Shown here piece after piece: positions 1-64,000 of a stretch of DNA of 64,000 nucleotides (positions are counted from its first letter, which is position 1; the number at the start of each line of letters is the position of its first letter). The stretch is taken from the NCBI RefSeq assembly GCF_030915465.1, contig NZ_CP133267.1, positions 2,510,501 through 2,574,500 on the forward strand, read 5' to 3'. The position numbers were made by a program, and so were the translations under genes. The DNA is from Neobacillus sp. PS3-34 (GTDB lineage Bacteria > Bacillota > Bacilli > Bacillales > Cytobacillaceae). The notes under the pieces were generated by a model that was not told the origin of the DNA, did no database searches, and saw only the letters and a program-made list of their open reading frames with translations.

Positions 1-114
1 CAAAGCAAGGACACTAAGTCCAAAGATGATCAAAGCAAGTCGAAAGATGAAAAGAAGTCTGACGACAGCAAAGCTCCTTCAGAGCAATCTTCTCAAGATA
101 AAACTAACTCATAA
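1..114 (+). CDS. C-terminal tail of a Lys/Ser/Asp-rich protein (partial)
   Basis: The reading frame is open from base 1 to a TAA at 112-114 and encodes 37 residues rich in Lys, Ser and Asp (for example QSKDTKSKDD and ending DKTNS). No domain is visible. A rho-independent terminator follows directly, which supports a real gene end. In many Bacillaceae spoIIQ lies upstream of spoIIID and can carry a charged low-complexity tail, so a SpoIIQ-type protein is possible, but this is inference only; the body of the gene lies outside the window. Confidence 0.5.
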   Translation, partial: QSKDTKSKDDQSKSKDEKKSDDSKAPSEQSSQDKTNS

Positions 115-125
115 TAAAAAATATC

Positions 126-163
126 AAACAGTGGGGTTATCAATCCCGCTGTTTGTTTTTTTG
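126..163 (+). terminator. Rho-independent terminator
   Basis: Stem AAACAGTGGG/CCCGCTGTTT (one G-U pair) followed by a T-rich tract. It ends the lysine-rich gene and lies just before the PBP gene. Confidence 0.75.
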
Positions 164-212
164 TTTCATTTTGTCCCTCTATGTTAAAATAGGGAAAAAA
201 AGGGGGAATACG

Positions 213-2207
213 ATGAAGAAATGGTTAGTTACAATCCTCGCGGCCGTGCTATTTTTAATGGCTGCAGGGTGTACAAAGGAACCCTCGCCGGAAGATAGAT
301 TCTCAAAATATATCGATTCGTGGAACAAGCAGGATTTTGCTAAAATGTACGGATTTTTATCAAGCAATGCAAAAAAATCTATCAGTGAAGAACAATTTGT
401 CAGCAGATATAAAAAGATATATAAAGATTTGCAAATTACCGATTTAAAGGTTCAATTTAAAAAGCCGAAGAAGGGCAGCAAAAAGCAGGAAGGGAACAAG
501 GTTCATTATTCCTATACTGCGAAAATGAACAGTGTGGCCGGTGAGATTCATTTTTCCCAAACTGCTAATCTGAAAAAAGAAGAGCGTAACAACGGAGATA
601 ATTGGTATGTTGATTGGAGTACGGCACAAATTTTTCCACAATTAAAGGCAGGGGATAAGCTCGGCCTTGCATATATCGCACCAAAAAGGGGTGCCATCCT
701 GGACCGGAATGGCAACACGCTGGCGGAGAATGGCCAGGTGGATGAGGTTGGCGTCGTGCCAGGACAGATGGGCGCGCAAAAGGAGCAGACGATTGCGAAG
801 CTGGCCAGCTGCTGCAGCTCACTCCAGATAAAATCAACCAGGAAATCAGTGCGAGCTGGGTGAAGCCGGATTATTTCGTGCCGCTGAAAAAAGTCTCGCT
901 GACCGACCAGAAGCTGATTAGCGAATTAATTAAGCTAGCCCCCGTGCAGACGAAAAAGGTGGAAGCGAGGGTCTATCCTTTTAAGGAGACTGCTGCCCAG
1001 CTGATCGGATATGTGGGGACGGTTACGGCCGATGATCTGGAGCAAATGAAGGACAAGGGCTATTCGAGTGGAGATGTGATTGGAAAAAGGGCCTCGAGCA
1101 GGTGTACGAAGAGCAGCTGCGGGGCAAGAGCGGAGTAAGGATCACCATCAAGAAGAAGGACGGAAGTGAGGAAGTCCTGGCGGAGCATCCAGTAGAAGAT
1201 GGCAAGGAAATTAAGTTGACGATTGATGCCAATCTGCAGGCGAAGATTTTTAGCCAGCTGGGGGAAAACCAGGGGCTTCATCCGCAATGAACCCGATTAC
1301 CGGGGAAACACTGGCTCTCGTCAGCAGCCCGGCCTTCGATCCAAACCAGCTGACACTCGGCCTTTCTGCAGCACAGTGGAAGATGCTAGAGGATAACCCG
1401 CTAAAGCCATTGCAGACACGCTTTAAACAGGCCTACGCGCCTGGTTCAATGCTTAAGCCGGTAACTGCTGGAATTGCGCTGATGAACAATTCGATCAACC
1501 CCGCAGAAGCTGTGAAAATCACATCGAAAAAATGGCAGAAGGATAAATCGTGGGGAAGCTATTTTGTGACAAGGGTCCATGAATCCAACCCGGTAAACCT
1601 TGAAAAAGCGCTAATTTTTTCCGATAATATCTATTTTGCACAAACGGCATTAAAGATTGGAAAAGAGAATTTTGCAGCGGGCTTGAGAAACTTTGGTTTT
1701 GAAAGCGAAATGGAGTTCCCATTCCCGCTCGAAACCTCGCAAATCGGGCAGCTTGGCAGTGAAATTGCGCTGGCTGATTCCGGTTACGGACAGGGGCAGA
1801 TCCAGATGAACATTGTTCACCTGATGGCATCGTATACACCGTTCGTCAATGGCGGGAATATGATTAAGCCTGTCCTACTCATGGATGACCAGAAAAATCA
1901 GGTGTTTAAAGAACAGGTCATTTCGAAGGCGGCGGCAGATACCATCGCGCCAATCCTGAGAAAAATCGTCAGTGAGCCGTCGGGAACAGCTCATCGGGCG
2001 GAAATCCCTGGCCATCCGCTTGCAGGTAAAACCGGCACCGCCGAGCTGAAGGCAAAGCAGGGCGAGAAGGGGACTGAGAATGGCTGGTTCGTTGCCTACA
2101 ACACCAACACGCCGAATTTGCTTGTTGCCATGTTTGTTGAAGGTGTTCAGGACAGCGGTGGCTCACAGGTACCGGTTAAGATGATGAAAAATGTGTTTAC
2201 TGAATGA
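213..2207 (+). pseudogene. pbpC: Class B penicillin-binding protein (PBP3/MecA-type lipoprotein), frameshifted
   Basis: A transpeptidase that would cross-link peptidoglycan outside the membrane. ATG 213 follows the AAGGGGGAA box. Residues 1-20 form a lipoprotein signal ending MAAGC. An NTF2-like MecA_N domain follows (about 25-145), then the dimerisation domain (RGAILDRNG) and the transpeptidase with all three active-site motifs: SMLK (APGSMLKP), SDN (FSDNIYF) and KTGT (LAGKTGTAE). Three single-base deletions, near 806, 1090 and 1273, break it into four frames; restoring one base at each gives about 665 residues, close to B. subtilis PbpC. All catalytic motifs lie in good sequence, so sequencing error is as likely as decay. 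A terminator begins at the stop codon. Symbol given by resemblance. Confidence 0.85.
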
Positions 2208-2236
2208 GCCAGGGTGGCACGCCCTGGCTTTTTTTA
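2207..2236 (+). terminator. Rho-independent terminator of the PBP gene
   Basis: Perfect stem AGCCAGGG/CCCTGGCT with a seven-base loop and a run of T. The stem starts on the last base of the stop codon. Confidence 0.85.
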
Positions 2237-2241
2237 GCTAA

Positions 2242-2323
2242 TCAGAATTTATATCCATAAATTCTGAACGCATAAGAAAAACTAAGACATTCGCCTAAGG
2301 GCTTGGCGGATGCCAAGTTTTTC
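2242..2323. repeat. Two adjacent palindromes (intergenic repeat-like element)
   Basis: The first is a perfect inverted repeat, TCAGAATTTA/TAAATTCTGA with a 6-nt loop (2242-2267). The second (2276-2323) has arms starting GAAAAACT and ending AGTTTTTC, with inner halves TTCGCC/GGCGGA. They sit back to back between two + strand genes. The composition recalls dispersed intergenic repeats of Bacillaceae, but no second copy is in this window. Confidence 0.5.
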
Positions 2324-2414
2324 TAATCGCTCTGGATTGGTACATTTTACACATATTAGCATGTTTTCCTTCGTGGTAGAATCAAATTATTAACGGCCAC
2401 AAGGAAGTGCATAA

Positions 2415-5368
2415 ATGATAGGAAAGAAGATTTTAACTAGATTATGTGTCATGGCGATTGTCATTTCCCAGCTGCAGCCACTTGCGGCAAGTGCAGCAGG
2501 AACAGGGATTCTGAACGATTACTCAAAGGAAAGCACCAATACAGATTTATCTAAAACAATCGAGGTTTCTCCATATCCTTTATATCAATCCGATACAAAT
2601 ATAGCGGTTAGCGATGGAATGGTCTCTTATATTTCCGATGCTGAGCCTGGGGCGAATTTTTCAAATAATAATGAGATAAAAGCAGGAAATGGGTACGAGG
2701 CTATATGAAATTTGGCAATAGCCTGCCGAACCTCAATGGGGGCTTGCTGCTGGGTGCGACCCTAAGCCTTCAGGAGATGAATAATAATAAAGTAGATTGC
2801 TATGGATGCTCCATGTATCAAAATGAGCAATATTCGATCCATAAAGTCTTAAATGCCTGGGATGCCAAAAATTTAACCTGGGAAAACAAGCCCGCGGCGA
2901 ACGCTGTACCGGCTGCTGCCAAAACTAAATGGATGCCAATTGACGGCGGTTATTTTCAATGGGATGTATCAAGCCTTGTTGCGGATTGGTATATACAGCC
3001 AGACAGCTATCATGGTGTTGCTGTTAAGGGACAAAGCTTGAGGACGTTCAATAAATTAAATGCTGACCGGTCGGTGATGCCGGCATTGCAAATACGCTAC
3101 TCACCGAAGCCTGGTGCACCGAGTGGAATTGCTAACGGTCTTCAGGCGAACTCCGAAAAAGGATATGTAAATCTTCAATGGTATTCGGTGCCCGGTGCGA
3201 AGGGATATAAGGTTTATCTTTTTAACGGAAAGGAATTTGAAGAGGTATATTCAGGGAAAGAAGCTAAATGGTCCTCTCTAGGCAAAGCATTGTGGCCGAC
3301 AAAGGAGCAGATTGATAAAGGGGAATATTCGCTTCGCAAGGATGGAAGCGGAACCGATTTATCCGACAAGCCAGGTTTCCTTTATCAAAAGCTGGCGGCT
3401 GTCGGACGGGATCAGGATAGTTATTATTTCCGTGTCTCAGCCTTTAATGATTATGGTGAAACCGCATTGTCGGATGAGCTTAAGCTGAAAATGTCTGACA
3501 CTTCTGCACCAGAAGTGCCTGTAAATGTGAATGCTGAAAGTGAGCTTATCTCGAACTTCAAGCTAAGGTGGGATCCGTCATCGGCGGGAGCATCTTATAA
3601 TGTAAAAATAACAACCGAATCAGGTTACCAGGTGTTCAGCGGAACAACCGATACTGCGAGTATCACCATTCTGGAAAATGTTTTGACTCCCAGAAGTTCA
3701 TACCTCGTTACGGTGATGGCAAGGAAAAACGGGAACTACTCAGTGTTTTCCACGCCGGTTAAAGTGACAGCGAGAAAGCAATATGACGCCCAGCTTGTTG
3801 GCGGTTCTCAGCCAGTTTCGACTCAGGAAGCGGGAACTGCAGCGTATATGAGGATTATTTTTAAAAATGCCGGGGCTGAAACTTGGACAAATGGAAATAG
3901 TTTAAAAGCTGAGGGCATCTCGTTTGAAGTGCCGCTAGCCGATGGGGAAGCGGTTAAGCCAGGCGAGCAGAAAACCTTCGAATTCCAGCTGCCGAGCAAC
4001 GTCCCATTGGGTACGACTCCAGTAAAATGGCAAATATCGCAACGGGATATTGGGACATTCGGAGATGCATTAAATACCACACTTTCGTTCGCAGACCGGA
4101 CTGTCCCGCAAATAACGATGGATTCTCCAGGCGAGTCTGAATTTGTCACGGGAAAAGTTGCGATTAAAGGGTCGATTAAGGATTATCAGTTAAGTAAGTA
4201 TACTGTCTCATATGGTGCTGGGACGGCTCCAACTGGATGGAATCGGATTGGTGAGGACACACAGCTGCCTGCTCGGATTCTGGCAGAATGGGACACAGCA
4301 GGGCTGTCGCAGGGTGTGTACACTGTGCGCGTTGAAGCGGAAGACGCGAGCGGAAATAAAGCGGTGCTCGACCGCGTGGTTAAGGTAAATTACCCGCTAC
4401 CACCGCCTGCGCCACCGCAGGTCAACATTATTACCAATAAGACAGCAGAACTGACTGGCAAGACAGAGCCGGCTGCCACTGTGACCGCTGCAATTTTAGG
4501 AAAAGCATACAATACAACTGCAGATTCAGCAGGCAATTTTATAATGGCCATACCGGTTCTCAATGCCGGCACAGCCGTTTCTGTTACGGTAAAAATTGCC
4601 GACGTTACCAGTATGGCGAAAACCTTGACGGTCGTGCGAGTAGCACCGGATATGCCAACCGTAAATGCCGTTAAGAATACGAGTAATGTGGTGACCGGTA
4701 AAACGGAGAAATATGTGATTGCCTGGGTGAAAATCGGAACAAAAGAGTATTCCGCAAAATCGGATGCCTATGGAAATTTCAAGGTAACCATTCCTGTCCA
4801 AAGCAGCGGGGCAATCCTGTCGGTTACAACAAAGGATGCGGCAGGATACAGAAGCGCAGCAAGAACGCTGACGGTTGCAAGAGCAGCACCGAATATTCCT
4901 GCGGTAAACCAGGTTAATAATAAAGCAGCCTTAGTATCTGGGAAAACGGAAAAGTACTCAGCGATCACGGTCAAAATTGGAACAAAAACGTATTCTGGGA
5001 AAGCGGATGGTTCCGGCAGCTATAAAGTCTCTATTCCTGCCCAAAACAGCGGAACAGCGATCACGGTGATGGCTAAGGATAGCGCCGGCAATATAAGTGC
5101 TCCGGCTAAGATTACAGTGATTCGCGTTGCCCCCAATATGCCAGCTGTAAGTGCTGTTCGATATTATTCAACCTCTGTTACAGGAAAGACAGAAAAATAT
5201 GCAACAGTTTATGTGAAAATTGGGACGAAAACGTATTCGTCCAAAGCCAACGCTTACGGCAGCTTTAAAGTTTACATTCCAAAACAGCGTAAGGGCATCA
5301 AACTGGCTGTAACAGCGAAGGATTCAAAAGGAAATGTGAGTGCAGCCAGAGCAATGACTGTTTACTGA
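2415..5368 (+). pseudogene. Secreted DNRLRE-domain, fibronectin III and Ig-repeat protein, frameshifted
   Basis: A large exported protein probably acting at the cell surface. ATG 2415 follows AAGGAAGTG; residues 1-28 are a signal peptide ending ASAAG. A DNRLRE domain follows (about 30-235; hallmark LTWENKP and WDVSSLV), then two fibronectin III-like domains, an NBR1-type Ig domain (GTAAYMRIIFKNAGAETW), another Ig-like segment and four Big_6-type Ig repeats in the C-terminal 320 residues, each with a VTGKTEKY-like start and a SYKVSIP-like centre. One T is missing near 2701 (GCTATATGA where GCTTATATGA is expected), splitting residues 1-97 from the rest; repaired length is about 984. No LPXTG or SLH motif is visible, so how it stays on the cell is unknown. 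Confidence 0.8.
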
Positions 5369-5378
5369 ATAAATAAGG

Positions 5379-5411
5379 AACCAGCAGGAATATAATTCTG
5401 CTGGTTTTTTT
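5379..5411 (+). terminator. Rho-independent terminator
   Basis: Stem AACCAGCAG/CTGCTGGTT followed by seven T, just after the DNRLRE gene. Confidence 0.85.
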
Positions 5412-5451
5412 ATGGAAAAATTACTGCAACTCGTTTTTGACAAATTTCTCG

Positions 5452-5468
5452 GGAAATAATCTATTTCC
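5452..5468. promoter_or_regulatory. Small palindrome downstream of a TTGACA box
   Basis: GGAAATA-ATC-TATTTCC is a perfect 7-bp inverted repeat lying 9 bp after TTGACA (5437-5442). The rest of the 5412-5608 gap shows nothing coding. A possible upstream promoter/operator of the spoIIID leader; weakly supported. Confidence 0.25.
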
Positions 5469-5608
5469 GGAACCAAATGAGGATGTACCATAGACTTGCC
5501 ATACTGCAGTTTTTGTCGAGGGCATGGGTGTGACTTTCAGCTGTTTATATAAATAAGTCCAATTTTCAAAAAACTTTCAAGGAACCTTGTCCCGTTTGTG
5601 TTTTTCGT

Positions 5609-5637
5609 GCATATATCCGTAAACAGGCTAATACAAT
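5609..5637 (+). promoter_or_regulatory. Candidate sigma-E promoter of spoIIID
   Basis: GCATATAT (5609-5616) and AATACAAT (5630-5637), 13 bp apart, match the sigma-E pattern of an ATATT-type -35 and CATACAAT-type -10. spoIIID is known to be transcribed by sigma-E in the mother cell, which fits. The predicted leader would be about 200 nt. Confidence 0.5.
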
Positions 5638-5844
5638 GTTACAAACCTTACAAAGAGAGTGTATGAGGTGAGGAGTCGTTTGAAGTCAACGGGCATTTAG
5701 TTGGGTACATGATTAATCCTTGTATATTCAGAAAGTAGCGATACTTTCTGCCGCAACGAATTTATGCGGATGGCAGTATTTCGTCGAGTGATAAGCGAGT
5801 CTCATTTCACACTTCTCACATCCAAATTGGGGAGGGCGAGTGGT

Positions 5845-6117
5845 GTGCACGATTACATCAGAGAGCGAACTATCAAGATTGGAAAGTATATCGTGGAGAC
5901 GAGAAAAACGGTTCGCGTAATCGCGAAGGAGTTTGGCGTATCCAAAAGTACAGTCCATAAAGATCTAACGGAAAGGCTGCCAGAAATTAACCCTGATCTT
6001 GCAAACGAAGTAAAAGAAATTCTAGATTACCATAAATCCATACGTCATCTAAGGGGCGGAGAAGCCACAAAAATGAAGTACCAGAAAGAAGAAAGAGAAG
6101 GCGAGCCTGTCAAATAA
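5845..6117 (+). CDS. spoIIID: Sporulation transcriptional regulator SpoIIID
   Basis: Small DNA-binding protein that activates and represses mother-cell genes during sporulation. I start it at GTG 5845, preceded by GGGGAGGG, because the product then begins VHDYIRERTIKIG, matching the SpoIIID N terminus; upstream in-frame codons are leader. It has 90 residues (family about 90-93). The helix-turn-helix is clear around KEFGVSKSTVHKDLTERL (about 30-47), followed by the conserved LANEVKEILDYHKSIRHLRGG and a basic tail. mbl lies downstream as in B. subtilis, separated by a 700-bp repeat-filled gap. Very secure. Confidence 0.97.
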   Translation: MHDYIRERTIKIGKYIVETRKTVRVIAKEFGVSKSTVHKDLTERLPEINPDLANEVKEILDYHKSIRHLRGGEATKMKYQKEEREGEPVK

Positions 6118-6147
6118 GACACTTTCCATGTAGGTTTGTTTCACAAG

Positions 6148-6218
6148 GCGGCTTAGTTGTTTAATTTACTAAAGATATTCTGCAAAAAAACATTAGTAAA
6201 TCATAGGTGCTAAGCCGC
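6148..6218. repeat. Nested imperfect palindrome after spoIIID
   Basis: Outer arms GCGGCTTAG (6148-6156) and CTAAGCCGC (6210-6218); inner arms TTTACTAA and TTAGTAAA. No T-tract follows, so it is not a textbook terminator, though it could end the spoIIID transcript. Confidence 0.5.
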
Positions 6219-6340
6219 AAGCATTATTGTATGACCATTCTCCGGATTTATTCCTCTTTTTGATTACCTCATATTCAGTTAACCTGGTTGATTTTAGGAA
6301 TATTGGCCGTTTTAATACATTTATCTTTCAAACTTACGCT

Positions 6341-6466
6341 TACCGACCACTATTGGTAATTTACCGACCGGAATGCTCCATTTACCCACCACTTTCATGA
6401 AAATACCGACCACTTTTCCAAATTTACCAACCAGACAATCAAAAATACCAACCACTAATGGACAAG
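6341..6466 (+). repeat. 21-bp periodic array, motif TACCGACCA (six units)
   Basis: TACC begins at 6341, 6362, 6383, 6404, 6425 and 6446, exactly 21 bp apart. The first nine bases of each unit are conserved (TACCGACCA, TACCCACCA, TACCAACCA) and the other twelve vary. A stop codon in one unit argues against coding. It lies between spoIIID and mbl. Confidence 0.85.
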
Positions 6467-6481
6467 CCCCTCTTTTAATAT

Positions 6482-6679
6482 AAAAAGCCAGGCCGTGGCT
6501 CAGGTATCAAGATTGAAGATTACCCGCTAAGTTTGGGCGAGTACCCGTCAATTCGGACCGTTTACCCGTCTGATTAGCAAAATACCCGTCTAGTTGAACA
6601 CTTTACCCGTCGATTAAGCGGAAATACCCGTATTTGGCAGGATGGCCACAATTCAAAAAGCCATGGCCGGTGGCTCAGG
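6482..6679 (+). repeat. 21-bp periodic array, motif TACCCGTC, between ~24-bp direct repeats
   Basis: TACCCG begins at 6521, 6542, 6563, 6583, 6604 and 6625: spacing 21 except one 20. Thirteen to fourteen bases per unit vary. The array is bracketed by near-identical direct repeats AAAAAGCC(A/AT)GGCC(G)GTGGCTCAGG at 6482-6504 and 6655-6679. It contains stops in frame and shows no coding signal. Confidence 0.8.
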
Positions 6680-6723
6680 CAACTCATTCAAAGAATCGTA
6701 CTTTTCTATGAACAGACTAAGTC

Positions 6724-6739
6724 AAAATGTATACATTTT
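6724..6739. promoter_or_regulatory. Perfect 16-bp palindrome upstream of mbl
   Basis: AAAATGTATACATTTT is fully symmetric and lies about 20 bp before the predicted mbl -35 box. It looks like a dimeric regulator site; the regulator is unknown. Confidence 0.4.
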
Positions 6740-6758
6740 TCGTCAAAAGGTATGGAAA

Positions 6759-6786
6759 TTGAAATGAATGTGATAAAATATACAAT
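6759..6786 (+). promoter_or_regulatory. Candidate sigma-A promoter of mbl
   Basis: TTGAAA (6759-6764), 16-bp spacer, TACAAT (6781-6786). The position, 46 bp before the mbl start, is suitable. Confidence 0.5.
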
Positions 6787-6831
6787 TAGGGATATAAAAT
6801 GGAATCGTTCCAAGGAGGAAGGAAAAAGAGT

Positions 6832-7833
6832 ATGTTTGCAAGAGATATTGGGATAGACTTGGGAACGGCTAACGTGCTGATTCACGTTAAGGGCCGTGGA
6901 ATTGTATTAAATGAGCCTTCTGTCGTTGCAATTGATAAAAATACAAATCGTGTTCTTGCTGTTGGTGAGGAAGCGCGCCGCATGGTAGGGCGTACACCTG
7001 GTAATATCGTCGCAATCCGTCCGTTGAAGGATGGAGTTATTGCGGATTTTGATGTAACTGAAGCAATGCTTAAACACTTTATTAATAAGTTGAATGTTAA
7101 AGGCTTTTTGTCCAAGCCTCGCATCCTGATCTGCTGCCCAACCAACATTACGAGCGTTGAGCAAAAAGCAATCAGAGAAGCAGCTGAAAAAAGCGGCGGT
7201 AAGAAAGTATACCTTGAGGAAGAACCAAAGGTGGCGGCAATCGGCGCTGGCATGGATATTTTCCAGCCTTACGGAAACATGGTTGTTGATATTGGCGGCG
7301 GAACAACGGATGTTGCCGTTTTATCAATGGGCGATATCGTAACTTCAAGCTCCATTAAAATGGCAGGGGACAAGTTCGATAGCGAAATCCTAAATTATAT
7401 TAAGCGTGAATACAAGCTGTTAATCGGTGAGCGTACGGCTGAGAATATTAAAATCAACATTGGTACGGTCTTCCCGGGCTCACGCTCTGAAGAATTGGAA
7501 ATCCGCGGCCGTGATATGGTCACTGGACTACCACGTACCATTACTGTGCATTCCGAAGAAATTGAAGCGGCACTGAGAGAATCAGTAGCAGTGATCGTCC
7601 AGGCGGCAAAAAGCGTTCTTGAACGCACACCGCCTGAATTATCAGCGGACATTATCGACCGGGGCGTCATTTTGACAGGCGGCGGCGCATTGCTGCACGG
7701 CATTGATATGCTGCTTGCGGAGGAGCTGAAGGTTCCTGTCCTTGTAGCTGAAAATCCAATGGATTGTGTGGCAATCGGTACCGGCATCATGCTCGATAAT
7801 ATCGATCGCATTCCAAAAAAGAAAATAGGTTAA
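6832..7833 (+). CDS. mbl: MreB-like cell-shape actin Mbl
   Basis: Bacterial actin homologue that forms membrane-associated filaments and guides the cell-wall elongation machinery. ATG 6832 is chosen because the product then begins MFARDIGIDLGTANV like B. subtilis Mbl and has 333 residues, the same length; an upstream in-frame ATG at 6799 has no ribosome binding site. The AAGGAGGAAGG sequence lies at 6812-6822. Nucleotide-binding motifs are present: phosphate-1 IGIDLGTAN, phosphate-2 VVDIGGGTTDVAV and the adenosine motif GVILTGGGALL. spoIIID upstream and flhO/flhP downstream reproduce the B. subtilis order. A terminator separates it from flhO. Confidence 0.97.
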   Translation: MFARDIGIDLGTANVLIHVKGRGIVLNEPSVVAIDKNTNRVLAVGEEARRMVGRTPGNIVAIRPLKDGVIADFDVTEAMLKHFINKLNVKGFLSKPRILICCPTNITSVEQKAIREAAEKSGGKKVYLEEEPKVAAIGAGMDIFQPYGNMVVDIGGGTTDVAVLSMGDIVTSSSIKMAGDKFDSEILNYIKREYKLLIGERTAENIKINIGTVFPGSRSEELEIRGRDMVTGLPRTITVHSEEIEAALRESVAVIVQAAKSVLERTPPELSADIIDRGVILTGGGALLHGIDMLLAEELKVPVLVAENPMDCVAIGTGIMLDNIDRIPKKKIG

Positions 7834-7840
7834 TTTACCT

Positions 7841-7878
7841 AAAACGCCTGACGGGATTGCGCAGGCAGGCGTTTTTTT
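7841..7878 (+). terminator. Rho-independent terminator of mbl
   Basis: AAAACGCCTG pairs with CAGGCGTTTT and is followed by a T-tract. Confidence 0.8.
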
Positions 7879-8045
7879 GCCCATATACCTTCAAAATTCG
7901 ACTAGAAAATCCTTCTTTCAACAAAAAACTGATGTATATTTCTGAATTCTTTTTTATAATGGAAATAAGTGACTAGTACGGAAAAATAATCGCCCAGGCG
8001 GTTCTGTTCCGCCCATAGCCAATCAACTATTGATGAGGTGTGACC

Positions 8046-8867
8046 ATGTTTAAAGGATTCTATACCGTTGCTTCCGGTATGCTGGCACAGCAGCGCAGGA
8101 CGGAAATGCTGACAAACAATATGGCAAATGCCAATACGCCGGGCTTTAAAGCTGACCAGTCCTCAATGAGGGCATTCCCGGAAATGCTTATGCAGCAATT
8201 CGGCAAAAAGGATATTCCGGTTGGGGACGGATTAAGCCTTCCAGAAAATCAGGTTATCGGTCCCCTGAATACCGGAGTATACATGCAGGAGGCGATTCCT
8301 AAATTTCTTCAGGGAGACCTTCAGGAAACGGAAAAGAAAACAGATCTTGCATTGATCGATGCCAATATGCCAGCGGGAAGCTCGGTCTTTTTTGCTGTAC
8401 AGCATCCAAATGGAGAAACGCGCTATACTCGGAACGGGAATTTTACTCTTGATGCACAGGGCTATTTGACAGCGGGAAATGGATTTTATGTTTTAAATGA
8501 CAGTGGAAAACCAATTCAGCTTTCAAGTGACCAGTTTACGGTCAGCGATACAGGTGAAGTGACAGGGCAAAACGGAGAACGTGCCCGGATTGGCATCGGC
8601 TTTGCGACCAATGCTCTTCGCATGGTCAAACAGGACGATGGTTTTTATCGCACGGAAAACGGAACACCGCTTGCCAGCGCCTATGGCCGCCAGGATGTCC
8701 GTTTTAAAACGCAGCAGGGTTTCCTTGAGCGCTCCAATGTTGATGCGAGCCGGACGATGACAGATATGCTCACAGCCTACCGCGCTTTCGAGGCAAACCA
8801 GAAGGTGCTCCAGGCTTATGATAAAAGTATGGAAAAAGCTGCAAATGAAATCGGACGTGTTAACTAA
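8046..8867 (+). CDS. flhO: Flagellar hook-basal body protein FlhO (FlgG/FlgF-like rod protein)
   Basis: Structural protein of the flagellar rod, exported by the flagellar type III apparatus. ATG 8046 follows GAGGTG; a GTG two codons earlier overlaps that box. The 273 residues show the N-terminal rod signature (AQQRRTEMLTNNMANANTPGFKA) and the C-terminal hook-basal body motif (SNVDASRTMTDMLTAYRAFEANQKVLQAYD), flanking a variable centre, about the length of B. subtilis FlhO. It is followed after 27 bp by its paralogue flhP, so the two form an operon. Confidence 0.95.
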   Translation: MFKGFYTVASGMLAQQRRTEMLTNNMANANTPGFKADQSSMRAFPEMLMQQFGKKDIPVGDGLSLPENQVIGPLNTGVYMQEAIPKFLQGDLQETEKKTDLALIDANMPAGSSVFFAVQHPNGETRYTRNGNFTLDAQGYLTAGNGFYVLNDSGKPIQLSSDQFTVSDTGEVTGQNGERARIGIGFATNALRMVKQDDGFYRTENGTPLASAYGRQDVRFKTQQGFLERSNVDASRTMTDMLTAYRAFEANQKVLQAYDKSMEKAANEIGRVN

Positions 8868-8894
8868 TTTTTTAAGGAGAAGGGAGGTCTTGCA

Positions 8895-9725
8895 ATGAAT
8901 CGCACAATGATTACAGCTACAAACACCTTGAATCAGCTGCAGAAGCAAATGGATATAATAAGTAATAATCTTGCCAACCTGGATACAACCGGTTTTAAAA
9001 GCAGACAGGCGACATTCTCCGATTTGCTTTACAGCCAATTTGACAATCAGCCAAATAAGACAGCTGAAACCAACCGCCTGACCCCGAATGGCATAAGACA
9101 GGGAGTCGGTGCCAAGCTTGGCCAGGTTCAAATTAATTTGAAACAGGGCGCATTGAAGCAGACCGGCCGCCAGCTTGATATGGCCTTGCAGAGCGAAGGC
9201 CAATTTTTTAAAGTGCTCGTTCAAAACGGGACAACAAGCTCGGTTCAATACACCCGTGACGGTTCATTCGCATTATCGCCGGTTTCTGAAAAAGAAGTCA
9301 TGCTTGTTAATAGTGCGGGAAACCCGATTCTGGATGAAAACAACCATCCAATCATCATCAATGGTGATGCAAGCGATTATTCAGTGGAGGGAAACGGCAA
9401 GCTAACCGTGAAGATGACAAATGGAACAAACCAATTGGTTAACCTCGGAGTCATCCAGGTCAATAAGCCGCAGTTTTTTGAGCAAAAAGGGACAAATCTG
9501 ATTGGCCTTGCAGAAAATGCAGGCCAAACCGCTGGCGTTTTTACAGATTTAAATGGGACGCTGCGCCGTCAAATCTCTGTCGGACAGGGAGTGCTTGAGC
9601 AGTCCAATGTGGATATGGGAAAAGAAATGACCGAATTGGTGAATGTCCAGCGCGCATATCAATTCCAGGCAAGAGCAGTTACGATGGCCGATCAAATGGA
9701 GGGCCTTGTTAACGGAATTCGCTAG
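8895..9725 (+). CDS. flhP: Flagellar hook-basal body protein FlhP
   Basis: Second flagellar rod protein. The start at 8895 follows AAGGGAGGTC with good spacing. It has 276 residues with the N-terminal motif MDIISNNLANLDTTGFKSRQ and the C-terminal motif SNVDMGKEMTELVNVQRAYQFQAR typical of FlgF/FlgG proteins. It shares both ends with FlhO upstream. A small membrane protein gene begins 14 bp downstream, suggesting a transcript continuing toward fabZ. Confidence 0.95.
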   Translation: MNRTMITATNTLNQLQKQMDIISNNLANLDTTGFKSRQATFSDLLYSQFDNQPNKTAETNRLTPNGIRQGVGAKLGQVQINLKQGALKQTGRQLDMALQSEGQFFKVLVQNGTTSSVQYTRDGSFALSPVSEKEVMLVNSAGNPILDENNHPIIINGDASDYSVEGNGKLTVKMTNGTNQLVNLGVIQVNKPQFFEQKGTNLIGLAENAGQTAGVFTDLNGTLRRQISVGQGVLEQSNVDMGKEMTELVNVQRAYQFQARAVTMADQMEGLVNGIR

Positions 9726-9739
9726 AGGGAGACTGAAGC

Positions 9740-10012
9740 ATGTCTGTAAACCAAAACCAGCCAAAAACCAGAGAACAAGTAAAGAAAGCACGTGCGGAAG
9801 AACGCCGAAAGCAAATCCAGCGTGAAAAACGGAAGAAGGCACGCCGTTCTCCTGTTGGACTTCGTATGCTCATGCTTCTCGCCGCGGTAGTAGTATGTGT
9901 ACTTGCTGGGATGGTAGTCGGTTATGGTGTAATTGGGAATGGAAATGTTGCGGATGCTCTCAAGGAATCGACCTGGACGCACATACATGATCTTGTCGTA
10001 AAGAAAAAATAA
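9740..10012 (+). CDS. EpuA-type small membrane protein (often annotated as DNA-directed RNA polymerase subunit beta)
   Basis: Ninety residues: a strongly basic, charged N-terminal half ([22 protein letters not shown]), one transmembrane helix (about 43-65, [20 protein letters not shown]) and a short tail. This is the EpuA family, commonly labelled RNA polymerase subunit beta in Bacillus genomes although it is not RpoB. Ribosome site GAGGGAGA at 9725-9732. Its place between flhP and fabZ is typical. Function unknown. Confidence 0.8.
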
Positions 10013-10098
10013 TGCTAGGAAGGGGTAAAGCCCTTCCTTTTTGTATGCCGTTAATAGTAAAATGGGATAAACACCTATTACTAGTAGGAGGTACTAAT

Positions 10099-10532
10099 AT
10101 GCTAGATATTACACAAATTAAAGAAATTATTCCGCACCGCTATCCATTTTTGCTTGTTGATAAAATTTTGGAAGTCGAAGATGGCCAAAAAGCAGTGGGG
10201 ATTAAAAATGTAACAGCGAACGAAGAATTTTTTAACGGACATTTCCCTGATTACCCTGTTATGCCGGGCGTATTAATTGTTGAAGCACTGGCGCAGGTCG
10301 GTGCGGTTGCAATGCTGAAAAAGGAAGAAAACCGCGGTCGCCTCGCTTTTTTTGCAGGCATTGACAATTGCCGTTTTAAGAAGCAGGTAAAGCCGGGAGA
10401 CCAGCTTCGCCTTGAAGTTGAAATCATCCGTTTGCGCGGCCGATTGGAAAAGGTAAGGCAGTAGCCACTGTCGATGGTGAAGTTGCCTGTGAAGCCGAAA
10501 TCACCTTTGCGTTAGGCGAGAAAAAAGAATAA
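10099..10532 (+). pseudogene. fabZ: 3-hydroxyacyl-ACP dehydratase FabZ, frameshifted in this sequence
   Basis: Dehydratase of type II fatty acid synthesis, converting 3-hydroxyacyl-ACP to trans-2-enoyl-ACP in the cytoplasm. ATG 10099 follows GTAGGAGGTAC and gives the family start [21 protein letters not shown]. The hot-dog fold active-site segment [19 protein letters not shown] carries the catalytic His and Glu. One C is missing near 10440 (GGCCGATTGG where GGCCCGATTGG is expected); restoring it turns the premature stop into [14 protein letters not shown] and a normal 144-residue end. FabZ is usually essential in Bacillus, so a sequencing error is the best reading. A terminator follows. Confidence 0.92.
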
Positions 10533-10544
10533 GGGAAAACATGA

Positions 10545-10573
10545 GTCGGGCAGTTAAACTGTCCGGTTTTTTA
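10545..10573 (+). terminator. Rho-independent terminator of fabZ
   Basis: Stem CGGGCAG/CTGTCCG (one G-U) with a 5-nt loop and six T. Confidence 0.75.
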
Positions 10574-10627
10574 TGTTCAATTTTTCCTGATGCGCAACAT
10601 AGAGAACATCGTCATTTTGAGGCATAG

Positions 10628-10740
10628 GGTCGGTGTTTTTGATTGTTCGGTGGGTAAATAGGGACAAGTGGTGGAAAAATGGATGAAACCGGTTGGTAAA
10701 AGGATCATAGTGGTGGGTAAATCACCAAAATGGGTGGGTA
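10628..10740 (-). repeat. 21-bp periodic array, motif TACCCACC on the minus strand
   Basis: The motif GGTGGGTA (plus strand) and its variants end at 10635, 10656, 10677, 10698, 10719 and 10740, all 21 bp apart; the 10635 and 10677 units are degenerate. On the minus strand this is TACC(C/A)ACC, the motif of the array at 6341-6466, so the two arrays face each other across mbl-fabZ. No gene is seen in 10574-10935. Confidence 0.75.
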
Positions 10741-10935
10741 ACCGAAAATGTCGGCCTACTATAGAGAGGAATGTTCCCTAAGCTAGGGGAAGTGCTGGTA
10801 AGAACTTCTCTTTTCGATTTTCGCGAATCGACGAGTTTTATTAGTGAAAAAAAGATGCAATTTTTTTTCGTTGCAGGGCATCCTAACATCAGGCCAATGT
10901 TCAAGGTCGAAAGAAAATGGAAGGAGACTCACACA

Positions 10936-11289
10936 ATGAAGAAAAAGCTGCTTATGCTAATCGGTGGTGCATTTTTATCTTCGGTCCTTCTGGTGGGATG
11001 CAACCTCAATAAAAAACCTGATAATCCCCCTCCGCCGAAGGTGAACACTCCAGATGTTAATAAAAACATCAAGCAAAAGGACAATAACGATGACGGTGTA
11101 AATGATAATGATAATAAAGACATGGTCCCTGGAAATGGCAACGACAACCAGAACACCAAGCATTATCCGGAAAAAGAGGATAAAAACACACCGAATGACG
11201 GCGACATCACAAAGGATAACAACACAAAGCCAGAAGATATCATCGAAGATAAAAATGATATGAAGGACAAAGATAATAAGGATGAATAA
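10936..11289 (+). CDS. Small acidic lipoprotein, low complexity
   Basis: 117 residues starting at ATG 10936 after AAGGAGACTC. Residues 1-22 are a lipoprotein signal ending LLVGC; the mature part is almost entirely Asp, Asn and Lys with a short PPPPKVNTP segment and no recognisable domain. It would be anchored in the membrane outer face as a disordered charged tail. Function unknown; the upstream 300 bp is filled by a 21-bp array. Confidence 0.75.
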   Translation: MKKKLLMLIGGAFLSSVLLVGCNLNKKPDNPPPPKVNTPDVNKNIKQKDNNDDGVNDNDNKDMVPGNGNDNQNTKHYPEKEDKNTPNDGDITKDNNTKPEDIIEDKNDMKDKDNKDE

Positions 11290-11304
11290 AAGGACAGGGC
11301 TGTG

Positions 11305-11690
11305 AATAACGAGTTTACTTGTGAGGTGCAAAACGGTAACTTGCAGACCAAATCAAATAGCAAATCACATAAATTTCACAGTCAAAAAGGCTTAGAGATG
11401 CAAATACTCTAAGCCTTTTTTTGAATTTTCTTTTTTTACTAAAGCACCCGTAAGTTGTACAAGTTCATTATACGCTAAAGCGAGTTTGATCAATAAGCGG
11501 AGAAATTCCTCTTAATTAGGAAAAAGCTCTGAAAATAGCTTAAATAGACAGAAAGATTCCGACTATTGACTCAAAAAACGTGAAAATAGTTAATTTTGCT
11601 TTGCTTAATCGGAAAACCTCCGCTTATATACCCCGAACCGAGCTCTATTCTGAAATCTAACCGGAGAATCTCCGCTTATTTTAAATAAAT
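11305..11690. repeat. ~385-bp non-coding element, copy 1 (inverted copy at 49506-49880)
   Basis: This stretch and the reverse complement of 49506-49880 align almost end to end, with shared blocks such as GCAGACCAAATCAAATAG and AAGGCTTAGAGATGCAAATA. It contains a terminator-like hairpin and four GCGGAGA/TCTCCGC-type palindromic boxes, two in each orientation. No coding frame is seen in 11290-11888. Confidence 0.8.
11384..11422 (+). terminator. Terminator-like hairpin inside the 385-bp element
   Basis: A 14-bp perfect stem (AAAAAGGCTTAGAG with its complement), a 9-nt loop and a T-tract. It may end the lipoprotein transcript. Confidence 0.7.
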
Positions 11691-11888
11691 TATTCGTGAT
11701 TTAGTATGAAGTCTTATCCTTAATTGAGTAACCAAATAAGCAATTAAAATTCGCCAAAATGTTGATAAATCAATAAAAAACGCACTGTGAATTATATCGT
11801 GAATTCAAGTGCGTTTTCATATGTGTTTTACAATGATTGCATCTCTAAAGTAAACCCGTTAGGCTGTGAACTGCCCTGTCCTTTTCGT

Positions 11889-12308
11889 TTACTTTAGTCG
11901 CGGTTTGCTTTTCATTTTTTCCTTAAATTCGGTTAAAAGTGCTTCACCGCTAAGTCCTTGCTGAAGCAGGCTGCCCAATAACAGCTCAGAATAATCGTTT
12001 CGCATCCGGCGTAGATGCCCCTCAAATAAGATGCTCATATGTGCAGAGAACTTTTTAAGAGATGTAATCCGTGTTTGGAAATAGGCTGGGTCATTATCAA
12101 GTTTTGTAATGACGGCCTGCACAATAATGTCCTTTTTTTGCTCGTCTAGGTTTTTTACATAATCGTAGAGCGAGTGGTCAGAGTATGCTTCAAGGAGCCA
12201 GGTGGATTTTTCATCCTCTTTATTAATGATCAAGCCATCCTTCAAGGGAATATTGATTAGATCGTCATTATCCACTATTTCTAATGAAACTAATTTAAAG
12301 GTCTTCAT
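11889..12308 (-). CDS. ywpF: YwpF-like family protein
   Basis: 139 residues beginning MKTFKLVSLEIVDND, a conserved start of the YwpF family, followed by IPLKDGLIINKED. Ribosome site GGGAGGTAAAG lies directly upstream on the minus strand. It is soluble with no signal peptide. It stands between fabZ and ssbB, as in B. subtilis. Function unknown; the family is limited to Bacillaceae as far as I recall. Confidence 0.8.
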   Translation of the reverse strand: MKTFKLVSLEIVDNDDLINIPLKDGLIINKEDEKSTWLLEAYSDHSLYDYVKNLDEQKKDIIVQAVITKLDNDPAYFQTRITSLKKFSAHMSILFEGHLRRMRNDYSELLLGSLLQQGLSGEALLTEFKEKMKSKPRLK

Positions 12309-12437
12309 CTTTACCTCCCGTTGGCTGTCGTTTACTGCCTAAATTATACCACACACAATTTTGAAAGCGAGTTTGACACATGTCGAAAAATAGTTGGAGG
12401 TGCGGTAATTTTACAAAAAGAAAGGATGTTCACGGGC

Positions 12438-12493
12438 AAAATGGCATTTTGACCTTAGAGAAAATACTATTTTGATAAAATAAAATTCATTTT
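12438..12493 (+). promoter_or_regulatory. Candidate ComK boxes upstream of ssbB
   Basis: AAAATGGCATTTT (12438-12450) and AAAATACTATTTT (12461-12473) both fit AAAA-N5-TTTT; AAAATTCATTTT (12482-12493) has N4. The last two are separated by 8 bp, a known ComK K-box spacing. ssbB is a known ComK target in B. subtilis. Confidence 0.65.
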
Positions 12494-12500
12494 CTAAGAT

Positions 12501-12530
12501 TTTACAAAAACCGACAAGCAGCGCTATGAT
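12501..12530 (+). promoter_or_regulatory. Promoter of ssbB
   Basis: TTACAA (12502-12507), 17-bp spacer, TATGAT (12525-12530), directly after the ComK boxes and 30 bp before the start codon. Confidence 0.6.
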
Positions 12531-12559
12531 GGAGGCATCAAAAGGAGAGGAGATGAAGC

Positions 12560-12922
12560 ATGATCAATCAAGTGACGCTCGTTGGAAGATTAACTAAAGA
12601 CCCCGAGCTGAGAATGACAACGGAAGGGACTCCGGTCACGCATGTCACCCTGGCAGTTAACCGCCAATACCGGAACCATAATGGCGAAGTGGAAGCCGAT
12701 TTTGTTCAGTGTACTCTTTGGAAAAAGAACGCTGAAAATACGGTCCAGTACTGCCGGAAAGGATCCGTTGTCGGAATAACGGGGAGAATCCAAACCCGTA
12801 ATTACGAAAACAATGAGGGCAAAAAAGTCTACGTCACAGACGTTGTGGCGGAAACTGTTCGTTTTTTGAGTTCAAAGCCGCATGAAGGGCCGATTGTAAA
12901 GGAGGAAATGCCTGTTGGATAA
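12560..12922 (+). CDS. ssbB: Single-stranded DNA-binding protein SsbB (competence type)
   Basis: Short SSB of 120 residues that binds single-stranded DNA during transformation. Start at 12560 after AAAGGAGAGGAG. The OB fold is complete (MINQVTLVGRLTKDPELR ... VVGITGRIQTRNYEN) but there is no long Gly-rich linker or acidic DDDLPF tip as in housekeeping SsbA, which identifies the SsbB type. ComK-like boxes and a matching promoter precede it. A small coiled-coil gene overlaps its end by 8 nt. Confidence 0.92.
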   Translation: MINQVTLVGRLTKDPELRMTTEGTPVTHVTLAVNRQYRNHNGEVEADFVQCTLWKKNAENTVQYCRKGSVVGITGRIQTRNYENNEGKKVYVTDVVAETVRFLSSKPHEGPIVKEEMPVG

Positions 12923-13136
12923 CAATAAGGATATTGCCCGCAGCCTTGAGGCACTTCTGGAAAACCTCATCCGGATGGTCGCCAAAAGCAACCAGCATGT
13001 CGATAGCCTGCACAAGCGTGTCGATCAAATCGAATGGATGATGCGCGAAATTAAATCGAAAGAGTGCTGCACGCCCGCACCGCACGAACCCTCAACCCGC
13101 CACTCTCCACAAAGCCGTTTCAGCATCACCATTTAA
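12915..13136 (+). CDS. Small coiled-coil protein, overlaps ssbB
   Basis: 73 residues from TTG 12915, preceded by AAAGGAGGAA at 12899-12908, so it is translationally coupled to ssbB. Residues 1-45 form an amphipathic helix (IARSLEALLENLIRMVAKSNQHVDS cut across heptads); a CCTPAP segment and a short tail follow. Coupling suggests a competence-linked role, but this is inference. No family recognised. Confidence 0.6.
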   Translation: MDNNKDIARSLEALLENLIRMVAKSNQHVDSLHKRVDQIEWMMREIKSKECCTPAPHEPSTRHSPQSRFSITI

Positions 13137-13281
13137 GTAATCATAAAACATTCCTCTTTAGAGAGAATCAAAGTGCCTCCGCACTCATCCTCATTTTCCG
13201 GTCCCCCTAGCCGGAGTATGAAGTATGTTTAAAAAGATTTTAAATGGTAATAATAACTAAAAACCCCCCCTTGTAATATAT

Positions 13282-13321
13282 TGAAGCCACTGAATTAACG
13301 TTCAGTGGCTTCACCTTTTTT
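13282..13321 (+). terminator. Strong rho-independent terminator of the ssbB unit
   Basis: 13-bp perfect stem TGAAGCCACTGAA/TTCAGTGGCTTCA, 6-nt loop, then CC and a T-tract. Confidence 0.85.
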
Positions 13322-13329
13322 GAGGATGT

Positions 13330-13372
13330 AAAAACGCCTGGATTCCAATTCGGAATCACAGGCGTTTTTTGG
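13330..13372. terminator. Second terminator hairpin, possibly bidirectional
   Basis: AAAACGCCTG-GATTCC pairs with GGAATC-A-CAGGCGTTTT, with A-rich and T-rich flanks on both sides; could stop transcripts from either strand. Confidence 0.65.
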
Positions 13373-13410
13373 TTTTTAAATTAAAGTTGAAGTTTTTTAA
13401 TAATACCGGT

Positions 13411-13616
13411 GTCTAGCTTCAGCACCTAGGTGCTCGAGGTCATAAGCCAATCCGTCAGGAGGTTAAAGAACAACCTCCTCGCCGGCTCATCTTATGCTTG
13501 GCTACAGAAGCTAACGCTTTCTGTACGCATTAAGATCGACTAAGTCTTGACTGCGCTCCGCTTGTCTTTCGACTAGTCTCCCTATATCGCCCCTGGGCAA
13601 GGCGCTTCCGCTTTTC
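13411..13616. repeat. Bacillaceae dispersed repeat, copy abutting ywqA
   Basis: Begins GTGTCTAGCTTCAGC and contains GCACCTAGGTGC, GGTCATAAGCC, a GGAGGTT/AACCTCC hairpin and CAAGGCGCTTCCGC. I recognise this boilerplate from many Bacillus-type genomes. The element at 18976-19200 shares GAGGTCATAAGCC-type segments in opposite orientation. Confidence 0.6.
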
Positions 13617-16596
13617 TTATTTCAAATCCACCAAATCGCGCAGGTCATCAGTCGACAGCTCGGTAATCCAGTTTTCACTTTGGATGATTTGGTCGTTTAA
13701 AAATTGCTTCTTTTCAAGCATGGCATCGATTTTTTCTTCCAGCGTGCCGGTGCAGATCAGCTTATGGACATGAACGAAGCGCTGCTGCCCGATCCGGTAC
13801 GCTCGGTCTGTCGCCTGGTTCTCAACGGCCGGATTCCACCAGCGGTCATAGTGGATGACATGGTTGGCGGCAGTCAGGTTAAGGCCAGTTCCGCCTGCCT
13901 TCAGTGACAGCAGGAATACCGGGAACTTGCGGCTCTGGAATTGATCGATTAATTCATCGCGCTTCGCCTTAGGCACACTGCCGTTAAGGAACGGCACTTC
14001 GATATTAAACTTTTTCTTTAACAGCGTCTTAATCATCTCACCCATCTCGATATATTGGGTGAAAATGAGACAGCTTTCGTCCTGCTCCAATACCGCGTCG
14101 ACCAGATCAGCGAGCTTTTCCATTTTAGCGGAGCGCTCAAGCAGCTTTTGGCGGCTTTTCTTTTAAATAAAGGGCAGGGTGGTTACAAAGCTGCTTTAAT
14201 TTGCTCAGCAGCTGTAAAATTAATCCCTTCCGCTCAAAGCCGGTCAGCTGTTCAATCTGGGCGAAGGTATCGCGGACGAGCTGTTCATACAGCGACGCCT
14301 GTTCTGCCGTCAACGGGCAATATTCCTTTTGCTCCTGTTTGTCAGGAAGGTTGAGGGCGACTTCTTCGTCCTTCTTCGTCCTGCGCAGCAGGAAGGGGCG
14401 AATCAAGGATTGCAGCTCCCGCACTTTTTCCTTCTTTTCATCCTTTTCAATCGGGATGACAAACCGCTTTTGGAATTGCCCGATGCTTCCAAGATAACCA
14501 TGATTGGTAAAATCAAAAATCGACCAGAGCTCGGAAAGGCGGTTTTCCATTGGCGTTCCTGTCAGGGCAATATGATGGCGCCCTTTGAGGTCACGGACAG
14601 CCCGCGATTGCTTCGTTCCGGCATTTTTAATATTCTGGGCTTCATCGATCGCAATCGAACCCCACACAAGGGAATGAAACTCCTCGGCATCCAAATGGGA
14701 CAGACCGTATGAGGTGAGGACGACATCGACCGATTTTACTTTTTCAATGAAGGCAGCATCCTTAAGGCGGTTCGACCCGTAATGAAGGTAAACGTTCATT
14801 TCAGGGGCAAAGCGCTCAAGCTCCTTCTGCCAGTTGCCAAGGACGGAGGTCGGGCAAATAATCAGGGCGGCATGGACGTTTTCTTTTGGGGCGATAGCAA
14901 CGCCAGCTTTACTGCTCGCAACCGGTTCAGGCAGCTTTTCCGATCCTTCATTTTCCTTCACCGCGAGCAGATAGGAAATCAGCTGAACTGTTTTTCCGAG
15001 ACCCATGTCATCAGCCAGCAGCGCTCCAAATCCATATTTCCGCAAAAATAACAGCCAGCTCATCCCGAAATGCTGGTAGGGGCGGAGCTCGCCCATGAAC
15101 CCGGCGGGAACCGTCTCTAACGGAATTTCGTTGATTTCATTGAGCTGCTTCATCATCTGCTTCCATTGGCGGTTCATTTCAATTTGAATTTTTGCAAACG
15201 CCTTTGGATTTTCAAGGTCATCCTCAGCGTCCTGGCCGTCGACAAGCTCTTGCTCCAATAAATCCCGGACCTGCAGACCTTCTTTTTCAGCCTTCTTCAT
15301 CATGTCCTGAATCTGGCGGATAAACTGGGGATCTAGCTTGACCCAGCGGCCACGAATAAAGACAAGGCGCCTTTTTTCCTCGACAAGGGAGCTGAATTCT
15401 TCTTCAGACAAATCCACGCCGTTCATGGAGAAACGCCAGTTGAAATCAAGCATTGCCTGCAGCCCAACAAATGAAGGGCGATGGCTCGCCGTTCCCTTAA
15501 CCGATGCCTTCACCTTAAGATTGGCGTTTTTCATGACGTTCCACCAGCCAGGCAGGAGTATCTCTACATCCAGTGCCAGCAACGTTTCACTTGCTTCGGT
15601 TAAAAACAGCCATGCTTCTTCCTCGGTCAGAGAGGTTTTCAGCCTGCCATACATACCGAGCCACGGAATCAGACGAATCCATCGCTCCTGTTCCTTCTCG
15701 ACTTCAGCTGCGAACGGCTTCCAGGCACCAGGGAGCTTACTGTCATCAGCCCGGAATAATTGCTCCGGATTTTTTTTGCCCCGCAAAAAGACCTCCAGAA
15801 GCCAGTAGCCTTCGCCGTCCTCCGGCTCGTCAAGGCGCAGCCCAATCGTAAATGGCAGGGGACTTTCCTTGATGCCAACCCACTCGAGCCAGCTGTTCTC
15901 ATCAAAATAATGCGACAGCTCAGAAGCAGAAATATTTTGTTCTCTTAACAAGCTGAGCTTGGCGGTAAAGGTGTTTCTCATTTCCGGATTTCTCGTCAAA
16001 TAAGCATCGAGCGCTTCGTTATAGAGACGAGAGATGAAGTTGAAAACGGTGGCGTTGCCGTCCGCTGCATCTGTTTCGGGCGCGTCTTGGCTGTCTTGGG
16101 AGTCACCATCGCCATTGCCGAAAAGGTACTCGCGGCTCACTCCGGCGTTCTCGTCATCCTCAGCAATCTCCTGCTTCCAAAATGACTCATCAAACTCGTT
16201 TTTCACACGCTCTGGAAGCTGCCAGCGGAACTGGCGATCCTCCCAGGCTGTAAAATCAGGGAGCCAATCTTTTTCGAGTATCCCTTCATAAAGGGCATGA
16301 GAGGAAGCGAGGCAAATTTCAGCCTGCTCACTCCAGTCCCAGTCAACAAAGCGGTTGAATGACTCACGCGCAAACAATGAGACGAGCTGCCATGCATTGA
16401 CAAGCACGCCGTCTGTTCCATTCACAGATCCAAAATCCAGGAGTGTCCCGTAAAAGCTCTCTTCATGGCTGCTGAAGAGGAGATTTTTCCATTGTGCCGG
16501 TTCAAGCGGATATCCGGCAGCATCCCTGGCATGAAGCAAATACAGGCCATCCTCAAGCGGCATCGTAAATAATTGAATATATCCTGTTTTAAGCAT
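13617..16596 (-). pseudogene. ywqA: SNF2-family helicase YwqA, frameshifted
   Basis: Swi2/Snf2 DNA translocase, paired in Bacillus with the SWIM protein YwqB. The ATG at 16596 overlaps the end of ywqB by 8 nt. The N-terminal SNF2-associated domain (to about residue 480) precedes the helicase core: Walker A DMGLGKTVQL, Walker B IAIDEAQN, motif III LTGTPMENR, and in the second lobe GGTGLNLTAANHVIHYDRWWN and motif VI QATDRAYRIGQ. A one-base insertion (or two-base deletion) near 14150 separates the last 168 residues; repaired length is about 992. All motifs are intact, so the function is probably normal in the organism. Confidence 0.88.
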
Positions 16597-18215
16597 CAAT
16601 CAGCTTGCTCCTTCTACATTCTTCCTGAAAAGCACGCAGGCGTTTTGTCCGTTCCAGCAGGGTATCGAAAAAGAACTGCCAGTCATCAAGGCGCTTTTGT
16701 TTTTTATAAATTGTCCGAAGCTTCTTCAGCTGGCGGACTGCTATTTTATAGCTCTGTCGGTTTTTTAACTCAATTTGCTGCTGGGCCAGCTGGTGGAGAA
16801 GGGACATCAGCACTTCAGGCTTTTCTTTTTCAAGCAGCTTCAGCCGATCCTTTGGAAGCTGATCGTATTCAATCCCGATAAAGGCTGCAGTTCGGCCCAT
16901 TTATCGAACTGTCCCTGTTCAAATAACATAATCTCGAATTCACGGTAGCTGTAAGGCATTGTTTCCAGCAGTGCCCGCTCGTATAAATCGATACGTTCGC
17001 TTGCCGCACAATAAGGCTTAAGCGATTTCAAGGCCATCCCCGCAAAGCTCATGCACGAATAATGCGCGTGCAGCTGTTGAAGATAGGACTTTATTTTTTG
17101 TAAAAATAGCTCTGCGAGGCGCCGACACGATCCCAAGCTTTTTGCTTCGTGAAAAGGTCGATCCAATAAAGCAGGTAAGGAATGGCCGCGCTGCCTTCAA
17201 TTGTGCCAATCAGACCGACCGCCTTGTCGTCATTTTTTCGCATAAAATTGATATGGACTCCGGCGATCAAGAGCGGAAGCGGATTCTCCCAATCAAGGAC
17301 AGCCATCAGCCGTGCTTCTATTTTTTTAAGCTCATCATCACGCCACGCATTTTTTTTGAAAAGCTGCGTCCAAAGGAGGCGGTACAGGTAAATCCGTTCG
17401 TATACGAGCTGTTCGGATGGCTCCAGCAGCTCGAACGAATCATCCTTCAGCTTTTCGATGAATTCGTCAAATGCAAACGGCATGGTCTGGACACCGAGCT
17501 TATAGACGAGTGTTTCGGCATCGTCGAGCATCTGGTTGAATACATGAACGTAGGAACGGTGCATTACGGAATCCGTATGGCCGAGCTCCTCGCATAATTC
17601 CGCCAGCCTTCGGAACGAGAAAACCGTCGCAATAAGGTCGTAAAGCAGCTTCCATTCCTTTTCAACCGGTGCACTTGCCTGGAGCCTGCGCAGGTAAACG
17701 CTGAAAAGCTCCACGACCACAAACGGGTTGTTGTGCTTTTTGGACTTTAAAAGGGAGTTGAAGCTTTCTTCAAACGACTGAATCCAGCGGCTGTAATCAG
17801 GCTTCAGAATTCCGTTCGCTTTTACAAGGTCCTTCGCCTTCTGCAGGCTCCATGAAGCCAGGACATTCTTCTCCTGCACGGGCTGACGCCACGTATCAAG
17901 CCACGCCGCAACGCTCGCCTCGCGGGAATAGGCGCTGAAAAAGACAGCCAGCTGATGGCGGCACAGCCCATCTGCCGGGCATGAGCAGGTGCTCATCTCA
18001 AAAAAGGTCCAATCGAGCATGACCTTTACGGGCACGACATCCTGAACCGTCGCCACGATTTCATTTTCATCTATAAGTGTGATGCTCACCAATCCTTGTC
18101 GGTACAGCATCATCCCTTTTTGGACAAGCCGCGCATCCTCCACAACCTCAGGATGCATCAGCTCCCCGATTTTCTCCGATAACACTCGCAAATGTTCACT
18201 GGCAGGCATCGACAT
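16589..18215 (-). pseudogene. ywqB: SWIM zinc-finger protein YwqB, frameshifted
   Basis: Partner of the SNF2 helicase. I start at ATG 18215, which follows AAGGAGG, rather than at an upstream ATG at 18275 that lies in a GGTGCCTGTCACC repeat. The SWIM motif CSCPADGLCRH (CxCxnCxH) is at about residues 90-100; the rest is helical and charged. Two single-base deletions, near 17115 (CGCCTCGCAGAGC) and 16885, split the gene into three frames; repaired length is about 542. Coupling with ywqA (8-nt overlap) indicates one operon. SWIM/SNF2 pairs are proposed to act in DNA transactions; the exact role is unknown. Confidence 0.85.
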
Positions 18216-18253
18216 CTCCGTCAAAACCTCCTTGTAGAAAATGGGTGAAAACT

Positions 18254-18352
18254 GGAAGGTGCCTGTCACCTTCAATTAATTGGCAGGTAATTGGAAAATA
18301 CCTGGAAGGTGCCTGGCACCTAGAAGAATATGGATGGTGCATGTCACCATCA
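18254..18352. repeat. Cluster of three GGTGCCTGTCACC-type short repeats
   Basis: AAGGTGCCTGTCACCTT, GGTGCCTGGCACC and GGTGCATGTCACC occur within 100 bp upstream of ywqB. The same palindromic core recurs near 18922, 19785, 20385, 20413, 23142, 26204, 28712 and 28738. Confidence 0.75.
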
Positions 18353-18515
18353 TTCGTCCCAAAAAAACCATATTCTCTTATTATATCCAATTTACCGTTT
18401 TCGTGCCATGTATCAAGAAGATAATTGGATGAATGTAGGAAATGAATGAAAGGGATTCTATATTTTTTGTGGAATATATATGTAAAAAAATGGATTAAAA
18501 ATGAGGTGTATATCG

Positions 18516-18899
18516 ATGACATTTTTAAAGCTTTTAATTATGATAGCAGTTTTCGTGTGGCTTACGTGGATTGTCGATCGTATTCTTACGAAAAAATTTA
18601 ATATACAAAAGAGGAAGGAGCGCTGGTATCGTCCTCATAACAGCGTACATAAATGGGGGGAAAGAACCATCCTTCTTATTTTTGTGTGCATATACCCAAT
18701 TCTCATTTTTTACGATGATTTATCAATCAACCCCAATTATGGATTGTTTTCCTTTTTAGTCGTTCTCAATCTATTCCGCACTATCATGGAATGGAAATAT
18801 GACCGTGAATCTAAGGAATACATCCGCACTCTCGCCTCTCTTATCCTGCTTCCTGCTATGGTAGTTACAATTGAGTTGGTTGTTAGGCATCATCTGTAA
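18516..18899 (+). CDS. DUF4181 domain membrane protein
   Basis: 127 residues from ATG 18516, preceded by GAGGTG at 18502-18507. Four hydrophobic helices (about 1-20, 48-66, 70-88, 105-124) with the family motif ERWYRPHNSVHKWGER between the first two. Integral membrane protein; function unknown. Monocistronic between two repeat regions. Confidence 0.7.
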   Translation: MTFLKLLIMIAVFVWLTWIVDRILTKKFNIQKRKERWYRPHNSVHKWGERTILLIFVCIYPILIFYDDLSINPNYGLFSFLVVLNLFRTIMEWKYDRESKEYIRTLASLILLPAMVVTIELVVRHHL

Positions 18900-18975
18900 C
18901 AGTGGTCCAGTACCGCCTCGTTATGGTGCCTGTCACTCCCCTGAAATTTGTCCATGAACCTGTTGCTCATAACAG

Positions 18976-19200
18976 AACAAAAGGCGCAAGCGCCCTGGTT
19001 AGCCCCGGCAGGCATAAGACGAATCACGCAGTCATCCTCGGAAAAGCTATCGCTTTTCCTTCGTGCGATGCAGTGCTACCGAAGCTTTCCTTGTCCTGAT
19101 TTCTGGAGTGATTTGGCTTATGACCCCGAGCTGCTCCAAGCATCACCTAAAGGTCATGCTTGGAGCAAGATATTCAAAGGTGCTATTCAAAGGTGAAAAC
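18976..19200. repeat. Bacillaceae dispersed repeat, inverted relative to 13411-13616
   Basis: Contains GGCGCAAGCGCC, AGCCCCGGCAGGCATAAG, a GGAAAAGC/GCTTTTCC hairpin and GGCTTATGACCCCGAG, whose complement matches the start of the copy at 13411. The ORFs inside it look like repeat artefacts. The two copies flank ywqA-ywqB. Confidence 0.55.
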
Positions 19201-19280
19201 TGGCTGGGTGCTGGAGCTAGATTAATACAACTTGTAGAAGTTATTCACATCATTTAATTTTATAATTTCCTAGACGATGA

Positions 19281-19310
19281 AAAAAGCCAGCATGCCGGGG
19301 CACACTGGCT
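19281..19310 (-). terminator. Terminator of the coiled-coil gene at 19429
   Basis: On the minus strand AGCCAGTGTGCC pairs with GGCATGCTGGCT (two G-U pairs) and is followed by TTTTTT. Confidence 0.6.
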
Positions 19311-19428
19311 CTTTATAATGGAATTTTTTTGAGAGTAAAACGTGTTGAGGAAAACGGAAGTAAGGAAGAGGTAAGTTTAAGTCAAACGGAGGCAACACTT
19401 TTAAGTGGTATGTCGAAACGCCTCACGC

Positions 19429-19710
19429 TTATATAAGGCCCATTGTTTTTTGCACCATTTTGATATCTTTTCTATTACTCCAATTGTCCTCTTTTAAGAT
19501 TTCCACGCTGACTTCAATACCTTTAAGCTGTTCCCGGATTTCGCCAAAATCTTTTGCATTTTGCAGCCTTAGTTCACTTAGCTCAGCCATAAGACCTTCC
19601 TGGCCAGACTTTAATGCACCGAGAATTAGTCCGTGCTCTTTCAAGGTTTCTCCTTGAGTATTAAGTTTTGAGTTAATTTGCTGTAATGCTAGTAAAATTT
19701 GTTCCTCCAT
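19429..19710 (-). CDS. Coiled-coil protein of unknown function
   Basis: 93 residues starting at 19710 after GGAGGGATACTAG. Nearly the whole chain is predicted amphipathic helix with hydrophobic heptads (LALQQINSKLNTQGETL, LSELRLQNAKDFGEI, LKGIEVSVEILKED). No membrane segment, signal or known domain. Its own terminator suggests a single-gene unit. Confidence 0.65.
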   Translation of the reverse strand: MEEQILLALQQINSKLNTQGETLKEHGLILGALKSGQEGLMAELSELRLQNAKDFGEIREQLKGIEVSVEILKEDNWSNRKDIKMVQKTMGLI

Positions 19711-19951
19711 CTAGTATCCCTCCTTTCCTGTTTTCTCTATTATATCATTTTAAAATTAGAGTTAAAATTCCATATTTATGGAAGGTGCCTGTCACCTTTA
19801 CTCGTTCTTAGTCGAAAAATTTATGATATTACACAGATAGTATTACAATATTTACAGAATATTCAGATATAATATTATCAAGAGTTTATAATACGTCTAT
19901 AAAGGGAATCCTGCTGTTACTAGAACCGATATAAATTAAGGGGTGTTTTCT

Positions 19952-20146
19952 ATGACTTGGATCATTAGACATGCCACATTTATGTGTTTCATTGTATTGG
20001 CGGTTACCGTTTGGGATTTTGTATTTTATCCAGGGGATTATAAAATATTATTTATGACATGGGGAATTGCATATATAATCTGGTCATTTGAATGTTTCTT
20101 CTACTTTTGCATCGGGGTAATCAGAGAGAATTACAGTATTCAATAG
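19952..20146 (+). CDS. Small two-helix membrane protein
   Basis: 64 residues from ATG 19952 after AAGGGGTG. Two hydrophobic helices (about 8-25 and 34-56) joined by FYPGDYK. No known family. The 350 bp downstream hold only GGTGCCTG(G/T)CACC repeats at about 20385 and 20413. Confidence 0.55.
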   Translation: MTWIIRHATFMCFIVLAVTVWDFVFYPGDYKILFMTWGIAYIIWSFECFFYFCIGVIRENYSIQ

Positions 20147-20497
20147 GTGCCTCACTCATAGAAATTTGCCGTTTAGCCCACATGGGAGGTACCCAACACC
20201 CCTACTGTTGTGTTTCTTAACTATGCAAAGTTTATTAAAATTTATCTCTCAAGCATCTTGAGAATTCCTCAAAGAGACAATCTAACATCCTCATATTATT
20301 TAAATGTTCCTGTGTATGAAGCATTCGTGATCATAATAAAGTTGATAGACAACATTGATTATCGGAAATGTGAAAAATTGGAAGGTGCCTGGCACCTGGA
20401 AAATAAATGGGCGGTGCCTGTCACCGCAAAGTTTTTTCTATTATAATAGTAATAACTTATAATAGAAAAAACATGTCAATTAAAAGGGGTATGTGCC

Positions 20498-20593
20498 ATG
20501 AGCAGAAGGTGGAAGTGGATTATTGCGTGTGCGTTATTTTTACTTGCTGTAAATGGACTGGGGATTGCGGCGATCCATCTGATTGGCAGGTAG
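20498..20593 (+). CDS. 31-residue single-helix membrane peptide
   Basis: ATG 20498, preceded by AAAAGGGG, encodes a basic start MSRRWKW, one hydrophobic helix (IIACALFLLAVNGLGIAAI) and HLIGR. It lies 54 bp upstream of a CPBP-family gene on the same strand and could be its leader gene. Short length limits confidence. Confidence 0.4.
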   Translation: MSRRWKWIIACALFLLAVNGLGIAAIHLIGR

Positions 20594-20647
20594 AGCTTGG
20601 ATGTATATACATATATAGATATTGAACAAAGGGCGGGGGCATAATGA

Positions 20648-21538
20648 TTGATTACAACTAACTTAACACGGCCGGTTTCAAAAAAGCTTTTGCTAGCGAT
20701 GCTCATTATTACGCTAGGATCTGAAGCAGTCCTGTATCTGAGCAGGTATAGCTATTTATTCAATGCTCTTTATGAAGGGATCATGGTGGGCTCCATTTTT
20801 ATTGGCTATAAGCTTTATGGTCGGCTGAAGGACGAAACGGCGGTCCTGCCGACGAAACGCCAGTATATATTGCAATTTTCCAAGGTTTATTTAGTTTTTT
20901 TTATAGGAAGCTTGCTCATTAATACTTTTTCCACGGCTGTCTTTCGGGATTTTAGTGATAACTACGATCAATATGTGGAGGAAAGTACCACGGTTGCTAC
21001 TTCTTCCTATAAAGAGGACGATTCAGGCGGTGCAGTGGGAGGAGCTAGCGCCATTTTTGAGTGGTTTGACACGGCTGGCTATGATTTTTATGCGGACTTG
21101 CTGGCCGGACTTGAGGAAGTGTACCGGCTTTCCTATATGATCATCTTTCTGTTTGTTTTTAAAAAAATCTTCAGGCGAAAATGGGAAAGCGGTTCGAGAG
21201 ATATCTTTCTTATGTTGGCGCTTTTCCTGAGTTCGCTTCTGTTTGGGGCAGGCGACTCGCTCGATACGGAACGTGATTGGAGAGTGGTCATTGGATCGGT
21301 TGTGAGTTTTACCGATATGGGCTTGCTGCTTGGGATCCTGCTGCTTCGGACACGGAACCTATTGATGCTTATTATGGTTCATTCATTTTATGACATCATG
21401 ACCACAGCATCCTGGTATTATTCCCATTACACAGACATGCTCTGTGCGGCCATTATTTTCATCGTGTTTCTTGTTTTAAGAGGACGCGAGAATAGAAGCC
21501 AAAAAATGAAGCTGGCTGCTGAGGGTCAAACTGCATAA
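20648..21538 (+). CDS. CPBP-family (Abi) intramembrane protein
   Basis: 296 residues with about seven membrane helices. The CPBP/type II CAAX protease motifs are partly present: the EExxxR element is LEEVYR (about 155-160) and the last motif is MVHSFYDI (His...Asp). The middle motif, usually FxxxH, reads LLFGAGDSLD with Asp for His, so activity may be altered or lost. The start is TTG 20648; a purine-rich GGGCGGGGG lies upstream and an out-of-frame ATG precedes it by a few bases. An oxidoreductase gene begins 15 bp downstream. Confidence 0.65.
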   Translation: MITTNLTRPVSKKLLLAMLIITLGSEAVLYLSRYSYLFNALYEGIMVGSIFIGYKLYGRLKDETAVLPTKRQYILQFSKVYLVFFIGSLLINTFSTAVFRDFSDNYDQYVEESTTVATSSYKEDDSGGAVGGASAIFEWFDTAGYDFYADLLAGLEEVYRLSYMIIFLFVFKKIFRRKWESGSRDIFLMLALFLSSLLFGAGDSLDTERDWRVVIGSVVSFTDMGLLLGILLLRTRNLLMLIMVHSFYDIMTTASWYYSHYTDMLCAAIIFIVFLVLRGRENRSQKMKLAAEGQTA

Positions 21539-21553
21539 AAGGAGTTAACAAGC

Positions 21554-22458
21554 ATGCTCAAACTTGGTGTCATCGGACTTGGAGATATCGCACAGAAGGC
21601 GTATCTTCCCATATATAGCAGTATGGAAGGGATTGAATTTCATTTATTCACGCCAAATCAGGATAAGTGTGCAGCAATCGGCGCGAAATATCGGTTCCAG
21701 CATCTTCATACTGATCTTTCCTCTCTTATTAAAAGTGGCGTCAAAGGGGCATTCGTCCATTCCTCGACTGAAACCCATGAGGATATTGTGGAAGAGCTGT
21801 TGAAGAACGATATCCACGTCTTTGTGGATAAGCCGATCACCAGCCATTTTGACAGCACAAAAAGGCTGGTGGAATTAGCTGAACGTAAAAAGCTTATATT
21901 ACTGGCTGGTTTTAATAGAAGATATTCACCTGTCTATAATAGATTGAAAGAAGTCGAGAATCCCAATATGGTCATCGTCCAAAAGAATCGTAAAGCGCTG
22001 CCTGGCGAAATACGCACCTTTATTTTCGATGATTTTATCCATGTCGTGGATACGGTGAGATACCTATTTCCTCATCCGATTGAAAAGCTGACAGTGACCG
22101 GAAGCAAGAGGGATAACATTCTGTCGCATGTGGTCGTCCAGTTTATTTCCAGCCGTGGTACAGCACTTGCGATCATGAACCGGGAAAACGGGACAAATGA
22201 AGAAAAAGCAGAAGTCATGGGCCATTTGAAAAAAGAACAGCCTATAATCTTTCAAAATTAGTGCTGTCAAAGGATCAAGAGGAAACGGAAATTCGCTTGA
22301 ATGATTGGGAAAGCACCCTCCATAAACGGGGCTTCGAACAAATGACCGCCGATTTTATTCAGGCGTTAAAACAAAATTCCTCCCCAGGCATATCAGCCAG
22401 GGATGCGTTGGAAACCCATCGAATTTGCGAGGAGATTGTGCAGCGTTTGGAATCATAA
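21554..22458 (+). pseudogene. Gfo/Idh/MocA family oxidoreductase, frameshifted
   Basis: NAD(P)-dependent oxidoreductase of sugar or related substrates. Start at 21554 after AAAGGAGTTAAC. The N-terminal Rossmann fold has GVIGLGDIAQKAYLP, and the family EKP-type motif appears as VDKPITSHF; the C-terminal domain includes DDFIHVVDTVRYLF. One base is missing near 22257 (CAAAATTAG, where one more T gives FQNLVLSKDQ), cutting off the last 66 residues; repaired length is about 301. It is close to the CPBP gene and ends in a terminator. Substrate cannot be told. Confidence 0.8.
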
Positions 22459-22468
22459 TAAAAAAGTC

Positions 22469-22512
22469 GCCTGTTAACAAATGCTTCCATGCACTTATTA
22501 ACAGGCTTTTTT
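22469..22512 (+). terminator. Rho-independent terminator
   Basis: GCCTGTTAA pairs with TTAACAGGC across a 20-nt loop, followed by TTTTTT. Confidence 0.7.
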
Positions 22513-22573
22513 AACTAGAATTCAGTAAATGTTTTGCGATATCAACATTTTCTGTGGTCTTATTAACAAAAAG

Positions 22574-22597
22574 AGTGGATAACCCCACTTATCCACA
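22574..22597. promoter_or_regulatory. Inverted pair of DnaA-box-like sequences
   Basis: TTATCCACA (22589-22597) equals the DnaA box consensus; AGTGGATAA (22574-22582) is an inverted near-match 6 bp away. It may simply be a palindrome. No oriC genes are nearby, so this is not an origin. The remainder of 22513-22936 shows no convincing gene. Confidence 0.35.
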
Positions 22598-22936
22598 AGT
22601 CTATTTGGATTTCAACCACAAATGTTTCATTACATACGCCCACTTTATGCTTTTACCCACAGCTTTCATCATTTTGCAGAACTCATATATCCCATTAACG
22701 TTCTGAGTCATAAGTCCAATTATTTTATATTTTTTATTCAGCCTCCAGATTTCCTGAAAAGGTTTCGAACTATTTACTATGAGGGTAATGATAAAAAACG
22801 CAAGCTTCTAGCAGCTAACTAAAGTATAAAGTTAGTAAGTCACAAAATTGACAAACTTTATAGTAATCTCCTATTTACAAAAAAAGGCAGTATCCATAAA
22901 ATGAGAAAAGAAAATAACGGGAAGGAGTCTTAAAAA

Positions 22937-23094
22937 TTGATGCGCAAATCAGCAGCTGGAGAAAAGGCATCACTGCAGGGTTTCTCTGAAATTATAAAAA
23001 AAGCCTATGAAAAGGCCATAATGAACAGGAAATCACTGTCATCAAACTAATTGAAGATCTAAAACTGGACCTGAAAAACATGATGGTCAATTAA
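22937..23094 (+). pseudogene. Small charged helical protein, frameshifted
   Basis: Starts at TTG 22937 (AAGGAG at 22922-22927) and reads MRKSAAGEKASLQGFSEI after the start codon. One G is missing near 23014; with it the frame runs on as KGHNEQEITVIKLIEDLKLD and ends at TAA 23094, about 52 residues. A terminator follows immediately, which supports a real gene. Function unknown. Confidence 0.45.
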
Positions 23095-23108
23095 CATAAA
23101 ACACACAA

Positions 23109-23135
23109 AGATAGGCATACTGCCTATCTTTTTTA
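23109..23135 (+). terminator. Rho-independent terminator
   Basis: AGATAGGCA/TGCCTATCT with a 3-nt loop and six T. Confidence 0.85.
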
Positions 23136-23183
23136 TTGGGCGACAGACACCATCCATTTTATGGAAGGTGTCTGTCGCCCAAT
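23135..23183. repeat. 22-bp-arm inverted repeat of the GGTGTCTGTCGCC type
   Basis: ATTGGGCGACAGACACC and GGTGTCTGTCGCCCAAT pair perfectly; with inner bases the arms reach 22 bp with one mismatch. It is a paired version of the short repeat scattered through the window. Confidence 0.75.
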
Positions 23184-23428
23184 ATTTTGAAATTTGCAAA
23201 GAAAATAGTGGAATAAAAGTAAAAAAGTAAGATATAATTACTGAGTGTGTTAAAATATTTCGAAAAGTTATTCTATGGTAATAATTGGCTTGGATAAAAG
23301 TGATAAGAAACCTAGATATTTCTATTAATTTGTATTATTATAGGAAATGTGAGAAATGATTGTAAAAAAGCCATTTAGAATCATAAACTCATATTTTTGC
23401 TAAAGTTTCCGGGAATTAGAGTTAAAGG

Positions 23429-23457
23429 TTGATATTCCCAAAAGGCTTTAGTATAAT
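23429..23457 (+). promoter_or_regulatory. Strong sigma-A promoter of the S-layer gene
   Basis: TTGATA (23429-23434), 17-bp spacer, TATAAT (23452-23457). The predicted transcript has a leader of about 80 nt before the start at 23543. Confidence 0.75.
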
Positions 23458-23542
23458 AGTTGTTAAGTTTGATAGGCAATAATTCGCTATAATTCGACGG
23501 ATTATTGTACTACTTATATAGTGAAAGGGGAAAATTCAACTT

Positions 23543-26113
23543 ATGAAAAAGAAAGCTATCAAAATCGCTGCTGCATCCGCAGTTGCTGCATCCGCGTTCG
23601 TAGCTGCACTACCACACCAGGCAGATGCTGCTAGCAACGTACAATCAGAAGTAAGCAAAGCTGTTACAGCAATGCAAAAAGCGTACCACACTTACAGCGA
23701 TGTTACTGCTACTGGTAAATTCGCTGACCTAGCAGATGTCTACAAAGACTACAATGCTGCTAAGGTTGCTTACAACAACGCTAAAGCTCTTGTATTAAAA
23801 GCTGGCGGGCCATTGAAAGATGCTTACCTTGCACAATTAGATGTTAACTACAACGAGTATATCGCTAAGCGTGTTGTTACATACATTGACGCTTTCAACT
23901 ATGGTACTACTCTTGCATCTAAAAAAGCTGCACTTGACACAGCACTTGCTGCTAAAAACTGGGATGATGCTGAAAAGCTTTACCACTCAATCTCTTATGA
24001 GCTAAAGACTCGTACAGTTATCCTTGACCGTGTATACGGAAAAACTGCTCGCGAACTTCTTCGCAGCGAATTCAAGGCTTCTGCTCAAGCTCTTCGCGAC
24101 AGCATCATGCACGAAGTAACTTTGAAAATGTATGCTGCAAAGGTTACTAGCGCAATTGCTGCTAAGGATCTCGATGCTGCTAAAGCAGCACTTGATGTTG
24201 TAAATGTTGAACTTACAAAAATCAACAAAGACAGCGAATTCGGCAAAGCACTAGTTGCTAAAGCTGCTGAAGTTAACGCTGCTTACGAAGCTACTCAATC
24301 TGCAAAGGTTGCTAGCGTAACTGCTCTTAACAGCACAACTTTAGTTGTTAAGTTCAACAAAGAAATCGACAAAACAGATGCTACATCTAACAAGTTCAGC
24401 CTTGAAGGCAAAACTTTAAATACAGTTTCTGTAGCTGATGACAACAAAACAGTTACGTTAACTTTCAACAATATTGAAGGATCTGTTCTTGCTCTAGTTG
24501 TTGAGCCTATCAAAACTAAAGCTGACGCTACTGTGAAAACTGACCGTTTTGTGTCAAAATTAACTTATTCTGATACAGTTGCTCCAAGCGTTTCTAACGT
24601 AGATTACACTTACTCTGCTGATGGAAAAACTGCTGATGCAACTTTCACTTTCAGCGAGCCACTATCTACTGAAGGTACTGTTTCAGTAAATGGAACAACT
24701 AACGGTGTAACTTACAGTAAAGACCTTGCAAAAGGTACAGTTACAGTTACAGGTTTAACAGTTGGTTCAACTTACAAAGTTGATTTCGTAGGTGCTAAAG
24801 ACGTAAAGGGCAACCTTTCTAACCCTATCACTCAAAACATCACTGTTCCTGCTCAAGTGAAAGATGAAGCGAAGCCAACTGCATCTGTTTCTGTATCTGC
24901 AAACAAAGTAACTCTTCAATTCTCTGAAAAAGTTTCTACACTTGGAACTGTAACAATCAATGGAACTAACTATGCTGCTAGCTTCGTTCAAGATGCTACA
25001 GATGCAACTAAGTATGTATTAGATGCTCAAACTGCTGGTGCATTAAATGGAGTTAACTTCCTAAATGCTACTATCGTTGTTGACGGATTCAAAGACGTTG
25101 CAGGCAACCAAGGTGACAAGGTTACTTCTTCTGCTACATTAACTGCTGACAGAACTGCTCCTGCATTTGTTTCTGCTGCAGTAACTAGCGATAACTCTAA
25201 GATCCTATTAACTTTTGACGGCCCTGTTGCAGCTGGTGACCTTTCTGCTACTGACGAGCTAGTTCTAAAAGTTAAAGACGGTGTTACTTTAACAACTGGA
25301 AACACTACTGACCTTACAGCTGCAAACGTAGCTTACGGTTATGATGTTGACAAAAACGGTACTATTGAAGGCGCTGAAAAGAATGTTGTTGCGATCAGCA
25401 ATGCATTAACTAAAGGTTCTTACTCTTACGAACTAGCTGGAAAAGCAGTTCAAGACAGCTATGGCAACAAAGTTGCTAACACATTATCATTTGCTTTGAA
25501 TGTTGCTGACCCAACAACAACTCCAGGAACTCCAACTGCAGTTGTTAACTTCAGCAGTGTGTCTGTAGCTAACGGTGTTATCACTGTTACTTACAATAAA
25601 GAAATGGGCGATTCTGCTCTAGTTGCAAGCAACTATAAGTTTGCTGGAAATACACTTCCAAGCACAGCAACACTTAAGTTCATCAACTCTCGTCAAAATG
25701 TTCAAATCACATTACCAGATGGCTATATCGCTGTTAACGGTACTTATGCATTTGAAGTTACTGGCGTAACTGATAAAGATAACAACACTCTTGTAAACGG
25801 TAAAGCTACTGCTTTCGTTGATGCAAAAGAAAACATTGCTCCAACAGCTACTAAAGTTAACGTACTAAGCAGCAAAACTTTCAGCGTTGACTTCTCAGAA
25901 GCACTTACTGACACAAATACTGTATCAGGTGTAACTGTTAAAGTTAACGGTGTTGCTGTTACTGGTACACTTGCAGTAGTAGGTGGCAAACTTCAGTTCA
26001 CAGCTACTAATGATTTTGCAGCTACTGATGCAATCACTGTTGAATTCGCTGCAACTAACAACCTAACAGACCTTAACGGTAACTCTGTTAAAACTGGAAC
26101 TGTTACGAAGTAA
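23543..26113 (+). CDS. SbsC-type S-layer protein
   Basis: Probable main surface-layer protein. Start at 23543 after AAAGGGG. Signal peptide 1-30 ends ADAAS. Residues about 31-265 form a helical cell-wall-binding region like that of Geobacillus SbsC, without SLH motifs, so attachment is probably through a secondary wall polymer. From about 266 (AKVASVTALNSTTLVVKFNKEID) six or so Ig-like beta domains follow to residue 856. Codons are strongly biased to A/T-ending forms with very high Ala, Thr and Val, unlike the neighbours, as expected of a highly expressed protein. It has a strong promoter and terminator and is monocistronic. Confidence 0.85.
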   Translation: MKKKAIKIAAASAVAASAFVAALPHQADAASNVQSEVSKAVTAMQKAYHTYSDVTATGKFADLADVYKDYNAAKVAYNNAKALVLKAGGPLKDAYLAQLDVNYNEYIAKRVVTYIDAFNYGTTLASKKAALDTALAAKNWDDAEKLYHSISYELKTRTVILDRVYGKTARELLRSEFKASAQALRDSIMHEVTLKMYAAKVTSAIAAKDLDAAKAALDVVNVELTKINKDSEFGKALVAKAAEVNAAYEATQSAKVASVTALNSTTLVVKFNKEIDKTDATSNKFSLEGKTLNTVSVADDNKTVTLTFNNIEGSVLALVVEPIKTKADATVKTDRFVSKLTYSDTVAPSVSNVDYTYSADGKTADATFTFSEPLSTEGTVSVNGTTNGVTYSKDLAKGTVTVTGLTVGSTYKVDFVGAKDVKGNLSNPITQNITVPAQVKDEAKPTASVSVSANKVTLQFSEKVSTLGTVTINGTNYAASFVQDATDATKYVLDAQTAGALNGVNFLNATIVVDGFKDVAGNQGDKVTSSATLTADRTAPAFVSAAVTSDNSKILLTFDGPVAAGDLSATDELVLKVKDGVTLTTGNTTDLTAANVAYGYDVDKNGTIEGAEKNVVAISNALTKGSYSYELAGKAVQDSYGNKVANTLSFALNVADPTTTPGTPTAVVNFSSVSVANGVITVTYNKEMGDSALVASNYKFAGNTLPSTATLKFINSRQNVQITLPDGYIAVNGTYAFEVTGVTDKDNNTLVNGKATAFVDAKENIAPTATKVNVLSSKTFSVDFSEALTDTNTVSGVTVKVNGVAVTGTLAVVGGKLQFTATNDFAATDAITVEFAATNNLTDLNGNSVKTGTVTK

Positions 26114-26133
26114 TTTGTAATAGCCTAAATAAA

Positions 26134-26164
26134 AAGCCTGCAGCCCAGCTGCAGGCTTTTTTGT
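26134..26164 (+). terminator. Rho-independent terminator of the S-layer gene
   Basis: 11-bp perfect stem AAGCCTGCAGC/GCTGCAGGCTT, 3-nt loop, T-tract. Confidence 0.9.
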
Positions 26165-26249
26165 GTAAAAAAGAGGTCTAGGAATCACCTAATAAACTTC
26201 CAGGTGACAGGCACCATCCAAAATTTAGGAATCTATTTATTGGCTTAAT

Positions 26250-26329
26250 TTGTAAAACGTGTTATAAATAGTATTATAGATTTTAAAATGGCAGGACGCT
26301 TTATGAAACGATAAAGCGTTTATTTTTTT
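26250..26329 (+). promoter_or_regulatory. Candidate promoter and leader hairpin of the propeller gene
   Basis: TTGTAA (26250-26255), 16 bp, TATTAT (26272-26277). About 20 nt further, ACGCTTTAT/ATAAAGCGT (26296-26319) forms a hairpin followed by a T-rich tract, i.e. a terminator-like structure inside the 5' leader, 25 nt before the start codon. It could attenuate transcription; I recognise no riboswitch class upstream of it. Confidence 0.45.
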
Positions 26330-26353
26330 CAAATATGGGGTGGTTACAGCACG

Positions 26354-28714
26354 ATGAGATTTTTCAAGCTACTTATGACAATGGTAATTTTGATTTCCTT
26401 TTTTCCAGCCCGCTTTAGCGCGGAAACTACAGATTGTAATGGGATAAAGCGGGGCCAGAAAATTTATTGGGAAGGGATTCAGCTTGTACCTGGGCAGATT
26501 GGCAAGCTTAATATTTTAAAAGACACTTCTCTTTATAGATTCACAGAGGGAAGCATGCTTCAGGATAAAATCCTGAAAAAGAGCAGTACATATCGAATTT
26601 ATACATTTAGATCGGACTATTTGGGTGTCGGCGGAGGTTATTTTGTAAAACGTGATGCAAAGATAAACTATAAGACTCCGACTAAAGCAAAATTACTTGC
26701 AGTAAAATGTGCATCAGGTAAAAGTGAGCCGGTAACACCACCGGTTAAGCCTCCCGTTACGCCTCCCGTTACGCCACCGGTCACTCCACCAATCGAACCA
26801 CCTGTGACACCGGAAGAACCCTCATCTGTTACGCCGGTAGATTTAGGGCCTCAGGTTTTTAATTTAAGTACGATGGCCTCCAAGGCAGGGATGGATAACA
26901 ACGGAAATGCCTATTTATATGTCATTCTTCATGGTACGCCGACCTCTTTGGCCGTTCTCGACTTGAACACCAATCATGTAAAGGAAGTTTTTCCGCTTTC
27001 AAACTCTACAAGCGCTTGGGGAATGGATGTCGATAAGGACGGGATTCTTTGGATAGGCGGGACCAGTAATGGCAACTTGTATAGTTATAATCCGAATACG
27101 AACGAGCTGAAGGACTATGGAAATATGCTTGAGGGAAGTGGAGATACTACCATCCAGGATTTGGTTGCGACTGATCAATATGTGTTCGGGGCAACAGCGT
27201 ACGGTGCGAATGTGGTTGCTTTTAATAAACAAACACAAAAGAGAGAATTTCTGCTTCCAACGGTTCCGGGAAAAAAATTCGCTAAATCAATTACATTTGA
27301 TCCTGTTAACCAGGATATTTATGTAAGCAGTGGACCATCTGCAGAGATTTTGAGATGGAGCCTTTCGACAGGAATAAAAGCATCGATCCTATCCCAAGGC
27401 TATGAAAATGAATCCTATGCTGAAAAAATGAAATGGATTGACGGATATGTAGCGATAAAATACTATCCTTCCAAAAGAGCAAACATTTACAAGGCAGCTA
27501 CTGGAGAATACCAAAGCACTTTTACGGTCGATTCAAGGGGATTTTCACCAAAGGATAGCCAAACGAATGAATTCTATTACACCTATCAGGGCAGCATTTA
27601 CGCATACAGCCTTGAAAACGGAACGTTCAGAAACACGTACATGAAGCTGCCGAGCCTGAAGAATGCCCTGTCTCTGGATTTCGTCACGTTAAAAAATAAT
27701 CCTTCGCAGAACGTTTTAACGGGATTAATCGACAACAAAGGGACCTATTATTTATTCAATCCGATTACAAACCAATTGAAAATTAAGAAGGCATCATTTT
27801 CTTCACAGCCGGTAGACTTGAATTTGATTTTTTCCAGCCCGGATAAAAGGTATATCTATGTCAATGGCTTTATGACTGGTGGGTTGACCCAGTATGACAC
27901 TCTTGATAAAACGAGTGTGCAATTCAGCTCAATCAGCCAGCTGGAAAGTGCAGTGTTTTTAAATGGCAAGCTTTATGGAGGTGCATATCCATCGGCGAGG
28001 TTAATGGAAATAAGCCCTGGCCAATCGTGGGATGAATCATTGTCCAGAGAGATCATTTCCTTGACTAAATATGGCCAGGAAAGAATTACATCGATGACTA
28101 GCTTTAGTGATCATTTATTTGCTGGAACCTATGCTCAAACCTCATTAAATGGCGGGCTTCTACTTGATTATAATCCGAATACAGGGCAGTATTTTGTTTA
28201 TGAAAATTATATCAAAAATCAAAGTATCATCAGTTTGTTAACGGATGGCTCAAAGATTTATGGAGGGACGTCTGTACATGCGAACTATCAAAGATCAGCA
28301 GACGATGCAAAGCTCTTCCGTTTTGATCCGCTTAATCCAGCGGCAGTTGAGATCATTAATCTGCCTGTTAAGGCCTCTATGGTGATGTCGCTTATTAAAG
28401 GGCCACAAGGGGAGATCTGGGGAGCTGCCGATGGAACCATTTTTGCATACAACCCGGAGGATAAATCGTTTAAAACGGTAAAACTACTAAACGCTATTTC
28501 TGGAAGATTCGCCAATGCAAAGCTTCTTTTTGGTAACGATGGTTATCTCTATGGAACCATTGAGGGTAATCTTTTTAAATTAAATCCAAACAATATGGTC
28601 CCAGAAATCTTAATGGAAAGTGGCGCCTACGACATCGCACAGGACGCCAGCGGAAACATCTACTTCCGAAACCTGGCAAACCTCTACATGTACCCACCAG
28701 AAATTTCCGGGTGA
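26354..28714 (+). CDS. Secreted beta-propeller protein with Pro-rich linker
   Basis: 786 residues. Signal peptide about 1-23 (FFPARFSAE). A small N-terminal domain (24-125) is joined to the rest by a repeated proline linker (PVKPPVTPPVTPP). From about 165 to the end are many WD/SMP-30-like beta-propeller blades with motifs such as GMDVDKDGILWIGG, SYNPNTNELKDYG and GPQGEIWGAADGT. No enzyme motif is clear. It is exported and may bind the wall or a polysaccharide. Its stop codon TGA lies inside a GGTGACAGGCACC repeat. Confidence 0.7.
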   Translation: MRFFKLLMTMVILISFFPARFSAETTDCNGIKRGQKIYWEGIQLVPGQIGKLNILKDTSLYRFTEGSMLQDKILKKSSTYRIYTFRSDYLGVGGGYFVKRDAKINYKTPTKAKLLAVKCASGKSEPVTPPVKPPVTPPVTPPVTPPIEPPVTPEEPSSVTPVDLGPQVFNLSTMASKAGMDNNGNAYLYVILHGTPTSLAVLDLNTNHVKEVFPLSNSTSAWGMDVDKDGILWIGGTSNGNLYSYNPNTNELKDYGNMLEGSGDTTIQDLVATDQYVFGATAYGANVVAFNKQTQKREFLLPTVPGKKFAKSITFDPVNQDIYVSSGPSAEILRWSLSTGIKASILSQGYENESYAEKMKWIDGYVAIKYYPSKRANIYKAATGEYQSTFTVDSRGFSPKDSQTNEFYYTYQGSIYAYSLENGTFRNTYMKLPSLKNALSLDFVTLKNNPSQNVLTGLIDNKGTYYLFNPITNQLKIKKASFSSQPVDLNLIFSSPDKRYIYVNGFMTGGLTQYDTLDKTSVQFSSISQLESAVFLNGKLYGGAYPSARLMEISPGQSWDESLSREIISLTKYGQERITSMTSFSDHLFAGTYAQTSLNGGLLLDYNPNTGQYFVYENYIKNQSIISLLTDGSKIYGGTSVHANYQRSADDAKLFRFDPLNPAAVEIINLPVKASMVMSLIKGPQGEIWGAADGTIFAYNPEDKSFKTVKLLNAISGRFANAKLLFGNDGYLYGTIEGNLFKLNPNNMVPEILMESGAYDIAQDASGNIYFRNLANLYMYPPEISG

Positions 28715-28770
28715 CAGGCACCTTCCAGGTGTTTACCAGGTGACAGGCACCATCCAAAAGATTTCCAAAC

Positions 28771-28804
28771 AAAAGCCACCAGCATCGATGCTGGTGGCTT
28801 TTTG
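28771..28804. terminator. Bidirectional terminator between convergent genes
   Basis: AAAGCCACCAGCATC is followed directly by its own complement, with A's before and T's after, so it serves the + strand propeller gene and the - strand HupE gene. Confidence 0.85.
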
Positions 28805-28806
28805 TG

Positions 28807-30018
28807 TTATGCGAATAATCTCTGTATTAGCCAAATTAGGCCAAGGATAAAGATCAATACGGATCCGATTCTCATATAATCTCTATATTTAACGGCTTTC
28901 TGCAATTTCATCAGTACTGGGATGATAAGCAGGACGATGAGTAACTGAATGAATTCAATTCCGAGATTAAAGTTTATTAACGCTACGGCCAGGTTTGATT
29001 TTGGGAGATTCATATCTTTTAAAATACTGGCAAATCCTAATCCGTGGATTAAACCAAATCCAAATGTGATGGCCCAGCGGTAATTAATTTTTCTCTTAAA
29101 GATATTTTCTATCGCAACATAACAAATACTTAATGCGATGCAGGATTCCACTAATTTAGAAGGAATATCTGCAATCCCCAAAACGGCTAGAGTTAATGTG
29201 ATGCTATGGGCAATGGTGAATGCTGTAACAGTTCCGATGTATTGCTTAACCGTTTGCCTGCCAATCAACAGTGCCAATAAAAATAATAAATGATCATAGC
29301 CTGTTAAAATATGAAAAATACCAAGCTTGAAAAATGATAACCAGGAGGAAGCAGCAGGCTTTTCCGCCTTGGGCTGCTGGGCTTGCACCTGGCTGGAATC
29401 GGGCTGGCCTGCTTGTCCATCCATCGTTTGCTGCTCTTGTTGATCCTCGGTGAGCAGCATGGTCCAGGTCCTGTCCGTTCCTTGAATCGCAGCCTCACTG
29501 GTTCCGCCCGCATATTTAGCTGTTAATAGATCCACATAATTGGTCGTTCCTGAATCCCCTGAATATAATCCGTCACTATAGCTAATGGTATCACCAGGGG
29601 CGAAAGCCGGATAAGTCAAATAAAAGGAAAGGAAGATTTTGTTTTGCTTTTTAACAAGCTTCATTTTTTTTACATTCGGGGTTAGTTCCTTATTGTTTTT
29701 ATCGAGTGCTAAAGATTCAATAATTACTGACTCAATTTTATTCTTACCGCTTTTTACTTCCGCCCGGCTAAGAACATAGTTTTTATTTTTGTCGACCCCA
29801 GGGATTAATTCGATGACTGAAATCGTATCGATTGAAAAAGTGGCCTTTGTACTTTTTTTATTAAGGTCTAAATTTGTAAAACTGGCACTGTAATTATGGG
29901 CAAATGTATTTTGTGGTAAATATAACATTAAAAGGAAAAACGTTACAAAAGAACTAAAAATTATTCTTTTTGGAAGTATTGTTTTAACGCGATTTGTTAT
30001 TCTTGGATAGTATTTCAT
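28807..30018 (-). CDS. HupE/UreJ-2 family membrane protein with exported N-terminal domain
   Basis: ATG 30018 follows TAGGGGGAT; an upstream ATG at 30081 adds 21 residues without a ribosome site. The 403 residues start with a signal/anchor segment (LMLYLPQNTFAHN), then an extracellular domain of about 190 residues that contains an EF-hand-like loop (DKNKNYVLSRAE), a Gln/Pro-rich linker, and a C-terminal six-helix HupE domain with the conserved HILTGYDHLLFLLALL, FTIAHSITL and FGLIHGLGFAS. The histidines suggest transition-metal handling; the substrate is unknown. Confidence 0.75.
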   Translation of the reverse strand: MKYYPRITNRVKTILPKRIIFSSFVTFFLLMLYLPQNTFAHNYSASFTNLDLNKKSTKATFSIDTISVIELIPGVDKNKNYVLSRAEVKSGKNKIESVIIESLALDKNNKELTPNVKKMKLVKKQNKIFLSFYLTYPAFAPGDTISYSDGLYSGDSGTTNYVDLLTAKYAGGTSEAAIQGTDRTWTMLLTEDQQEQQTMDGQAGQPDSSQVQAQQPKAEKPAASSWLSFFKLGIFHILTGYDHLLFLLALLIGRQTVKQYIGTVTAFTIAHSITLTLAVLGIADIPSKLVESCIALSICYVAIENIFKRKINYRWAITFGFGLIHGLGFASILKDMNLPKSNLAVALINFNLGIEFIQLLIVLLIIPVLMKLQKAVKYRDYMRIGSVLIFILGLIWLIQRLFA

Positions 30019-30284
30019 CACAAAAATCCCCCTAGGTTTCCGTGTTTTTATAGGCAATAAATATAATAAAACTACATTCATATAATCATATTCTGCATGT
30101 ATTTGTATACAGTAAAAGAGTAAATATTTATATAGTTTTTACAAAACTGATATTTCTTTTAACTTAAAAAAATTGTAGAATTATAGTAGTGTGATCAAAA
30201 CTATGAAAGGAAGGAAATTCTAACTTTTTTACTAAGATTTTTCCAAAAAAAGTTATTCATATTTTAATAAAGGATGGCTGATGA

Positions 30285-33200
30285 ATGAAGAAAATAATTA
30301 GAAAGAACTATAAGCGCTGGACAAGCACGTTCTTGGCAGCTCTTTTGTTGGTCAGCACGTTTTTGCCAAGCAGTTTAATGGGCAGGGCAAGTGCGGCTGT
30401 CGCCAATCATGTTGTAATCTCACAGGTCTTTGGCGGTGGAGGCAATTCAGGGGCTCCATATAATAAGGATTTCATAGAGTTATATAATCCTACTGATGCT
30501 GCTGTACCTCTTAGTAATTGGTCTATACAGTATGCCTCAACAGCCGGAACAACTTGGCAAGTAACTCCTTTAGCCGGAACAATTCAGCCGCATGGCTATT
30601 ATTTAATTACTGAAGCATCAGGTGGAGCAAATGGAATCGATCTTCCAACAGCGGATGCTTCAGGTGCAATCACGATGGCTGCGGGGGCAGGAAAAGTAGC
30701 TTTGTTTAACAATCAAACAACCGCTGCTTCAGGTTCAATGCCTGCAGGTGCAGTTGACTTGGTTGGATATGGAACTGGAACTGTAGGCTTTGAAGGAACT
30801 GGACCTACCCAAACCATTTCAGCTACAAAGAGCGCTCAGCGTCGCCCCTATGAAGGTGTAGATCCAGCCCCTACAAAAGGCAACGCATGGGATACAGATG
30901 ACAACGCAACTGACTTCTTTGTTGGAGCTGTAGCTGCTCCAAAAAACACTGCAAGCCCAGCGGAAACTCCTTTTGTTCCGAATTTCAGCTTGCAGCCTAA
31001 AGGAATCAATATTCAATTTTTACAACAAACTGGTTCTATAAAAGTAACAGGTACTGCGGATGCAGTTGCAGGAAATTCAATTGTAAAATTTTACGAAAGC
31101 GCTACCAAAGGAACAGCACTTGGAACAACCACTGCAGCCTCTGATGGTTCTTTTGACGTAACGATCACGACTACAAAAGTTTTAACTTCTGTGTTTGTTG
31201 CAGCTACACAGGCTGGCAAAGACGAAAGCCCGGCGGTCGAAGTGAACGTGGCGAAAGCCAGCACAGCCGTCGTACAGGCAAAGTTAAGCTATTTCGTCTC
31301 AAATGGTAAAGGCACATTAGTAGGCGGTGCAGGTGCGGCAGCAGCCCAATCCATTATAAATGTCTACCCAAATGATACAGCGAACAAAACTGAAAAATTA
31401 GTGGCAGATGAGATTAAAGCGGGCGCAGCAGGTGATTTTTCAGTAACCTTCAACAATGCTCCTGATACTGTTTATGTAACACAGCTGTCGAGCAGCACGA
31501 AGGGAATCATGCTGGAAAGCGTTCCTACTTCGATTTTGAAAGCAGATACAAGCATGGTAACGCCACTAAGCGATGTCCGGACGTTTGATACAAAGGGACA
31601 GCCGGTCAACCTAAATAAGTTCTATACGATTGAAGGCGTCGCGACAGTTGATAATCAAATATTAGGTACACAAAAGCAAAATTTCTACATTCAAGATAAT
31701 ACTGGCGGAATTAATATCTTCCATACTTCCTATGATCCAGGCTTCTCCGTCGTAAAAGGCGACAAGCTGCACATCACAGGTAAAGTTCTTTACTATAACG
31801 GTTTAACAGAATTCGAGCCAGTATCGATGGAAAAAATCAGTGAAGGCAACCCGATACCGGCAGCAAGAGAGCTAACACTCTTAGATTCAATCACTTTTGC
31901 AACAGCAGAGCCACTTGAAGGAAGCCTTGTAAACGTAACAGGTAAGGTTTCTGCCTCGGTAGCGAGCGGAGCAAACTACAATGTTACATTCGTTGATGAA
32001 AACAATAAAACCACTACCCTAAGGGTAATGGATAAAACAGGCATCAAGCCTGACACGGATCTTGTAACTGGAAAAAGCTACACGGTTACAGGTGTCATGG
32101 GCCAATACACAACAAATGTTTCCGCAACAAGTGGTTATCAGATTTACCCTCGTGATGTAAAAGACATCGCATCGGTTCTGCAAATCACGCATACAGCTTT
32201 AACAAAGGTATATCAAAATGCCAATGTTGAATTCGAAGCAAATGCCGATGGCGCGGAGTCTGTAACGGTATATTACCGTGCAAAAGGCACAACAGCAGAA
32301 TATAGAGCTCTTCCAATGGCTAAGGGCAGCGAAGGCCGCTATACGGCTACTTTGGAAGCAGCTAATGTTCCTGAAGATGGATTCGAGTACTATATTGAAG
32401 CAAAAGCAGGAACTAAAACACAGGCAGCTGGTTCCAGCGCAGCTCCATTTATAGTCGAATTAATACCGGACCAAGAAGGACCGGTCATTAACGGCGAAAC
32501 ACCTCAAGGTGGTACGAAGGTAGAAAGTCCTCACCCGGAAATTTCTGCATTAATCAACGATCCAAGCGGTGTTGACGAAGCTTCCGTTCATTTCTGGTTT
32601 GATGGCAACGAATTAACAGCACCAGCAGCAACAATCAACAAAAATCAGGTGAAATACACGCCTGAAGAAGATCTTACACTCGGTTTGCATACTGTTAAGG
32701 TAACTGCAGCTGACTTGAAGCACAATCCGACCACCTATGAGTGGACATTTGAAGTGGTTCCACGTTTCACAGGCGGTCATCACTATCGTGGTACGACACA
32801 TAACCACACCAATATTTCACACGATGCATCCGGAACACCGGAAGATGCTTTAAAAGCTGGTAAAGCGCATCATTACGATTGGTTTGCATTCTCAGATCAT
32901 TCACATGACATTGACCCTACCCTTCTTGGCCAGGATACTGTAGACCATAAAGGCATGCAGGAGCGTACTGGCGGAGAGCAATGGCAATTAACGAAGGACC
33001 TTGCAAAGAAATATACGAAAAATGACGATTATGTTGTTTTCCCTGCTTTTGAAATGACCTCCACTACATGGGGACATTCCAATATCTTTGGAACAGACAA
33101 TTTCATTGACCGTAATATCAATGGCAAGCAATATCAGGATTTGAACAAGTATTATGCTTGGGTTATGACCTACGACGATATCGTCGGACAATTTAACCAC

Positions 33201-36200
33201 CCAGACATGTCAGCAAATGCATTCAATAATTTTAAGCCTTACAACAAAGACCTGGACAAGCTATTTACGATGCTTGAGGTTGGTAACGGTTCTGGACACT
33301 ATGGATATGCAAATGCGGATAAAAAGTTCTACTCTGCACTTGATTTAGGCTGGCATGTTGCCCCTACTTACGGTGAGGATAACCACGAAGGAACTTGGGG
33401 ACAAACAAATGCACGTACAGTTATTGTCGCTGATGATCTTTCCCAGGAATCCCTCATGCATTCAATGCGCAATATGCGCGTGTACATGGAGGAAGATCCA
33501 AACTTCACGTTGGACGTCCTTGCAAATGGCTTCTATATGGGTTCAACGGTTGACAGCAAATCACTGAAATTCAACATCTCAGGAAGCGACCTGGTTGCTG
33601 AAGCGCATAATGACAGCGACTATAACTATCTTCCAACTTCCTACAAGTCAGATGATCGAATTGCTAAAGTAGAGTTGATCACAAACGGCGGAACGGTTGT
33701 AGATTCCATCACGCCAATGACAAAGGATTTCAAATGGAATCCGACTTACACAGTAACTGGCGGCCAGCAGTGGTTCGTCGTAAAAGTAACTCAAATGGAT
33801 GGCGAAAGAATTTATTCTTCACCTATCTGGTCAAAAGAACAGGCTGTCGATGTCAAAGTAAATGGCATTGATATCACGGGCGATGTTATCGTTGGAGGAA
33901 ACCCTGCTTCGTTAAAGGCTACTGTTGCTAATAACGGAACAGAAACAGTGAAAAACCTGAAGGTAGACTTTTACTATGATGAAGTGAACCAGGATCATTT
34001 CATTGGTACAAATACGATTTCTTCTATCCTGACAAAGAGCTCTGCAGCAGCAACAGCAACATGGGCCAACCCTGTAAACGGTGACCATAAGCTGATTGTC
34101 GTTGTCACCTCGAATGACGGACTGGACATTGGCGATGTGAAATATGAAATGCCGGTGAAAATTAAAGAACCGCTTGGAATCAAGGTGTTAATCGATGCTA
34201 ATCATGGCAATGAAAACTCTTCTGGTGACAGCGGAACGTATAAGGATAATTTAAAATCCTTCACACTTCTTCTTCAAAAAGAAGGTTACACGGTTGCAGA
34301 AAACAAACAGGCGTTAACTAGTGATGTGTTAAGCAATGTTAAAATTTTAGTGCTTACTCATCCGAGAACAGCTTTGACTGCTGATGAAAGAACAGCCGTC
34401 GCAAATTTTGTGAAAAATGGCGGTTCCTTATTAATGGCAGGAAAGAGCAATAATAGCACGGATCCAACGATCAATAACTCCTTGTTAGGTGACATTGGAT
34501 CAGCGATTCGTATGGGCAATGACGGAGTATTTGATGACAGTAAATCAGGAAACTTCTGGGGTGACCCTAAGTTATCTCCTTATGCGGTCAGGGTACATCC
34601 AGGACTCGTTTCCAACTTCATTACCGACCGCGTGTCGTTTGTTGATTACTACAGCGGAACAAGCTTGTCCGGTGTGAATAATCAGCCGCTAACGGAAAAT
34701 GGCAAGGTCGTTATTTTGGCAAAAGGTAACGAAACCACTTACCAGGGCAATATCAAAGGCGGTTACACGTACGATAATGTTTCCGATGCAACAGGCGGAT
34801 CTGCGATTCCATTAATTGCTTCAGAGAAAATCGACAAAGGCCGTGTGATTGTATCCGGTATGAATATTTTCAATGACAAGCAGATGGATCAGTCATTTGA
34901 ACCAAAGGGCAATGATGAGTTCTCATTGAATGCCATCAACTGGCTTGCAAATCGTGAGACGAAGGTCACCAACATTTCTGATGTTCGCAAATTAGCGGAC
35001 GATACAGAAGCGGTGATCGAAGGTACCGTTACAACAGCAGCAGGTGTATTCTTCGATGCTTTCTATGTCCAGGATGATACTGGCGGAATCATGGCATATA
35101 AAGAAGCTCCTGAAGGCTCATTAAAAACGGGTGACAGAGTTCGTGTTTATGGACACGTGAAAACGTATGAGACGAATACAGAGTTTGAATTCAACACTTT
35201 CGCAGCAGATGTGATCAAAATTGGACACGTCGATCCATTGCTTCCGAAGCAAGTAGCAACAGGTTCTGCTACTACTGAGGAAAATCAAGGATTGCTCGTA
35301 AAAGTAACAGGTAAAGTCGTTTCCAAATATGATGAAAATTCATATGTAATAAATGACGGCTCCGGACCAGTCCTCGTGTTTACAGATGGTTACATCGTGA
35401 ACCAGAGCGGACCAGTTCCAGACCTGCAAGTTGGCGATACACTTGAAGCAGTAGCGCTTTCCGGCAAGTTCGTCGAAGGAAATCGTCTCCGTGTTCGCGA
35501 TACAAAGGAACTCGTTGGCACGAAAATGACTGCAGAGCAGGCAGCAGCCAAGACAGAAGCGGAAGCAAAGCTTGCATTGATTTTAGGTGCAGACGAAATT
35601 ACCTATACGAATCAAGCAGATGTTCAATCAGCAGTAGATCAAGCGAAAGCGGCAATCACTGCAGCATTAACAGCTGGCTGGGGACAATTTGAAGTTGAAG
35701 CATTTGCTGGCTACGGAAAAATTGCCGGAGCTGAAGCGAAAATCGCTCAATTGGAAACAGCAAAAGCAGATGCAAAAACAGAGGCGGAAGCAAAGCTTGC
35801 ATTGATAAAAGATGCAGGCCAAATCACATACAGCGATAAATCAGCAGTACAAACGGCCATAAGCGATGCAAATGCGGCTATCGCAGCAGCATTATCTCAT
35901 GGCTGGACACAGACTGATGTTGAAGGCTTTGCAGGCTACGAAAAAATTGCGGCCGCAGAAGCTAAATTGGCTGAACTGGAAACAGTAAAAGCGGAAGCAA
36001 AAACAACAACAGAAACAAAGCTAGGATTAATTCCAGACGCAAGCCAAATTACACACGGCACTGTAAAAGCTGCCCAATCAGCGGTAGATGAAGCAAAAGC
36101 TGCGATTACAGCAGCATTCGCTGCAGGCTGGATGCTGACAGAGGTAGAAAGCTTCAATGGCTATGGCAAACTTGCATTAGCTGAAGCGAAAATCGCCCAG

Positions 36201-37100
36201 CTAACAGATGCCAAATCAGCCGCAAAATCCGTTGCAGTTACTAAACTTTCAGCCATCCTAAGTTCAGGCAACATTAACTACAGTAATAGAGCAGCAGTAC
36301 AGTTAGCAGTAAATGAAGCAAAATTAGCTATTCAATCTGCATTGTCTACAGGCTGGACTCAAGCAGAAGTAGAAAACTTCCCAGGCTATGAGAAAATTGC
36401 TGTTACAGAAGCAAAAATAGCTGCGCTTGAGAAGGAAGAAGCGGATGTTATAGCACAACAGGAAGCAAAAGCCAAAGCAGAGGCAGAAGCGAAGGCAAGA
36501 GCTGAAGCAGAAGCGAAGGCAAAAGCAGAGGCAGAAGCAAAAGCTAAGGCAGAAGCAGAAGCAAAAGCCAAGGCAGAAGCAGAAGCGAAAGCCAAAGCAG
36601 AGGCAGCTGCAAAAGCTAAGGCAGAAGCAGAAGCTAAAGCAGCAGCCAAAGCGGCAGCAGAAGCAGCTGCCAAAGCAGCACAAGAAGCAGCAATGCAGAA
36701 AAAAGCACTGGAAATCCAAAAACAGGCAGATAAGAACATCAAGGATTACAAAGCTGCCCTAAACGTACTTCCAAAGCTTAATCAATATACTGCTTCTATT
36801 AAAGTAGACAGCAAAGGAAAAGTGGACCCAGCTAAATTAGCAAGTGCCCTTGGCCAATACCAGGCTGTCGTAGCAGAATTAAACCGTGCGCAGAAAACAG
36901 CTCTTGCCACATCAACAGTTGCAAATGCTGCAATCCTATTGAACAAAAAGGTAAGTGACAAAGTCATTGCTGACTTCGTCAAAAAATCTGTTACCTCTTC
37001 CAAGCAGGTAGACAGCATCATCAAAACGCTAAGCAGCAAAAAAATCAACACCACAGAACTAAACAAACTATCTGCCGAACTTAAGAAACAAAAGAAATAA
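30285..37100 (+). CDS. Giant exported lamin-tail/OB-fold/PHP (CehA/McbA-like) metallohydrolase
   Basis: 2,271 residues; start at 30285 after AAAGGATGG. Signal peptide to about 38 (GRASAAVANH). Then a lamin-tail domain (40-215), an Ig-like segment, an OB-fold of the YhcR type (about 440-560, FYIQDNTGGINIFH), Ig-like domains (630-825), a PHP hydrolase (about 830-1120) with metal ligands in HYRGTTHNHTN and FSDHSHDID, a CARDB domain, a class I glutamine amidotransferase-like domain (about 1295-1560), two more OB-folds (FYVQDDTGGIMAY), four 75-residue helical repeats (1745-2045), an Ala/Lys/Glu coiled coil (2055-2138) and a helical C terminus. OB plus PHP suggests a surface phosphoesterase or nuclease. 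No SLH or LPXTG anchor. Confidence 0.8.
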   Translation: MKKIIRKNYKRWTSTFLAALLLVSTFLPSSLMGRASAAVANHVVISQVFGGGGNSGAPYNKDFIELYNPTDAAVPLSNWSIQYASTAGTTWQVTPLAGTIQPHGYYLITEASGGANGIDLPTADASGAITMAAGAGKVALFNNQTTAASGSMPAGAVDLVGYGTGTVGFEGTGPTQTISATKSAQRRPYEGVDPAPTKGNAWDTDDNATDFFVGAVAAPKNTASPAETPFVPNFSLQPKGINIQFLQQTGSIKVTGTADAVAGNSIVKFYESATKGTALGTTTAASDGSFDVTITTTKVLTSVFVAATQAGKDESPAVEVNVAKASTAVVQAKLSYFVSNGKGTLVGGAGAAAAQSIINVYPNDTANKTEKLVADEIKAGAAGDFSVTFNNAPDTVYVTQLSSSTKGIMLESVPTSILKADTSMVTPLSDVRTFDTKGQPVNLNKFYTIEGVATVDNQILGTQKQNFYIQDNTGGINIFHTSYDPGFSVVKGDKLHITGKVLYYNGLTEFEPVSMEKISEGNPIPAARELTLLDSITFATAEPLEGSLVNVTGKVSASVASGANYNVTFVDENNKTTTLRVMDKTGIKPDTDLVTGKSYTVTGVMGQYTTNVSATSGYQIYPRDVKDIASVLQITHTALTKVYQNANVEFEANADGAESVTVYYRAKGTTAEYRALPMAKGSEGRYTATLEAANVPEDGFEYYIEAKAGTKTQAAGSSAAPFIVELIPDQEGPVINGETPQGGTKVESPHPEISALINDPSGVDEASVHFWFDGNELTAPAATINKNQVKYTPEEDLTLGLHTVKVTAADLKHNPTTYEWTFEVVPRFTGGHHYRGTTHNHTNISHDASGTPEDALKAGKAHHYDWFAFSDHSHDIDPTLLGQDTVDHKGMQERTGGEQWQLTKDLAKKYTKNDDYVVFPAFEMTSTTWGHSNIFGTDNFIDRNINGKQYQDLNKYYAWVMTYDDIVGQFNHPDMSANAFNNFKPYNKDLDKLFTMLEVGNGSGHYGYANADKKFYSALDLGWHVAPTYGEDNHEGTWGQTNARTVIVADDLSQESLMHSMRNMRVYMEEDPNFTLDVLANGFYMGSTVDSKSLKFNISGSDLVAEAHNDSDYNYLPTSYKSDDRIAKVELITNGGTVVDSITPMTKDFKWNPTYTVTGGQQWFVVKVTQMDGERIYSSPIWSKEQAVDVKVNGIDITGDVIVGGNPASLKATVANNGTETVKNLKVDFYYDEVNQDHFIGTNTISSILTKSSAAATATWANPVNGDHKLIVVVTSNDGLDIGDVKYEMPVKIKEPLGIKVLIDANHGNENSSGDSGTYKDNLKSFTLLLQKEGYTVAENKQALTSDVLSNVKILVLTHPRTALTADERTAVANFVKNGGSLLMAGKSNNSTDPTINNSLLGDIGSAIRMGNDGVFDDSKSGNFWGDPKLSPYAVRVHPGLVSNFITDRVSFVDYYSGTSLSGVNNQPLTENGKVVILAKGNETTYQGNIKGGYTYDNVSDATGGSAIPLIASEKIDKGRVIVSGMNIFNDKQMDQSFEPKGNDEFSLNAINWLANRETKVTNISDVRKLADDTEAVIEGTVTTAAGVFFDAFYVQDDTGGIMAYKEAPEGSLKTGDRVRVYGHVKTYETNTEFEFNTFAADVIKIGHVDPLLPKQVATGSATTEENQGLLVKVTGKVVSKYDENSYVINDGSGPVLVFTDGYIVNQSGPVPDLQVGDTLEAVALSGKFVEGNRLRVRDTKELVGTKMTAEQAAAKTEAEAKLALILGADEITYTNQADVQSAVDQAKAAITAALTAGWGQFEVEAFAGYGKIAGAEAKIAQLETAKADAKTEAEAKLALIKDAGQITYSDKSAVQTAISDANAAIAAALSHGWTQTDVEGFAGYEKIAAAEAKLAELETVKAEAKTTTETKLGLIPDASQITHGTVKAAQSAVDEAKAAITAAFAAGWMLTEVESFNGYGKLALAEAKIAQLTDAKSAAKSVAVTKLSAILSSGNINYSNRAAVQLAVNEAKLAIQSALSTGWTQAEVENFPGYEKIAVTEAKIAALEKEEADVIAQQEAKAKAEAEAKARAEAEAKAKAEAEAKAKAEAEAKAKAEAEAKAKAEAAAKAKAEAEAKAAAKAAAEAAAKAAQEAAMQKKALEIQKQADKNIKDYKAALNVLPKLNQYTASIKVDSKGKVDPAKLASALGQYQAVVAELNRAQKTALATSTVANAAILLNKKVSDKVIADFVKKSVTSSKQVDSIIKTLSSKKINTTELNKLSAELKKQKK

Positions 37101-37151
37101 GTTTGGTAGTTTGGGTGATTTAGTTGGGTGCAGGCACCAATCTATTGTAAG

Positions 37152-37184
37152 AGGCTATCGCGGATCACGCGATAGCCTTTTTCT
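37152..37184 (+). terminator. Rho-independent terminator of the giant gene
   Basis: AGGCTATCGCG/CGCGATAGCCT, 5-nt loop, then TTTTTC. Confidence 0.85.
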
Positions 37185-37256
37185 TTGAGGACCGTTTCGG
37201 GGGATGAGGTAATTGTCTTAGGTTTTGGACAAAGCCGGGCGGATGAGCGACTGGAG

Positions 37257-37695
37257 TGCCCAATAAAGTGGATCTATTGGACAGAACCTGGTTCATGCGC
37301 GGCGGAAATGTCCGATAAAGTGGTCTTATTGGACAAAACCCGGCAGGAGAACCGGCAAAATGTCCAATAAAGTGGTCTTGAGGACAAACCCTGCCAGGGA
37401 ACGGAAAATCTGTCTTCAAAAGAGGTCTTGAGGACAAAACCAGCTCAAGGAACGGAAAATCTGTCTTCAAAAGAGGTCTTGAGGACATAACCAGCTCAAG
37501 GAACGGAAAATCTGTCTTCAATAAGGGGTCTTGAGGACAAAACCAGCTCAAGGAACGGAAAATCTGTCTTCAATAAGAGGTCTTGAGGACAAAACCAGCT
37601 CAAAGAACGGAAAATCTGTCTTCAATAAGAGGTCTTGAGGACAAAACCAGCTCAAGGAACGGAAAATCTGTCTTCAATAAGGGGTCTTGAGGAAA
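37257..37695 (+). repeat. Tandem 52-nt hairpin array (nine units), two stem types
   Basis: Units start at 37257, 37309, 37361, 37411, 37462, 37513, 37565, 37617 and 37669 (period 50-52). Each has a 26-27-nt hairpin and a ~25-nt spacer. Units 1-2 use TGTCC(A/G)ATA...TATTGGACA; units 4-9 use TGTCTTCAA...TTGAGGACA (9 bp with one G-U); unit 3 joins the left arm of the first type to the right arm of the second. Spacers read like AAACCAGCTCAAGGAACGG. No ORF explains it; the gap 37185-37844 holds no gene. Confidence 0.9.
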
Positions 37696-37844
37696 AAACC
37701 TTCAAATTGAGCAGGAAGAATTACCAGACGCCAGGAACCATCCAAATAATTGGAAGGTTTAATTCAGGAAAAATTTAGAAATTTTTGCACCTAATGATTC
37801 TCAGTGTTTGATATTATTTACATAATTACTTGGGAGGCGATATT

Positions 37845-38191
37845 ATGAGCGATATTTCTTTAACGTATTTTCTCGGAGGAGGAGCAATCCTTTTGGCGGT
37901 TTTTCTAATCGTATTAATTTCAACGATTGTTGGGATTATTCGAATGAACATTACTACTTATAAAAAATGTCCTAGTTGTTCAGAGAAAATGGCAAACGGA
38001 GTAATTATATGTAAATCATGTGGTGTTAATATGAATAGTCTTCAAGACTATACCTATCTGACGAATGCATCATTTGCTAGAAGGGTGAAAAATTATGTGG
38101 ACAATCTTCATCCAAATCGGCCCGCAGCTTTGGCTATCTTGCAATGCTAATTTTCTTAGTAGGTTTCGCAATTGTAGCAATATTTAAATGA
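37845..38191 (+). pseudogene. Membrane protein with CxxC zinc ribbon, frameshifted
   Basis: ATG 37845 follows GGGAGGCG. An N-terminal membrane helix (ILLAVFLIVLISTIVGII) is followed by a zinc ribbon CPSC...CKSCG and, after a one-base deletion near 38128, a second membrane helix (AMLIFLVGFAIVAIF) ending at 38191; repaired length is about 115. The coherent hydrophobic C terminus in the second frame is the evidence for the frameshift. Function unknown. Confidence 0.6.
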
Positions 38192-38256
38192 ACTTCTATG
38201 TCTTAATCGTAAAGAATTTAACACGATTTAATGTTTAAGTCGTGGTTGCAGCCTTA

Positions 38257-38571
38257 ATGAAGAAGGTGAACCTAATAACAAAAGATAGAATGATAAAAAT
38301 TTCAGTATTGTTTACGTTATTGCTTCCAATCCTTGTACCTGATTTGAATCCAATAAAATTTAGTAGTGCCTTTTATCAAGCTTCATATGGATTTCCATTC
38401 AATTATATAAAAATGTATGTAGGCACACGGACATCGTGGTTGATACCACAAATTTTCACAGGAAATAAAGGGGTTGGCATTTTTGCTGTACCTGCCGTTA
38501 TTAACTTTTTTCTATTTTATGGGATGTTATATTGGGTTAATAAAAAATTCTTTAAAAGCAAGCCATCTTAA
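38257..38571 (+). CDS. Small membrane protein of unknown function
   Basis: 104 residues from ATG 38257 (other starts are possible; no clear ribosome site). A hydrophobic helix near the N terminus (ISVLFTLLLPILV) and another near the C terminus (AVPAVINFFLFYGMLYW) enclose an aromatic loop. Followed closely by a DUF4190-like gene on the same strand. Confidence 0.5.
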   Translation: MKKVNLITKDRMIKISVLFTLLLPILVPDLNPIKFSSAFYQASYGFPFNYIKMYVGTRTSWLIPQIFTGNKGVGIFAVPAVINFFLFYGMLYWVNKKFFKSKPS

Positions 38572-38592
38572 GCAAATCGAGGCGAAGAAAAG

Positions 38593-38870
38593 TTGGAGAA
38601 AACAAATAATAAATCTATTGCAGCATTAACCTTAGGAATATTATCAATACTCTTGCCTTATATAGCCTAATCCTTGGCGTTATCGGGATGGTCATCTCAT
38701 TCAAAAGTATGGCAGAGATTAATAGCTCACATGAAAAAGGCAGAGGGTTGGCTGTTTCAGGAAGGGTTTGCAGCATTGTCGGGATTTGTATTCAGGTACT
38801 CCTCATCCTGCTGATGATTCTGGGGTTTGCTTCGTATTATGTCACTACAAAAACTATAGAGAGAAATTGA
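38593..38870 (+). pseudogene. DUF4190-like membrane protein, frameshifted
   Basis: Starts at TTG 38593 and reads LEKTNNKSIAALTLGILSIL; one G is missing near 38668 (ATAGCCTAAT for ATAGGCCTAAT), after which the family sequence continues as GLILGVIGMVISFKSM and AVSGRVCSIVGICIQ to a stop at 38870. Repaired length 92, two membrane helices. The alternating small/hydrophobic pattern is typical of DUF4190. Confidence 0.6.
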
Positions 38871-38941
38871 TTGGAACTAATTACACTTATAAATTCATAG
38901 GGCTTCACAAAATCATCGCCATTTTCATGGTCGTAATGCGT

Positions 38942-39184
38942 TTAGAAAATTATCGATGAAACAAGCGCAACAACGCCAACAATGGCCATTATTTCAAGAG
39001 TGAAAAAGAGGCAGCCATTTCCTGAAAATAGAGACAGAATGGATCCCCCTATGAAAAGAAACACTTTTCGCGCCTTATTCATTTCCTTGTGTTCCTCATC
39101 CCACTCATACCAATTGTTTAGGATAATCAGAGAGGAGAATCCTACAATAGCAAAGAGAATACATAATCCTGTCAATGAATCCAA
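38942..39184 (-). CDS. Small membrane protein
   Basis: 80 residues with three hydrophobic segments (CILFAIVGFSSLIIL, VFLFIGGSILSLF, IMAIVGVVALVSSI) and a charged loop (WYEWDEEHKEMNKARK). AAAGGACG lies about 14 nt upstream of the start. No family recognised. Confidence 0.45.
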   Translation of the reverse strand: MDSLTGLCILFAIVGFSSLIILNNWYEWDEEHKEMNKARKVFLFIGGSILSLFSGNGCLFFTLEIMAIVGVVALVSSIIF

Positions 39185-39287
39185 GGGTTCACGTCCTTTT
39201 CCTATAAAGCCTTCAAGAAATTATTTTCTATATTATACCATTTAAGGTGAAAGAGTTGTTTTTATAAAAGATTTAAAGGAGAACAAG

Positions 39288-39359
39288 ATGAAATTTTTTT
39301 CATTGTTAATGTATCTGTGCTTTTGGGGCATTTTGTATTCATTTGATCTTATTAAATGA
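39288..39359 (+). CDS. 23-residue hydrophobic peptide
   Basis: ATG 39288 is preceded by AAAGGAG at ideal distance and encodes MKFFSLLMYLCFWGILYSFD then LIK. A hairpin follows at 39376. The signal is only the ribosome site and the composition. Confidence 0.35.
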   Translation: MKFFSLLMYLCFWGILYSFDLIK

Positions 39360-39375
39360 GGTTATATTTTTACTG

Positions 39376-39412
39376 AAGGGAACTTCTCATTAACGAAGTT
39401 CCCTTAATATTT
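39376..39412 (+). terminator. Hairpin, probable terminator
   Basis: AAGGGAACTT/AAGTTCCCTT with a 10-nt loop; the following tract is only partly T. Confidence 0.5.
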
Positions 39413-39436
39413 TCAGGATCAAGATTTTTTCAAAAA

Positions 39437-39462
39437 AAACAGAGACCTTCCTCTCTGTTTTT
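39437..39462. terminator. Bidirectional terminator hairpin
   Basis: AAACAGAGA/TCTCTGTTT, 6-nt loop, A-run on one side and T-run on the other. Confidence 0.65.
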
Positions 39463-39476
39463 ACAATATGGCGCCA

Positions 39477-39669
39477 TTACCAATGGGCCATAAAGGAATA
39501 GACCTTTTCTTGTGGAGAATGGCCACTAAAATTCACATATCCAATCATGGTGTCCCTAGAATCCCTATGGATGATTGTCAGGATTCCTTTTTGTGCATCA
39601 ACTGGGCGTATCCCTGTTACCGCTGAAACAAAATTTCCAGCAACCTCAATGTCTGTACTTTTAAGCAGG
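39477..39669 (-). pseudogene. Possible gene remnant (C-terminal ~63 residues)
   Basis: The minus strand is open from about 39669 to a TAA at 39477-39479 and reads as a protein-like sequence (LTIIHRDSRDTMIGYVNFSG, ending SFMAHW), but it has no start codon or ribosome site in frame and is cut off upstream. It may be a broken gene; the composition is the only evidence. The adjacent terminator on the minus strand fits. Confidence 0.3.
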
Positions 39670-39676
39670 TGTCATT

Positions 39677-40004
39677 ATGAATAAAATGATTCAAATTTTA
39701 TCATCAAAACAGTTAATCGCCGTGTTTTCATTTTGTTCATTGCTTAACTATTATTTAATCGCTGTTTTTATTGCGGTCAACTATGATGTGGCGAATGAAT
39801 TAGCCGGCGGTCCTGCAAGCATGTTTACGGCTTTTACATTTCGCCCAATAGCCGCTGCAGGACTGGCCTTTCCTCACTTATAAATTACTAAACAGCTATA
39901 CTAAAAAGGGAAAATACCTGATATGTGCGGTGGGAGTTTCGATTCAAATCCTTCTGACAACAGCTTCAATCGTGTGCGTATTAAGGGTGATTTTTTATGT
40001 GTAA
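39677..40004 (+). pseudogene. Small multi-helix membrane protein, frameshifted
   Basis: ATG 39677 (MNKMIQILSSKQLIAVFSFC). Three hydrophobic segments; near 39875 the frame breaks by +1 (or -2) and resumes as TYKLLNSYTKKGKYLICAVG with a last membrane helix (ILLTTASIVCVLRVIFYV) to a stop at 40004. About 108 residues when repaired. No family recognised. Confidence 0.5.
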
Positions 40005-40030
40005 ATCAAATTGGGATAGGAGGAGATTAA

Positions 40031-40225
40031 ATGACTGCTTCAGAAAAGCATTGCAGAAGTTGTGGCGGAAGTTCGTTTGTCCAGGGATCCGATTATATCC
40101 AGCTTCGTCCATTGAACAAAAAAATGGCGTTTGGGTCTGAGAAAATCTATACGGTTTGCCTCGATTGTGGAGAGGTTTTATCGATAAAGATTATGAACCC
40201 GGAGAAGTTGAAATCTAAGGAGTAG
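40031..40225 (+). CDS. Small zinc-ribbon protein
   Basis: 64 residues from ATG 40031, preceded by TAGGAGGAG. Four cysteines in CRSCG (near the start) and CLDCGEV (near the end) make a zinc ribbon, with the middle DYIQLRPLNKKMAFGSEKIY. Similar proteins are often labelled as transcription-factor-like zinc ribbons in Bacillus. A nucleic-acid or protein-binding role is inferred only. Confidence 0.65.
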   Translation: MTASEKHCRSCGGSSFVQGSDYIQLRPLNKKMAFGSEKIYTVCLDCGEVLSIKIMNPEKLKSKE

Positions 40226-40325
40226 TGTAAAACTACTAAAATTTCAGGCAATGAAATAATTCCGAAACAATCTCTATTTATAATTCAACCTGTAATACTC
40301 ATTTCTTTTACAAGGAGGATGGAAA

Positions 40326-40703
40326 ATGGTTAGCATTAAAAAGACGTTGATTGGGACAGCCCTGGGAGCGACGCTTATCTTTGGTGCGGTAGGCTCGGCG
40401 TTTGCTGCTCAGCCCGCAGTAGATAAGGCAGCAAAAAGAGTGGAGTTAAAACAGCAAGCAAAAGCTCAAGGAATGACGGTAAAAGAATTAAAAGCAGAGC
40501 TGAAAAAACAAAAAGAAGAACAGAAACAACTAAAGGCAGCACAAAAAGAACAGCGTAAAAAAGCTCATGAAGCGAAATTAGCAGAAAAAGAAAAGCGCAA
40601 ACAAGCCCAGGAAGCGAAGCTAGCGCAAAAAGCACAGAAATTGGGAATTACAGTAGAAGAATTAAAAGCGAAACTCAAAGCGAAGAAAGCAGCAAAAAAA
40701 TAA
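40326..40703 (+). CDS. Secreted Lys/Ala/Glu-rich helical protein
   Basis: 125 residues from ATG 40326 (CAAGGAGGATGG before it). Signal peptide about 1-27 (GAVGSAFAAQ). The mature chain is a long charged helix with two copies of a short motif, GMTVKELKAELKKQ and GITVEELKAKLKAK, flanking KEQRKKAHEAKLAEKEK-like repeats. No enzyme motif. It lies tail to tail with a two-component system. Confidence 0.65.
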   Translation: MVSIKKTLIGTALGATLIFGAVGSAFAAQPAVDKAAKRVELKQQAKAQGMTVKELKAELKKQKEEQKQLKAAQKEQRKKAHEAKLAEKEKRKQAQEAKLAQKAQKLGITVEELKAKLKAKKAAKK

Positions 40704-40710
40704 TCAAATA

Positions 40711-40746
40711 AAGAAGAAGCCATTTTCATGATGGCTTCTTCTTTTG
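40711..40746. terminator. Bidirectional terminator
   Basis: AAGAAGAAGCCAT/ATGGCTTCTTCTT, 7-nt loop; serves the helical-protein gene and the histidine kinase gene. Confidence 0.8.
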
Positions 40747-40753
40747 CATTCAA

Positions 40754-42160
40754 TTAAGAGGTAAATGGAAGGTATACAGTAAAGGTGGTTCCTTTTCCAA
40801 CGGCAGAGTCGACTGAAATACGCCCTCCCATTATTTCTACCAAGTGTTTGGTAATGGTTAAGCCCAAGCCGCTGCGTTCCCGGTGTGACATTCTCGAAGG
40901 ATCTCCGGTATAAAACCTTTCCCAAATATGTGGTAACATTTCCGGGGCGATCCCCACTCCCGTGTCTGAAATTTTGAGTTCCAATTCGCTATTAATCAAT
41001 CTGGCAGCAACTGAGATCGTCCCGTATTCCGGCGTGTGGCGTATCGCATTGTCTAATAAATTAAAGATAATTTGTTTTAATCTTTCGGGGTCACCCAGTA
41101 TCTTTGGTGGTTCATGTTCATGCACAACAGAGAATATAATGTTTTTTTCTATCATACGGACATTCACACTATCTGATACACTGCTAATGACCGAATCTAT
41201 ACGGATCTCCATCGGTTGAAGGGTGATTCGTCCTGATTCAATTGCTGCTAGATCAAGCATCGTAGTAAGAAGTGAATTCAATCGGAAAAGTTCACGATGA
41301 CAAATGTCCAAATACTGTTTATGCCGATCAGGAGGTATAACACCTTCCATCATCCCTTGAATAAATCCTCTTACCGATGTGAGTGGGGTTCGCAGCTCAT
41401 GAGAAACATTGGCAATCAAGTCCTTACGCATATCCTCCAATTTCCCCAATTGATCTGCCATTTCATTGAATGTAGTGGCGAGCTGGCCCACTTCATCTGT
41501 CCGCTCAACCCGAATGCGCTCCTTGAAATCGCCTTGTCCAATTAGCTTTGCCGCATGATTCATCTGCAGGAGTGGCGTGGAGAATCTTCGTGAAAGCAAA
41601 TAAAGAACACCCGTAGTCGGTACGGCAATGATGAGCGAAATCAAAAAGACTAGCCTGGATACTTCCGTTGTCGGTATTTCCTGGACGGGGGTATGAAGAA
41701 ACAGCCCTCCAATAATATGATTCTGTTGTTTAATCGGGACTCCAACGGTTAAGAGCATTTCATTACTTGATTTCTCGAAAGGGCCAACAAGCCGAATTCT
41801 TTCTCCCTTCAGCACTTGTTCCAAAATCTTCGGATCCTTGATGTCGTTTTTTCTAAGCAGCTTATTTTTTCGTTTATTTATTTTTTTAAAGGTCTCATTT
41901 TGGTTAATCAACAAAATATCTGTTCTAATATTATAGAAATGTTTATTGTTTTTTATCAGGTTTCCAAGTGATGGGTTGTCGTTATTTTCTTGAAGTGTTT
42001 CCACGATTTTTTCTGCTTGTTGATTAAGGAAGGATTCCTTTCTGTCCAAAAGTAGCTCCTGAAGGGAAAAATTCAAGAGAATAGCCAATAAACAAAATCC
42101 AATCAGTGTCGTACCGATATAATACACTAATAGCTGAGGGAAGATTGATTTAAATTTCAT
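40754..42160 (-). CDS. Sensor histidine kinase
   Basis: 468 residues. Two membrane helices (about 10-30 and 165-190) enclose an extracellular sensor of about 130 residues. HAMP domain near 190-240, dimerisation/phosphoacceptor box NVSHELRTPLTSVRG (His about 253), then the ATPase with N box FNLLDNAIRHTPEYG and G boxes ISDTGVGIAPE and RSGLGLTITKHLVE. It overlaps the response regulator gene by 4 nt (ATGA), so they are co-translated. Signal unknown; it is of the general PhoR/ResE-like class. Confidence 0.9.
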   Translation of the reverse strand: MKFKSIFPQLLVYYIGTTLIGFCLLAILLNFSLQELLLDRKESFLNQQAEKIVETLQENNDNPSLGNLIKNNKHFYNIRTDILLINQNETFKKINKRKNKLLRKNDIKDPKILEQVLKGERIRLVGPFEKSSNEMLLTVGVPIKQQNHIIGGLFLHTPVQEIPTTEVSRLVFLISLIIAVPTTGVLYLLSRRFSTPLLQMNHAAKLIGQGDFKERIRVERTDEVGQLATTFNEMADQLGKLEDMRKDLIANVSHELRTPLTSVRGFIQGMMEGVIPPDRHKQYLDICHRELFRLNSLLTTMLDLAAIESGRITLQPMEIRIDSVISSVSDSVNVRMIEKNIIFSVVHEHEPPKILGDPERLKQIIFNLLDNAIRHTPEYGTISVAARLINSELELKISDTGVGIAPEMLPHIWERFYTGDPSRMSHRERSGLGLTITKHLVEIMGGRISVDSAVGKGTTFTVYLPFTS

Positions 42161-42879
42161 TGTTTGTCATTCACCCTAAACTTATAGCCGATTCCTCGGA
42201 CAGTATCAATCTTCCAGTTTTCGCCATCATTGGCCAATTTGCTTCGCAATCGTGTAACGAAAACATCAACCACGCGATCTTCCCCCATATAGTCCTCTCC
42301 CCAGACTAAATCCAATAGCTGCTGGCGTTCAAACACTTGATTTGGATGCTTAGTAAAAACCAATAGGAGCTGAAATTCACGAGGCGTTAAGTCGATAAGC
42401 TCATTTCGGTTTGTCACAATGTGGCTTAGCGTATCAACCTTTAAAGATCCATATACATGGCTGGCAGCAGAAATTCTTTGTGGGCTGCTATTGGAATGGC
42501 GCCTTCTTAAAAGAGCGATCACTCTTGCAATGAGTTCATTCGGGTCAAAGGGTTTCACAAGATAGTCATCTGCTCCAATAGTTAATCCCTGGACTTTATC
42601 TTCACTCTGTTCTCTCGCGGTTAACATGATAATGGGAATATCGCTGCTATCCCGGACCGCTTTGCAAACCTCCCAGCCACTTATTTTTGGCAGCATAATA
42701 TCAAGAATCATACAGTGAATTTCGTTTTCCTGGAGTAGGTTCAATGCGTCTTGTCCATTGTAGGCAGACAGAACCTGAAAGCCTTTATTTGTAAGATAAA
42801 GTTCAATCATTTCGGTAATATACATATCATCGTCTACTACCAAAACCGTATGATCCTGTGGGATAATCGTTTTATTCAT
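42157..42879 (-). CDS. OmpR/PhoB-family response regulator
   Basis: 240 residues. Receiver domain with the acidic pocket LVVDDD (15-18), phosphoacceptor Asp60 in CMILDIMLP, Thr in IIMLTAREQ and Lys in DDYLVKPFDP; winged helix C terminus with LTPREFQLLLVF and VVDVFVTRLRSKL. First gene of the operon with the kinase. AGAGGTTAAAGGT lies upstream. Target genes unknown. Confidence 0.9.
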   Translation of the reverse strand: MNKTIIPQDHTVLVVDDDMYITEMIELYLTNKGFQVLSAYNGQDALNLLQENEIHCMILDIMLPKISGWEVCKAVRDSSDIPIIMLTAREQSEDKVQGLTIGADDYLVKPFDPNELIARVIALLRRRHSNSSPQRISAASHVYGSLKVDTLSHIVTNRNELIDLTPREFQLLLVFTKHPNQVFERQQLLDLVWGEDYMGEDRVVDVFVTRLRSKLANDGENWKIDTVRGIGYKFRVNDKQ

Positions 42880-43066
42880 ACCTTTAACCTCTAAATCTTA
42901 GATTCTGTCATAATTATACAATATAATTATTTAAAAATTATGAATTTTAAAAAGGGGAGCTCTAATTATTTTTCAAATAAATAAAAAATGTGTTACAAGG
43001 TATTTCGCCTAGAGGAATCGAATTACCATTAAGCGGATAGTTAGAATACATAAGGTGGAATGAGCG

Positions 43067-43510
43067 ATGGATATTAAAGTATTTGGAGAGAAAGAGGACG
43101 GCAGGGAATACATATGGAGACCCGCCGTTTACGGTGTGATATTCAATGAGGAGAAAAACCGAATAGCTGTTATTCAAGCGGATGGAGGCAAGTATTTTCT
43201 ACCTGGCGGAGGCATAGAAAATAATGAAACACACGAACAGTGCCTGAAGCGAGAGATCGTTGAAGAAATGGGAATGGAAGTGGAAATCGGCCGCTATATA
43301 GGCAGTGCCCAAAGATACTTTTTTTTTACTAAAGATTTTCGCCACTATCTTAGCGAGGGCCATTTTTATCTAGGCACCTTGGGGAAACGGCTCGGTCAGC
43401 CAATAGAGGATGACCACTTTCTTGAATGGCTGGAACCAAATCAAGCAATTGGATGCCTATTTCATGAGCATCAGAGCTGGGCTGTTAAGGAACTATTTGG
43501 TGGTTTTTAA
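43067..43510 (+). CDS. Nudix hydrolase
   Basis: 147 residues from ATG 43067, with AAGGTGG upstream. The Nudix box is GGGIENNETHEQCLKRE then IVEEMG, holding the REVEEMG-type metal ligands. The family cleaves nucleoside diphosphates linked to other groups; the substrate is unknown. First of three small enzyme genes (Nudix, GNAT, YqjF) on the + strand. Confidence 0.85.
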   Translation: MDIKVFGEKEDGREYIWRPAVYGVIFNEEKNRIAVIQADGGKYFLPGGGIENNETHEQCLKREIVEEMGMEVEIGRYIGSAQRYFFFTKDFRHYLSEGHFYLGTLGKRLGQPIEDDHFLEWLEPNQAIGCLFHEHQSWAVKELFGGF

Positions 43511-43562
43511 TGGGGGCCAGGGATGTGGGGGTTAAAAACAAATGAGTTGAGGAGTAATGAAA

Positions 43563-44024
43563 ATGTTTGTTGTTAAAGAAGGAACATTATATTCTGACGG
43601 ACATTTAGATCTTTTGGTTAAGTGGTTATATAAGGGGGATGGCGAACATGGGAACATTCCATTCTATGGCTGCGTTCTATTTTTAGCAGGGACCGATATC
43701 AGGGTAGGGTCGATTGTGTTAAGAATTGGAGACATGATGGCTTCAAAAGCGTTTTACTATGATTGTCATATCGGCTATCGAATTAATGAAGAGTACAGGG
43801 GACGAGGATTTGCTTTAAGAGCATGTAAACTTATAAGTAATCTAGCAAAATTGCATGATATGACTGAACTTTACATTACGTGTAACGATCAAAATTCCGC
43901 TTCAATTAAAGTAATTGAAAAACTGGATGCGAAATTTTTAGAGACAATCCTTATCCCAAAGGAATATCTAGATGAACATGATCAAAGTAATAAAAGAAAC
44001 CGATACATATGGAAATTAGATTAA
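43563..44024 (+). CDS. GNAT-family N-acetyltransferase
   Basis: 153 residues. I use ATG 43563 because GAGGAG (43549-43554) lies 8 nt before it and only 2 nt before the ATG at 43557. The acetyl-CoA motif A is YRINEEYRGRGFALRACKLI, followed by the usual strand ITCNDQNSASIKVIEKL. Substrate unknown. Confidence 0.8.
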   Translation: MFVVKEGTLYSDGHLDLLVKWLYKGDGEHGNIPFYGCVLFLAGTDIRVGSIVLRIGDMMASKAFYYDCHIGYRINEEYRGRGFALRACKLISNLAKLHDMTELYITCNDQNSASIKVIEKLDAKFLETILIPKEYLDEHDQSNKRNRYIWKLD

Positions 44025-44051
44025 TTTATTTGTGTATTTGGAGGTGATTTT

Positions 44052-44789
44052 ATGAAAGTTAACAATGTTGATCATCGCCCTTGGCCAATCCCATCCAAGC
44101 CTTGGGTCATGAAACAAACATGGCATGACCTGCTCTTTGCACATTGGGAAATTGACTTAGAAATAATAAAGCCACTTATTCCGAAATCATTAGATATAGA
44201 TACATATGAGGGCAAAGCATGGATTGGCGTAGTCCCTTTTCAAATGAGTGGTATCCGACTGAGAAATCTACCTGAAATACCGTATACCTCAACATTCCCT
44301 GAGTTGAATGTTCGGACTTATGTCACTTATAGAGGAGAAAAACCTGGGGTATTCTTTTTCAGCTTAGATGCTGCAAATTTGGTTGCGGTAAAGACAGCAA
44401 GAAAATTTTTTCGATTACCTTATTACTATGCTGATATTTTGGTTGAGAAGGAAAAGGAGACTGTTTTTTATCACTCCAAGCGAAGGGATTCTTCAGACCA
44501 ATTTATTTTTAAAGGGAATTATACACCTGTATCTGCTAGGTTCGAGGCAGAACTAAATTCTATAGATTACTGGCTAACTGAAAGATACTGTTTATATACG
44601 ACACACCATAATCGACTATATCGAGGAGAGATTAGCCATCAACCCTGGCAGTTACAGTTGGCGAATGCAGAAATTTCTATGAATTCAATGGTTGATATCC
44701 CTGGATTTAGCCCTTGCGATTCGCAGCCTTTATTACACTATTCGAATCGATTGGATGTCTTGCTTTGGGGACTTGAAGAACTGGGATAA
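44052..44789 (+). CDS. yqjF: YqjF family protein (DUF2071)
   Basis: 245 residues; GGAGGTGA lies directly upstream of ATG 44052. Family motifs: HRPWPIPSKPWVMKQTWHDL near the start and FPELNVRTYVTYRGEKPGV in the middle. Soluble beta-rich protein of unknown biochemical role. It ends just before a 52-nt hairpin array. Confidence 0.8.
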   Translation: MKVNNVDHRPWPIPSKPWVMKQTWHDLLFAHWEIDLEIIKPLIPKSLDIDTYEGKAWIGVVPFQMSGIRLRNLPEIPYTSTFPELNVRTYVTYRGEKPGVFFFSLDAANLVAVKTARKFFRLPYYYADILVEKEKETVFYHSKRRDSSDQFIFKGNYTPVSARFEAELNSIDYWLTERYCLYTTHHNRLYRGEISHQPWQLQLANAEISMNSMVDIPGFSPCDSQPLLHYSNRLDVLLWGLEELG

Positions 44790-44804
44790 TAAATTAAACT
44801 AGTC

Positions 44805-45038
44805 CTATTAATAGAAGGACTTTATTGGACAAAACGATCGGATCCAAAGTTCATACTGTCCAATAGAAAGTCTTTATTGGACAAAACGGTCGGCCTAAAG
44901 CTCATACTGTCCAATAGAAAGATTTTATTGGACAAAACGATCGGCTCCAAAGTTCATACTGTCCAATAGAAAGTCTTTATTGGACAAAACGGCCGGGTAC
45001 AAAGTTCATTCTGTCCAATAGAAATGCTTTATTGGATA
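44805..45038 (+). repeat. Tandem 52-nt hairpin array (four complete units, one degenerate)
   Basis: Complete units start at 44857, 44908, 44960 and 45012; a degenerate unit ends at 44831. Hairpin TGTCCAATA-N9-TATTGGACA (9-bp stem, 9-nt loop, usually GAAAGTCTT) alternates with ~25-nt spacers like AAACGGTCGGCTCCAAAG. The last right arm, TATTGGATA, keeps pairing through a G-U. It lies 3' of yqjF with no terminator seen before it. Confidence 0.9.
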
Positions 45039-45117
45039 AAACGATTCCCATTCATGGCTTCTTTTGTCAAGGCTGTTTTCTAAAAGATTGTTGTTTTGTA
45101 AATAGGTTTTAAAAAGA

Positions 45118-45255
45118 AGTTGATTGGAACGGAAGGTGCGAGACTCCTGCGGGAGCAGCGGGACAGGTGAGACCCCACAGTCGCTGTGCGCCGAGGAGGC
45201 TCACCGCCCGCCCCGCGGAAAGCGAGCATCCTGAAGTGGAAATCAACCACTCCTT
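45118..45255. repeat. GC-rich dispersed Bacillaceae repeat
   Basis: About 135 bp with GTTGATT/AATCAAC ends and a GC-rich core containing GAGACTCCTGCGGGAGCAG, GTGAGACCCC and CCCCGCGGAAAGCGAGCA. I recognise this sequence from many Bacillus-type genomes as a dispersed intergenic repeat; the apparent ORF on its minus strand is an artefact. Confidence 0.75.
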
Positions 45256-45296
45256 AAATAGCAACAAAGTATACGAATACAAACAAAAATGAAAAT

Positions 45297-45322
45297 GAGC
45301 TGACACCAATAGATGTCAGCTC
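45297..45322 (-). terminator. Terminator of the RND pump gene
   Basis: On the minus strand GAGCTGACA/TGTCAGCTC forms a 9-bp stem followed by a T-rich stretch (TCATTTTCATTTTT), 7 nt after the stop. Confidence 0.65.
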
Positions 45323-45328
45323 AAAATC

Positions 45329-48300
45329 TTACTTCTTCTTTTTTCTTTTCATTTTCATGAGAACTTCATAAACAATCGGAACAATTAGCAGTGTAAGCAG
45401 GGTAGAGCTTGTTAGTCCGCCGATAACTGTTACACCTAAGCCTTTCGAGATTAAGCCGCTTCCCTCCATGCCGATAGCAAGCGGGATAAGGGCCAATCGT
45501 TGCAATGGCTGTCATGAGGATCGGACGAAGGCGTGTTCCAGCTGCTTCAAGAATGGCTTCTCTTGTAGGTAATCCGTCATTTTCTTTATGAATGACACGG
45601 TCAATTAATACAATGGCATTCGTTACGACAATACCAATTAACATCAAAGCGCCAATCATGGCCGATACACTTAAGGTCTCACCTGAAATTAATAATCCCA
45701 GCAGGCCGCCTATAATGGTAAAAGGTAATGAGAAGAGAATCGCTAAAGGAGCTAATCCGCCTCCAAATGTAATAACGAGAACTAAATAAACAATCGCAAT
45801 CGCTGCAAGTATGGCTAAGCCGAGCTGTGTAAACGATTTTTTAATATCCTCTGTTACCCCGCCAATCGATACATCCACATTTGATGGAAGTGTTAGTTTA
45901 TCTACTTTCTTTTGAACCGCGGCAGATACCTTTGATACATCTTTTGTTTTAATTTCTGCACTTATACTCGCATAAATACGACCGTCACGTCTGGTAATCG
46001 TATCAGAAGTATGGCCCTTTTTAATCTCAATGACATCCTTAATAGGGACCTCCATACCAAGCGGTGATTTGATCGTTTTATTCGTGAAATCTTGAATATC
46101 TTTATACTGATCTTTTTTAACTTCTAAATAGACATTCATTTCTTTGCCGTCATTTTTAATCGTTGTCAATACTTGACGCCCGCCATTTCCAGCTAGCCCC
46201 ATCCCGATTTGAGCTGCGGTTAGGCCTAACTGGCTAAGCTTTTCCTGATTGGCAATTAATGAGTACTCTTCATACGTATCAGAAATACTTGTTTTCACAT
46301 TTTTGAGTGATTCGTTTTTCTTAAAAATGCTGGAGATTTTATTCACAACTGGCTCAATTTCATCCATGTTGTCTCCATATACCTTGAAGGAAAGGGCGTT
46401 GGATGAACCCATACCAGAGAAATCCTGGCTTGCCCATTCACCTTTATCATGTCGTTGTTTTAAATCTTTAAAAACATTTTCGGTTTCTTTAGCGAAATTT
46501 TTGGTATCTGAATCGTAGATAACGAAAAACATCGCCGAATTAGTTTGACCGGGATTCATAGGATTCTCGGCACCGACAGAAAATTGAATCGTTTTTACCC
46601 CTGCTCTGTCCTCAAAAAACGTTTCAGCTTCTGTTGCAATCCTTGTTACATCATCTAATGTTTGACCTGGTGCTGGCTTGTATGTAGCCACGACCATTTT
46701 CTGCTCATCTGATGGTAGGAAACTTACCCCAATAACCGGAACAAGGAACAGACTTCCGATTAACAATAAGATGGCCAGACCAAACGTAATGAGCTTATGG
46801 TTTAAGGACCAATTAAGAATTTTTTTATAACCCGAAGCTAATTTTCCTGGACGATTCTCATCATGCACATGCTTCAATGAAACGCCTTTATTAAATAAGG
46901 AATGGGCCATCATCGGAACGATGGTAATCGCTACTAAAAGAGAAGCGAGTAGAGCAAATACAATCGTTAACGCAAAGGGCATGAACATTTCCCCTACTGG
47001 ACCCTTCACTAACCCTAATGGAAGGAAAACAGCGATGGTGACAATAGTAGAAGACATAATTGGCATGAACATTTCTCTCGTTGCCTCTACAATGAGTTCC
47101 TTCCCGCTTAGTTTTTCATTCTTTAAAGACATTCGTCTAAAGATATTTTCAATTACCACGATGGAATCATCAATGACCCGCCCGATGGCGACCGTCATCG
47201 CTCCAAGTGTCATCATATTAAGGGTGATATCCATTTGCTTTAAAAGCAAAATCGCAATTAATAAGGATAGTGGAATCGAAATGACGGAAATAAGCGTCGT
47301 ACGGAAATTTCTTAAGAATAGCAAAATGATAATCATCGCAAAAATCGCACCAAAAATTGCTTTATTCAGCATCGTTGAGACAGATTTTTCGATTGGTTTC
47401 CCTTGGTCAAAGATAGGAGTAGCTTTTAAACCTTTATGTTGTTTTTCAAGTTTACTTATTTTTTCTTTTACTGCATTAACAACATCCACGGTATTGGCAT
47501 TCTGTGCACTAACAACTTGGACGCCGATAGACTCTTGGCCATTTGTTCGCGAAATCGATTCCGCTTTTCCAACTACTTCTATAGAAGCAATATCTTTTAG
47601 TTGTACAGAAGGAAGCGTTGCAGGAATCTTAGCCTGTTGTCCCTGATTCATTTGGCTTTGGGCGCCTGTCATCCCCTGTGGTTGCCCTTGAGGAACCTGG
47701 CCGCCTGTCATTCCGGGATTTGTCTGGCCGCCTGGAATTCCTTGCTGCTGTCCCTGGCCTGCTGCCGGGATAACGGGGATTTTTAATGCTTTTAGGTCAG
47801 CAATGGTCGAAATATTCCCATTGAGGACAACTGATTTTTGCGTATCTTTAAACGTGTATAAGCCCAATGGCATCGTAACGTTTGACGCCTTAATGACATT
47901 CTTAACGGTTTCTTCGTTTAATCCATATTGCTTTAATTTATTTTCGTCAAACTTCAATTGAACTTCTTTTATTTCTTGGCCTGCAATTTGTACAGAGGAT
48001 ACACCCTCGATGCCCTCGAGTTCTGGAACAATATCCTTTTCTGCCGTCTTAGTTAATTCATCGAGAGACTGGTTTTTATTTGTAATGCTTAATGAAAGGA
48101 CTGGAAAGGCGGAAAAATTGATCCGAGAAACCTTTGGATCCTGCACTCCATCAGGAAGTTCAAGATTACTTAATGCTTCCTTTACTTCATTTTGAGCTTT
48201 TTCCATGTCTTTATCGAAATCATACTCGATTTGGATGGATGAAGCATTTTGGAAGGAAGAAGAGCTGACGGATGATACACCATCTAAGCTTTCAACCCGT

Positions 48301-48509
48301 TTCTCAATGGATTCAGTCACTTTTTCTGCAACCTGTTGAGGTGTTGCGCCTGGATAAACGGTTAAAACGGAAACAATCGGTGTACTAATATTAGGAATCG
48401 TTTCTAGCTTCATATTCATTCCAGAATACAATCCCGCAACGGTAATAATAATCGTTAACAGCCATACAGCAAATTTGTTTTTCAATGAAAACTGAATGAT
48501 TTTCTTCAT
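45329..48509 (-). pseudogene. RND-family (AcrB/SwrC-like) efflux permease, frameshifted near the C terminus
   Basis: Proton-driven efflux pump of the inner membrane. Start at ATG 48509 after GGGAGAGAAG. About 1,060 residues with the two-fold RND plan: helix 1, a large outer loop, helices 2-6 (charged residues in GRVIDDSIVVIENIF), helix 7, second loop, helices 8-12. The first porter loop carries an unusual Gln/Gly/Pro/Met-rich insert of about 45 residues (about 265-310). Near 45491 the frame breaks (two bases lost or one gained); the true end reads IPLAIGMEGSGL ... VLMKMKRKKKK and stops at 45329. A divergent TetR gene shares its promoter region. Confidence 0.88.
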
Positions 48510-48561
48510 ACTTCTCTCCCTATGATGAATTGTTGACAATGTCGTTTATTTTAAATAGTAT

Positions 48562-48607
48562 TGACTTATTGGTCATAATAATTACAATCTTACTGACCGG
48601 TGAGTCA
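48562..48607. promoter_or_regulatory. Two TGAC-N6-GTCA operators in the RND/TetR divergent promoter
   Basis: TGACTTATTGGTCA (48562-48575) and TGACCGGTGAGTCA (48594-48607), centres 32 bp apart (three helical turns). The first overlaps TTGACT (48561-48566), which with TACAAT (48583-48588, 16-bp spacer) forms a + strand promoter for the regulator. Probable binding sites of the adjacent TetR protein. Confidence 0.7.
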
Positions 48608-48643
48608 GAAGTCAAGATTATTACAGTATGGGAGAGGACTATT

Positions 48644-49504
48644 ATGCCGGAAAAAGAACAACTCATAATAGAATCGGGTTTGAAGCTATTTGCCCATAAA
48701 GGCTTTTCCTCTACATCTATCCAAGAAATTGCGACAGAGAGCGGGATTTCTAAAGGAGCATTCTATTTACACTTTAAATCCAAAGATGATTTATTACTGG
48801 CGATACTGAAAAATATCTTTGATACAATCCATTCAAGTACTTCTTTTTTGGAAAAACAAGATTTGTCACCAAGGGAAATGTTCATCAAGCAATTATCGGC
48901 TTTTTTCGGGACCTTTATTGGGCATAAAGAGTTTTTAATCATGCTGTCTAAAGAACAAGCGATCCCAAGAAATGACGAAATTAAAGAACTCCTTTTTAAA
49001 AAACACTTTGAAAATCATCTATTCTTTCGAAAAGAATTAGTGTCCATTTATGGAGAGAAAATAGAGCCCTATTCCATCGATTTAGCCATGATGCTTGAAG
49101 GCTTATTCCACTCCTATTTGCGATTATGGATGTTCGAGCCTCTTGATATCGATATTGAGGAACTGGCAAAATTCATTATGCGAAGAATGGATAGCATCGT
49201 TAAAGACATTTCTTCCGAAAGCGCCTTCTTAACAGATCAGAAGCTTGGAAACATAATAGAGAAAACAAAGGACCTTTTTGAAAATACAAGTATAAGCAGC
49301 ATTGTGCAAAAAATGAGAAGCGAAATCGATCAGCTGGAAAACAAAGAAGCCCTGGAAATATCGCTTGAAGTCTTAGAAGAGGAAATTAATAAGCAGAATC
49401 CACGTATCCCAGTGATAAAAGGAATGCTGTCTAATTTCAAGGATATTAAATCCTTGGAGACGTACACGGGGAAAATCGCTGCTTATTATGGGTTCCTTAT
49501 TTGA
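48644..49504 (+). CDS. TetR/AcrR-family transcriptional regulator
   Basis: 286 residues from ATG 48644 after GGGAGAGG; the open frame upstream is promoter. The helix-turn-helix is GFSSTSIQEIATESGISKGAFYLHFKSKDD with numbering about 20-50 (only parts quoted in order: TSIQEIATESGISKGAFYLH). The C-terminal ligand domain is longer than usual, with a helical extension (about 200-286). Likely repressor of the divergent RND pump gene. Ends just before the 380-bp element. Confidence 0.88.
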   Translation: MPEKEQLIIESGLKLFAHKGFSSTSIQEIATESGISKGAFYLHFKSKDDLLLAILKNIFDTIHSSTSFLEKQDLSPREMFIKQLSAFFGTFIGHKEFLIMLSKEQAIPRNDEIKELLFKKHFENHLFFRKELVSIYGEKIEPYSIDLAMMLEGLFHSYLRLWMFEPLDIDIEELAKFIMRRMDSIVKDISSESAFLTDQKLGNIIEKTKDLFENTSISSIVQKMRSEIDQLENKEALEISLEVLEEEINKQNPRIPVIKGMLSNFKDIKSLETYTGKIAAYYGFLI

Positions 49505-49505
49505 G

Positions 49506-49880
49506 TAACCAGTGATATTTAAAATAAGCGGAGATTTTCCGGTTAGACTGCAGAATAGAGCTCGATTCGGGGAATATAAGCGGAGGTTTTCCGATTAAGC
49601 TACGCAAAATTAGCCATTTTCACGTTTTTTGAGTCAATAGTCGGAATCTCTCCGTCTATTTAAGCTATTTTCAGTGCTATTTCCTAATTAAGAGGAATTT
49701 CTCCGCTTATTTACCAAACTCACTTTAGCGTCTAATCTGGTGCTTTAGTAAAAAAAGAAAATTTTAAAAAAAGGATCAGAGATATTTGCATCTCTAAGCC
49801 TTTTTGAATGTGAAGTTTATGTGATTTGCTATTTGATTTGGTCTGCGATTTACCGTTTTGTACCTTACAAATAAACCAGT
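49506..49880. repeat. ~380-bp non-coding element, copy 2 (inverse of 11305-11690)
   Basis: Reverse complement aligns with copy 1 over nearly its whole length. Boxes ATAAGCGGAGATTTTCCG at 49524 and ATAAGCGGAGGTTTTCCG at 49576 are 52 bp apart; CTCCG-type inverse boxes at 49650 and 49701 are 51 bp apart. The terminator-like hairpin of copy 1 is degraded here. No ORF. Confidence 0.8.
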
Positions 49881-50003
49881 TACCCACTAACTAGTGGGCT
49901 TTTTTGTGTCGATTTATTTTTAAAAGCCGGCATTTCGATTGTGGTAAAATAATGGTAATTGGATTCACTTGTGATTTATTTTAATAGGAAGAGGACTCAC
50001 GAT

Positions 50004-50795
50004 ATGACGCTGCATTTAACAGAACTAATCGTATTAACTTTAATCGTACATTTAATTGATACATTGGCTTATTCTGTTCGGCTTAACTCTGTGAAAAGCG
50101 GGAAATTTGCGCTATCAATCTCGTTATTTAATATTTTTGTTTTAGTATCAAGGACGGCAAATATGTTCCAGGCTCCGTTAATTGGCGGGCTTATTGGAAT
50201 CAGTATCTTAAAGCATCATGATCCGTTGTCAGACATTAGACTTGTTATTTTAGCTGCAACAATAGGGACTCTGATTGGAATTGTGTTCATTCCTACCTTT
50301 TTAAAATTATTTTCAAAAGCTGTAGATAAGCTTGAAGTTAAAGGGTCAGTTCCTTCTATTGTAGTAGAAGCTTTGAGTGTTAATAATATGAAGAGAATCG
50401 TTAAAAGTACAACCAGACCACGAAAAAGAATGGTGTCACGGTTAAGGTTTCGAGAAATACCGAAACGATTCTTAATTCTAAATACGATGATTACGGCCAT
50501 TTATACAATCGGAGTAGTGTCAGCTTATTATGCTGCCTTTTTTGTGGACGATAAATATAGATTGGCTGCTTCCGCGTCCTCCGGAATGATTAACGGCGTA
50601 GCGACAATACTATTAACTCTGTTGGTTGATCCACAATCTGCGATCATAACCGATCAAGCCATGAGAAGTAAGCGGCCGTATGGAGACGTTAAAGCTCTTG
50701 TCATCATGTTAATAGGAACAAAACTACTAGGAACGCTTATAGGCCAACTTCTCATTTACCCAGCAGCACAAATCATCGCTAGCTTCTACCATTAG
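50004..50795 (+). CDS. amj: Lipid II flippase Amj
   Basis: Alternate lipid II flippase that moves the peptidoglycan precursor across the membrane, working beside MurJ. ATG 50004 is chosen over an upstream start because GGAAGAGGAC precedes it and the family begins at the first membrane helix. 263 residues, about six helices, with family segments LIDTLAYSVRLNSVKSGKFA and LLVDPQSAIITDQAMRSKRP. In B. subtilis amj is controlled by sigma-M; I could not identify that promoter. A terminator follows. Confidence 0.85.
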   Translation: MTLHLTELIVLTLIVHLIDTLAYSVRLNSVKSGKFALSISLFNIFVLVSRTANMFQAPLIGGLIGISILKHHDPLSDIRLVILAATIGTLIGIVFIPTFLKLFSKAVDKLEVKGSVPSIVVEALSVNNMKRIVKSTTRPRKRMVSRLRFREIPKRFLILNTMITAIYTIGVVSAYYAAFFVDDKYRLAASASSGMINGVATILLTLLVDPQSAIITDQAMRSKRPYGDVKALVIMLIGTKLLGTLIGQLLIYPAAQIIASFYH

Positions 50796-50823
50796 TGCCG
50801 TAATCGTTCTAAACCCTTTGTTG

Positions 50824-50852
50824 AAAGCTGCCGCAAATGGCAGCTTTTTTTT
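50824..50852 (+). terminator. Rho-independent terminator of amj
   Basis: AAAGCTGCC/GGCAGCTTT with a short loop and eight T. Confidence 0.85.
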
Positions 50853-51025
50853 GATGAACTTCCTTTTAAAGTGTTTGCTAGAAATCCTTCTCATTTATTT
50901 GAATATAGAAGCAAAGTATGTAAATTCTTTAGAATTAATTTAGTATTTTTTACCAAATGAAGATGGCATATAGGATATACTGTGGTTAACTATTCATGAA
51001 AATAATTTTATAAAGGTGGGTTTCG

Positions 51026-51479
51026 ATGAGAAATATTCAAAAATGTATGTTGTTTTGCTTATTAACGATGTTCCTAGTTTCTTGTACAAAATTTGAAGCT
51101 AATGCTCAAAATAAAGAATTTCTGAATGCAAAAGACATACAATTCACTCTGATCGGGAAATCCGAAAAAACTAATCGTTTCCGGACAGATTTCCAACAGC
51201 GCGAGTGGGGTCATTCAAATTGAGGACCATATTTGGAATGAATATTTATCAAAGGCACTTACGTATGATAAAAAAACAAAAATAAATGAAGCCACTTCAT
51301 CTTCTTTTGATATGGTGATTCAAACGAAGGAAAAGAGTTTGAAAGTGAAAATTTGGTTTGTTGATAACCATGTTTATTTCAGTGATTTCCCCCAAAAAGA
51401 ACTATACCAATTGTCTCAAGCAGATGGGGAATATTTTAAAATGGTAATGAGATCGATTGAGAAAAAGATGCCTAAATAA
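51026..51479 (+). pseudogene. Small lipoprotein, frameshifted
   Basis: ATG 51026 after AAAGGTGGG. Lipoprotein signal ending FLVSC at residue 20. One extra A in the run at about 51165-51170 breaks the frame; without it the protein continues KLIVSGQISNSASGVIQIED to TAA 51479, about 150 residues. The mature part is beta-rich with no recognised domain. Confidence 0.6.
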
Positions 51480-51567
51480 TATTGACTCCTAGTTCGCTTT
51501 TGCAAAATTGCTACCATTTAACGTTATTTCCAACCTCGATCCTTTAGAAGGAAAGGAAGATGGTACG

Positions 51568-51860
51568 ATGTTCATTGTATTTTTATTTATCTGTTTTGTA
51601 TTAGTAGGTTTTACTTGGAGCTATAAAAAATCGGGTAATGAAAGGCCTTTTCTAAGCTTGAAAAAAATGATTCACCAACAGATCAACTGGAAATTGGCGA
51701 TTATTCGGACTTGGATAATATAAAACATCAGCATCATATAAGCCACCACACAAATAGTCATTCGGATCATAGTCATGGTCATTCCAGTGATATTAGCCAT
51801 TCACACACTCACTCCAGTGATTTTTCCCATTCCTCCGATCATTCGGGTTCCTTTGACTAG
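51568..51860 (+). pseudogene. Membrane protein with His/Ser/Asp-rich tail, frameshifted
   Basis: ATG 51568 after GGAAAGGAAG. One membrane helix (MFIVFLFICFVLVGF), then after a missing G near 51660 (CTTGAAAA for CTTGGAAAA) the frame runs into a tail of repeated His-Ser-Asp groups (SHSDHSHGHSSDISHSHTHS) and ends at TAG 51860; 97 residues. The tail resembles metal-binding low-complexity regions. Function unknown. Confidence 0.5.
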
Positions 51861-52013
51861 ATGACTTTCAAGGTAAAAGTTTATTGATTCACCGTTTAAT
51901 ATGAAACACCATTAGAGCAATTTAACGGATAAAGCAAGAGACTTGATTGATAGGATATACTCATCCTCACCATTATCAGATGTTACTGCATTTCGTGTTA
52001 TAGGAGAGAGGCA

Positions 52014-52550
52014 TTGAAAAACAAACTCATAATTTCGATAGGATTAATATTGGTAGCTACCATGATATTTCTATATTTTTCATCTGCACAAAAGATATCT
52101 GAACCAAATACCGTACTAAATGAAACGGAAGTAATTGAAAATGTAAGAATACTTCTAAAAGATCAGATGAAAATTAGTAGAGTCGAGTTTTTTCAAAATG
52201 GCGTGCATCCTGATTTAACTGTTAAAAATTCCAATACAAATACTATTCCTAAGGGGAAAGTAGTTTTAATTGAGGGGAAAATACCAGAACAGACTAATCA
52301 TCCGATTAATGTTGAGGCTGCAGTAAAGGTTTTTAATTTTCTAAGAGAAAGAAAGTTGCCGTTTGAGGTAGTAGGTATTGATGTTGGAGTTCAAAGAACA
52401 GGTGGTTTTGATAGAAATTGGCATATAATGCTTACTAGTGCAGAATTCAATGAACTGTCAAAGAAGTATAAGAATAGTGACAACGTAGAGAAGAAGATAG
52501 TTGGAGAATGGATAATGACACATCATTATGAAAAATGGTACAAGCAATGA
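52014..52550 (+). CDS. Membrane-anchored protein of unknown function
   Basis: 178 residues from TTG 52014 with AGGAGAGAGG before it. N-terminal membrane anchor (LIISIGLILVATMIFLYF), extracellular part with no known domain; conserved-looking segment FEVVGIDVGVQRTGGFDRNW. AT-rich compared with the backbone. Confidence 0.6.
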   Translation: MKNKLIISIGLILVATMIFLYFSSAQKISEPNTVLNETEVIENVRILLKDQMKISRVEFFQNGVHPDLTVKNSNTNTIPKGKVVLIEGKIPEQTNHPINVEAAVKVFNFLRERKLPFEVVGIDVGVQRTGGFDRNWHIMLTSAEFNELSKKYKNSDNVEKKIVGEWIMTHHYEKWYKQ

Positions 52551-52742
52551 ATGGTTTCAATCTCTACCTCGTTATATCAAGGATTCATTGAGTTTTTCTA
52601 TGTGCGAAAGTTGAATATCCAATTTTAAACGCTCAAGGGAAGTAAGAATGGAATTGCATACGGTCCATTATAAATACTAACCTTCAGCGATCAAACATAG
52701 GGCAATTTTTTAATCGCTAAAGGTCAAGGAGGGGTTACACAA

Positions 52743-53306
52743 ATGAATTTTACTACATTAGTGGCGTTATTAAAGAGTAAAGGTGTAAAGTTTACAACTG
52801 GATTAAATGATGAAGAGATCTTAGACATAGAAAATTATTATGATCTTAAATTCCCTCCTGATTTAAAAGCGTTTTTAAAATTTTCTCTTCCGATATCAGG
52901 TAATTTTGTTAATTGGCGTGATAAAAGTAATAGCAATATTGAATACATAGAGGAACGTTTAAAATGGCCTTTAGAAGGAATAATTTTTGATATTGAAAAT
53001 AACGGTTTTTGGATGGACGGCTGGGGAGAAAAACCACTATCCACAGTAGAGGCAGTCAGGGTTGCGACACAGGAATATAATAAAGCTCCAAAATTAATTC
53101 CGGTTTATTCACACAGATGTATACCTTCTGTTCCTAATGAAAGTGGAAACCCAGTTTTATCTGTACACCAAACAGATATCATTATTTATGGCGATAATTT
53201 AATTACATATTTAATGGTCGAATTTAACCTTAAGCATTTTAATAATATAAATTTTGATAACATAAAAGAAATTCCTTTTTGGAGTTATTGGTGGTCGGAC
53301 AGTTGA
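52743..53306 (+). CDS. SMI1/KNR4 (SUKH) family protein
   Basis: 187 residues from ATG 52743 (AAGGAGGGG upstream). The SUKH fold is suggested by LNDEEILDIENYYDLKFPPD near the start and the aromatic segment FWMDGWGEKP. The family commonly provides immunity to polymorphic toxins or contact-dependent nucleases. No toxin gene is in the window, so it would be an orphan immunity gene. Low GC suggests transfer. Confidence 0.75.
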   Translation: MNFTTLVALLKSKGVKFTTGLNDEEILDIENYYDLKFPPDLKAFLKFSLPISGNFVNWRDKSNSNIEYIEERLKWPLEGIIFDIENNGFWMDGWGEKPLSTVEAVRVATQEYNKAPKLIPVYSHRCIPSVPNESGNPVLSVHQTDIIIYGDNLITYLMVEFNLKHFNNINFDNIKEIPFWSYWWSDS

Positions 53307-53396
53307 TAATGTATCAACCAATTCGTTGTATTCATTTTTTGCAACTAAGGAGTTGGCAAGTTAAAAAAGAATCAGATTTTTTTAAGGGTGAGATAG

Positions 53397-53669
53397 GTGA
53401 AATGTTCACAATGTGAAGGATTTAATGAAAAAATAACGATAAAAGAACCATACCAATACTTTAATCTAGTCGATCAATTAAAAGAGATATTAATTCAGGG
53501 AAACCTTGTAATAATAAACGGAAATTGTGATTTTCAGGATGTTAAATCAGGTAAAGCTTTACCAAATGACTTCATTTACCACACATTCAAATGTGGAAGG
53601 TGCAATAGAAAATACCAACTTGCAATTGAAACTTATCATGGGGCTGGTGGTAAGTGGGACATATTGTGA
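53397..53669 (+). CDS. Small zinc-finger-like protein
   Basis: 90 residues from GTG 53397, preceded by AAGGGTGAG. Two cysteine pairs (CSQC near the start, CGRC near residue 68) could bind one zinc. No known family. Lies between SUKH and DUF4304 genes on the same strand and may share their immunity-like role (inference). Confidence 0.55.
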   Translation: MKCSQCEGFNEKITIKEPYQYFNLVDQLKEILIQGNLVIINGNCDFQDVKSGKALPNDFIYHTFKCGRCNRKYQLAIETYHGAGGKWDIL

Positions 53670-53872
53670 TATATTGTAACCTTTATCCTTTTGATGGAAA
53701 GGTAGATGGATAGATTAATAGTTAATCAAACTGGTAAGAGGTATAAAGGATTTAGATGTAATATATTCGAATTTTTAAATCAAAATAAAGAATTAAATAT
53801 CATATAGAGGTGTATCCATTGAGCAACTTTTTATTATTAGACTAACAAAGAACTGAAAGGGAGGGAGGACCT

Positions 53873-54502
53873 TTGTTACCAAAAGATATGTACAAATTGA
53901 TGTTAAAAGAGTATATAAAACCAATTTTTAAGGAAAAGGGATATAAGAAAAAGGGAAATGTATTTGTTAAAGAAACGGATGATATTGTTTATATTATTTA
54001 TTTCTTACCTGATAGATGGAACACAATAGATGAGTATGGTTTTACCATTGATTTAAGAGTTTGTTCTAAGGAAGTCTTAAAAGCTATTGGAGAACCTTTA
54101 CCTAACAATTGGTTTGCTTATAACTATATAACACCATTAATTGAAAGCGGTCTTGGTTACCTTAGACCTTTCCCACTTAAATCCGATTATGGCATTGGAG
54201 AAAATACCGATATAAATGAATTGGCAAGAGAAGTGATTAGTGATTTAAATGAAATTATTTTTCCTTATGTAGAAAAATTAAATTCATACGATACAATCAT
54301 TAAAGAATTGAATTTTCTTGGTTTGTATAAAGCTAGCATGACACATAAAATAACACTTTATTTTCTATTGAATAACAGGGAAATGGCACAAAAAGAGTTA
54401 TTAAGTTGTTTATCTGTTAAAAATGATAACCCTTATTACAGACCTAAAATATTAAAAATTGCTAATAGATTAGGGCTTGATATTCCAATTGAACAAGAGT
54501 AG
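53873..54502 (+). CDS. DUF4304 domain protein
   Basis: 209 residues. TTG 53873 follows GGGAGGGAGG closely; ATG 53888 is an alternative. The N-terminal part (YIKPIFKEKGYKKKGNVFVK) is the DUF4304 signature, a domain often found in polymorphic-toxin immunity loci. AT-rich. Terminated by the hairpin at 54507. Confidence 0.75.
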   Translation: MLPKDMYKLMLKEYIKPIFKEKGYKKKGNVFVKETDDIVYIIYFLPDRWNTIDEYGFTIDLRVCSKEVLKAIGEPLPNNWFAYNYITPLIESGLGYLRPFPLKSDYGIGENTDINELAREVISDLNEIIFPYVEKLNSYDTIIKELNFLGLYKASMTHKITLYFLLNNREMAQKELLSCLSVKNDNPYYRPKILKIANRLGLDIPIEQE

Positions 54503-54506
54503 CTAG

Positions 54507-54535
54507 AGAGCCTTCTCATATTAAGGTTCTTTTTT
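54507..54535 (+). terminator. Rho-independent terminator
   Basis: AGAGCCTT/AAGGTTCT (with G-U pairs) followed by T's. Confidence 0.55.
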
Positions 54536-54700
54536 GTATATTTTATGATTGAAAAATTAATTCCCTTAAGAAGCTAAAGGTTAGTTGAACAAGATATTCT
54601 TAGTGAACTATTCATAATTATGACAATTACCTACTACTAATTTATCATAAAAATTATATTATCAGAAAATTATGTCATATTACAAAAAGGAGTTTTTAAC

Positions 54701-56526
54701 ATGAGTTTAATTACCCGTAAAGATGTGCCGCTTGAAGAGACATGGGATCTAACACATATTTTTGCTTCTGATGAAGAATGGGAAATGTCCTACATTCAAG
54801 TTGATCAGGATTTGAATGAGATTCTTCATGGCACAGTTCACTTAGATAGTGGAAAAAGTATTCTTGAATTACTTCATAGATACGACCGCTTAATGGAAAA
54901 ATTCAGTCGAACATCTAGTTACGCTTTCTACAAATATTCGGAAGATGGCACAGACTCTGATAATCAAAAGATGAAGGGACGTTCGCAGACTCTAGCGAAA
55001 AAAACCTATAATATCAGTACAATGATAGTCAATCGTTTTCTACAATTACCTAAAGGGGTATTGAAAAAGTACATGGAAGAGGAGAAGGTGCGCAAACCTA
55101 TCATCGATTTATGGAAAAAATTGAGGCGATTCGCGATCATTCATTAAGCCCAGAGATGGAAGATTTATTGGCTTCTTTAAGCCAAACGCTAAATACACCT
55201 AATTCCATCTATTTAACTATTACTGCCTCTGACTTAAAATTTGAACCGGTTAAAGATATAAATGGAAAAGAGGTTCCTGTTTCTCTTTTCATGTATATGA
55301 CTCAAATTGAAACATCACCTGATACAGAGCTGCGAAGAAATGCGTATCAGTCCCTATCAAATGGTTTGAAGAAATATCAACATGGCTTAGCCCAAACTTT
55401 ATCCAGTGAAATACATAACAATGTATCGATTGCAAAACTGCGTAACTATCCAACGACGATGGATTATTTGCTTCAATATGATTCCCCGGCAAACAATCAC
55501 TTTTATGCAGGGGATGGCGTTTCTCCACAATATTTTGAAGATGTATTAGATACGTTTCAGCAAGAACTTTCACCCCATATGCAAAGATATGCACGACTAA
55601 GAAAACGCCAGCTTGGTTTAGATGAACTGCTTTTCTCAGATGTTAAAGCACCATTAGACCCTGATTTTGATCCGCCTATTAGTTATAAGGAAGCAGGAGA
55701 AATCATTGTTGAAGCTGTTGGGCCACTAGGTTCTGAATATCAGGAATTAATGAGAAAGGTGTTTAAGGAAAGATGGGTATATAGAGGCGATAATGTGGGA
55801 CGAAGAATGATCGCCTTCGGCGGAGGCGTTCATGGTGTCCATGGATATTCATTTTACCCATGGGGTGGAAATCTATTTGATGTGCTTCTCCTCGGACACG
55901 AGCTTGGGCACGCGATCCATTACACGCTTTCTGCTCAAAATCAACGATTCATAAACAATGGGCAATCATTATTATTTGTCGAGGCACCGTCTACATTAAT
56001 CGAACATTTAATTGTACAATACTTGCGGGAAAATAGGGATGATCCTCGATTACACCGCTGGTTAAATATGTATTCGATGATGAGCTACCATCATAATTGT
56101 GTGACGCATATTTTAGAGGCTGAATTGTTAAGAAGACTATACAAAATGGCCGATCAGAAGATTCCTTTAACGACAACCGTTATTAGTAACACAAAAGGAA
56201 CTATTTTATCAGAATTCTGGGGAGACACCGTCGTAATTGATGAAGGGGCAAAGCTAACATGGATGCGGCAGCCTCATTATTATATGGGCCTTTATCCTTT
56301 TACCTATTCAATTGGTACATCAGCATCCACTGTAATCGCTAAACGAATCCAAAAGGAAGGATTATCAGTGGGTGAACAATGGACAGATGTGCTGAAGCGT
56401 GGAGGAACCATGAATGGCTTCGACTTATTTAAGATGGCAGGACTCGATATGTCAACAACAGACGTCATAAAACAAGCAATCGCTCATGTCGGAAACATTG
56501 TTGATGAGTTGGAAAATAGTTTTTAA
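54701..56526 (+). pseudogene. M3 family oligoendopeptidase F, frameshifted
   Basis: Cytoplasmic zinc oligopeptidase. Start at 54701 after AAAAAGGAG. About 608 residues when repaired. Zinc motif HELGHAIH with a downstream Glu in FVEAPSTLIEH, and the M3 C-terminal motif region YYMGLYPFTYSIG. One T is missing near 55122 (GATTTATGG for GATTTTATGG), splitting the first 140 residues from the rest. Catalytic part intact. Followed by the largest hairpin array. Confidence 0.85.
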
Positions 56527-56629
56527 TTGGTCAGAGCCATGGGGATGGTTCTTGTACTATTAAATTTCTTTTTCTACTTCAACAACCATGAAAATAAAGA
56601 TAAGTAATTAAATGACTATCACCTTGTCC

Positions 56630-57545
56630 TGTCTGAATAAGCCCTGCATTCGGACAATCGGAGTTACTAATCGGCTTGTCGTGTCCGAATAAGCCCTGCA
56701 TTCGGACAATCGGAATTACTTATCGGCTTTGTCCTGTCTGAATAAGCCCTGCATTCGGACAATCGGAGTTACTAATCGGCTTGTCGTGTCCGAATAAGCC
56801 CTGCATTCGGACAATCGGAATTACTTATCGGCTTTGTCCTGTCTGAATAAGCCCTGCATTCGGACAATCGGAGTTACTAATCGGCTTGTCGTGTCCGAAT
56901 AAGCCTTGCATTCGGACAATCGGAATTACTTATCGGCTTTGTCCTGTCTGAATAAGCCCTGCATTCGGACAATCGGAGTTACTAATCGGCTTGTCGTGTC
57001 CGAATAAGCCTTGCATTCGGACAATCGGAGTTACTTATCAGCTTGTCGTGTCCGAATAAGCCTCGCATTCGGACAATCGGAGACAATTATCGGCTTGTCG
57101 TGTCCGAATAACCCCTTCATTCGGACAATCGGAGACAATTATCGGCTTGTCGTGTCCGAATAAGCCTTGCATTCGGACAATCGGAGTTACTAATCGGCTT
57201 GTCCTGTCCGAATAAGTCCTGCATTCGGACAATCGGAGTTACTTATCGGCTTTGTCCTGTCTGAATAAGCCCTGCATTCGGACAATCGGAGTTACTAATT
57301 GGCTTGTCGTGTCCGAATAACCCCTGCATTCGCACAATCGGAGTCAATTATGGGCTTGTCCTGTCTGAATAAGCCCTGCATTCGGACAATCGGAGTTACT
57401 AATCGGTGTGTTCTGTCCGAATAAGCCTAGCATTCGGACAATCGGAGTTACTAATCGGCTTGTCCTGTCCGAATAAGTCTCGCATTCGGACAATCGGAGG
57501 TACATTTCGGCTTTGTCTGTCCGAATAAGCATTGCATTTACTAGG
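56630..57545 (+). repeat. Tandem 52/53-nt hairpin array (17 full units and one truncated)
   Basis: Units start at 56630, 56682, 56735, 56787, 56840, 56892, 56945, 56997, 57049, 57101, 57153, 57205, 57258, 57310, 57362, 57414, 57466 and 57518. Hairpin TGTCCGAAT-N9-ATTCGGACA (9-bp stem, 9-nt loop such as AAGCCCTGC) plus 25-26-nt spacer (ATCGGAGTTACTAATCGG...). Six units have TGTCTG, keeping a U-G pair in + strand RNA. In the first half two variants alternate, giving a ~105-nt higher-order repeat. The last unit is truncated in its right arm. Confidence 0.95.
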
Positions 57546-57640
57546 TGAATTTCCTTTGTGAAATGCTGTGTGTTTTTGCACCTCTGAAGTGAATCCGTAA
57601 CGAGTTAATTAGGTAATCTATATTAATGTGAGGTCAAAAT

Positions 57641-58048
57641 ATGCCAACTCCTAAACATATTGTTTCAGCCGCAACTATCGTACTTAATGAGCAAAAAGAA
57701 ATTTTATTGATTAAAGGTCCTCAAAGAGGATGGGAAATGCCTGGTGGACAGGTTGAAGAAGGAGAATCTTTGAAGGACGCTGCAATTAGGGAAACAAAAG
57801 AAGAAAGTGGTATCGAAATTGAAGTTATAAAATTTTGTGGAATTTATCAAAATGTAAGTGGATCTATATGTAACACATTGTTTTTGGGAAAACCAATCGG
57901 AGGTGAGCTAACTACTTCTCCAGAGAGTTTGGAAGTAGGTTTCTTTCCAATTGAAATAGCTTTAGAAATGGTAACTTGGAAAAATTTCAGACAAAGAATT
58001 GAGTATTGTTTAAACGAAACACTTCATCCTTTTTGTATTGAATTTTAA
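57641..58048 (+). CDS. Nudix hydrolase
   Basis: 135 residues from 57641. Nudix box GGQVEEGESLKDAAIRE then TKEESG. The start MPTPKHIVSAATIVLNEQKE resembles MutT-like proteins. Substrate unknown. The upstream gap is the hairpin array. Confidence 0.8.
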   Translation: MPTPKHIVSAATIVLNEQKEILLIKGPQRGWEMPGGQVEEGESLKDAAIRETKEESGIEIEVIKFCGIYQNVSGSICNTLFLGKPIGGELTTSPESLEVGFFPIEIALEMVTWKNFRQRIEYCLNETLHPFCIEF

Positions 58049-58189
58049 TTATAATCTATTGAGCTTTTTAGTTCACGCTTTGGACTATTGGCTCTTGGTT
58101 ATCAGGATAGTTTCTATCACTATTTTAGGAAATAACAATTACACTTCTTTAACGTTTATTTGACCAAAATTGCGTAACAAGGAAACAGT

Positions 58190-58372
58190 TTACTTTTTCT
58201 TTAATATATCACCAATCCTTATTAATAGAGTGATGATAATAGAAAACAAAAAAATTAGGACAAAACCTATTGAAATAGCCCCTGTTCCATCATTAAATAC
58301 CGAAGAAATTAAAAAAAGTAAAACAACACTACCAATCATAAATAGGATTGCAATTGAAATATATTTACCCAT
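58190..58372 (-). CDS. Small two-helix membrane protein
   Basis: 60 residues starting at 58372 after GGAGGTTTTTT. Two hydrophobic helices (ISIAILFMIGSVVLLFLI and IGFVLIFLFSIIITLLI) with a basic end. The overlapping + strand frame has no ribosome site and is a shadow. Confidence 0.55.
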   Translation of the reverse strand: MGKYISIAILFMIGSVVLLFLISSVFNDGTGAISIGFVLIFLFSIIITLLIRIGDILKKK

Positions 58373-58587
58373 AAAAAACCTCCGTCTGTTATTAACAATA
58401 TTTTACAGTAAACAGAAAGTTAAGGAAAGGTTATTTTGTATGTTACAGCTCGAACATAATGTGGATAAGAAAGCCAAGATAGTTGTATAAGGATTTTATT
58501 TCCAAACAAGAAGGAAAGATTATAATAAGCATTGAATTTATAGGGGGTAAGTGTTCGCTGCAACTTTATATTAGGAGGTTGTTAGGT

Positions 58588-59004
58588 GTGTCGAGAGAAT
58601 TATGGTTGAACCTGCCGGTGCGAGAACCAGAACGGGCAAAGGCGTTTTATACGCAGCTCGGTTTCCGGTTGAATGAGCAGTATACGAGTCAAGATGGCTC
58701 TTTCAGCTTGATCGTCGGCGACAATCACGTTGTTTTGATGCTCTTCCCGGAAACGGCGTTCCGCGGTTTTACGGGGAATACGGTTGCGGATTCGCGGCAG
58801 GGTACTGAAGTGTTATTCTCTCTGGGTGCGAACTCCAGGGATGAAGTTGATGAGCTCGCCTTGAAAGCCGAACGTGCGGGTGGCACTGTATTCAGCAAGC
58901 CAGGCGAAAAGGGTGGCTGGATGTACGGCTGCGGTTTTGCTGATCTGGACGGTCATAGGTGGAACATGTTGTACATGGATATGAGCAAAATGCAAAAAGG
59001 CTGA
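58588..59004 (+). CDS. VOC family (glyoxalase/bleomycin resistance-like) protein
   Basis: 138 residues from GTG 58588, with AGGAGG 9 nt upstream. Starts SRELWLNLPVREPERAKAFY, the usual first beta-alpha unit of VOC proteins, and ends with DLDGHRWNMLYMDM, where a metal Glu/His would lie. Metal-dependent enzyme or binding protein of unknown substrate. GC-rich relative to neighbours. Confidence 0.75.
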   Translation: MSRELWLNLPVREPERAKAFYTQLGFRLNEQYTSQDGSFSLIVGDNHVVLMLFPETAFRGFTGNTVADSRQGTEVLFSLGANSRDEVDELALKAERAGGTVFSKPGEKGGWMYGCGFADLDGHRWNMLYMDMSKMQKG

Positions 59005-59159
59005 ACGCCAGACACTCCGGTGTTAAAACAAAAAAGCAAAATAAAGGTACTTAACTAGACTGGTGCTTTACTTCAATATGGAGTGAAGCCATTTTCTTAT
59101 TCAAGTAAAGAGGGAGGTTAGTAGAAGAACAAAAAAAGACAACCCTTTTACAAAGGATG

Positions 59160-59540
59160 TCAGTATTGATCTTCGTTTGGTTTTAACCTTCTGCTTTTGA
59201 AATCAATCGCCCGCCAACCTGGGAAACGATGATTACTGAAAGTGATGGTGACTAAATCATTAGGGGGATTGTGGGCTCCTTCAAATGTCGTTACCTGAAG
59301 TGTTACATCAAAGTAGTAGCTGCCTTGTTCCAGCTTCTTGATTTGGAGAATCTTTTTGTTATAAAACTGCTTAGGTTTGCCGTAATGTTTCTCAATTTCT
59401 TTGTTAATTAAAGGAGTAAGCAAAATGTAGATCAAGTCATCACGCAACTGTACATCATTATTAGTTACGGTTTCTGCTTGGACGGGAGAATAAGAGAAAA
59501 GAGTTAAGAAGGCAATCAATATTAAAAGGCTTTTTTTCAT
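59160..59540 (-). CDS. DUF3888 secreted protein
   Basis: 126 residues starting at 59540. Signal peptide about 1-22 (LTLFSYSPVQAET), then DUF3888 with DDLIYILLTPLINKEIEKHYG and FEGAHNPPNDLVTITF. Small exported protein, function unknown. Faces the genes on both sides. Confidence 0.75.
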   Translation of the reverse strand: MKKSLLILIAFLTLFSYSPVQAETVTNNDVQLRDDLIYILLTPLINKEIEKHYGKPKQFYNKKILQIKKLEQGSYYFDVTLQVTTFEGAHNPPNDLVTITFSNHRFPGWRAIDFKSRRLKPNEDQY

Positions 59541-59628
59541 TAGAATTCTCCATTTGAGGTTTCTCTTATTATCAGCAATTAAAGAAATTCTTATTAAGCT
59601 AATGGGTGCATTTCTTTAAGAAGGAGAA

Positions 59629-59932
59629 ATGTCTTTTTTGTTGAATAAATCTGCAAGTAGCCTATTTAAGAAAAATCTCAATATCATTTTTTATTAAGGG
59701 ATTATTCAATAGGAAGTTCAAATTCTTTAATGATACAGGAAGAAAAGTTAGTATTCATCCTGGAACTGAAGTAAGTGGTATCAAATGTGACATGAATGTA
59801 ATCAATCCATTGGAAGAAAGAACATTTTATCTACCTCCTAAAACTTTCCCCTGGGTGAAAATGTGGGATTATAGTGAAAAACGAGGTTTAAGTATTTTGG
59901 TTTCAGCTCAAAAAGATGACACCGAGGGATGA
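59629..59932 (+). pseudogene. Small protein of unknown function, frameshifted
   Basis: ATG 59629 follows AAGAAGGAG and reads MSFLLNKSASSLFKKN. An extra T in the run near 59690-59695 ends this frame; without it the protein continues GLFNRKFKFFNDTGRKVSIH to a stop at 59932, giving 100 residues. The continuation is protein-like (TFYLPPKTFPWVKMWDYSEK). No family recognised. Confidence 0.5.
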
Positions 59933-59982
59933 GTTTAACTGCTGCTTATTAAACCATCGGGTGTTTCAATCCAGGAGGATTC

Positions 59983-60054
59983 GTGAAGCTTCTAATATTC
60001 CTTCTTAACTGGTTCATCAGAGAGGTTCTTAAGCAGGTTATTACCGAGAAGTAA
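59983..60054 (+). CDS. 23-residue amphipathic peptide
   Basis: GTG 59983 is preceded by CAGGAGG at 6-nt spacing and encodes MKLLIFLLNWFIREVLKQVI then TEK. Strong ribosome site but very short; no homologue known to me. Nothing else is seen in 60055-60292. Confidence 0.35.
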   Translation: MKLLIFLLNWFIREVLKQVITEK

Positions 60055-60292
60055 GGTTAGTAGTACTTTATAATATCTGTTAGGTAGATAATATATTGAA
60101 CAAGAATTGAATTAATCATGCTTATAGCTTGCCTCCTTTTTAGGTTATGTTTTTGTTTTTCGTAAACTCAAAATACACGATTCTTAAGGGGGTGGTAAGT
60201 TATATAAATATAAAGTTAGTAAAATCAAAGGGCTGCTGTCTTAGATATATGAAAAATTTTGCAGTACCACACAACGACAAGGAGTTGAAGTT

Positions 60293-60960
60293 ATGAAATT
60301 TCTGCTCACATCTGCAGGCATCAATAACAAAAGCATACACGACGCGCTGGTTGACATGCTGGACAAGCCAATCGCCGACTCCAACACCCTGTGCATCCCC
60401 ACCGCGATGTACGGACACCCCTGGGTCGGCCCGGCGTCAAAACCTGGCAGTTCATCAGCGGGAATTCCGAGAATCCCATGGTCGACCTGGGTTGGAAGTC
60501 CGTCGGCGTGCTGGAGCTCACAGCGCTGCCAAGCATCGACGAAGACCGCTGGGTGCCGCTGGTCCGGGAGACGGACGTCCTGCTGGTGTCGGGCGGCGAC
60601 GCTCTCTACCTGTGCCACTGGATGCGGCAATCCGGATTGGCGGACCTCTTGCCGTCGCTGCACGCAGTCTATGTGGGAATGAGTGCTGGGAGCATGGTGA
60701 TGGCACCTAACATTGGTGAATACTTCGTTGGCTGGACTCCACCAGGGGGTGGCGATGAAACGCTGGGGCTGGTTGATTTTTCAATCTTTCCGCACGTGGA
60801 TCACGAGATGCTGCCGAAAAACACCATGGCTGACGCAAAGAGATGGGCTGCAGAGATGCAGGGTCCGGCTTATGCGATTGACGATCAAACGGCCATCAAA
60901 GTGATCGACGGAGAGGTCGAAGTTGTATCCGAAGGGCATTGGAAACTGTTTTCGCCCTGA
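60293..60960 (+). pseudogene. Peptidase E-like (S51) protein, frameshifted
   Basis: Serine peptidase of the PepE/YgaJ family that cleaves Asp-X dipeptides or acts as a related amidotransferase-fold enzyme. Start at 60293 after AAGGAG. Catalytic Ser in VGMSAGSMVMAP and His in FSIFPHVDHEM are present. One G is missing near 60430 (GGCCCGGCGTC for GGCCCGGGCGTC); repaired length is 222. About 60300-60700 is markedly GC-rich while the last third and both flanks are AT-rich. Confidence 0.82.
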
Positions 60961-61069
60961 TTCTCCGCCGCTAAACATATCAAAATTACCAATGCCTCTT
61001 TTGGCTCTTAAATAACTACGGTGAACCGTATCACAAGTGAATGAGGTTTTTTTATCTGTAAGGGAGTAA

Positions 61070-61116
61070 AAGCCAAAAATAACAAGTTATTTATAAAAAC
61101 TTGTATGTTTTTGGCT
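61070..61116 (+). terminator. Long hairpin, possible terminator of the peptidase E gene
   Basis: AAGCCAAAAA...AACAAGT pairs with ACTTGT...TTTTTGGCTT; weak T-tract after. The rest of 60961-61310 holds no visible gene. Confidence 0.4.
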
Positions 61117-61312
61117 TGTTTAGATTCTTTCTTAAGGTAGATATGCTTATCATTAGTTCAACAAGATAGTAATATCCTCTGATTCTTTTAATATATTTTG
61201 ACAAAAATATTAATCCCAAAAATAGGCAAAATGATAAATATTTTATTTGTTGGATTTCCGAAGGTAAGCAGGTTCATCTACTATAATATTTGAGTTAATC
61301 TATTCGAAAGAA

Positions 61313-61335
61313 AGACTGTCCCAAAAGGACAGCCT
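61313..61335 (-). terminator. Terminator of the Ig-domain gene
   Basis: On the minus strand GGCTGTCC/GGGACAGTC with a TTTT loop, followed by TTTCTTTC. Confidence 0.6.
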
Positions 61336-61345
61336 CATAACAACT

Positions 61346-61670
61346 CTATTTCTTTACCGTTACCTTTACAGGGACAATTTCATTGCCACTTTTATTCTTC
61401 ACAATAACAGTTAATATGACTTTTACTTTTTGCTTAGGAATTTTCACACTGAACTTTCCATCTTTTTCGGTTGTTGCTGTACCAATTTCTTTGCTGCCAT
61501 CTTTCACAATAACAGTCGAGCCAGCCTAGTGTCGGCTCAGTAGGTGGTGGTGTTACCACAGACGGATGTGTCTTACTACCAACCTGACTTTTTACTAGTT
61601 CTTGGGCTGCTGCCGGACTATATTGTCCACCAAAAACAGATAGAATCGGCATTGTCGGTTTTAATTTCAT
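61346..61670 (-). pseudogene. Small Ig-like (Big_6-type) domain protein, frameshifted
   Basis: Starts at ATG 61670 (TTAGGAGA upstream). After an Ala/Pro/Thr-rich part (HPSVVTPPPTEPT) the frame breaks near 61533 by +1 or -2 and continues as GSTVIVKDGSKEIGTATTEK ... VPVKVTVKK, an Ig-like beta domain akin to those of the DNRLRE protein, ending at 61346. About 107 residues. The N terminus is a poor signal peptide, so another error or a truncation is possible. Confidence 0.5.
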
Positions 61671-61958
61671 AGAATCTCCTAAACTTGTAATTGGTTTAAA
61701 ACAGCTCTTAGTCTATAAAGCAGGATAAGTATTAAAATTATAAATAGTCCTTAATGTGGTAATAGTAAGATACCACTACGTTTATTGGAAGATGAACGGA
61801 TGAAAATTCTAAAAATTATTATCTAAGGACAAACGTAACTTCGCTCATTGAGTATAAAAGCAAATTTTAGTGATGGCCGTCTGATTCATGGGAAGTAGTG
61901 TATCTTCGAAAGTTAGGATTTATAAATTTTATTTTTCAATTCCACCAAGAACTTACAG

Positions 61959-61993
61959 TTGACTTATTGAACTGTATATATTAAATTTACAGT
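61959..61993 (+). promoter_or_regulatory. Promoter and candidate Rrf2 operator
   Basis: TTGACT (61959-61964), 17 bp, TAAATT (61982-61987). Over it lies ACTGTA-N11-TACAGT (61971-61993), an inverted repeat placed to block RNA polymerase, as expected for an autoregulated Rrf2 gene. The region 61671-61958 shows nothing else. Confidence 0.55.
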
Positions 61994-62024
61994 ACGCTTC
62001 TGCTGGGAAGGAATTGAATAGAAA

Positions 62025-62453
62025 ATGAACAGTGATTTTGTAATTGCTTCGCATAGTTTGGTTTTATTAGCTAACCTGCCTGGCCATATGGCAAATAGTG
62101 AAACAATTGCGGAAAATGTTTGTACTAATCCAGCTAGAGTTCGGAAGGTCATGAGTACCTTGCGAAAAAATGGTTATGTAAAGACAAAAGAAGGTATCGG
62201 CGGAGGGTATATTTTGAGCTGTGATCCTGAAAAAACAACTTTGTCTCAAATATATTTGACGATTTCTTCTGGCTCACTCAAACCTCACTGGTGTACTGGT
62301 GATCCTGAACAAGCTTGTGTAATTTCTTCCAATACCCAGGGTGTTATGGACCAAATTTTTAATGAAGCAGAGCTGCATCTTCAATCATATTTAAATCAAA
62401 TAACGATAAGCGGTGTCCTCGCGAGAATTAAAAATCTCGAAGAGAACCTGTAA
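62025..62453 (+). CDS. Rrf2-family transcriptional regulator
   Basis: 142 residues from ATG 62025. Winged helix with SETIAENVCTNPARVRKVMS (recognition region) and wing KTKEGIGGGYILSC. The three-cysteine Fe-S cluster motif of IscR/NsrR is not complete: only WCTGDPEQAC is present, so it is more like the YwnA/CymR group, possibly a thiol sensor. Operator-like repeats lie before it and after it. Confidence 0.85.
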   Translation: MNSDFVIASHSLVLLANLPGHMANSETIAENVCTNPARVRKVMSTLRKNGYVKTKEGIGGGYILSCDPEKTTLSQIYLTISSGSLKPHWCTGDPEQACVISSNTQGVMDQIFNEAELHLQSYLNQITISGVLARIKNLEENL

Positions 62454-62477
62454 AACCATATATTTTCTTGAAACTTA

Positions 62478-62547
62478 ACTGTATATTTTTTTGTAACATT
62501 TAAATGAGTGGGATAGACACTAAACTGTACATTTTTTTATAACATTT
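62478..62547 (+). promoter_or_regulatory. Direct repeats resembling the Rrf2 site
   Basis: AACTGTATATTTTTTTGTAACA and AACTGTACATTTTTTTATAACA differ at few bases and lie 46 bp apart (cores at 62478 and 62524), just before the IDEAL-domain gene. Both keep the ACTGTA half site found upstream of the Rrf2 gene. Confidence 0.5.
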
Positions 62548-62565
62548 AATGGGCGGTGAATAATA

Positions 62566-62964
62566 TTGAAAAATGAAAAGGTTAATTTAGAAATAGGTGA
62601 CTGGGTAAAAGGGGAATCAAAACATGGAGAGCTGGTACATGGTTACATTGAAACTGTCAATCCTTCGCAGGGGACAGTTAAAGTAACCGTAGTAGCCAGT
62701 GATAATGTTAATACCATTGGGAAAACAATTGAACTATTAAACAAGGTTGAAAGATTAACGCCTCCTGTTTTTAAAACGGAAGAGGAGGTTAAGAGCATGA
62801 TTGATTTAGCTTTGTTAATTAAAGATAAAGAATGGTTCATGGAATTAACTGAGATATTGAAATCCCTAAGGATCAATTCTAGTCAGAATCCCTTAACTAA
62901 AACGGTTCACTCGCTTAAAGGAAAAAAAATACTGGATCAAGAGAGTAAAAATGAAAGAGGTTAA
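62566..62964 (+). CDS. IDEAL domain-containing protein
   Basis: 132 residues from TTG 62566 (GGGCGGTGAA upstream). N-terminal beta-rich part (LEIGDWVKGESKHGELVHGY) resembles a small KOW/SH3-like fold; the C-terminal half holds an IDEAL-type helix (MIDLALLIKDKEWFMELTEI). Such proteins are found in Bacillaceae as adaptors or stress proteins; the role is unknown. Possible target of the Rrf2 regulator. Confidence 0.7.
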   Translation: MKNEKVNLEIGDWVKGESKHGELVHGYIETVNPSQGTVKVTVVASDNVNTIGKTIELLNKVERLTPPVFKTEEEVKSMIDLALLIKDKEWFMELTEILKSLRINSSQNPLTKTVHSLKGKKILDQESKNERG

Positions 62965-63114
62965 CCCTCGTGAATTACAATGAATATGAAAATGACCTTA
63001 AGGCAATATATTAAGAAATAACGTTTATAGATAAACAAGGAATTCAATTCAAATATCTCGTACAGTTCAAGATATATTGAAGTTGTAAAAATTTTTTAGG
63101 GAGTGTGTTTGATT

Positions 63115-63511
63115 ATGGTAAATCTATATACGTCACCAAGCTGTACTTCTTGCCGAAAAGCAAAGGCCTGGCTCGAGGAAAATCACATCGACTATATTGA
63201 AAGAAATATATTAACTGAACCCCTTACAGAAAATGAGATTAAATCTATACTTCTCATGACAGAAGAGGGAACAGATGAGATTATTTCGACTAATTCAAAA
63301 ACTTTTCAAGAACTAAATGTAAACATTGAATCTCTTTCACTTCTTGAATTTTATAAACTCATAATTAACAATCCTAAAATGTTACGCCGTGCGTATTATC
63401 CAGGACGAAAAAAGATTGCAGATTGGATATAACGAAGAAGAAATTCGCAGTTTTCTACCACGCAGCCTTCGTACATTTCTGAGTATCGAACGACAAAAAG
63501 TAGCCAATTAA
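63115..63511 (+). pseudogene. Spx/ArsC-family regulator (Spx paralogue), frameshifted
   Basis: RNA-polymerase-binding redox regulator. ATG 63115 gives [20 protein letters not shown], with the Cys10-x-x-Cys13 redox switch as in Spx. The body matches Spx closely ([36 protein letters not shown]). Near 63393 the frame breaks by +1 (or -2) and continues [20 protein letters not shown] ... ERQKVAN to a stop at 63511; with one base removed the length is 131, exactly that of B. subtilis Spx. A second copy, since spx normally lies elsewhere. Confidence 0.82.
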
Positions 63512-63599
63512 GATGATTTTCTAGATCAACTTCTATTTAAAAGTAGCTTATTTTAGAGCGAAACGATTTTAATATTTTTTGAAAGGAGACGAAAAAACC

Positions 63600-63734
63600 A
63601 TGATTGAAGTGTTCGTTACAGTTAAGTATAAAAATAAAAATTATCACACCAATGTCATTGTTAATAAAGATATGAGCCGTGAAAAAATTAACCTTATAGC
63701 AAAAGAACAAGTCATAAAACAATGGGGTGTTTAA
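63600..63734 (+). CDS. BA3454-like small stress-response protein
   Basis: 44 residues from ATG 63600 after GAAAGGAGAC: begins MIEVFVTVKYKNKNYHTNVI and ends EQVIKQWGV. This agrees with what I recall of the BA3454 family of short stress-response proteins. Its position right after the Spx paralogue supports an oxidative or envelope stress role. Confidence 0.6.
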   Translation: MIEVFVTVKYKNKNYHTNVIVNKDMSREKINLIAKEQVIKQWGV

Positions 63735-63871
63735 ACAAAAAGATTCTTAAGCTTAGTATCGATGAAAACAACAACCAAAAGCCCCTTTCTTTTACATGGA
63801 TATCTCGAATTCGAAGTAAAAGACAACTTCATATTAGCTGCCTAGTATACTGACGATAGGCAACTTAATAA

Positions 63872-63912
63872 AATGGTGCATTACTTCAAGAAGGAGTATT
63901 GCACTTTTTTAT
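63872..63912 (+). terminator. Terminator of the Spx/BA3454 unit
   Basis: GTGCATTACT pairs with AGTATTGCAC (one mismatch), then TTTTTTA. Nothing further is visible to the window end. Confidence 0.65.
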
Positions 63913-64000
63913 TTTAGACTAAGGCTCTTATCGTAAACTTTGTTGTTTCTGTAATAATTTTGCTCACTTAGATACCACTCAAAACTAATACTGGTGTATT

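Follow-up and report, generated by a model that had tools for sequence, protein, structure and literature searches.

Repeats of a constant 52-nt size in Bacillus are reportedly the subject of a 2020 paper by Subirana and Messeguer in J. Bacteriol. Genes of nuclease-type activity that stand beside their own repeats are known from the RAYT family, an arrangement like that of the NERD-type genes and arrays described here, and the type III toxin-antitoxin system ToxIN likewise pairs a nuclease gene with a short tandem array beside it, with the antitoxin RNA array upstream of the toxin gene. The 2021 paper of Subirana and Messeguer (PMC8161180) reports, for about 30% of the Bacillus species it covers, 52-nt repeats that keep their size and vary in sequence, and gives 20-21 nt as the other constant-size class. 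Its authors propose RNA or a protein that would polymerise along the DNA as possibilities and report no evidence of a Cas-like protein; a word search of its main text finds none of the terms palindrom-, hairpin, nuclease and NERD. The term "52 nt" is also absent from the accessible part of PMC6749651, and a literature search that left most subscription papers outside its reach returned no report linking NERD with 52-nt repeats.

The arrays analysed here belong to this class of 52-nt repeats. They share with it a length of 51-53 nt, a sequence that varies by family and species, a patchy distribution in Bacillus and some of the same consensus units, and several families in Table 1 of PMC8161180, including that of B. 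coagulans, match stems found here. A single genome contains several families of equal length, with three or more stem classes and many types of spacer, and its mapped arrays have 4 to 17 units, where the class is defined by at least four. The initial annotation, which knew of no described element with this architecture, is superseded on this point, since such repeats were already in print; that paper contains neither the palindrome plan (by word search), nor a partner gene, nor the descent of dispersed arrays from gene-linked ones. What appears to be new is thus the palindrome plan, the link to a protein, the correlation of specificity and the derivation of orphan arrays from gene-linked ones, all read from sequence comparisons.

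Other repeat systems share some of these features. As far as the accessible part of PMC3733652 describes them, REP and BIME elements associated with RAYT are also dispersed extragenic palindromes with clustered copies; the arrays here differ in lacking the unpaired GTAG/CGTC tag and in having an exact 52-nt tandem step and a freely varying stem. Their TGTC lies inside the stem, where it pairs with GACA, rather than outside the palindrome, and the recurrent linked gene encodes a NERD protein (PF08378) instead of a Y1 (HUH) transposase. The non-CRISPR interspaced repeat array systems of PMC10910872 have a nuclease-fold or GGDEF gene beside a regular repeat array; in the part of that paper available to us they carry hypervariable spacers, some GGDEF loci have transcribed repeat arrays, and NERD appears solely in a figure legend, as one of the putative CRISPR auxiliaries. 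Our arrays may overlap in part with these systems, including the GGDEF loci. CRISPR arrays have unique spacers between identical repeats; here spacers recur within an array. The likeness to ToxIN is confined to a nuclease gene adjoining a short tandem array, which here stands downstream of the gene in 61 of 64 cases, has a 52-nt period and palindromic units, lacks an RNA strand signature and has dispersed copies.

The window, the whole 64,000-nt stretch that was analysed, covers positions 2510501-2574500 of the single 4.90-Mb contig of Neobacillus sp. PS3-34 and holds three arrays (Table 1), all at the coordinates first assigned to them. In each unit a palindrome about 27 nt long is joined to a spacer of some 25 nt, and the period is 52; the unit scan gives 26-27 nt for the palindromes, 8-9 nt for their loops and 51-53 nt for the steps. 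Unit counts largely agree with the initial annotation: 17 units at 56630-57492 with a truncated end, as claimed, four pairing units at 44857-45038 behind a degenerate first one at 44805, again as claimed, and eight pairing units of the nine claimed in array 1, the ninth, at 37361, being a mismatched chimera. The annotation had, though, listed the stems in the wrong array order: the 37-kb array has TGTCTTCAA, the 44-kb array TGTCCAATA and the 56-kb array TGTCCGAAT. Array 1 is composite, with two TGTCYRATA-type units, the chimera TGTCCAATA...TTGAGGACA and six TGTCTTCAA/TTGAGGACA units. At gathering scores, the window has no match in Rfam.

Table 1. Repeat arrays in the window and their stem classes
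Feature	Position	Strand	Stem class and assignment
Array 1, first two units	37257..37335	+	TGTCCAATA/TATTGGACA; first unit TGCCC, second TGTCCGATA; class of the array of the 466-kb gene
Array 1, chimeric unit	37361..37386	+	left arm of CAATA class, right arm of CTCAA class, junction in loop; read directly
Array 1, six units	37411..37695	+	TGTCTTCAA/TTGAGGACA; class of the array linked to the 4886-kb gene
Array 2, one degenerate and four full units	44805..45038	+	TGTCCAATA/TATTGGACA; eight of nine half-sites fall in the class of the 466-kb gene
Array 3, 17 full units plus a truncated unit	56630..57545	+	TGTCYGAAT/ATTCGGACA; 34 of 45 half-sites fall in the class of the array beside the 2997-kb gene (L166), 11 unassigned

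The window has several other features. A repeated GC-rich element (GGTGCGAGACTCCTGCGGGAGCAGCGGGACAGG) at 45125-45200 adjoins array 2 and is also found beside arrays at two other loci (L063 and L074). Upstream of array 3, an M3 peptidase gene (54701-56526) is read in two overlapping frames, 54701-55147 and 55111-56526, with the family match starting in the second; related full-length genes elsewhere encode about 600 aa. An open reading frame of 2271 aa at 30285-37100 has a lamin-tail domain match and, towards its end, a long repeat rich in Lys, Ala and Glu.

The initial annotation saw in the three arrays one class of element with fixed geometry whose arms change together, and both parts of this description hold. 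In 23 distinct units, hand-chosen from the window and three other loci of the same genome, 97.6% of stem cells pair, compared with a mean of 81.5% in shuffles and 30-43% when slid. Across 12 genomes, hand-chosen among those positive for arrays, the spacer is 25 nt at 1872 junctions, 26-56 nt at 37 and 0-24 nt at 26, most of the exceptions deviating by one base. The genomes scanned by name agree with this period, except that N. drentensis mixes steps of 51 and 52 and Bacillus sp. S/N-304-OC-R1 has steps of 50-51 with many 26-nt palindromes. Given this fixed geometry, constant over the 12 genomes, slippage alone is a poor account of the arrays, as had been claimed.

Arrays of this kind are scattered through the genome of Neobacillus sp. 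PS3-34. Pattern and model searches find, among the matches listed, at least 20 further stretches beyond the window. With those of the window, 23 arrays have been mapped, and additional ones are present, for example near 187 and 345 kb and at 2997 kb. A loose geometry pattern matches 188 forward and 175 reverse junctions (1 and 1 in the reversed control), and 34/36, 0/0 and 25/13 (forward/reverse) in three other genomes of the genus. The strict stem pattern gives no forward match between about 2.67 and 4.87 Mb, all 59 forward places having been examined; other stem classes are present there, at 2997 kb. An exact-pattern scan of named genomes finds 46 stretches in Neobacillus, Pseudoneobacillus, Sutcliffiella, Caldibacillus, Alkalihalobacillus, Ureibacillus, Litchfieldia and unplaced Bacillus. 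Throughout the order, TGTCY-N17-RGACA-N25-TGTCY-N17-RGACA is found in 67 of 397 genomes, which belong to 30 of 135 genera, and reaches as many as 423 matches per strand; the control has no match in these 397 genomes; in a sample of the phylum (n=398), only two genomes match the TGTC pattern, both from the same family as our strain. Stems vary among taxa, and ends and geometry are constant, both by construction of the search pattern.

The surroundings of some of these arrays recur. Five of them (L063, L064, L065, L072 and L073) come after an almost identical terminator-like hairpin (TGACGTATG...CATACGTCA or a similar sequence), as though they had settled behind it. In Litchfieldia salsa and our genome, an array occupies the same gap among five neighbouring genes that both have in common (L036, 5763-6100; L071, 6049-6646), so some sites have either been kept across genera or been hit twice. 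GGDEF-type proteins, grouped by comparison and checked against Pfam for L091 only, adjoin arrays at L018, L054 and L091.

An all-versus-all comparison of 438 open reading frames within 2.5 kb of arrays yields a family of proteins of about 300 aa at eight loci, whose gene lies 40-214 bp from the array in seven of the eight. It is the NERD family (PF08378; 63-77 bits for the three members tested, against a Pfam cut-off of 22.1), here joined to a zinc ribbon and a helix-turn-helix. A structure model (pLDDT 92) has a nuclease fold, the zinc ribbon, the helix-turn-helix and C-terminal strands that contain residue 298. PD-(D/E)XK-type residues are retained in an alignment of 59 sequences, in which E42, Q72, D74 and Q116, among others, are invariant and K89 is at least 90% conserved; we read E42, D74, Q116 and K89 as a putative catalytic set. 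A profile built from seven array-adjacent members finds the family in 242 of 397 genomes at E<=1e-20 and, within these, in 146 at E<1e-60, with at most five candidates scored per genome. Taking E<1e-60, a cut-off of our choice, as a strong member, 64 of the 67 genomes with TGTC-type arrays have one, compared with 82 of the 330 without (raw counts, with relatedness uncontrolled).

The link is also seen from the side of the gene. We took 70 loci, 30 of them one per genome and 40 further high-ranking matches. When TGTC ends are assumed, 19 of the 70 have an array of at least two units at the 3' end of the gene; when they are not, 61 of the 64 N-free 3' flanks of sufficient length show a tandem lag of 52 (55 loci) or 51 (six), at an identity of at least 0.55 over about 104 nt. 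Of the three loci without such a lag, two carry a 52-nt array on the upstream side instead, and in 5' flanks a tandem lag of any size occurs in eight of 66, six of them at 52-53. By our recount, the 64 readable loci span 29 genera. Their half-sites include TGGCCTTCATA, GGCGTTCATC, TCCTCTTCATC, TGTCCTTTTGA and GTAGATCCAAA; TGTC is one stem class among many and is absent from many gene-linked arrays. We conclude that the NERD, zinc ribbon and helix-turn-helix protein is the probable partner of the 52-nt arrays.

The sequence of the palindrome varies with that of the protein (Mantel r=0.49, p=0.001, 49 loci). The correlation persists for residues 205-302 given residues 1-200 (partial Mantel 0.42, p=0.001), compared with 0.105 (p=0.058) in the reverse test, and with one locus per genus, in six draws of 27, it is 0.46-0.57 for the C-terminal part (p=0.002) and 0.02-0.14 (p>=0.12) in reverse. 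As judged from these alignments, the palindrome is tracked by the C-terminal part of the protein and not by its NERD part. At the level of single residues, the half-site TTCAT goes with 19 of 21 proteins that have Q297 and with one of 28 that have another residue, K297-W298 proteins (n=3) pair with ATAGA and D298 proteins (n=3) with GAA; several genera contain more than one combination of residue and half-site.

Selection on the structure, as RNA or as a paired binding site, had been proposed in the initial annotation, and the paired site is supported; its argument for RNA, from G-U pairs that keep stems paired, does not carry over. On the gene's strand, 66 gene-linked arrays have 308 G-U against 271 A-C pairs, with 14 arrays leaning each way, and the G-U pairs of the window are not general in arrays elsewhere. 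Since there is no strand bias, the covariation fits dyad-symmetric sites in duplex DNA better than RNA hairpins. The same counts weigh against the idea of an RNA element, in which the array would form the 3' end of the NERD-type mRNA or a small RNA of its own and the protein would bind or cut its hairpins, much as happens in type III toxin-antitoxin systems. Transcription does likely read through the gene-linked arrays, because a terminator-like site, by a home-made rule, lies between gene and array in only six of 60 cases and the spacers keep one polarity relative to the gene (on its strand, the sequence that follows the palindrome is T-rich in 46 of 52 and A-rich in five); the arrays begin a median of 52 nt downstream of the gene, several arrays of our genome have G-U on the gene-sense strand, and the accessible part of PMC8625621 contains reads over such repeats in B. 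coagulans. All of this would suit an RNA, yet outside our genome the arrays stand in both orientations relative to the upstream gene, a fixed 52-nt step has no obvious RNA meaning and the helix-turn-helix suggests DNA, and we consider an RNA function unlikely.

A cruciform or single-strand DNA hairpin could instead be the substrate, extruded and recognised as attC is by the integron integrase or a junction by a resolvase. That the arm sequence tracks the C-terminal domain suggests the reading of bases rather than of shape, and we regard this alternative, too, as improbable. A neutral minisatellite, in which slippage and unequal exchange homogenise the arrays and template switching in imperfect palindromes mends one arm from the other and so mimics covariation, would account for their internal uniformity and for the gain or loss of whole units between species, which is seen where N. 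drentensis and Bacillus sp. ISL-18 have arrays at the same site and, with a less clear alignment, in a second species pair. It would leave unexplained the link to a gene family and the correlation between protein and site, while the period is kept in 29 genera and the mean difference between units, in a scan of 60 arrays and 383 units that is biased towards paired ones, rises from 0.03 in TGTC/GACA through 0.11 (inner stem) and 0.22 (loop) to 0.26 (spacer core). Neutral origin is, we believe, very improbable.

We propose that the arrays are probably dyad-symmetric DNA sites that belong with the NERD, zinc ribbon and helix-turn-helix protein family. A dimer of the NERD-type protein would read both arms of the palindrome, which would explain the covarying arms without a hairpin. 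Because 52 bp corresponds to five turns of B-DNA, all sites would lie on one face, and the protein could line up along the array. The conserved nuclease centre may break or nick the DNA in these sites or close to them; repair that uses another array as its template could then copy units to new places and add or remove whole units. Within this explanation, recognition of DNA by the protein is quite likely, and nuclease-driven spreading is a tentative part, with chances just short of even.

The origin of the window arrays can be considered in the same framework. With all 20 candidates scored, our genome encodes three full-length NERD-type members (466, 2997 and 4886 kb) besides three that score less well; the linked arrays of the full-length three have half-sites TGTCCAATAGA, TGTCTGAATAG and TGTCCTCAATA, respectively, and window arrays 2, 3 and 1 have their stem classes in that order, which makes the window arrays look like orphan copies of gene-linked ones; they would stand to the NERD-type genes as REP elements do to RAYT genes. 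In the 23 mapped arrays, 382 of 436 half-sites fit these three classes, which were defined partly from the same data, 16 fit a CTTCAT class and 38 none. The spacers of three orphan arrays are 0.88-0.96 identical to the 466-kb array, and the spacer consensus of the six-unit part of array 1 is 0.84 identical to the 4886-kb array, compared with at most 0.52 in rotated controls for both; arrays 2 and 3 have no spacer similarity to a gene-linked array (0.48 for array 2 and the 466-kb array). Another array of our genome lies inside the thl-hbd operon, in a gap that measures about 729 nt and holds 12 palindromes matching the pattern. Among 25 relatives, this gap spans 4 to 566 nt, does not exceed 231 nt in 23 of them and has a TGTC palindrome in none, which speaks for mobility of the arrays.

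The second constant-size class may have a related basis. Three distant NERD paralogs of our genome (L174, L175 and L176) show no 52-nt lag in their flanks; the best lag in their 5' flanks is 42 or 21 nt, at 0.58-0.69 over 84 nt, and 21 is the best lag in one of 69 upstream flanks of other NERD-type genes. The window also holds two short arrays with units of about 21 nt, at 10649-10760 and 6540-6625 (GGTKGGTAAA and TACCCGTC motifs), and the motif of the first is shared with the repeats upstream of a paralog 1.1 kb to the left of the window. Because all three paralogs have upstream 21-nt arrays, the 20-21-nt class may belong to a sister NERD branch, 21 nt being two helical turns; with three cases in one genome, this is a lead only.

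Why the repeats are 52 nt long and which protein goes with them is posed in print as an enigma. The pairing described here points to a candidate family, allows predictions of which proteins match which arrays and of which residue to change, and explains the covarying arms without RNA. We hold the fullest form of the proposal with somewhat less than even credence: a bacterial satellite DNA with its own enzyme, combining a code from residue 297 to the middle of the half-site, five-turn alignment, nuclease-driven copying and dozens of orphan offspring arrays per chromosome. If true, it would give bacteria an enzyme-linked tandem satellite comparable to RAYT and REP, with a different nuclease fold and a readable specificity code in a small protein.
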